DNA from: a virus
Reading direction: 5' to 3' (one strand)
DNA length: 22,025 nucleotides
Virus record (IMG/VR): IMGVR_UViG_3300017991_003495
Span: 1 to 22,025 of that record
Shown here: piece by piece, positions 1 to 22,025 of the stretch
Position numbering within the stretch: position 1 is the stretch's first letter
Layout of the letters: the number at the start of each line of letters is the position of its first letter
Made by a program: the position numbers and the translations under genes
The notes under the pieces: generated by a model
The model's input: only the letters and a program-made list of their open reading frames with translations
Database searches by the model: none
Told to the model about the DNA's origin: nothing

Positions 1-1
1 C

Positions 2-219
2 GACATCGCCGGCCTGGAGAACCTCTCCCAGTCCGACGTGGTGACCGCCCTGGGGACCTACACGGCGGCCACGGCCGCCGACATCGCCGGCCTGGAGAAT
101 CTCTCCCAGTCCGACGTGGTGACCGCCCTCGGCACCTACACGGCGGCCACGGCCGCCGACATCGCCGGCCTGGAGAATCTCTCCCAGTCCGACGTGGTGA
201 CCGCCCTGGGCACCTACGG
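2..219 (+). repeat. Tandem 78-bp coding repeat
   Basis: Units begin at 2, 80 and 158 with the word GACATCGCCGGCCTGGAGAA. The first two are almost identical, with a few synonymous changes; the third diverges after about 219. The period is 26 codons, so copy-number change keeps the frame. The array may extend left beyond the window. Confidence 0.95.
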
Positions 220-865
220 CGCGGCGACCGCGACGCAGGTGGCGGCCGCCGAGACCAACATCCGCGGCGCGGACTCCGACACCCTGAAGGCCCTGTCCGA
301 CCAGATCGACGGCATCGACGCGCTGGACCAGGCCGGCGTGGTCACCGCGCTGGGCACCTACGGGGCCGCCCAGACCGGGGCCGACGGGGACACGCTCGAG
401 ACCCTCTCCGACCAGGTCGACGCCGTCCAGGCCCGGACGGACCTGATCGGCTCGGCGCAGGTCACCTACGCCAGCCCCGCCCGCACGGAGGGCACCTGGC
501 TGATCTACGCGGGCGACGACTACCTCGCCGCCGACAGCCGGGCCATTCAAGCGACGGTCACCGACTACGCCGGCCCGGACCTGACCGACGCCACGGCCGT
601 CCTGCGCCTGGCGACGGAGGCCGACTACGCGGCGGGGGCGGTGGCCGCGGCCGAACAGGTGACGGCGACCGTCTCGGACAACGGGACCACCGTCACGCTG
701 TCGGCCGACTTGACGGCCGCCCAGACGGCCGCCCTGAGCCCCAGCCCGCCGGCCGCCTGGCGCAACTACCGCGCCCAATTCATCGTGACGACCAGCGGGG
801 GCAAGCAGTGCACGCTGGTCGATGGGCGCCTGACGGCTCGCAATCGCGTGGGGGCGGAGGCCTAG
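2..865 (+). CDS. Repeat-containing phage fibre/structural protein, 5' truncated
   Basis: The reading frame is open from base 2, so the true start lies outside the window; a GTG at 38 is inside the repeats and is not the natural start. The N-terminal part is a tandem 26-residue repeat (core VTALGTYTAATAADIAGL), followed by degenerate copies that keep VTALGTYGAA and LSDQ(V/I)D. The C-terminal ~130 residues switch to a beta-rich sequence (for example TWLIYAGDDY, VTDYAGPDL) resembling the immunoglobulin-like N-terminal domain of BppU-type baseplate proteins. The repeats probably make a rod or spacer. It lies upstream of the tail genes with three bases to the next start. Virion location is inferred from position; the exact role (fibre, head spike, neck) is not determined. 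Confidence 0.75.
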   Translation, partial: DIAGLENLSQSDVVTALGTYTAATAADIAGLENLSQSDVVTALGTYTAATAADIAGLENLSQSDVVTALGTYGAATATQVAAAETNIRGADSDTLKALSDQIDGIDALDQAGVVTALGTYGAAQTGADGDTLETLSDQVDAVQARTDLIGSAQVTYASPARTEGTWLIYAGDDYLAADSRAIQATVTDYAGPDLTDATAVLRLATEADYAAGAVAAAEQVTATVSDNGTTVTLSADLTAAQTAALSPSPPAAWRNYRAQFIVTTSGGKQCTLVDGRLTARNRVGAEA

Positions 866-868
866 GCC

Positions 869-1315
869 ATGAGCACTATCGCCGACATTGCCGACGCGAT
901 TGTCGCCGCCCTGAACGGCGGCAGCTTCAGCGAGAGCTTCACGGCCGTGCGCCGGTACCGGCCGCAGTACGACCTCGAGGACGTCAAGACGCTGCGGGTG
1001 ACGGTCGTGCCCAAGACCCTCGCGGAGGCCGCCGCCACCCGCGTCACGACGGCCGGGGATCTGGAGATCGACGTCGCCGTCCAGAAGAAACTCGCCGCCA
1101 CAACCGGCTCCGACCAGACCGCCGCCGACGAGGCCGAGATCGACGGCCTGATGGACCTGGTCCAGGAGATCCGCGAGTTCATCCGGGCCACGGGGGCCTT
1201 CGGCGTTGCCCAGTGGCTCAAGACGCGGAACGCACCGATCTATTCCGTGGAGCACCTGGCGGAGCTGCGGCAGTTCACCAGCCTCCTGACCCTGAGCCTG
1301 AAGGTGATGACGTGA
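869..1315 (+). CDS. Phage tail completion/terminator-like protein
   Basis: A 148-residue protein starting at ATG 869, three bases after the previous stop. It has a small alpha/beta layout: an N-terminal helix (IADIADAIVAAL), a beta strand around KTLRVTVVP, a helical segment rich in Asp/Glu and Ala, then LRQFTSLLTLSLKV at the end. Size and position, just before an HK97-gp10-like gene and the tail tube gene, fit the head-tail joining or tail terminator slot of a siphovirus. No diagnostic motif is visible, so the call rests on gene order. Its stop overlaps the next GTG start, implying coupled translation. Confidence 0.6.
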   Translation: MSTIADIADAIVAALNGGSFSESFTAVRRYRPQYDLEDVKTLRVTVVPKTLAEAAATRVTTAGDLEIDVAVQKKLAATTGSDQTAADEAEIDGLMDLVQEIREFIRATGAFGVAQWLKTRNAPIYSVEHLAELRQFTSLLTLSLKVMT

Positions 1316-1752
1316 AGTTCGGCATGGTCACCAAGCAGATGTTCTTCGACACCAAGGCGGTCCTCTCGGCCGTCGACAAGGCCACGCGGCGCGTGCTCAG
1401 CCGGTTCGGGGCCTTCGTCCGCACCACGGCCCGCAGCAGCATCCGCAAGCGCAAGCGGCCCAGCGCCCCGGGCCGGCCGCCGAGCTCGCACACGGGCCTG
1501 CTGCGGAAGTTCATCTTCTTCGGCTACGACCGCCAGCGCCAGAGCGTGGTGATCGGACCGATGCGCCTGAATCAGAAGACCGGCGACGCGCTGGAGGCCC
1601 TGGAGTACGGCGGGCCATCCACCGTCGTGGAAGGCCGGCGCGGCAAGCGCCGCCGGCGACGGATCAACGTGGCGGCCCGGCCCTTCATGGGTCCGGCCTT
1701 CGAGAAAGAGCAACCCAAGCTGCCCGCGATGTGGCGGGACAGCGTGAGATGA
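1312..1752 (+). CDS. HK97 gp10-like head-tail/tail completion protein
   Basis: About 146 residues from GTG 1312 (GTGA overlap with the previous stop); ATG 1324 is an alternative start. An AAGGTG stretch at 1301-1306 can serve as the ribosome site. The protein is very basic, with an Arg/Lys-rich centre (SSIRKRKRPSAPGRPP), then SHTGLLRKFIFF, a YGG turn, a second Arg block and ARPFMGPAFEKE near the end. This order (helical N-terminus, basic loop, 'G.L..' strand, 'ARPFM.PA' C-terminus) is what I associate with the HK97 gp10 / minor tail completion family, which sits directly before the tail tube gene as here. A longer open frame extends upstream but shadows the previous gene. Confidence 0.7.
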   Translation: MKFGMVTKQMFFDTKAVLSAVDKATRRVLSRFGAFVRTTARSSIRKRKRPSAPGRPPSSHTGLLRKFIFFGYDRQRQSVVIGPMRLNQKTGDALEALEYGGPSTVVEGRRGKRRRRRINVAARPFMGPAFEKEQPKLPAMWRDSVR

Positions 1753-1766
1753 CAGAGGAGTAAGCA

Positions 1767-2204
1767 ATGCCAGACTTCATTATCGGCAAGGATGCGAAAA
1801 TCTACCGCGGCGACGCCGGCGACGCCATCGGCGACATGACGCTGATGGACAACATCCAGGACCTGACGCTGCCCATGGAAGCCGGCGAGGCCGACATCAC
1901 CACCCGCGCCAACTCCGGCTGGCGGGCGACGGCGGCGGCGCTGCGGGACTGCGGCGCCGAGTTCGAGATGCTCTGGATTCCCGGCGATGCCGATCTGGAT
2001 GCCATCCAGACGGCGTTCCTGGCCGGCTCGACGATCGAGTTGGCCATCCTGGACCAGCTCCGGGAGACGGCGGGCGCCCAGGGGCCCAAGGGCACCTTCA
2101 GCATCCTCAACTTCAGCCGCAACGAGCCGCTGGAGGAGGGGATGACGGTGAACGTGACGGCCAAGCTCACCAGCTTCGATCAGTGGATCGACGTCGCCTC
2201 CTAA
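1767..2204 (+). CDS. Major tail (tail tube) protein
   Basis: A 145-residue protein preceded by a good ribosome site (GAGGAG at 1755-1760). The sequence starts with a short beta-rich region (MPDFIIGKDAKIYRG), contains EADITTRANSGWRATAAALRDCGAEFEM and ends with a strand-rich segment (EEGMTVNVTAKLT). The 'IT.R.N.GW.A....L....' pattern is typical of lambda gpV / TP901-1-type tube proteins as found in planctomycete prophages. It would polymerise into hexameric rings forming the tail lumen. It sits between the completion protein and the chaperone genes, the conserved siphovirus order. Confidence 0.8.
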   Translation: MPDFIIGKDAKIYRGDAGDAIGDMTLMDNIQDLTLPMEAGEADITTRANSGWRATAAALRDCGAEFEMLWIPGDADLDAIQTAFLAGSTIELAILDQLRETAGAQGPKGTFSILNFSRNEPLEEGMTVNVTAKLTSFDQWIDVAS

Positions 2205-2239
2205 CGGCCGACACGCCCCTCGAGGGCAGAGGAGAATCC

Positions 2240-2725
2240 ATGAAGACCTTCACCGACAACGCGGGGCACACCTGGCAGGTCGTGATCAACGTCGCCGCCG
2301 CCAAGCGCGTCCGGGATCTGCTGGGCGTCGATCTCCTGGAGGCCGGCGGCGGCGAGCTGCTCAAGCGACTGGCGGTCGACCCGATCCTGCTGGTCGACGT
2401 GATCTACGTGCTCTGCAAGCCCCAGGCGGATGCCGCACAGGTCGGCGACGAGGCCTTCGGCGAGGCGATGGCCGGCGACGTCATCGACACCGCGACCACA
2501 GCCCTCCTGGAGGAGCTCGTGGATTTTTTCCCGGGCCCGAAACGGGCCGTGCTTCGCAAGGCGCTCGGCAAGCTCAAGAAGCTCGAGCAGATGGGCCTGG
2601 ACGCGGGGACGCAACACCTGGAGAGCGGCGAGCTCGAGCGACGGATGGCCGCGCTGCTGGAAGAGCAGCTTGGGCCGCCGTCTGGTCCGCCGCCGGACTC
2701 CTCGGACTCGACCCCGGACCCCTGA
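2240..2725 (+). CDS. Tail assembly chaperone, gpG-like
   Basis: 161 residues from ATG 2240, with GAGGAGAA at 2229-2236 as a strong ribosome site; the longer frame beginning at 2183 overlaps the previous gene and lacks such a site. The sequence opens with a beta hairpin containing HTWQVVINV, then AAAKRVRDLLGVDLL and a helical core, then FFPGPKRAVLRKALGKLKKLEQ and an acidic, Pro/Ser-rich tail. This matches a chaperone family common between tail tube and tape measure in planctomycete phages. The following frame lacks its own convincing start and lies at -1, as in lambda G/GT; a candidate slippery site sits at 2524-2530. Confidence 0.75.
   Translation: MKTFTDNAGHTWQVVINVAAAKRVRDLLGVDLLEAGGGELLKRLAVDPILLVDVIYVLCKPQADAAQVGDEAFGEAMAGDVIDTATTALLEELVDFFPGPKRAVLRKALGKLKKLEQMGLDAGTQHLESGELERRMAALLEEQLGPPSGPPPDSSDSTPDP
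2524..2548 (+). promoter_or_regulatory. Candidate -1 ribosomal frameshift site
   Basis: In the zero frame the codons read GAT TTT TTC, giving the heptamer T_TTT_TTC (2524-2530), a classic X_XXY_YYZ slippery site in register. Three bases later GGCCCG (2534-2539) and CGGGCC (2543-2548) form a 6-bp hairpin with an AAA loop. The -1 frame is open from here to the stop at 2976 and contains the second chaperone-like ORF. The short spacer and the roughly 65-codon overlap are weak points. Confidence 0.45.
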
Positions 2726-2745
2726 CGCTGCGGGAGCTGCGGGCG

Positions 2746-2976
2746 ATGGCCGAGGCCCGCAGTCGTGACAACTGGGCCCGGACGTCGGCGGTGCTGGCGC
2801 TGATCGCCACCGCCCATCGGGACCCGAAGAAACATCCCGCTCCGTTCCGGCCGGCGGATTTCGATCCGTGGGCGCGGGTGGACCGCCGAAAACGGGCGAT
2901 CCCGGTGACGGACATCCGACAACTGAAGGCCGCCTTCACGGGCGGCCGTGGGCTCAACGGAAAGGAACGATCATGA
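2746..2976 (+). CDS. Tail assembly chaperone T-like segment (probable frameshift product)
   Basis: The ATG-initiated form has 76 residues, but the conserved-looking sequence begins upstream in the same frame (AGLLGLDPGPLTLREL, from about 2692) without a usable start codon. It continues through MAEARSRDNW, LALIATAHRDPKKHPAPF and PADFDPW, a pattern I recognise from the second chaperone ORF of planctomycete phages. The missing start and the -1 relation to the preceding gene suggest that it is made mainly as a G-T fusion, where the T part recruits tail tube subunits to the tape measure. Its stop overlaps the next ATG (ATGA at 2973). Confidence 0.6.
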   Translation: MAEARSRDNWARTSAVLALIATAHRDPKKHPAPFRPADFDPWARVDRRKRAIPVTDIRQLKAAFTGGRGLNGKERS

Positions 2977-3962
2977 GAAATGCAACCACACTTCTCCGGC
3001 TCTACGGGGCCCTCCTGGCGGCCGTGTTCCAGGTCCTGACCTCCGGAGGCTGCGACATGCAGATGGGCGCCCTGCGGTGGGCCCCCAGCGAGCAGCAGAA
3101 ACAATCCGCCCAGATCGGCGCCGACCTCACCACCGGCCTGGCAGCGACCGGCGCGCGGCCGGAATCTCCCGCCGCGATCCGCGCCGCCCGGGCCGCCCGG
3201 GCCGCCGCGACCTACACCGGCCCGCCCGATCAGCCCGTCAACGTGGAAGATCTGCTGCTGCCGGAGCGTCGCGCGTGGCCCATCCTCGAGGCGCGGGCCG
3301 CCGCCTGGAAGCTCAAGGAAAAACTGCAATCGCGTGCCGGCCGCGTGGCGGGCGCCGCCCTCACCGAGCTCTCCGAAAGCGTCCAGGACGCCCCCCAGGT
3401 GGCCGCCGACGCCGTGATTCACCGCGTGCGGGCGATCGTGGACCTCTGGCGGATGACCGAGGACGTGGCCTCGGAGATCGATCTTCCCCGCGAGCGACCG
3501 CTGTCGGCGGCCGAACAGGCGCGGCTCGACGAGTTGAAGAAGCTGACCGACCGGGTGACGGCCGCGGCCGACGCCCAGGGGGCACGCCGCCCCACGGCCG
3601 GGGAGGTCTCCGAGCAGCTCCGCGAGCAGGTGGGCAAGGTGCAGACCGAGGCCGAGAAGTGGATCGCGACCGTGAAGGACAGCGCGCCCTGGGCGCTGAG
3701 CGCGCTCGGCCTAGGCGGTGGGGCCTACGCGCTGAAGAAGCGGAAGGACGCCAAGGCCGCCGCCGCCGAACGCAATCAGGCCGTGCACGACCAGCAGACC
3801 CAGAACCGCGACAACACGATGCTGCTCCACACGCTGGCCGACAAGCTCACGGCGCAGCCCCCCCCAGGGACGAGCCCGACGCCCATGCCGATCGCCCAGG
3901 CCGACCCGTCCGCGACGCAGCCGCCGGCGGCCGACGAGGCGGGCCCCTCGGGGACAAGCTGA
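2973..3962 (+). CDS. Lipoprotein-like coiled-coil protein of the tail operon
   Basis: 329 residues from ATG 2973 with AAAGGAA at 2961-2967. The N-terminus has a short hydrophobic stretch (residues 8-23) ending in LTSGGC, so Cys27 could be a weak lipobox, although Leu is not at -3. The body is Ala/Glu/Arg-rich and helical (about 95-235), followed by a short apolar segment (SALGLGGGAYAL, 243-254), a Lys-rich stretch and a Pro/Thr/Gln-rich tail. I do not recognise a family. Its place between chaperone and tape measure genes is unusual for an envelope-directed protein. It could be a minor virion protein, an infection-exclusion lipoprotein or a structural linker. Confidence 0.6.
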   Translation: MRNATTLLRLYGALLAAVFQVLTSGGCDMQMGALRWAPSEQQKQSAQIGADLTTGLAATGARPESPAAIRAARAARAAATYTGPPDQPVNVEDLLLPERRAWPILEARAAAWKLKEKLQSRAGRVAGAALTELSESVQDAPQVAADAVIHRVRAIVDLWRMTEDVASEIDLPRERPLSAAEQARLDELKKLTDRVTAAADAQGARRPTAGEVSEQLREQVGKVQTEAEKWIATVKDSAPWALSALGLGGGAYALKKRKDAKAAAAERNQAVHDQQTQNRDNTMLLHTLADKLTAQPPPGTSPTPMPIAQADPSATQPPAADEAGPSGTS

Positions 3963-4156
3963 TGGGCCGCTGGCGGCGCGGATACCGGCCGCGATCCCAG
4001 CAGCCCTGGACCCGGGCCGAGCGCGAGCAGTTCGACGCGGTGATCCGCGGCCGGCGGCGCTGCCTTGCAGAGGATCTCTGCAACCTGCAGCAGCCCGCTG
4101 CAACTTGCAGCAGCGGGCCCCGCGCCGGCGAGGACGACGGAAAGGACAGCAGATGA
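3962..4156 (+). CDS. Small basic hypothetical protein
   Basis: 64 residues, coupled to the previous gene by TGATG (stop 3960-3962, ATG 3962-3964) and to the next by ATGA. The N-terminal half is Arg/Trp-rich (MGRWRRGYRPRSQQPW) followed by a short helix; the C-terminal half is low in complexity because it is encoded by the palindromic repeats at 4065-4117. No family is recognised. The tight coupling on both sides is the main reason for calling it a gene. Confidence 0.5.
   Translation: MGRWRRGYRPRSQQPWTRAEREQFDAVIRGRRRCLAEDLCNLQQPAATCSSGPRAGEDDGKDSR
4065..4117 (+). repeat. Cluster of TTGCAG/CTGCAA palindromes and a 20-bp direct repeat
   Basis: TTGCAGAG (4065-4072) and CTCTGCAA (4076-4083) form a perfect 8-bp stem with a 3-nt loop. 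Two 20-bp near-direct repeats follow (4078-4097 and 4098-4117, 18 of 20 matching). The second contains GCTGCAA-C-TTGCAGC and lies within a larger CCCGCTGC...GCAGCGGG stem. It lies inside a small ORF. Confidence 0.8.
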
Positions 4157-4527
4157 CCCGAGCGACGCTCAAGAAGAAGATCGACCAGCTGGGCCGCCTC
4201 CGCGAGGAGCAGACGGCGCTGGGCGCCGCCGAGCGCACGCTCAGCGAAGAGGTCCGGGACGGCCTGCAGGCCGCCAAGCTGACGGGCCTGGAGGCCGCCA
4301 AGTTCGGCGCGGTCCTGGCCGAGACGCGCTCGCTGCGGATCGACCCGAAGAAGTTCCGGCGGAAGGTGGGCGAGAAGATCTTCCTCGCATCCTGCCGCGT
4401 GGACGTCAAGGCCGCCCGCGTCCACCTGGACGATGCCGGCCTCCAACGTGTGGCCAGCTACGACCCGCGGACGTCGCTGCGGATTTCCCGGCGCCCGACC
4501 GCGGGGAAGGGGCGCAAACGTGGCTGA
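4153..4527 (+). CDS. Hypothetical helical phage protein
   Basis: 124 residues from ATG 4153 (ATGA overlap), with AAAGGA at 4141-4146. Residues 1-45 are a heptad-like helical segment (KKKIDQLGRLREEQTALGAAERTLSEEV), followed by LAETRSLRIDPKKFRRKVGEKIF and a basic tail ending GKGRKRG. The organisation (N-terminal coiled coil, then a small fold with Lys/Arg clusters) resembles short accessory proteins in phages, but I cannot name the family. Nucleic acid binding is possible from the charge but is not shown. Confidence 0.65.
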   Translation: MTRATLKKKIDQLGRLREEQTALGAAERTLSEEVRDGLQAAKLTGLEAAKFGAVLAETRSLRIDPKKFRRKVGEKIFLASCRVDVKAARVHLDDAGLQRVASYDPRTSLRISRRPTAGKGRKRG

Positions 4528-4732
4528 GCTGAGCTGGCGCAACCTGGTCGAGGTCCTCCTGGCCGACTGCCCCGAGTGGCGGTCCGCGCCGCCCGTGGGC
4601 CGCTTGGCCCGCATGGCCAGCAGCGATCGGTACGTCGAGGCCCGAGATCGCTGGGCGCGCGGCGCCACCGGCAAGGTCCTCAAGCAGCTCCTGCGCCAAG
4701 CGGCGCGGGACGTCTTGGGGAGGGCTGACTGA
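4520..4732 (+). CDS. Small hypothetical protein before the tape measure gene
   Basis: 70 residues from GTG 4520, overlapping the preceding stop by 8 bases; GGGGAAGGGG at 4502-4511 can act as ribosome site. The sequence (AELSWRNLVEVLLADCPEW, then SSDRYVEARDRWARG) is mostly helical and Trp-rich. The stop is shared with the tape measure start (TGATG, 4730-4734). The frame is open further upstream but overlaps the previous gene extensively, so the GTG is preferred. Function unknown. Confidence 0.6.
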   Translation: MAELSWRNLVEVLLADCPEWRSAPPVGRLARMASSDRYVEARDRWARGATGKVLKQLLRQAARDVLGRAD

Positions 4733-6888
4733 TGGCCCCGACCAAGGGAGTCCGCGCGGGCAAGGCCTACGTCGAGCTGTTCGCCGAAGACCGTAAGCTC
4801 GCGCGCGGCCTGAAGCGCGCGTCGCGGCGGCTCAAGGCCTTCGGCGCCGGCGTCCGCCGCCTCGGCCTCCAGGCCGCCGCTGCCGGCGCCGCCATGCTCG
4901 CCCCGCTCCTGGCCGCCTCGAAGGCCTTCGCCTCCCTGGGCGACACGCTGGGCAAGATGGCCAAGCGGACGGGCCTCTCCGTGGAGAGCCTCTCGGAGCT
5001 CCAGTTCGCCGCCGAACAATCCGGCGCGGACGTAGCCACGCTGGAGAAGGGCGTCCGGACCATGCAACGGTCGATCAACGACCTCGGCCGCGACCTCTCC
5101 ACCGCCGTCGACGCCTTCGGCGACCTCGGCCTCACCATGACCGACCTCCAGGGCCTCAGCCCCGAGGCCCAGTTCAAGCTCATCGCCGACCGCATGGCCC
5201 AGATCCCCGACCCCAGCAAGCGGGCCGCGCTGGCGATGCAGATCTTCGGTCGCGCCGGCACGCGCCTGCTGCCCATGATGGCCCGGGGCGCCGCCGGCAT
5301 GGAGGCCCTCCAGGCCGAGGCCCGGGCGCTGGGCCTGACGATCTCCACGGAGGACGCCGCCGCCGCCGAGGAGCTCACCGACACGATCAACCGGCTGCTG
5401 AACGTCCTCAAGCGGGCCGCCTTCGCCGTCGGCGCCGCCCTGGCCCCGGCCCTGACCGACGCGGCCAACTGGATCCGCGAGAACGTCTCGGCCGCGATCG
5501 CGTGGATCAAGGCCAACGGTGAGCTGATCGTCACGACCCTGAAGTGGGTCGCCGGGATCGCCGCGGCCGGCGCGGCCCTGGTGGTCCTGGGCACCGTGAT
5601 CTCCTCCGTGGGGGCCATCCTCGGGGCCCTGGCGGCCCTGCCCGCCTTCGCCGCCTTCGGCCTGATCGCCGCCGCGGTCGGCGGCGTGGTTCTCGCCTAC
5701 CGCGCCTTCACCGCGGCGACGAAGAAACTCTCGACGGAGATGGCCGACCTCCTCGACAAGGGCGACGCCCAGCGGGCCGCCGACCTCGACACGATGGAAC
5801 GCCTGGAGGCCCTGGCCAAGAAGACCCGCCTCAACAATGCCGAGATGGCCGAGGCCCGGGGCCTGATCGACGACCTCCAGGGCCGCTACGGCGCGCTTGG
5901 GCTCACGCTGGATACGGTCGCCAATAAGCTGGCGGGCGTCGCGGACGCCCAGGAGCGCCTCACCAAGGCCATGCGGGCCGACGCGATGAACGAGTTGCTC
6001 GTCGCCGCCTACGAGGCCGAACAGCAGCTCGCCGATCTCGACCGCAAGATGGTCGAGCTCGGCAAGCGGCATGCGGTGTTCCATTTCGGGGACCCCGGCG
6101 ACTTCGAACGCGCCGTCGCCCAGTACGACGAGGCCCGCAAGCGGCTCACCCGCTTCCGTCAGCGAATCGCCGCCCTCGAAGCCGGGGACCGAGCCGGCCT
6201 CACCGCCGGGGCCAAGACTCCGGCCGCCGGCGGGGCCCCGGGCCCCGCGGCCGGCGGGGGCGCCGCCGACGCCGCCAAGAAGCGCGCCGACGCCGTCAAG
6301 CGCCTGGCCGCGATCGAGGACGAGCGCCACCGCAAGAGCCTGACCAACGCCCAGCGCGAGGTGAAGGCCATCCAGGACCGCCTGGCCGAGGAGAAGAAGC
6401 ATCTCATGGTCCTCGGCAAGTACCTGGAGATCGCCGACCGGGAGAAGCGGGCCGCCGCGGAGGTCGCCGCCGTCTGGAAACAGGCCGCCGCCGAGCGGCG
6501 CGCCGCCCGCCTGCAGGGCGAGCAGAAGCTCCAGGACGAATTGGCCCGCCTGCGCATCGAGGCGACCACGGAGGGGGCCGAGCGAGAGCTGGCCCTCCTG
6601 AAGCTCCAGCACCAGAAGGAGTTCGCCGCCGCCAAGAAAGCCTCTCGGGCCCCGAGCTTCATGAACCTGCTGGCCGAGAAGTTCCAGCTCATGTCCGACC
6701 GGATCAAGAAGGGCGCCGCCGCCTTCGCGCGGCCGATGGCCGGCGCCCGGGGCACCTTCAACCCCGCCGCCGTCCGGGCGCTGGCCGGGGGCCGGGGCAT
6801 CGACCAGGTCGCCGAGAACACCAAGGAAACCGCCAAGCAGGTCCGGAAGATCGAGAAGAACACGCGCGAGCAAGCGACCTACAAGTGA
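4732..6888 (+). CDS. Phage tail tape measure protein
   Basis: 718 residues, the longest gene of the operon, as expected for the protein that sets tail length. The N-terminus has the family pattern of small helical repeats with KGVRAGKAYVELFAED and ASRRLKAFGAGVRRLGLQAAAAGAAM. This is followed by FASLGDTLGKMAKRTGLSVE and QIFGRAGTRLLPMM, both characteristic of TP901/lambda-type tape measures. A long hydrophobic Ala/Gly segment (about 268-324) would cross the host membrane during DNA delivery. Long charged coiled-coil stretches (about 340-480 and 505-620) follow, split by a Pro/Gly/Ala linker. Position after the chaperones supports the call. Confidence 0.93.
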   Translation: MAPTKGVRAGKAYVELFAEDRKLARGLKRASRRLKAFGAGVRRLGLQAAAAGAAMLAPLLAASKAFASLGDTLGKMAKRTGLSVESLSELQFAAEQSGADVATLEKGVRTMQRSINDLGRDLSTAVDAFGDLGLTMTDLQGLSPEAQFKLIADRMAQIPDPSKRAALAMQIFGRAGTRLLPMMARGAAGMEALQAEARALGLTISTEDAAAAEELTDTINRLLNVLKRAAFAVGAALAPALTDAANWIRENVSAAIAWIKANGELIVTTLKWVAGIAAAGAALVVLGTVISSVGAILGALAALPAFAAFGLIAAAVGGVVLAYRAFTAATKKLSTEMADLLDKGDAQRAADLDTMERLEALAKKTRLNNAEMAEARGLIDDLQGRYGALGLTLDTVANKLAGVADAQERLTKAMRADAMNELLVAAYEAEQQLADLDRKMVELGKRHAVFHFGDPGDFERAVAQYDEARKRLTRFRQRIAALEAGDRAGLTAGAKTPAAGGAPGPAAGGGAADAAKKRADAVKRLAAIEDERHRKSLTNAQREVKAIQDRLAEEKKHLMVLGKYLEIADREKRAAAEVAAVWKQAAAERRAARLQGEQKLQDELARLRIEATTEGAERELALLKLQHQKEFAAAKKASRAPSFMNLLAEKFQLMSDRIKKGAAAFARPMAGARGTFNPAAVRALAGGRGIDQVAENTKETAKQVRKIEKNTREQATYK

Positions 6889-6895
6889 GCCGCCC

Positions 6896-7747
6896 ATGGC
6901 CGTTACCGTAACCGAACGCCCCGACAGCCGCGAGGCCACCGAAGACGGATCCACCGAGCTCCGCTACCACATCCGCGGCACGGCCGACGACACCGTCGCG
7001 CTGACCAACCTGCTGGCGACGGCCCCCGCCACCTACGACAGCAAATCCCGCCAGAAGTGCAGCGTCGAGCCGGTCGTCGTGGACAGCGACAACGCAGACA
7101 ACTGCGTCTGGCTGGGCGTCGCGCCCTACCAGCCCGACGAGCTGGCCGCCGCTCGGCCCCTGGCCGTCGGCGAGAGCGTCTTCAACTTTGACACCACCGG
7201 CGGCACCGAGCACACCACGCAGGCGAAAAAGCATATCAGCGACACGGCCTGCAAGGATCGCACGACCGAGAACCACCAGGGCGCCATCGGCGTCAGCGGC
7301 GACGGAAAGACCGGCCTCAGCGTCCAGGGAACCGACATCGCCTCCCCGGTCTACAGGTTCAGCGAGACCCACTGCATCGCCGCCGCCACCGTCACCCAGG
7401 CCTACAAGGTGGGCCTGCACAACCTGACCGGCAAGACCAACGACGCGAGCTTCCGCGGCCTGGCCGCCAACACGTGCCTCTTCCTCGGGGCCCGCGGGAC
7501 CCAGCGCGGCGCAGGCGGCGACTACGAGATTACCTTCCTCTTCGCCGCCAGCCCCGACGTCGCCGACGCCTGCGCCGACTGGCCGGCGGCCGTCAAGCCC
7601 GCCGGCGCCGTCGCGAAGGGCGGCTGGGAGTACCTCTGGGTCCGCTACCAGACCGGCCCCGGAACTGATCGCTTCAAGACCCAACCGATCAGCGTCCACG
7701 TGGAGCGCGTCTACGACGAGGGCGACTTCGACGATTTGGGGATCTAG
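6896..7747 (+). CDS. Planctomycete-phage distal tail/baseplate protein (uncharacterised family)
   Basis: 283 residues starting seven bases after the tape measure stop. The opening VTVTERPDSREATEDGSTELRY, the middle VFNFDTTGGTEHTTQAKKH and the end GGWEYLWVRYQT...PISVHVERVYDEGDFDDLGI match a family I know from Planctomycetota prophages, always directly after the tape measure. Its beta-rich composition and this slot correspond to the distal tail (Dit) or baseplate hub position of other siphoviruses. The biochemical role is inferred only from order. Five Cys residues are present, without a metal-site spacing. Confidence 0.7.
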   Translation: MAVTVTERPDSREATEDGSTELRYHIRGTADDTVALTNLLATAPATYDSKSRQKCSVEPVVVDSDNADNCVWLGVAPYQPDELAAARPLAVGESVFNFDTTGGTEHTTQAKKHISDTACKDRTTENHQGAIGVSGDGKTGLSVQGTDIASPVYRFSETHCIAAATVTQAYKVGLHNLTGKTNDASFRGLAANTCLFLGARGTQRGAGGDYEITFLFAASPDVADACADWPAAVKPAGAVAKGGWEYLWVRYQTGPGTDRFKTQPISVHVERVYDEGDFDDLGI

Positions 7748-7749
7748 CC

Positions 7750-8508
7750 ATGCCCGCACGCGACCCGCTCGCCTACGTCAGCCAAGGCCAGACCTTTCAG
7801 GTCCAGGCCGACACCTGGAACGCCTTTATCGACGCCGCCCGCGCCTACCTCGACCAGAAGATCGCCACCGCCCTCGCCGCCCACCACGCCCAGCACGCCG
7901 TGGCCCTCGTCAAGAACTCGACGGGCGCGGACCTTGACGCCCATATGCTGGTCGGCCTCGACTATCCCCGCACCCCGAATCCGGCGGTCCCGATCTACGA
8001 CACCACGGACGCCGAGACGACGGCGACGTTCGAGGCGGTGCCCAACTTCGAGGTCTTCGACGCCGGCGGCCAGGACGACGAGGCCGAGCCCTTCGCCGTG
8101 GTCCTGGAGCCCATCCCGGACGGCGGCGTCGGCCCGGCCCTGGTGGCGGGGATCGTCCACGTCGAGATCGAGGTCTCCGCCGACGCAGACGCGGCGGACT
8201 GGACCTACGTCCGCAGCCACAGCCACAGCCGCGTCAAGTGCCACCCCGGCGGCTGGGGCCGGATCCTCTGGCGCGAGAGCGGCAACGGCAATAAGCAGGG
8301 CTACATCGTCTTCCCGGCCACGCCGCCGGACCTGGACCTCCTCCGCGACTCGGCCACCGACGACGCCAAGTGCCGCCTCCTCGGCCACATGAGCGGCCAG
8401 GGCTGGACCGAGGACCGCGCCTGGATTTACGGAAACAACGAGTATGAGATCCTCCGCTGGCACCCGACCGAGGGCTGGAAGCCCGATTGGGTGAGGGCCC
8501 ACGCGTGA
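7750..8508 (+). CDS. Phage tail-tip associated protein (uncharacterised)
   Basis: 252 residues, ATG two bases after the previous stop. The N-terminal helix (GQTFQVQADTWNAFIDAARAYLDQKIA) followed by VALVKNSTGADLDAHMLVGLDYP is a recurrent arrangement in planctomycete phage structural operons; the rest is beta-rich and acidic. RSHSHSRVKCHPGGWGRILW gives a His-rich turn that could bind metal, which is speculative. The stop is shared with the start of a tiny ORF (TGATG). It is likely a virion component of the tail tip or fibre, by position. Confidence 0.65.
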   Translation: MPARDPLAYVSQGQTFQVQADTWNAFIDAARAYLDQKIATALAAHHAQHAVALVKNSTGADLDAHMLVGLDYPRTPNPAVPIYDTTDAETTATFEAVPNFEVFDAGGQDDEAEPFAVVLEPIPDGGVGPALVAGIVHVEIEVSADADAADWTYVRSHSHSRVKCHPGGWGRILWRESGNGNKQGYIVFPATPPDLDLLRDSATDDAKCRLLGHMSGQGWTEDRAWIYGNNEYEILRWHPTEGWKPDWVRAHA

Positions 8509-8585
8509 TGATCTCGTTTTTCCGACACATGCAGACTTGGCTGGAGCAGTGGCTCGAGCGTGCCTGCTGGCCGCCGGCGGGATAG
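8508..8585 (+). CDS. Very small ORF (25 residues)
   Basis: ATG 8508 overlaps the preceding stop (TGATG) and the frame runs MISFFRHMQTWLEQWLERAC to a TAG at 8583-8585, two bases before the next gene. The peptide is an amphipathic helix rich in Trp, Leu and Arg. The exact fit between two genes and the coupled start favour translation, but a peptide this short cannot be assigned a role and may only couple ribosomes to the next gene. Confidence 0.45.
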   Translation: MISFFRHMQTWLEQWLERACWPPAG

Positions 8586-8587
8586 AG

Positions 8588-9637
8588 ATGGCCTGGACCT
8601 ACACCTACGACGGCAGCGCGTTCAACGACTGGAACGCCGTGGCCCGCATCAAAGAGCCCTGGGAGGCCGTCAAGGAGCGCAACATCGCCCTCGGCACCTC
8701 GGGGCCCTACATCCCGGCCGCCGGGGCCGACGTCCAGTATGGCGGGACCGCCGCCCCCGCCTCGACGACCGGCGACTTTAGCTTCCGCTGGCTCCAGGGC
8801 TGGGTCGAGGCCAACCTCGGGTCCTTCGCCGTCAGCCACGACGCCGGCGTCAAGCGCGCCGCCGGCCACTGGGACGGCGACGTCATGCCCGTCGCCTACG
8901 CCAACCTGGCCGAGGTCTTTTCCGCCGCCGGCCTGGCCCACTCCGACTGGCGGCGCAAGACCGACCTGGCCGCCTGGGCCACCCCCGGCAAACAACAGGC
9001 CGGCGACATCATCGGGGCCTGGCTTTTCGAGGACATGCAGAAGGTCTTGAACGTCCTGATCTGGACCATAGAAAACCCCGCCTGGGACCGCGACGGCGAC
9101 GACAACATCACCACCGCCGCCGACAACTCGGGCCTCAGCGTCTGGGCCGACTTCCAGACCGAGCTGGAGGACGACTTCGCCGCCGCCAGCCCCGGCCCCT
9201 CGGGCGACCCGCCCCAGGCCGGCGTCCGGGCCAGCTACAGTCTGGGCGTCTTCGAGGGGGCCGCGACCCGCCTCTACAGCTTCGGCCGGATCTCGTCCAT
9301 CGACGACGACGTCGCCAAGGCGATCGACTGGTACGCCCTGATCGCCGCCCACGTCCAGGGCTACCACGAGAGCGAATACGACCGCAACGACCCGGACGTC
9401 CCGGCCGGCTACGAGGATCTCGCCTACAACTGGACCACCACCACCCACGCGGCCGCCAGCGGGACCGACCTGGTCGCCCCGACCGCCCTGGGCGACACCC
9501 TGATGGGCTTCCCCGTCTGGTGCACCGAGCCCCCGCCAGACGGCGACGACATCGGCTACATCGCCGGCTGGGTGGCCGACGAGATCGCCGCCGTCGCCCG
9601 CTGGGACGTGGTCAACGGTTTCACCTACGTCGCCTGA
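8588..9637 (+). CDS. Phage tail fibre/minor structural protein (uncharacterised)
   Basis: 349 residues from ATG 8588; the open frame extends to 8537 but that part duplicates the small upstream ORF region. The protein is Trp/Tyr- and Asp-rich (WTYTYDGSAFNDWNAVARIKEPW, VLIWTIENPAWDRDGDDN, GYIAGWVADEIAAVARWDVVNG), a composition typical of adhesion or fibre proteins. It is the last gene of the structural operon, where receptor-binding proteins often sit. No domain is recognised, and calling it the receptor-binding protein would be inference. Confidence 0.65.
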   Translation: MAWTYTYDGSAFNDWNAVARIKEPWEAVKERNIALGTSGPYIPAAGADVQYGGTAAPASTTGDFSFRWLQGWVEANLGSFAVSHDAGVKRAAGHWDGDVMPVAYANLAEVFSAAGLAHSDWRRKTDLAAWATPGKQQAGDIIGAWLFEDMQKVLNVLIWTIENPAWDRDGDDNITTAADNSGLSVWADFQTELEDDFAAASPGPSGDPPQAGVRASYSLGVFEGAATRLYSFGRISSIDDDVAKAIDWYALIAAHVQGYHESEYDRNDPDVPAGYEDLAYNWTTTTHAAASGTDLVAPTALGDTLMGFPVWCTEPPPDGDDIGYIAGWVADEIAAVARWDVVNGFTYVA

Positions 9638-9654
9638 CGGCGGCGGGCTCCAGA

Positions 9655-9675
9655 CTTCGGGCCTCAGGCTTCAGG
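9655..9675 (+). repeat. Three tandem heptamers CYTCRGG
   Basis: CTTCGGG (9655-9661), CCTCAGG (9662-9668) and CTTCAGG (9669-9675) are contiguous. They lie just after the structural operon stop, in noncoding DNA. Confidence 0.6.
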
Positions 9676-9764
9676 GAGGGCCTTCCCGCCGCGAGGCTGG
9701 CCCTGGAGCGACGATCGACCGCCGGGGCGGAGCAGAGACCGTCCCGGGCGTCTGGGGGCCTGAG

Positions 9765-9794
9765 ACGGCCCGACACGGCTTGATACGGCTCGGC
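9765..9794 (+). repeat. Three 10-bp iterons upstream of the first recombinase
   Basis: ACGGCCCGAC, ACGGCTTGAT and ACGGCTCGGC follow one another at exactly one helical turn (9765, 9775, 9785). They run directly into the long inverted repeat at 9791-9834 and lie about 75 bp before the recombinase start. Arm-type recombinase sites or operator half-sites are possible. Confidence 0.55.
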
Positions 9795-9834
9795 GCGAGC
9801 GCAAACTTTTGGGTAAAAGCTTGCGCTCGCGCTG
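9791..9834. terminator. Long hairpin between tail operon and recombinase (terminator or recombination site)
   Basis: GCGCGAGCGCAA (9793-9804) is perfectly complementary to TTGCGCTCGCGC (9821-9832). After one mismatch, CTTTT pairs with AAAAG, leaving a GGGT loop (9811-9814). It could end transcription of the structural operon, but there is no following T-tract, so a recombinase or repressor site is an alternative. Confidence 0.5.
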
Positions 9835-9868
9835 GGCGCCGGTGCCGGGGGCCGCTAGAATCGAAAGG

Positions 9869-10585
9869 ATGATCGCCAAGGCCATGAGAGGCTGCCGCCC
9901 GCTGAGCGACGAGGAGGTCGAGCAGGTCGCCGGTGCGTTCGCCGGTCCCTGGGCGCTGCGGGACCGCGCCCTGTTCGTGCTCGGCTGCCGGACGGGGTAT
10001 CGCATCACCGAGCTGCTCAGCCTGACGGTCGGCGATCTGCTGGGCCCGGAGCCGGCAACGGCGCGGCCGGTGGGCCCGGAGGCGATCGCCGATCGCGTGA
10101 CCGTGGCCAGACGCCGCATGAAGGCCAAGCGCCAGGGCCGCAGCGTCGTGATCCACCCCCGCGCCCGGCCCCCCCTGGCCGCTTGGCTGGAGGAGCTTCG
10201 CGGCCGCGGCCTGCTCGCCGCCTCGACCCCGGTCTTCTGTTCCCGGAACCGCCGCCGCGCTCCCAAGGCCGCGCCCCGCCTGCCCTTCGCCCCGGACACC
10301 GACGATCCGCCGCCCAGCGCCGAGGCCTCGGCCCCTCCGGACCTCCGCCCTCTGTCGATCGGCCAGGCCTGGCGGATCCTGAAGGCGGCCTTCCGCCGCT
10401 GCGGCGTCTACGGCGCGACGGGCACCCACTCGATGCGCAAGACGTTCGCCAGCCGCGTCTACGGCCGCTCCCGGGACCTGGTGACCACCCAGCGGGCCCT
10501 GGGCCACCGCAACATCGCGTCCACGATGGCCTACCTCTCCGCCGCCCAGGACGACGTCGATCGCGCCATCCTCGGCGAGGATTGA
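9869..10585 (+). CDS. Compact tyrosine recombinase (catalytic domain only)
   Basis: 238 residues from ATG 9869; ATG 9884 (MRGCRPLSDEEV) is an alternative start, since the GAAAGG before 9869 is too close. The tyrosine recombinase set is complete: Arg45 in RTGYRITELLSL, a Lys near 85-87, His187-x-x-Arg190 in GTHSMRKTFA, His213 in ALGHRN and Tyr222 in MAYLS. The N-terminal SAM-like core-binding domain of phage integrases is absent, and a Pro/Ala/Arg-rich insert (about 127-160) interrupts the catalytic fold. It could act in integration control, dimer resolution or excision. It converges with the leftward exported-protein operon, 15 bases apart. Confidence 0.85.
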   Translation: MIAKAMRGCRPLSDEEVEQVAGAFAGPWALRDRALFVLGCRTGYRITELLSLTVGDLLGPEPATARPVGPEAIADRVTVARRRMKAKRQGRSVVIHPRARPPLAAWLEELRGRGLLAASTPVFCSRNRRRAPKAAPRLPFAPDTDDPPPSAEASAPPDLRPLSIGQAWRILKAAFRRCGVYGATGTHSMRKTFASRVYGRSRDLVTTQRALGHRNIASTMAYLSAAQDDVDRAILGED

Positions 10586-10600
10586 CGCGGCACGGCCATC

Positions 10601-11527
10601 CTAATCCTTCGCCACCTTCCCAAGGACCTGCCACCTCAGCTCCATTTCGCGTGCTACCCGATACGATCGGACACTCTCGGCCTCAAGCTCACGGGCCGTG
10701 CGATCGTATCGGGCTACCAGCTTCGGCGAGGACTTCTTCTTGCGGCGCTCGTCACCCAAGCGCGTCTTTGCCGCATTGAGCTTCCGCTGGAGCTTTGCCC
10801 TGGTCTTCCGCCAATCGCGCATGCCCGGGTGGGTCCACGTCGCAGACCCATCCGACACCCAACCCCGCCGGAGTTGGTCGGTCTGCATGTGGACCATGAC
10901 GATGTATCCGTCCAGAAGGCGGGTATCACTCAAGGGGTGCTTGGTGACTGACTCAAGGGAAACATTTTTCACCGTCCCGGCAAATAGGACGCCAGTGCCG
11001 CGGCGCAGAGACTGCGCCTTGGGTTCATCTGTCTCGATGAGCACCCGATACAGTGCGCCTCGCATTGTGATGGCGCCACTCCGCCAAAGCGAGTCTTTGG
11101 CCAGTACAACAAGGCGCTCTTCGCCGCTCGCACCGACCTCCATGACCTCCATCTGGCCGACCAGCAGTTGGCCTTTTAGGCGCGCCACGAACTTCTGCCA
11201 CTGCGCGTCGGTTTGCAGGCTCGCCTCTCGATCACCGGGAAAGTCGAGCGTCGTCCGAAGCGGTTGCTTCCACAACGGCACCTTGGGCTCGTCCTTCCTG
11301 CGCGGCGCTCGCCGCCTCCCGGGCTGCGTCGTCGGCCGGCTGGTCGCGCCTCCGGCGCGAAGCCGGACGTTGTCGGCCTCCAGGGCCTTGACCTTCTTCC
11401 GCAGGCGCCGCACCTCGGCCCGCAGCAGCTTGACTTCGGCCCGCAGGACCCGGAGCTCGTCATCACCCAGCGCCGGGGCCACCAGGCCGCACAGCAGCAC
11501 CGTCGTCATCATCGCTCGCCAAATCAT
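10601..11527 (-). CDS. Secreted coiled-coil protein (prophage cargo)
   Basis: 308 residues from ATG 11527, chosen because AGGAG lies just upstream and the protein then begins with a good signal peptide (MIWRAMMTTVLLCGLVAPALG, cleavage near residue 21). Residues 24-57 form a Leu/Arg heptad coiled coil (LRAEVKLLRAEVRRLRKKVKALEADN), then a TSRPTTQPGRRR linker typical of Phycisphaerae. A globular middle (about 95-235) includes LVGQMEVMEVGASGEERLVVLAKDSLW and GTGVLFAGTVKNVSLESV, and a second long coiled coil follows at the C-terminus. No family is recognised. It is last in a leftward operon, four bases after the zinc lipoprotein; envelope location is inferred from the signal peptide. Confidence 0.8.
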   Translation of the reverse strand: MIWRAMMTTVLLCGLVAPALGDDELRVLRAEVKLLRAEVRRLRKKVKALEADNVRLRAGGATSRPTTQPGRRRAPRRKDEPKVPLWKQPLRTTLDFPGDREASLQTDAQWQKFVARLKGQLLVGQMEVMEVGASGEERLVVLAKDSLWRSGAITMRGALYRVLIETDEPKAQSLRRGTGVLFAGTVKNVSLESVTKHPLSDTRLLDGYIVMVHMQTDQLRRGWVSDGSATWTHPGMRDWRKTRAKLQRKLNAAKTRLGDERRKKKSSPKLVARYDRTARELEAESVRSYRVAREMELRWQVLGKVAKD

Positions 11528-11531
11528 CTCC

Positions 11532-11828
11532 TCATCTCCTTCCGTTGTTGCCCGGCCGGCAGCTCTTGCACGGCCTGTGCCCATCGTCGATCGCCGCCTG
11601 GGGCGAGTCGTAGCCGGCCAGGTTCCGCGTGCTGATCTTCGCCGCCCACTGGCAGCTCGGCCGGTGGAACGGTTCCCGGTTCACGCTGGCAAGATAGGCC
11701 TGGCCGCGTGCGGCTGCGCCGCGCGCCGCGGCGTGCGACGCGGCCCGGCGCTTCTCCTCGGGGGTGGACGTACAGGCCGCCCCCGTCACCAGCAACGCCA
11801 GCAACGCCCATCCGATCACTTTCTTCAT
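11532..11828 (-). CDS. Small lipoprotein with Ada-type zinc-binding motif
   Basis: 98 residues from ATG 11828 with AAGGAG upstream; the longer open frame shadows the integrase end. The N-terminus is a lipoprotein-like signal (KKVIGWALLALLVTGAAC, Cys19), then an Ala/Arg-rich spacer. The C-terminal half carries FHRPSCQWAAKI, a Ser/Ala helix and DDGHRPCKSCRP, which is the pattern of the Ada N-terminal zinc-binding domain (Cys59, Cys87, Cys90 and a fourth ligand not obvious; His55 is nearby). This module is used in Ada for methylphosphotriester repair; exported versions are of unknown role. Here it sits between integrase and secreted protein genes. Confidence 0.75.
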   Translation of the reverse strand: MKKVIGWALLALLVTGAACTSTPEEKRRAASHAAARGAAARGQAYLASVNREPFHRPSCQWAAKISTRNLAGYDSPQAAIDDGHRPCKSCRPGNNGRR

Positions 11829-11844
11829 CGCAGTTCTCCTTGCG

Positions 11845-12786
11845 TCAAGTATCCAGTTCCAGCGCCGTCTGCTCAATCTGCTCGTCGAAGCCGGGCGCCA
11901 GGTGGGCGTAGATCTCGGTCGTCCGGACGTCCGCATGCCCCAGCCAGCGGCCGATCCGCTGGAGGCTCACGCCGGCCTGGGCGGCCCGCGCCGCGTGGGT
12001 GTGCCGAAACAGGTGCCAGCCGCGCCCCGTCGAGCTGCCGGGGAGCTGCCGGAACTTCGGGACCGCGTCCTGGATCGGCCGCAGCGCCCGCCGCCACCAG
12101 TTGCAGTGCCGCGGGCCCTCGACGAACCGCCAGCCACCCCGCCAGGTCCGTCGCGCGGGGAACACCGGACCCAAGTGTCCAGTCAGCGGCCGCTGCTCGG
12201 TCAGGGCGGCGACGGCCGAGCTGGACAGCCAGACCATCCGCGGCCGGCGGCTCTTGGACTTGCGGACCAGCAGCCGGCGCCGCTCGAGCTCGACGTCGGC
12301 CCAGCGCAGGCGGATCAGCTCGCCAAGCCGCAGGCCCGTGGACACCGCCAGCATGACCTCCGGCCAGATGCCCCGGGCCCGCGCGATCCGCAGGACCGTC
12401 GCCAGCTCCTCGTCGGTCAGCCAGCGAGGCGGGCGCCGCTCGGGCACCTTCAGACGCACCCGGCGGCAGGGATTTTCGGACAGGAGACCTTGCCGGCAGA
12501 GCGACTCGCAGAAGCTGCTGATCGCCGAGCGGTGGTTCAGGAGCGTCTTCGGCGATCGCCCATGCCGCGCCAGGTCCGCCAGGTACCGGGTGACCGCCTC
12601 GCTGGTCAGGTCCGCCGGATCGTTGATCCGCCCCGACCAGAGGAACCGTTGGACGATCGCCGCCGCCTCCTTGGCATGTCGCTCTTCCGCCACCAGGACC
12701 ATCGCCTCCCGGTAATCACCGACCATCGTCAGCAGCCCCGCCGCCCCGGCTGCACGGGGCACCCGATGCGCCCGCCAGGCCATCAT
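11845..12786 (-). CDS. int: Tyrosine integrase
   Basis: 313 residues from ATG 12786 with GGAGGTG five bases upstream. The N-terminal SAM-like core-binding domain (about 25-115: DLTSEAVTRYLADLARHGRSPKTLLNHRSAISSFCE) is followed by the catalytic domain with Arg153 (STGLRLGEL), Lys176/178 (KSKSRRPRMVWL), His258-x-x-Arg261 (HLFRHTHA), His284 (WLGHAD) and Tyr293 (TEIYAHL). All catalytic residues are present. A tRNA/tmRNA 3'-end sequence lies 126 bases upstream, as expected for attP next to its integrase. It heads the leftward operon containing the two exported proteins. Full length for a phage integrase, so probably active. Confidence 0.93.
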   Translation of the reverse strand: MMAWRAHRVPRAAGAAGLLTMVGDYREAMVLVAEERHAKEAAAIVQRFLWSGRINDPADLTSEAVTRYLADLARHGRSPKTLLNHRSAISSFCESLCRQGLLSENPCRRVRLKVPERRPPRWLTDEELATVLRIARARGIWPEVMLAVSTGLRLGELIRLRWADVELERRRLLVRKSKSRRPRMVWLSSSAVAALTEQRPLTGHLGPVFPARRTWRGGWRFVEGPRHCNWWRRALRPIQDAVPKFRQLPGSSTGRGWHLFRHTHAARAAQAGVSLQRIGRWLGHADVRTTEIYAHLAPGFDEQIEQTALELDT

Positions 12787-12911
12787 CGCCGCACCTCCGT
12801 CAACAAAAATCTCCCGTAACCCGAAAAAAAACCTCCGCCCGACCCCCGGCGCGCAAGCGCCGACCCCGCCAAGCCTTGCGCCGCATGGCTCTTGACGACA
12901 ACAAAAAATCC

Positions 12912-12936
12912 TGGAGGCGCCGGGAATCGAACCCGG
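12912..12936 (-). other. tRNA/tmRNA 3'-end remnant, candidate attP core
   Basis: Read on the minus strand, CCGGG-TTCGATT-CCCGG (12936-12920) is a perfect T-arm, and CGCCTCC-A (12919-12912) is a 7-nt acceptor strand with discriminator base. The matching 5' strand GGAGGCG, D-arm and anticodon arm are missing, so this is only the 3' end. No CCA follows. The acceptor sequence fits many tRNA-Ser genes and also tmRNA; I cannot decide. The neighbouring integrase supports an attachment site. Confidence 0.65.
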
Positions 12937-12952
12937 CGGCCACGTGGAAAAG

Positions 12953-12972
12953 CGAGCGTATACTTACGCTCG
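12953..12972. repeat. 8-bp perfect inverted repeat, possible operator
   Basis: CGAGCGTA (12953-12960), a TACT spacer and TACGCTCG (12965-12972) form a symmetrical site 16 bases from the tRNA remnant, between divergent operons. It could bind a repressor or recombination directionality factor. Confidence 0.5.
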
Positions 12973-13271
12973 AAATGGTCATCGGCAGTCCAACACGAGG
13001 CACAACGCGGCGGCTTGCGCCGCAGAAGACGGGACGGGCGCGATCTCATCTGCCGGTGATCATTGCGTCCGTCCGGGCCGTCTCGAGCCTGACCCGCCGT
13101 GGCCGGGCTCGAGCGGCCGCTTTTTGCGCGCACGCACGAGTTCGACGGGCTCATCAGCATGACGCCGGTCCTCGACCGCTGACCGCGTCCGTGGTGAAAA
13201 CTGCCGGGGCCTCCGTTGCTCCAACGTCCACTTCCATTTTACGCCCCGGCGCCGGTTGGCGACCGGGGATT

Positions 13272-14084
13272 GTGCGAATCGTCCGCATCACGATCGTGGC
13301 GGCCGTCACGGGCACGGCGGCCCTCGGCACGGCGAGGCTCGGCCAGCACCTGTACCAGGAGGCAGTCCGGCCACGGACAGCCACGCGGGCCCGGCCCCCA
13401 CGGCAGGTGGGCGGCGGCCCGCCGCGATCGAGTACTGCATTGGCGACGGCACGGACAGGGCTCCAGCGCGGGCCGGCGGCGGTGTCTCCCTCCGCATCGA
13501 CCGGTTCGGCCCGCGCCGCCCTGTCCCCCGCGACTGAGGTTCCTTTGTGTGGGCCGCCCGCTCCCCCCGGCGGAGCGGGCAACGAGGCGACCGCGTCCGG
13601 GCGGGGTGACCGATTCCCTTCCCCGCCCGGCGCGGCTTGTCCCCAGGGGACTCGCCCCCAGGGGACTCGCGTCACGGTCGCGCCCCTCCTGGCCACGATC
13701 GGATGGATCGAGTCGCGGGACGACGATCGGGCCGTCGGCGACAACGGAACCTCGCGGGGGCGCTTCCAGATACGGCTGGCGTATTGGTCCGACGCGATCG
13801 CGCACGCGCTGGCGATCGGGGCGATCACCCACGAGGCGGTCGCGGCGGGCGAATGGGACTACCTGCGCCGGGTCTGGTCGCGCCCCCACTGCGAGGCGGT
13901 GATTCACTGGTACTGGGATCGCTACGCGCCCCGGGCCCTCCGCGCCCTGGAAAGCGGCCGCGGCCCGGCCTGGCTGTCGGCCGCGGAGGTCCTGGCCCGC
14001 GTCCACAACGGCGGCCCGCGCGGCCACCGGAAGACCGCCACGCTGCGCTACTGGCGAGACGTCCGAAAGGAGCTGCTGCGATGA
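13272..14084 (+). CDS. Putative membrane-anchored muralytic enzyme (lysozyme/transglycosylase-like)
   Basis: 270 residues if GTG 13272 is used; TTG 13545 behind GAGGT is an alternative that loses the N-terminus. With GTG the protein starts with a signal-anchor-like segment (RITIVAAVTGTAALGTA), then a long Pro/Ala/Gly/Arg linker with a PQGTR duplication. The C-terminal domain (about 135-270) reads LLATIGWIESRDDDRAVGDN, GRFQI, EAVIHWYWDRY and LARVHNGGPRGHRKTATLRYW, which resembles the lysozyme-like fold of phage transglycosylases with Glu147 as candidate catalytic acid. The next two genes encode small membrane proteins, supporting a lysis module. Enzymatic class is inferred. Confidence 0.65.
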   Translation: MRIVRITIVAAVTGTAALGTARLGQHLYQEAVRPRTATRARPPRQVGGGPPRSSTALATARTGLQRGPAAVSPSASTGSARAALSPATEVPLCGPPAPPGGAGNEATASGRGDRFPSPPGAACPQGTRPQGTRVTVAPLLATIGWIESRDDDRAVGDNGTSRGRFQIRLAYWSDAIAHALAIGAITHEAVAAGEWDYLRRVWSRPHCEAVIHWYWDRYAPRALRALESGRGPAWLSAAEVLARVHNGGPRGHRKTATLRYWRDVRKELLR

Positions 14085-14320
14085 GCCTGCTGTCGTGTGC
14101 CATCGTCGGGGCGGTCTGCATGGTCCTGGGTGTCCTGATCGGCCTGGCCTGGGCGGAACACACGCTCGCCCGAGCGCACCTGGTGCTCCAACTCGCCAAG
14201 GACCAGGTCGAGCGATCGCGTCAGGCGCTCGAGGAGGCCCAGGAAGTCAACGCCCGCGTCCGGGACCGCATCGAGCAGCTCGAGACGACGACTGGGCCGA
14301 CGCCGGAGGTGGAATCGTGA
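14081..14320 (+). CDS. Small membrane protein with coiled coil (holin or spanin candidate)
   Basis: 79 residues from ATG 14081 (ATGA overlap) with AAAGGAGCT at 14065-14073. Residues 5-25 are a single membrane span (SCAIVGAVCMVLGVLIGLAW), followed by a helical segment (AKDQVERSRQALEEAQEVNARVRDRIEQLE). This type II arrangement, a short N-terminus, one span and a periplasmic coiled coil, is that of inner-membrane spanins. Single-span holins are an alternative. Assignment to lysis rests on its neighbour to the left. Confidence 0.6.
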   Translation: MSLLSCAIVGAVCMVLGVLIGLAWAEHTLARAHLVLQLAKDQVERSRQALEEAQEVNARVRDRIEQLETTTGPTPEVES

Positions 14321-14332
14321 GCGTGATTCCAC
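14309..14332 (+). promoter_or_regulatory. Hairpin enclosing the start codon of the next gene
   Basis: GTGGAATC (14309-14316) pairs perfectly with GATTCCAC (14325-14332); the 8-nt loop (14317-14324) begins with the GTG start codon. The left arm also covers the end of the GGAGGTGG ribosome site (14305-14312), so folding should limit initiation until the upstream gene is translated. Confidence 0.55.
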
Positions 14333-14553
14333 TTCTCGTTGGCGGCGGGCTCAGCCTCCTCGGCCTGGTGATGATGGTGATTGCGAGCCGGGAGATGAAG
14401 GCCTGCGTCCGCGCGCTCGACAAGGCCGAGGAGGCGCAGGCTGCCGCGTGGCAGCTCCTGCAGGAGGTGCTGCGCCTACAGGCCGCGACCGACGAGGCCC
14501 TCGGCGGGCCCGGCGGGGGCCTCGACACCCTTCGGGAGGTACGGGAACGATGA
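14317..14553 (+). CDS. Small membrane protein of the lysis region
   Basis: 78 residues from GTG 14317, overlapping the previous stop (GTGA). One membrane span (PLLVGGGLSLLGLVMMVIA, residues 5-23) is followed by a helical, heptad-like segment (LDKAEEAQAAAWQLLQEVLRLQAA) and a Gly-rich turn. It has the same topology as the preceding protein, so the two may act together or be ancient duplicates, although sequence identity is not evident. Holin, spanin partner or other membrane role is possible. The start lies in a hairpin loop. Confidence 0.6.
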   Translation: MSVIPLLVGGGLSLLGLVMMVIASREMKACVRALDKAEEAQAAAWQLLQEVLRLQAATDEALGGPGGGLDTLREVRER

Positions 14554-14882
14554 GCGCTTCGCCCGAGCCAGACGTCGACGTCATCGTCTGCATGCCGGTG
14601 CGGCTGGTGATGGCGGGGTGCGCCGCCGGCCCGGTTCCCCTGTCCGATCGCCGGCAATGCGGCGAGTGTTTGCAGGACGTCTGGCTGTCGCCCACGACGG
14701 CCAGGCGCGCACGACCGAGCGCCAAGATCGTGTGCCTCGATTGCGTGCACGTCCCGCCCGACGCCACGATTCTGCCGTGGAACCCCGAGCAGCTCGCCGA
14801 AGCCGCGTCCTACCTGCGGGGCGAGCGGTACGGGATCGCCGCGCCCGCGACGGCGGCCGACGCGGAAGGAGTTGCCCCATGA
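14550..14882 (+). CDS. Zinc-ribbon hypothetical protein
   Basis: 110 residues from ATG 14550 (ATGA overlap), with GGGAGGT at 14534-14540. Two CxxC knuckles, Cys37-x2-Cys40 (RQCGEC) and Cys62-x2-Cys65 (IVCLDC), define a four-Cys zinc ribbon of about 30 residues. The C-terminus is a helix (NPEQLAEAASYLRGERYG). Phages often carry such small ribbons in early operons. A specific role cannot be read from the sequence. Confidence 0.65.
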   Translation: MSASPEPDVDVIVCMPVRLVMAGCAAGPVPLSDRRQCGECLQDVWLSPTTARRARPSAKIVCLDCVHVPPDATILPWNPEQLAEAASYLRGERYGIAAPATAADAEGVAP

Positions 14883-15085
14883 AGCCGCTCGACCCGCTCG
14901 TCGACGCCGCCGGCGGCAGCGGCCGCCCTGCCGGCGAGGCCGGGCCCTGGCAGCCGCTCGTTCCGCCGGGCCCCTGCCCGGCCGTCGTCGCGCTCTTCCG
15001 TACCGGCGGCGCCTGCCGCCGGGTCTGGTCCGACCCGCCGGTCGGCCAGGACAGTCCCCTGACACCGGAAAGGAGTCAACCATGA
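14879..15085 (+). CDS. Small Pro-rich hypothetical protein
   Basis: 68 residues, coupled by ATGA on both sides (14879 and 15082), with GGAAGGA at 14864-14870. It is Pro/Gly-rich (GGSGRPAGEAGPWQPLVPPGPCP) with PAVVALFRTGGACRRVW in the middle; no known motif. Support comes from a good ribosome site and precise coupling. Confidence 0.5.
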   Translation: MKPLDPLVDAAGGSGRPAGEAGPWQPLVPPGPCPAVVALFRTGGACRRVWSDPPVGQDSPLTPERSQP

Positions 15086-15339
15086 TCTCGCAACGCACTG
15101 CCACGCCCACGCGCCGCGAGCGGGCCCGGACGCACCCGCACCGCGGGCCCTCGCTGTTGAACGCCGCCGCCGTCCGGCGCTACGTCCTGGACGTCGCCAG
15201 CCGCACCGGCCGCGGCGACGTGGTGCGCCGCGTCGGCCAGAGCGTCTACGTCGACCTGGACCGGGAGCTCCGCCACCGCATCGGCGAGCTGGTCCATCGC
15301 CACCCCGGCGGCTTCGCAACGCTGGAGGCGGAGGGGTGA
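15082..15339 (+). CDS. Small basic protein, possible DNA-binding (histone-fold-like pattern)
   Basis: 85 residues from ATG 15082 with AAAGGAG at 15069-15075. A basic N-terminal tail (TPTRRERARTHPHRG) leads into LLNAAAVRRYVLDVASRT, a short loop, then VVRRVGQSVYVDLDRELRHRIGELVHRHP. A helix, loop, long helix arrangement with a basic tail is reminiscent of the small bacterial histone-fold or DUF1931-type proteins, but this is a visual resemblance only. The location directly before a DNA methyltransferase fits a DNA-associated function. Confidence 0.6.
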   Translation: MISQRTATPTRRERARTHPHRGPSLLNAAAVRRYVLDVASRTGRGDVVRRVGQSVYVDLDRELRHRIGELVHRHPGGFATLEAEG

Positions 15340-16244
15340 CGGCGCCGCGCACGTTAACGGCGATCGACCTCTGCTGCGGCGCCGGCGGCTGGGCGTGCGC
15401 GGCGCGCGGCCTGCCCATCCGCGTCGTCTGCGCGGTGGACCTCTGGGACGTCTGCTGCCGGACGTACCGGACCAACCACCCGGGCGTCGACGTCCGGTGC
15501 GCCGATCTCCGCGACGCCGGGGTGCGCGAACAGATCGCGACCGAGTTCGCCGGCGTCGACGTGGTGCTCGGCGCGATCCCCTGCGAGTGGCTGAGCGTTC
15601 GCCGGAACGTCAGCGGCGGCGCGAAGGCGACGCCCGAAGCGGAGCGGCGGGCCGAACGCGCGACGCTCCGCGCCGTCCTGAAACTGGTCCGCCAATTGGC
15701 CCCGCGATACTGGTGCCTGGAGGATGTCCTCGGCCTCCGGGCCGAGCTGCCCGCGAGCGTCCGCTCGACCCAGATCGACTCCGGGCACTTTTCCGCCCAA
15801 CGCCGCAAGCGGCTGTACGCGGGCGCGTTCCCGCTGCCGTCGCCGCCCGGCAATCCGGTGGAGAGATTCGGCCAGAAGCTGCGCCCGGGCCCTTACCGGA
15901 TCGGACGCCGCTCGGCCGATCGGCGAGCCGTCCGCGCTCGATCGTTCAGCGCCACCGAGGTCTACAGCGCGGACGTTGAAGACCCGCGCTCGCCCACGAT
16001 CTGCGCGTTCGGCTCGCTGAGGGACTCCGAGCTGGTCCTCCTCGACTCGGGCCTCGCCAACGGACGCCGACAGATGGAGTGGCAGGAGGCCGCGTCGCTG
16101 CAAGGGTTCCCGGAGGACTTCGTGTTCTACGGCTCGCCGAACGATGTGTGGAAGCAGCTCGGCCAGGCGATCCAGATCGACACGGGGCGAGCCATCCTCG
16201 AGGCGATCGTGCAGGACGCGGCCCGGAAGGAGGTGCGCGCATGA
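15336..16244 (+). CDS. C5-cytosine DNA methyltransferase
   Basis: 302 residues from GTG 15336 (GTGA overlap). Motif I (DLCCGAGGW, 11-19) binds S-adenosylmethionine. The catalytic Cys83 is in IPCEWLS (usual PCQ replaced by PCE). Motif VI reads LEDV (129-131 Glu-Asp-Val instead of Glu-Asn-Val), motif VIII is QRRKR (155-159), motif IX is WQEAASLQGFPEDF and motif X is LGQAI. The target-recognition segment (about 165-245) is short. It would methylate phage DNA cytosines, probably to evade host restriction; no cognate endonuclease lies beside it, so it looks like an orphan enzyme. The two motif substitutions are uncommon but the catalytic residues remain. Confidence 0.88.
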   Translation: MTAPRTLTAIDLCCGAGGWACAARGLPIRVVCAVDLWDVCCRTYRTNHPGVDVRCADLRDAGVREQIATEFAGVDVVLGAIPCEWLSVRRNVSGGAKATPEAERRAERATLRAVLKLVRQLAPRYWCLEDVLGLRAELPASVRSTQIDSGHFSAQRRKRLYAGAFPLPSPPGNPVERFGQKLRPGPYRIGRRSADRRAVRARSFSATEVYSADVEDPRSPTICAFGSLRDSELVLLDSGLANGRRQMEWQEAASLQGFPEDFVFYGSPNDVWKQLGQAIQIDTGRAILEAIVQDAARKEVRA

Positions 16245-16873
16245 CGTCGCCGACGATCGAAACCCGGCGGGACCGCCGGCGCGGGTGCGGTTGGCGCAAG
16301 CCCGGCGGGCTCTACCTGGTCGCCGAGGGGCCGGCCGCGGAATGCGGGCGGCTGCCGATCCCCCTGGACGTCTGCCCCACCTGCGGCGGCGGGATCAAGC
16401 CGGCCCGCGGCTGGACCTGGGTGAACGGCACCGCGCTGGCCACGACCCGCGGCTGCGACAACGCCCCGATGTGCGCGACCTGCCCGCTGGGGCGGCCGAT
16501 CGGCCGCTGCGGGCTGCTGTGGGTCGGCGGGCGATTCTACCGCCGCCCGTCGCACTGGGTCCAGGAGGCCATCCGCCAGGGCGTCTGCCGGCGGATCCCC
16601 GCGATCCCGCGGGACCTCGAGCTGGGCAAGACCTGGGTGCTGCTGGCCCACCGCAAGGTGATCGCCAACCTGGACGGCTCTTGGACGCCCGCCGTCTTCG
16701 GGATCTTCCGGCCCCGGGCGATCGAGTACGTCGTCCGCGGCGACGAATCGGGCGAGGAGCTCCAGCGCCTGGCCGCCCGCGGGGCCACCCCCGTCCGCGT
16801 CGAGCGGGTCGAGGACCCGCCGCCCCTGGCCGTTGAAGCCGCGCAAGGATGCGCCCATGCCGACACGACCTGA
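16241..16873 (+). CDS. Cys-rich phage protein, predicted zinc-binding (uncharacterised)
   Basis: 210 residues from ATG 16241 (ATGA overlap) with a strong GGAAGGAGG site. The N-terminus has RGCGWRKPGGLYLVAEGP and eight Cys residues (16, 35, 45, 48, 72, 78, 81, 90), including VCPTCGGGIKPARGWTW and MCATCPLGRPIGRCGLLWVG, suggesting two zinc sites. The second half has PSHWVQEAIRQGVCRRIPAIPRD and TWVLLAHRKVI. I recognise this arrangement from several bacterial phage genomes, where it is annotated only as hypothetical. No catalytic motif is evident. It precedes the replication-initiator-like gene and overlaps it by 17 bases. Confidence 0.75.
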   Translation: MTSPTIETRRDRRRGCGWRKPGGLYLVAEGPAAECGRLPIPLDVCPTCGGGIKPARGWTWVNGTALATTRGCDNAPMCATCPLGRPIGRCGLLWVGGRFYRRPSHWVQEAIRQGVCRRIPAIPRDLELGKTWVLLAHRKVIANLDGSWTPAVFGIFRPRAIEYVVRGDESGEELQRLAARGATPVRVERVEDPPPLAVEAAQGCAHADTT

Positions 16874-17831
16874 ACTGACGCCCTACGCACCGCTGCCGCA
16901 TTCGGTCCTCCGCAGGACGGACCTCAGCGACGCGGCGAAGCTGGTCTTCGCCGCACTGGCTGACCTTCGTCCCGATGCGGACGGCCTGGTGGCGGTGTCT
17001 GTCGGGCGTCTCTGCGAGATGGTCCCCAAGGAGCGGCGGGCCATCCAGCGGCTGTTGCGCGTGCTCGAGCGGCGGAACCTGATCGAGGGCGTCCGCCGCC
17101 CGGGCCGCCGCACACGCTACCGCCTGCTGCCCGGCGCCGCAAGCGCCTCGCCGGCCGCGCCGCAGGCGGAGGGGGGCGTCGTTGACGACGCCCCCCAGGG
17201 GGCGTCGCGCACGACGCAGGGGGGGCGTCGCGCACGACGCGGGGGGGGCGTCGCGCACGACGCCCCCGCTCGCGTGACTGCCTTTTCCACTGCCTCTCCC
17301 ACTCCCCGCGGCGTCCCGCCGCTGGTGTGGGAGTCTGCGCTGACGCGGCTCCGGACGGCCTACGCCGAGGCCTTCGGCGACGGCACGCCCATGCCCAATC
17401 GCTGGCGGCGTCTGCTGGGTGAGCAACTGGCCGCCGACGGCCAGGCGATCGTGGCGCACCTTACGGCCGACGCACTGCGACGGGGCCTGGCGATGGCCAA
17501 CGCCGCCAAGCCCAAGCCCCGCCCCTACGGCTTCGGTTGGGTGGTGCTGGCCATCCAGGAGCAGCAGATCATCGGCAACGCCCAGCGGGCGGCCCAACAG
17601 CGACAGCGGCAAGAGGCCCGGGCGGCGACCGCGCCGCCGGAAGACATCGAGGCGCCGGGAGCCGAGGAGCTCCGCGAGCAGGTGGCGTGGTTCGCCGATC
17701 TGCCGACCGACCGGCAAGCCCCGTTCCGCGAGCGGGCGGAGGCGGAAGCCTTCGTCACCAACCGCCCGGACGTCATCGAGATGTTCGCCGCCCAGTTGGC
17801 GTGGGCGGCCGAAGGGGACAGCCATGCCTGA
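16857..17831 (+). CDS. Helix-turn-helix replication-initiator-like protein (lambda O-type organisation)
   Basis: 324 residues from ATG 16857, with AAGGA eight bases upstream; a TTG at 16833 is less likely. The N-terminal winged helix domain (about 10-90: LPHSVLRRTDLSDAAKLVFAALAD, LCEMVPKERRAIQRLLRVLERRNLIEGVRR) resembles phage replication proteins. A low-complexity linker (about 100-137) is encoded by four GC-rich dyad repeats. The C-terminal half (LRTAYAEAFGDGTPMPNRWRRLLGEQLAADG, PYGFGWVVLAIQEQQI) is helical. The order of binding domain, repeat-encoded linker and C-terminal domain mirrors lambda O, whose gene contains its own origin. A plain transcription regulator is the alternative. Confidence 0.72.
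   Translation: MPTRPELTPYAPLPHSVLRRTDLSDAAKLVFAALADLRPDADGLVAVSVGRLCEMVPKERRAIQRLLRVLERRNLIEGVRRPGRRTRYRLLPGAASASPAAPQAEGGVVDDAPQGASRTTQGGRRARRGGGVAHDAPARVTAFSTASPTPRGVPPLVWESALTRLRTAYAEAFGDGTPMPNRWRRLLGEQLAADGQAIVAHLTADALRRGLAMANAAKPKPRPYGFGWVVLAIQEQQIIGNAQRAAQQRQRQEARAATAPPEDIEAPGAEELREQVAWFADLPTDRQAPFRERAEAEAFVTNRPDVIEMFAAQLAWAAEGDSHA
17171..17264. repeat. Four dyad iterons inside the initiator gene, candidate replication origin
   Basis: Cores GGCGTCG-NNNN-CGACGC begin at 17175, 17201, 17224 and 17247 (spacing 26, 23, 23). Three have the spacer CGCA, one has TTGA. The first extends to perfect 11-bp arms (17171-17181 with 17186-17196). G-runs of five to eight bases precede each core. A pyrimidine-rich, less GC-rich stretch follows (17275-17310). 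Confidence 0.75.
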
Positions 17832-18270
17832 GCCCTTGACCCCCGAGCAGGCAACACCGGAGGAGGCCTTTGCGATCCTCGGGGCCCTGGCCGCCTGGGC
17901 CGACGTGCACGACCCGGCCGCGGGCTACGCGAGCACCCGCGGCAGCCTCGGCCTGCTGATCGAGCGGGCCCGGGCCGCCGTGGCCGCCCGGCGCCCGCTG
18001 GCGGACCGATTCGTCGTGAAGATTGTGGATGCCGGGTCGCGCTGCCCCTACTTCGCGGGGATGCACGTGTGGACCGATGACCTCGGCAAGGCGAGTCGGC
18101 ACACGTGGGACAGCGCCCGCGCCCTCGCTGCCCAGCTCACCCAGGACCGCCCCGGCTACAACTACCAGCCCGTCCTGGTCGGCATGCGCGCCGGGGTCCT
18201 CGAGGAAGTGCCCGCGCAGGATCCCCCGCAGCAGCGACAAGAGGAGGAGCCATGCTCCCCGGCGTCGTGA
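17824..18270 (+). CDS. Hypothetical phage protein
   Basis: 148 residues from ATG 17824, overlapping the initiator stop by 8 bases. The N-terminal part is helical (PEEAFAILGALAAWADVHDP, RGSLGLLIERARAAVAARRPLADR), the middle has FVVKIVDAGSRCPYFAGMHVWTDD and the tail is Gln/Glu-rich. No motif recognised. A replication accessory role, such as a lambda P-like partner, is possible only by position; it lacks a visible ATPase motif. Confidence 0.55.
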   Translation: MPEPLTPEQATPEEAFAILGALAAWADVHDPAAGYASTRGSLGLLIERARAAVAARRPLADRFVVKIVDAGSRCPYFAGMHVWTDDLGKASRHTWDSARALAAQLTQDRPGYNYQPVLVGMRAGVLEEVPAQDPPQQRQEEEPCSPAS

Positions 18271-18464
18271 AACGGCACTGCCCGCGGTGCGGGGTGAGGA
18301 TGCTCGTCGTCGGCCCCCTGCGCCAGTTCTTCCAGTGCCCGGTCTGCCTGCTCGTGCGCGGTCGCGTTGCGGTGCTGGAGGCAGAGATCCTCCGGTTACA
18401 GATGGCCACCGCGATGGGCGCCCGGAACGAGGCCGGGGCCCACACCCCCCGGTACCTGAACTGA
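18252..18464 (+). CDS. Small zinc-ribbon protein
   Basis: 70 residues from ATG 18252 preceded by GAGGAGGAG (18241-18249), a very strong ribosome site. Cys10-x2-Cys13 (HCPRCG) and Cys29-x2-Cys32 (QCPVC) form a four-Cys zinc ribbon, followed by a Leu-rich helix (RVAVLEAEILRLQMATAMG). Function unknown; a DNA- or protein-binding adaptor is plausible. Confidence 0.7.
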   Translation: MLPGVVKRHCPRCGVRMLVVGPLRQFFQCPVCLLVRGRVAVLEAEILRLQMATAMGARNEAGAHTPRYLN

Positions 18465-18465
18465 C

Positions 18466-19302
18466 ATGATCCGCAACGCGACACCAACCGGCAGGGGCAA
18501 CAGCGACGCCGTCCGGCGCGACGCCGACGCGATCGCCGCCCGGTACCTGGCCGGGGAGATCTCCATCAAGGCTCTGATGCGCGGGTACCGCGTGGGCTAC
18601 GAGGTCATCATGGACGTCCTGCGCCCGCGGACGACGGCCGAGCAGCGGACAGCGATCAACGACGCTCGCCGCAGGTCCAACGCCGGCCCAGGCAGGTTTT
18701 GCCCCGGGCAGGTCCCCTGGAACAAGGGGATCTCGTGCTGCCGCCACTCGCCGGGGACGGAGTTCCGGCCGGGCCAGATACGAGGCGCCGCGGCCAGGCA
18801 GTACCGGGCGATCGGCACGCTCAGCATCCGCACATCGCACGGCACCCCGTGCCGGTACATCAAGGTCCGCGAGGGCGGCCGGCCGCAGGATCGCTGCGTG
18901 CCCTACGCCCGCTGGCTCTGGGAGCAGGAGCACGGCCCGATCGCTCGGGGCTGGCTGGTCATCCACATCGACGGCGATTCGCTGAACGACGATCTCGGCA
19001 ACCTGCGCCTCGTCGATCGTCGGACGCACCTGGCCGTCCAGAAGGCCCGCGACCCGGAGATGGAGGTCCGCCGCCGATCGGCGTCCAGCGCCGCTCAGCG
19101 CCTGCGCCACCAACGCAACCTCGAGCGAAAGGAGCGCGAAGGGCCGGCGCGGCAGGCGCTCGTCGGGCCGTCGCTGATCCGCTGGCAGTGCCCCGGCTGC
19201 GGGCACCACGCCGACGGAAAGCGGCCGCCGGCGCGCTGCCCCAAGTGCGGCGGCTCAAGCTTCGAGCGCCTGAAGCTGCGGAAGACGGAGGGACAACCGT
19301 GA
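18466..19302 (+). CDS. HNH endonuclease with N-terminal HTH and C-terminal zinc ribbon
   Basis: 278 residues from ATG 18466, one base after the previous stop. Residues about 15-53 look like a helix-turn-helix (ADAIAARYLAGEISIKALMRGYRVGYEVIMDVL). The segment FCPGQVPWNKG (78-88) and TEFRPGQ repeat a 'F..GQ..wNkG' motif seen next to HNH domains of phage endonucleases. The HNH core lies at about 155-182 (HGPIARGWLVIHIDGDSLNDDLGNLRLV; His167, Asp169, Asn174, Asn179). A rubredoxin-like ribbon (Cys242, 245, 258, 261) ends the protein. It may be a free-standing homing-type nuclease. The stop overlaps the next GTG. Confidence 0.82.
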   Translation: MIRNATPTGRGNSDAVRRDADAIAARYLAGEISIKALMRGYRVGYEVIMDVLRPRTTAEQRTAINDARRRSNAGPGRFCPGQVPWNKGISCCRHSPGTEFRPGQIRGAAARQYRAIGTLSIRTSHGTPCRYIKVREGGRPQDRCVPYARWLWEQEHGPIARGWLVIHIDGDSLNDDLGNLRLVDRRTHLAVQKARDPEMEVRRRSASSAAQRLRHQRNLERKEREGPARQALVGPSLIRWQCPGCGHHADGKRPPARCPKCGGSSFERLKLRKTEGQP

Positions 19303-19583
19303 GCGCCACAGCCCAGCCCTGGTCCCGGGTCTTCCGCCGGTTGCGGGGGTACAACTTCTGGGCCCTGGTCTCCTGGGGCCCCGAGAGCTACGTCTGCGCG
19401 ATCTACGAGGACGTCGGGCACATGGAGGACAACGACACCGAGTGGCGCGGCGAGGGACTGACGCCGGTCGAGGCCGTCCGCGAGGCCCTGGAGGCGGCCG
19501 ATCGGGCCGAAGGTGAAGCCGCCGTCCCCGAAGCCCGCAGCCTGACGCCCGAAGCCCCGGGCCAGGAGCTCGCCGAATGCTGA
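19299..19583 (+). CDS. Hypothetical phage protein
   Basis: 94 residues from GTG 19299 (GTGA overlap), with GGAGGG at 19288-19293. The N-terminal half is aromatic and beta-like (YNFWALVSWGPESYVCAIYEDVGHMEDND), followed by a helix (TPVEAVREALEAADRAEGEA) and an acidic, Pro-rich tail. The layout is like small HicB/DUF1902-type strands-plus-helix folds, but no partner toxin is present and I do not assign it. Confidence 0.55.
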   Translation: MSATAQPWSRVFRRLRGYNFWALVSWGPESYVCAIYEDVGHMEDNDTEWRGEGLTPVEAVREALEAADRAEGEAAVPEARSLTPEAPGQELAEC

Positions 19584-19774
19584 CGCCTGGGCAAATCGAG
19601 ACGATCGACCGGACGGCGGCCTTTCTCCAGCACCTGGGGCCCGCCTTGGACTCCCTCGGCATGTCCGGCCTGGCCGACGACGCCACAAGCGTGGCCGAGG
19701 AGCTGCGAGCTCTGCTGCGAGAGCGCGAGCCCAGCGGCGCTGCCCAGGAGACGACCGATGCCCAGCCGGATTGA
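19577..19774 (+). CDS. Small helical hypothetical protein
   Basis: 65 residues from ATG 19577, overlapping the previous stop by 7 bases. Sequence is helical and acidic (QIETIDRTAAFLQHLGPALDSL, ATSVAEELRALLRERE). Ends 17 bases inside the next gene. No family recognised. Confidence 0.5.
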   Translation: MLTPGQIETIDRTAAFLQHLGPALDSLGMSGLADDATSVAEELRALLREREPSGAAQETTDAQPD

Positions 19775-20687
19775 GTGGACCGACGAGACCTGGAATCCGG
19801 TCACCGGCTGCACGCCGATCTCGGCCGGCTGCGAGCACTGCTACGCGCGACGCAGCGCCATTCGCCTCGCCGGCCGGGCGGGCTACCCGGCGGACGACCC
19901 CTTCCGCGTGACGCCGCGGCCCGAGCGCCTGGCCCAGCCGTTCCAGTGGTCCAGCGGGCGGCGGGTGTTCCTCTGCTCGATGGGCGATCTGTTTCACGAC
20001 GAGGTGCCCGACGACTACATCGAGGCAGTGATCGCGGTGATCAGCGTCTGCGGCGAGCACACATTCCAACTGCTGACCAAGCGGCCGGCCCGCATGCGGG
20101 CCTGGTTCGCCTCGCACACGCTGTCCGCGTGTCAGGCGGAGCTGGTGGCACGAGAACGGTACGAGCCCGTGATGCGCGCCGAGAACGAACGAGACGAGGC
20201 GCTGCTGCGGAGGGGCAAGAGGCTCGATTATGCGCACCGCAGCATCAATGGCGCGGGAGGCGACGCCTGGCCGCTGCCCAACCTCTGGCTGGGCGTGACG
20301 GCCGAGAACCAGCAGACCGCCGACGAGCGGATCCCCGAACTGCTCGAGACGCCGGCGGCCCTCCGCTTCGTCTCCTGCGAGCCGCTGCTGGAGCGGATCG
20401 AGCTCAGCGCCGGTCAATGGGCAGCGGCGTGTGATCGCCACTGGTTGCACGCCGAATTGCCCGTCGTCGGAATCCAGGCGCGACCGCGCCTGGATTGGGT
20501 GATCGTCGGCGGCGAGACCGGGCTGGGGCGCCGGGCCATGAACCCGGATTGGGCCGGCTCCCTCCGCGACCAGTGCGCCGCGGCCCGCGTGCCCTTCTTC
20601 TTCAAGGGCCACGGCGGGCCCCGGTCCCGCGAGGGCCGCGATCTGTTGGACGGGCGCCTCCACCAGGCGTTTCCGGGGGGCATGTGA
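19758..20687 (+). CDS. Phage Gp37/Gp68 family protein (DUF5131, three-Cys motif)
   Basis: 309 residues from ATG 19758. The family signature is clear: IEWTDETWNPVTGCTPISAGCEHCYA with Cys18, Cys25 and Cys28 (C-x6-C-x2-C), then RVFLCSMGDLFHDEVPDDY, FQLLTKRPARM, LWLGVTAENQ and WVIVGGETG...RAMNPDWAGSLRDQC...VPFFFKGHGG. The three-Cys motif recalls an iron-sulfur cluster site as in radical SAM enzymes, but the reaction is not known to me. In other genomes the family often pairs with TcmP (three-Cys-motif partner); none is visible here. Its stop overlaps the next start (TGATG). Confidence 0.92.
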   Translation: MPSRIEWTDETWNPVTGCTPISAGCEHCYARRSAIRLAGRAGYPADDPFRVTPRPERLAQPFQWSSGRRVFLCSMGDLFHDEVPDDYIEAVIAVISVCGEHTFQLLTKRPARMRAWFASHTLSACQAELVARERYEPVMRAENERDEALLRRGKRLDYAHRSINGAGGDAWPLPNLWLGVTAENQQTADERIPELLETPAALRFVSCEPLLERIELSAGQWAAACDRHWLHAELPVVGIQARPRLDWVIVGGETGLGRRAMNPDWAGSLRDQCAAARVPFFFKGHGGPRSREGRDLLDGRLHQAFPGGM

Positions 20688-20839
20688 TGCGCGTCGCGAT
20701 CGGCTTCAGCCTGATCTTCTGGTCGTTGGTGCTGGCGGCCGCGTGGGGGTTCTTTGGCTGGGACTGGGGCTGGCTGGCGCTGTTCTACGGTGGCTCCAGT
20801 CTCGGCGGGGTGCTGTTCTGGCGAGGGCTGCGGCGATGA
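20687..20839 (+). CDS. Small two-span membrane protein
   Basis: 50 residues from ATG 20687 (TGATG overlap). Two hydrophobic segments (about 4-23, VAIGFSLIFWSLVLAAAWGF; 28-46, GWLALFYGGSSLGGVLFWRG) are joined by a short Trp/Asp turn, ending in Arg-Arg. It is small and hydrophobic enough for a holin, but it lies far from the muralytic gene, between DUF5131 and ASCH genes. Role open. Confidence 0.6.
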   Translation: MRVAIGFSLIFWSLVLAAAWGFFGWDWGWLALFYGGSSLGGVLFWRGLRR

Positions 20840-21246
20840 AGGCCCTGTCCCTCCATCAGCCCTGGGCGTGGTTGGTCGCCGGCGGCCTGAAGGACGTCGA
20901 GAACCGCCCCTGGCGGACCTGGTACCGGGGGCTGCTGGCGATCCGCGCCACTCGCGACCAGGGCCCGAGCTACTACGCGGAGGCCGTGCGGCAGATCGCG
21001 GAGATCTCCCCGGGCTTGGCCCTCCCCGATCGGCGGCAACTGGCCTACGGCTCGGTCATCGGCCTGGTCAACGTTCGGGGCTGCGAGCGGCAATCCGAGA
21101 GCCCCTGGTTCTGGGGCCCGTGGGGCTGGGCGCTGATCTGGGCCCGCCGAATCGACGAGCCGGTCGCCTGCCGCGGCCAGCGGGGAATCTGGACCCTCCC
21201 CCTGGACGTCGCCTACGAGGTCGTGCGAAGGGACCCGCACTGGTGA
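20836..21246 (+). CDS. ASCH-domain protein
   Basis: 136 residues from ATG 20836 (ATGA overlap). The N-terminus KALSLHQPWAWLVAGGLKDVENRPWRTWYRGLLAIRAT is the ASCH signature (SLHQPWA..., G.K..ENR.W.T.YRG...I.A), and GSVIGLVNVRGC plus GIWTLPLDV complete the barrel. ASCH folds are related to PUA domains and bind RNA or modified nucleosides; some hydrolyse N4-acetylcytidine. Phage versions are widespread without a settled role. Last gene before the sigma factor. Confidence 0.9.
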   Translation: MKALSLHQPWAWLVAGGLKDVENRPWRTWYRGLLAIRATRDQGPSYYAEAVRQIAEISPGLALPDRRQLAYGSVIGLVNVRGCERQSESPWFWGPWGWALIWARRIDEPVACRGQRGIWTLPLDVAYEVVRRDPHW

Positions 21247-21298
21247 GGCCGCGCGCGATCTTCGCCGGGCGATGACAGACAACCGCTCCGCGCGCCGA

Positions 21299-21304
21299 TA
21301 GAAT
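21299..21304 (+). promoter_or_regulatory. Possible -10 element before the sigma factor gene
   Basis: TAGAAT lies 45 bases before the TTG start, in the only gap (about 100 bases) of the right-arm operon. No convincing -35 at 16-18 bases is seen (ATGACA at 21272 is 21 bases away). Confidence 0.3.
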
Positions 21305-21348
21305 GGGGTGGAGCTGATCGCACGGGGTCAGCCGCAGGGAGCCTCGAC

Positions 21349-21939
21349 TTGCGCCGACTCCGCGGCTGGCGATTGCGTCTGTTCGAAGAGCACTTGGGCT
21401 ACGCGGCCGACCAGGCCGCCTGGCATGGGTCGCGCCTGGACTGGGCGACCGCCGTCGCGGGGCTGGACCAGGAGGATCTCCAATCCTTCGCCCGGGTGGG
21501 CCTCTGGCAGGCGGCGGCGCGATTCGACCCGAAGCGGGGCGTCAAGTTTCCCACCTACGCCGCCCGGAGGATCCGCGGCGCGGTGCTCGACGGCCTGCGG
21601 GCCGCCGACTGGTGGGCGCGCCGGCGCGTCGCCGCGCCCCCGGGGTGGCATCGAGGAATGTACAGCCTGGACGGGCCGCACCCGGACCCCGATCGCCACC
21701 GCACGGACTATCTGCCGGCCACCAAAGACCGCGGCATCGAGGCCCTCGAGGCGGCGGATCTCTTCGATTGGCTGGTTCGCGGTCTGCCTCGTCGCCAGCG
21801 CGAGGTGATGCAGGCGCTACGTCACGTCGCCACCCAACGGGAAGCTGGCGAGCTGCTCGGCTTGTCCGAGAGCAGGATCAGCCAACTCCGACGCGACGCG
21901 ATTGCCGGCTGCCGGGCACGCTTGGACGAGATGCGGTAG
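21349..21939 (+). CDS. Phage-encoded sigma-70 family factor
   Basis: 196 residues if TTG 21349 is the start; AGGGAG (21336-21341) is well placed. Region 2 (about 38-92) reads GLDQEDLQSFARVGLWQAAARFDPKRGVKFPTYAARRIRGAVLDGLRAADW, close to the alternative sigma factors of the FliA/SigB group. Region 4 (about 140-190) has LPRRQREVMQALRHVATQREAGELLGLSESRISQLRRDAI with a clear helix-turn-helix. Region 3 is reduced to a linker. It would redirect host RNA polymerase to phage promoters, probably late or structural genes. Last complete gene of the window. Confidence 0.88.
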   Translation: MRRLRGWRLRLFEEHLGYAADQAAWHGSRLDWATAVAGLDQEDLQSFARVGLWQAAARFDPKRGVKFPTYAARRIRGAVLDGLRAADWWARRRVAAPPGWHRGMYSLDGPHPDPDRHRTDYLPATKDRGIEALEAADLFDWLVRGLPRRQREVMQALRHVATQREAGELLGLSESRISQLRRDAIAGCRARLDEMR

Positions 21940-21992
21940 CGTGGTGACAACGCACAAACACATGACACCGCACACACCCCGAGTGCGAGCAA

Positions 21993-22025
21993 AATGGGTC
22001 CTCCCCAGGGACTCCGCCAGGTGAC
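21993..22025 (+). CDS. Possible start of a further gene, cut by the window end
   Basis: ATG 21993 opens a frame (MGPPQGLRQV) that reaches the end of the window without a stop. There is no clear ribosome site, so this is only a possibility. Confidence 0.15.

Follow-up and report, generated by a model that had tools for sequence, protein, structure and literature searches.

Iterons of a probable replication origin inside the initiator gene of a very GC-rich uncultured phage

Four dyads in the middle of a replication initiator gene are probably the iterons of a phage replication origin, which lies inside the gene of its own initiator and would be bound by the winged helix of this protein. The window, i.e., the whole viral stretch that was analysed, comprises 22,025 bases with a G+C content of 65-76% (1-kb windows). 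The array is best read as a self-contained origin to which the winged helix would bind, and we infer that binding, melting, recruitment and the start of replication take place there.

The dyad array and its initiator gene

On the + strand of the record there were four exact matches to GGCGTCGNNNNCGACGC, i.e., GGCGTCG-N4-CGACGC, starting at positions 17175, 17201, 17224, and 17247, with spacings of 26, 23, and 23 bp between the starts. Four such copies 23-26 bp apart in the middle of a gene had been described in a first-pass annotation of the sequence, and this description was confirmed. The outer dyads, 1 and 4, were longer than given there, with 11-bp and 10-bp arms, respectively. Dyads 2-4 are nearly identical over approximately 22 bp, while dyad 1 has a different spacer, TTGA, and the step of 26 bp between dyads 1 and 2 is about half a helical turn out of phase with the other steps. 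The coordinates of all features are collected in Table 1.

Table 1. Features of the initiator gene and of the dyad array within it; positions refer to the window.
Feature	Position	Strand	Description
Replication initiator gene, 324 aa	16857..17831	+	ATG start; Pfam HTH_36, PHROG_270, PHROG_345
Winged-helix DNA-binding domain, residues 15-90	16899..17126	+	AlphaFold2 pLDDT ~70-85, H-H-H-H-E-E
Predicted disordered linker, residues 94-153	17136..17315	+	pLDDT <50; encoded by the array plus its 3' flank
Dyad 1	17171..17196 (core match 17175-17191)	.	GGGGGGCGTCG-TTGA-CGACGCCCCCC; perfect arms 11 bp
Dyad 2	17201..17217	.	GGCGTCG-CGCA-CGACGC
Dyad 3	17224..17240	.	GGCGTCG-CGCA-CGACGC
Dyad 4	17244..17267 (core match 17247-17263)	.	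GGGGGCGTCG-CGCA-CGACGCCCCC; perfect arms 10 bp
3' flank of the array, pyrimidine-rich; candidate weak unwinding element	17266..17315	.	30% A+T
C-terminal helical domain, residues 158-324	17328..17828	+	phmmer/alignment to L018; AlphaFold2 pLDDT 76

Chance as the origin of the array was excluded by three shuffle tests. With up to two mismatches allowed, the dyad was matched 37 times in the record against 7.1 +/- 3.2 times in dinucleotide shuffles, none of 100 shuffles reaching 37, and the best match elsewhere in the record, at 1809, had one mismatch. When the gene itself was shuffled, 300 times by synonymous codons and 300 times by dinucleotides, no shuffle attained the chain score of the array, which has four copies with 57 matched bases. 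By a looser measure of repetition, counting 14-mers or 16-mers with two mismatches, the gene could not be separated from its synonymous shuffles. Such a word count fails because the DNA is so GC-rich, and the claim against chance rests on the chain measure, which was used instead.

The strongest argument obtainable from the record by itself comes from the reading frame. Spacings of 26, 23, and 23 bp are not multiples of three, so the copies fall in different codon phases (0, 2, 1, and 0, respectively) and encode different peptides, namely GVVDDA, ASRTT, RRARR, and GVAHDA. As the dyads occupy three codon phases, the repetition is at the level of DNA and not of the peptide. The dyads encode approximately residues 107-136, entirely within the predicted linker. 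The earlier description of a linker encoded by repeats holds for the location of the dyads, with the correction that the copies encode different peptides.

The initiator gene overlaps both the preceding ORF, which extends to 16873, and the following ORF, which begins at 17824, leaving almost no non-coding DNA in the operon at this place. A gene for a C5-cytosine DNA methyltransferase (15336-16244) is located just upstream in the same gene run, and methylation of the CG-rich iterons might serve as a control of replication. Elsewhere in the record, two tyrosine integrase genes, 9809-10585 (+) and 11848-12786 (-), lie on opposite strands within 3 kb, and the record may hold two elements, the end of a phage, or a junction with host DNA. 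The record is a fragment, and those of its ORFs that were searched, the downstream ORF 17824-18270 included, yielded no helicase loader (P), helicase or primase.

The only family returned by the Pfam scan of the 324-aa protein was HTH_36 (E=9.3e-6, above the cut-off). In the PHROGs search, the protein matched PHROG_270, "replication initiation protein", with E=3.2e-8, PHROG_345, "O-like", with E=0.0033, and a further initiation family with E=0.02. The match of the N-terminal profile is that of the winged-helix phage replication initiators (PHROG_270/345, O-like). An N-terminal winged helix had been suggested from the sequence, and the AlphaFold2 model of residues 15-90 agrees with the HTH_36 and PHROG_270 matches on this point. 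For the C-terminal domain, of which the model was built from two sequences, no PDB fold match was obtained. The fold matches of the winged helix in the PDB were weak (E ~0.15-0.25) and included MarR/ArsR folds as well as the plasmid Rep-DNA complexes 5kbj, 4pql, and 4pta.

Since repressors of the MarR/ArsR type make up most of these matches, and operators typically are dyads, the dyads might be operator or copy-control sites, by which the initiator or another regulator represses the operon or titrates the initiator, with replication starting elsewhere. We regard such a role as unlikely. The array lies approximately 320-410 nt inside the ORF and no promoter-like site was found near it; homologous arrays occupy this part of the linker in proteins that initiate replication, and the equivalent sites in lambda and pSK41 are the origin. 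One site could also double as origin and control element.

Repeats in the linkers of other initiators

Close homologues of the initiator were not found in viral contigs, GTDB genomes, phage or plasmid records, so there were no close relatives in which conservation of the dyads could be compared. A scan of 392 genomes from the phylum of a Planctomycetota contig, our guess for the host, gave weak matches only. The single two-domain homologue detected, L018:4254-5399, was 26% identical, and the alignment covered its winged helix as well as its C-terminal domain (summed phmmer E=6.5e-9). Its linker contains six unrelated dyads, approximately ACCRTACCG-N5-CGGTACGGT, spaced 33, 33, 44, 21, and 33 bp. 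A comparison of homologous genes had been proposed in the first-pass annotation, and in L018 the linker position of the dyads was kept and their sequence changed; dyads at the same place with another sequence support the origin reading. Taken over the related initiators, the proposed test, in which position and spacing stay while the sequence changes, came out in favour of the annotation. A search for a further relative of the L018 protein returned only its own contig. When the paired dyad itself was searched for, other viral sequences gave one match, within a gene resembling a small terminase, and 11 genome matches had no related initiator adjoining.

A panel of 15 initiators was put together in which the repeats played no part in the choice. 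It consists of N-terminal PHROG_270 matches in viral records that had been collected on account of another gene (DUF5131 or tape measure protein), plus three phages found via protein similarity to L018. Linker arrays of at least three spaced copies were present in nine of the 15 panel initiators, against 47 of the 511 ORFs that served as controls (p=3e-6), and chains with non-codon spacing in seven of 15 and 12 of 511, respectively (p=1e-7), both p-values being rough because L018 was both bait and panel member and no phylogenetic weighting was applied. The remaining six of the 15 had no array of three or more copies. In Rhodococcus phage Tonitrus gp63 the four copies in the linker are spaced 24/23/22 bp, in the initiator of a Parageobacillus phage the spacing is 21/22/22, and in L099 it is 56/22/42. 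The initiator of L100 has 23-bp repeats spaced 23/23 with no clear dyad. In L094:1766-1842 the linker holds two copies of a long palindrome, one perfect over 32 bp (TCCCGGGGGTTTCTGC/GCAGAAACCCCCGGGA) and the other nearly so, the half-sites being 23-25 bp apart. The contig of L094 (G001) also encodes the sole tape-measure relative found for this phage. Six GGGGGTCA dyads spaced 46/57/45/22/21 were found at L091:1784-2008, beginning within the final codons of a winged-helix gene and continuing beyond its stop; the gene is short (128 aa), lacks a C-terminal domain, and possibly represents an initiator split from its second domain. Among the control ORFs, one stood out solely through its repeats, at L048:4441-4565, where the linker holds four CGTCACGTGTGACG dyads (23/34/53), and this ORF proved to be a replication initiator itself.

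The repeat spacings in the panel cluster near 21-24, 33, 42-46, and 56-57 bp, as would be expected if the proteins stack along the same side of the helix. A period of 11.5 bp gave the best fit, which exceeds the 10.5 bp of B-DNA and sits at the upper edge of the null range, and the 26-bp step of the present record is off phase; helical phasing of the spacings is for these reasons graded as suggestive only.

Two further repeat arrays were noted in passing. In a Nocardioidaceae genome, L104:1503-1601 carries tandem GGGCGTCGCCCGCGACGCC approximately 27 bp apart, for which no link to an initiator was found as far as tested. Eight copies of ATGACTTGACACGAC, mostly in 20-bp steps, lie at L086:6898-7079, immediately beyond an ORF of 325 aa, and could be an origin or a centromere-like site.

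Two other explanations of the dyads are to be weighed against these arrays. As copies 2-4 closely resemble each other and conservation was seen in no close relative, one could suspect that a GC-rich palindrome without function was recently duplicated in tandem at this site. Such a duplication is hardly credible in view of the unequal spacing, the TTGA spacer of copy 1, the three codon phases passed without a stop, and the independent initiators that carry arrays at the same place far above the control ORFs. The repeats may also act as RNA or single-strand hairpins, for translation control, as a transcription pause or as a single-strand priming site, and the transcript does fold far better than its shuffles (z=-5.6). 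Good folding is expected of any dyad array, however, and the Rfam search gave no match, neither a terminator nor a terminator-like T-run was found, the half-sites of related phages agree in spacing and not in hairpin sequence or strength, and the L100 repeats lack a clear dyad altogether; we consider a role as hairpins very unlikely. The G-runs at 17171, 17198, 17219, and 17241 had been suggested to form quadruplexes. This idea is weak, because the runs are separated by 15-21 nt, loops too long for a canonical G-quadruplex, and stand in competition with strong hairpins.

The flanks of the array and a possible course of initiation

The A+T content of the 3' flank was 30%, that of the 5' flank 14%, and that of the whole gene 26%. 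The 3' flank was less stable than 84% of the 50-bp windows of the gene, the 5' flank less stable than only 2%. An AT-rich unwinding region could not be clearly recognised next to the array, the 3' flank having just 30% A+T, and equally AT-rich stretches occur in the gene. In all 11 repeat-bearing genes compared (this phage, lambda, and nine others) the 50 bp on the 3' side of the array were less stable than the 50 bp on the 5' side (Wilcoxon p=0.001), while five array-less panel members gave no consistent pattern of flank stability near the same place. In lambda, where the A+T contents in this comparison were 74% and 52%, the less stable 3' side is the AT-rich region required for unwinding (PMC7466680). 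The GC skew of the 22-kb fragment had its minimum at 19122 and not at the repeats (17.2 kb), and changed little between 13.5 and 19.5 kb.

If lambda O and pSK41 Rep are taken as guides, each dyad is probably occupied by one dimer of the winged-helix domain. Side by side, the four dimers would form a compact nucleoprotein complex resembling the lambda O-some, which might destabilise the less stable DNA directly 3' of the array. The C-terminal domain might then recruit the helicase or primase machinery of the host, or of the phage. As the linker is under little constraint at the protein level, its sequence can follow whatever DNA the origin requires.

Relation to lambda O and other in-gene origins

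The same program applied to lambda O as a positive control found four copies with a spacing of 20/24/23, coincident with the annotated iterons of ori. The two genes are alike in having four iterons mid-gene, at nt 348-435 of gene O and at nt 317-409 of the initiator gene here, with comparable steps (26/23/23 in the latter), and in the order of N-terminal DNA-binding domain, linker and C-terminal domain, with less stable DNA 3' of the array. The plan of lambda, with dyads encoding the linker, was recognised in the first-pass annotation and is upheld by the four dyads approximately 23 bp apart between the winged helix and the C-terminal domain. The differences are that the iteron sequence is unrelated and the C-terminal domain is another, and that here no strong AT-rich tract and no P gene were found. 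Lambda O matches Phage_rep_O (PF04492) at 5.7e-36, whereas the 324-aa initiator gave no match to this family, and hhalign of the initiator against the lambda O profile was not significant (E=0.4). Membership in the lambda O family was rejected on these grounds, HTH_36 being the only Pfam domain. Of the suggested convergent or very divergent lambda-type origin, the anatomy of lambda ori was retained and membership in the lambda O family was not, and we judge convergence as less likely. Many winged-helix initiators of one broad family carry repeats inside the gene, and a divergent branch of this family is more likely than convergence. The array would act like a lambda-type origin, most likely as a divergent branch of the winged-helix initiators with the origin in the linker.

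The layout is proven in pSK41 Rep of Staphylococcus (RepA_N), the winged helix of which binds four Rep boxes inside rep, and the central domain is an origin-encoded linker, dispensable as protein (PMC5703833). The initiator studied here shares with RepA_N the layout only, i.e., origin repeats within the gene that encode the linker, with 5kbj and 4pta among the weak fold matches of its winged helix. Membership in RepA_N was rejected, as the Pfam scan gave HTH_36 and no PF06970. The C-terminal domain of RepA_N is DnaD-like, and the two-sequence model of the one here gave no match in the PDB. The O-like initiators Pseudomonas LESphi3 O, Rhodococcus Tonitrus gp63, and Pseudomonas MD8 gp56 have a winged helix in the same PHROG cluster. 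Linker arrays are shared by LESphi3 O (seven copies) and Tonitrus gp63, and repeats have been reported in MD8 gp56 (PMC8508860); in all three the iterons are unrelated in sequence to those described here and the C-terminal domains are not alike. The origin of repABC plasmids also lies within the coding sequence of the initiator, RepC, but has an A+T-rich region and no iterons (PMC3155836).

The array adds a further case to a known arrangement and is not a new kind of system, and the layout is common in diverse phages, single cases of the plan having been published for lambda, Stx phages, MD8, and pSK41. What may be novel is the generality and sequence-independence of the rule across the panel. 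We put forward, with chances that we judge somewhat short of even, a general and fast-evolving rule for winged-helix phage initiators, by which the linker DNA is the origin and the iteron sequence turns over completely, while three features persist, namely the position after the winged helix, the spacing of approximately 22 bp and a 3' flank that melts easily. The arrangement of lambda extends to initiators without detectable direct sequence relation to lambda O, and a likely replication origin is located in the very GC-rich genome of an uncultured phage. The panel suggests a practical rule for finding origins, which is to look in the linker after the winged helix for repeats at a spacing of approximately 22 bp that ignore codon phase. 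If the rule is true, origins would be readable straight from the genomes of uncultured phages, and the extremely GC-rich array presented here would be one extreme.
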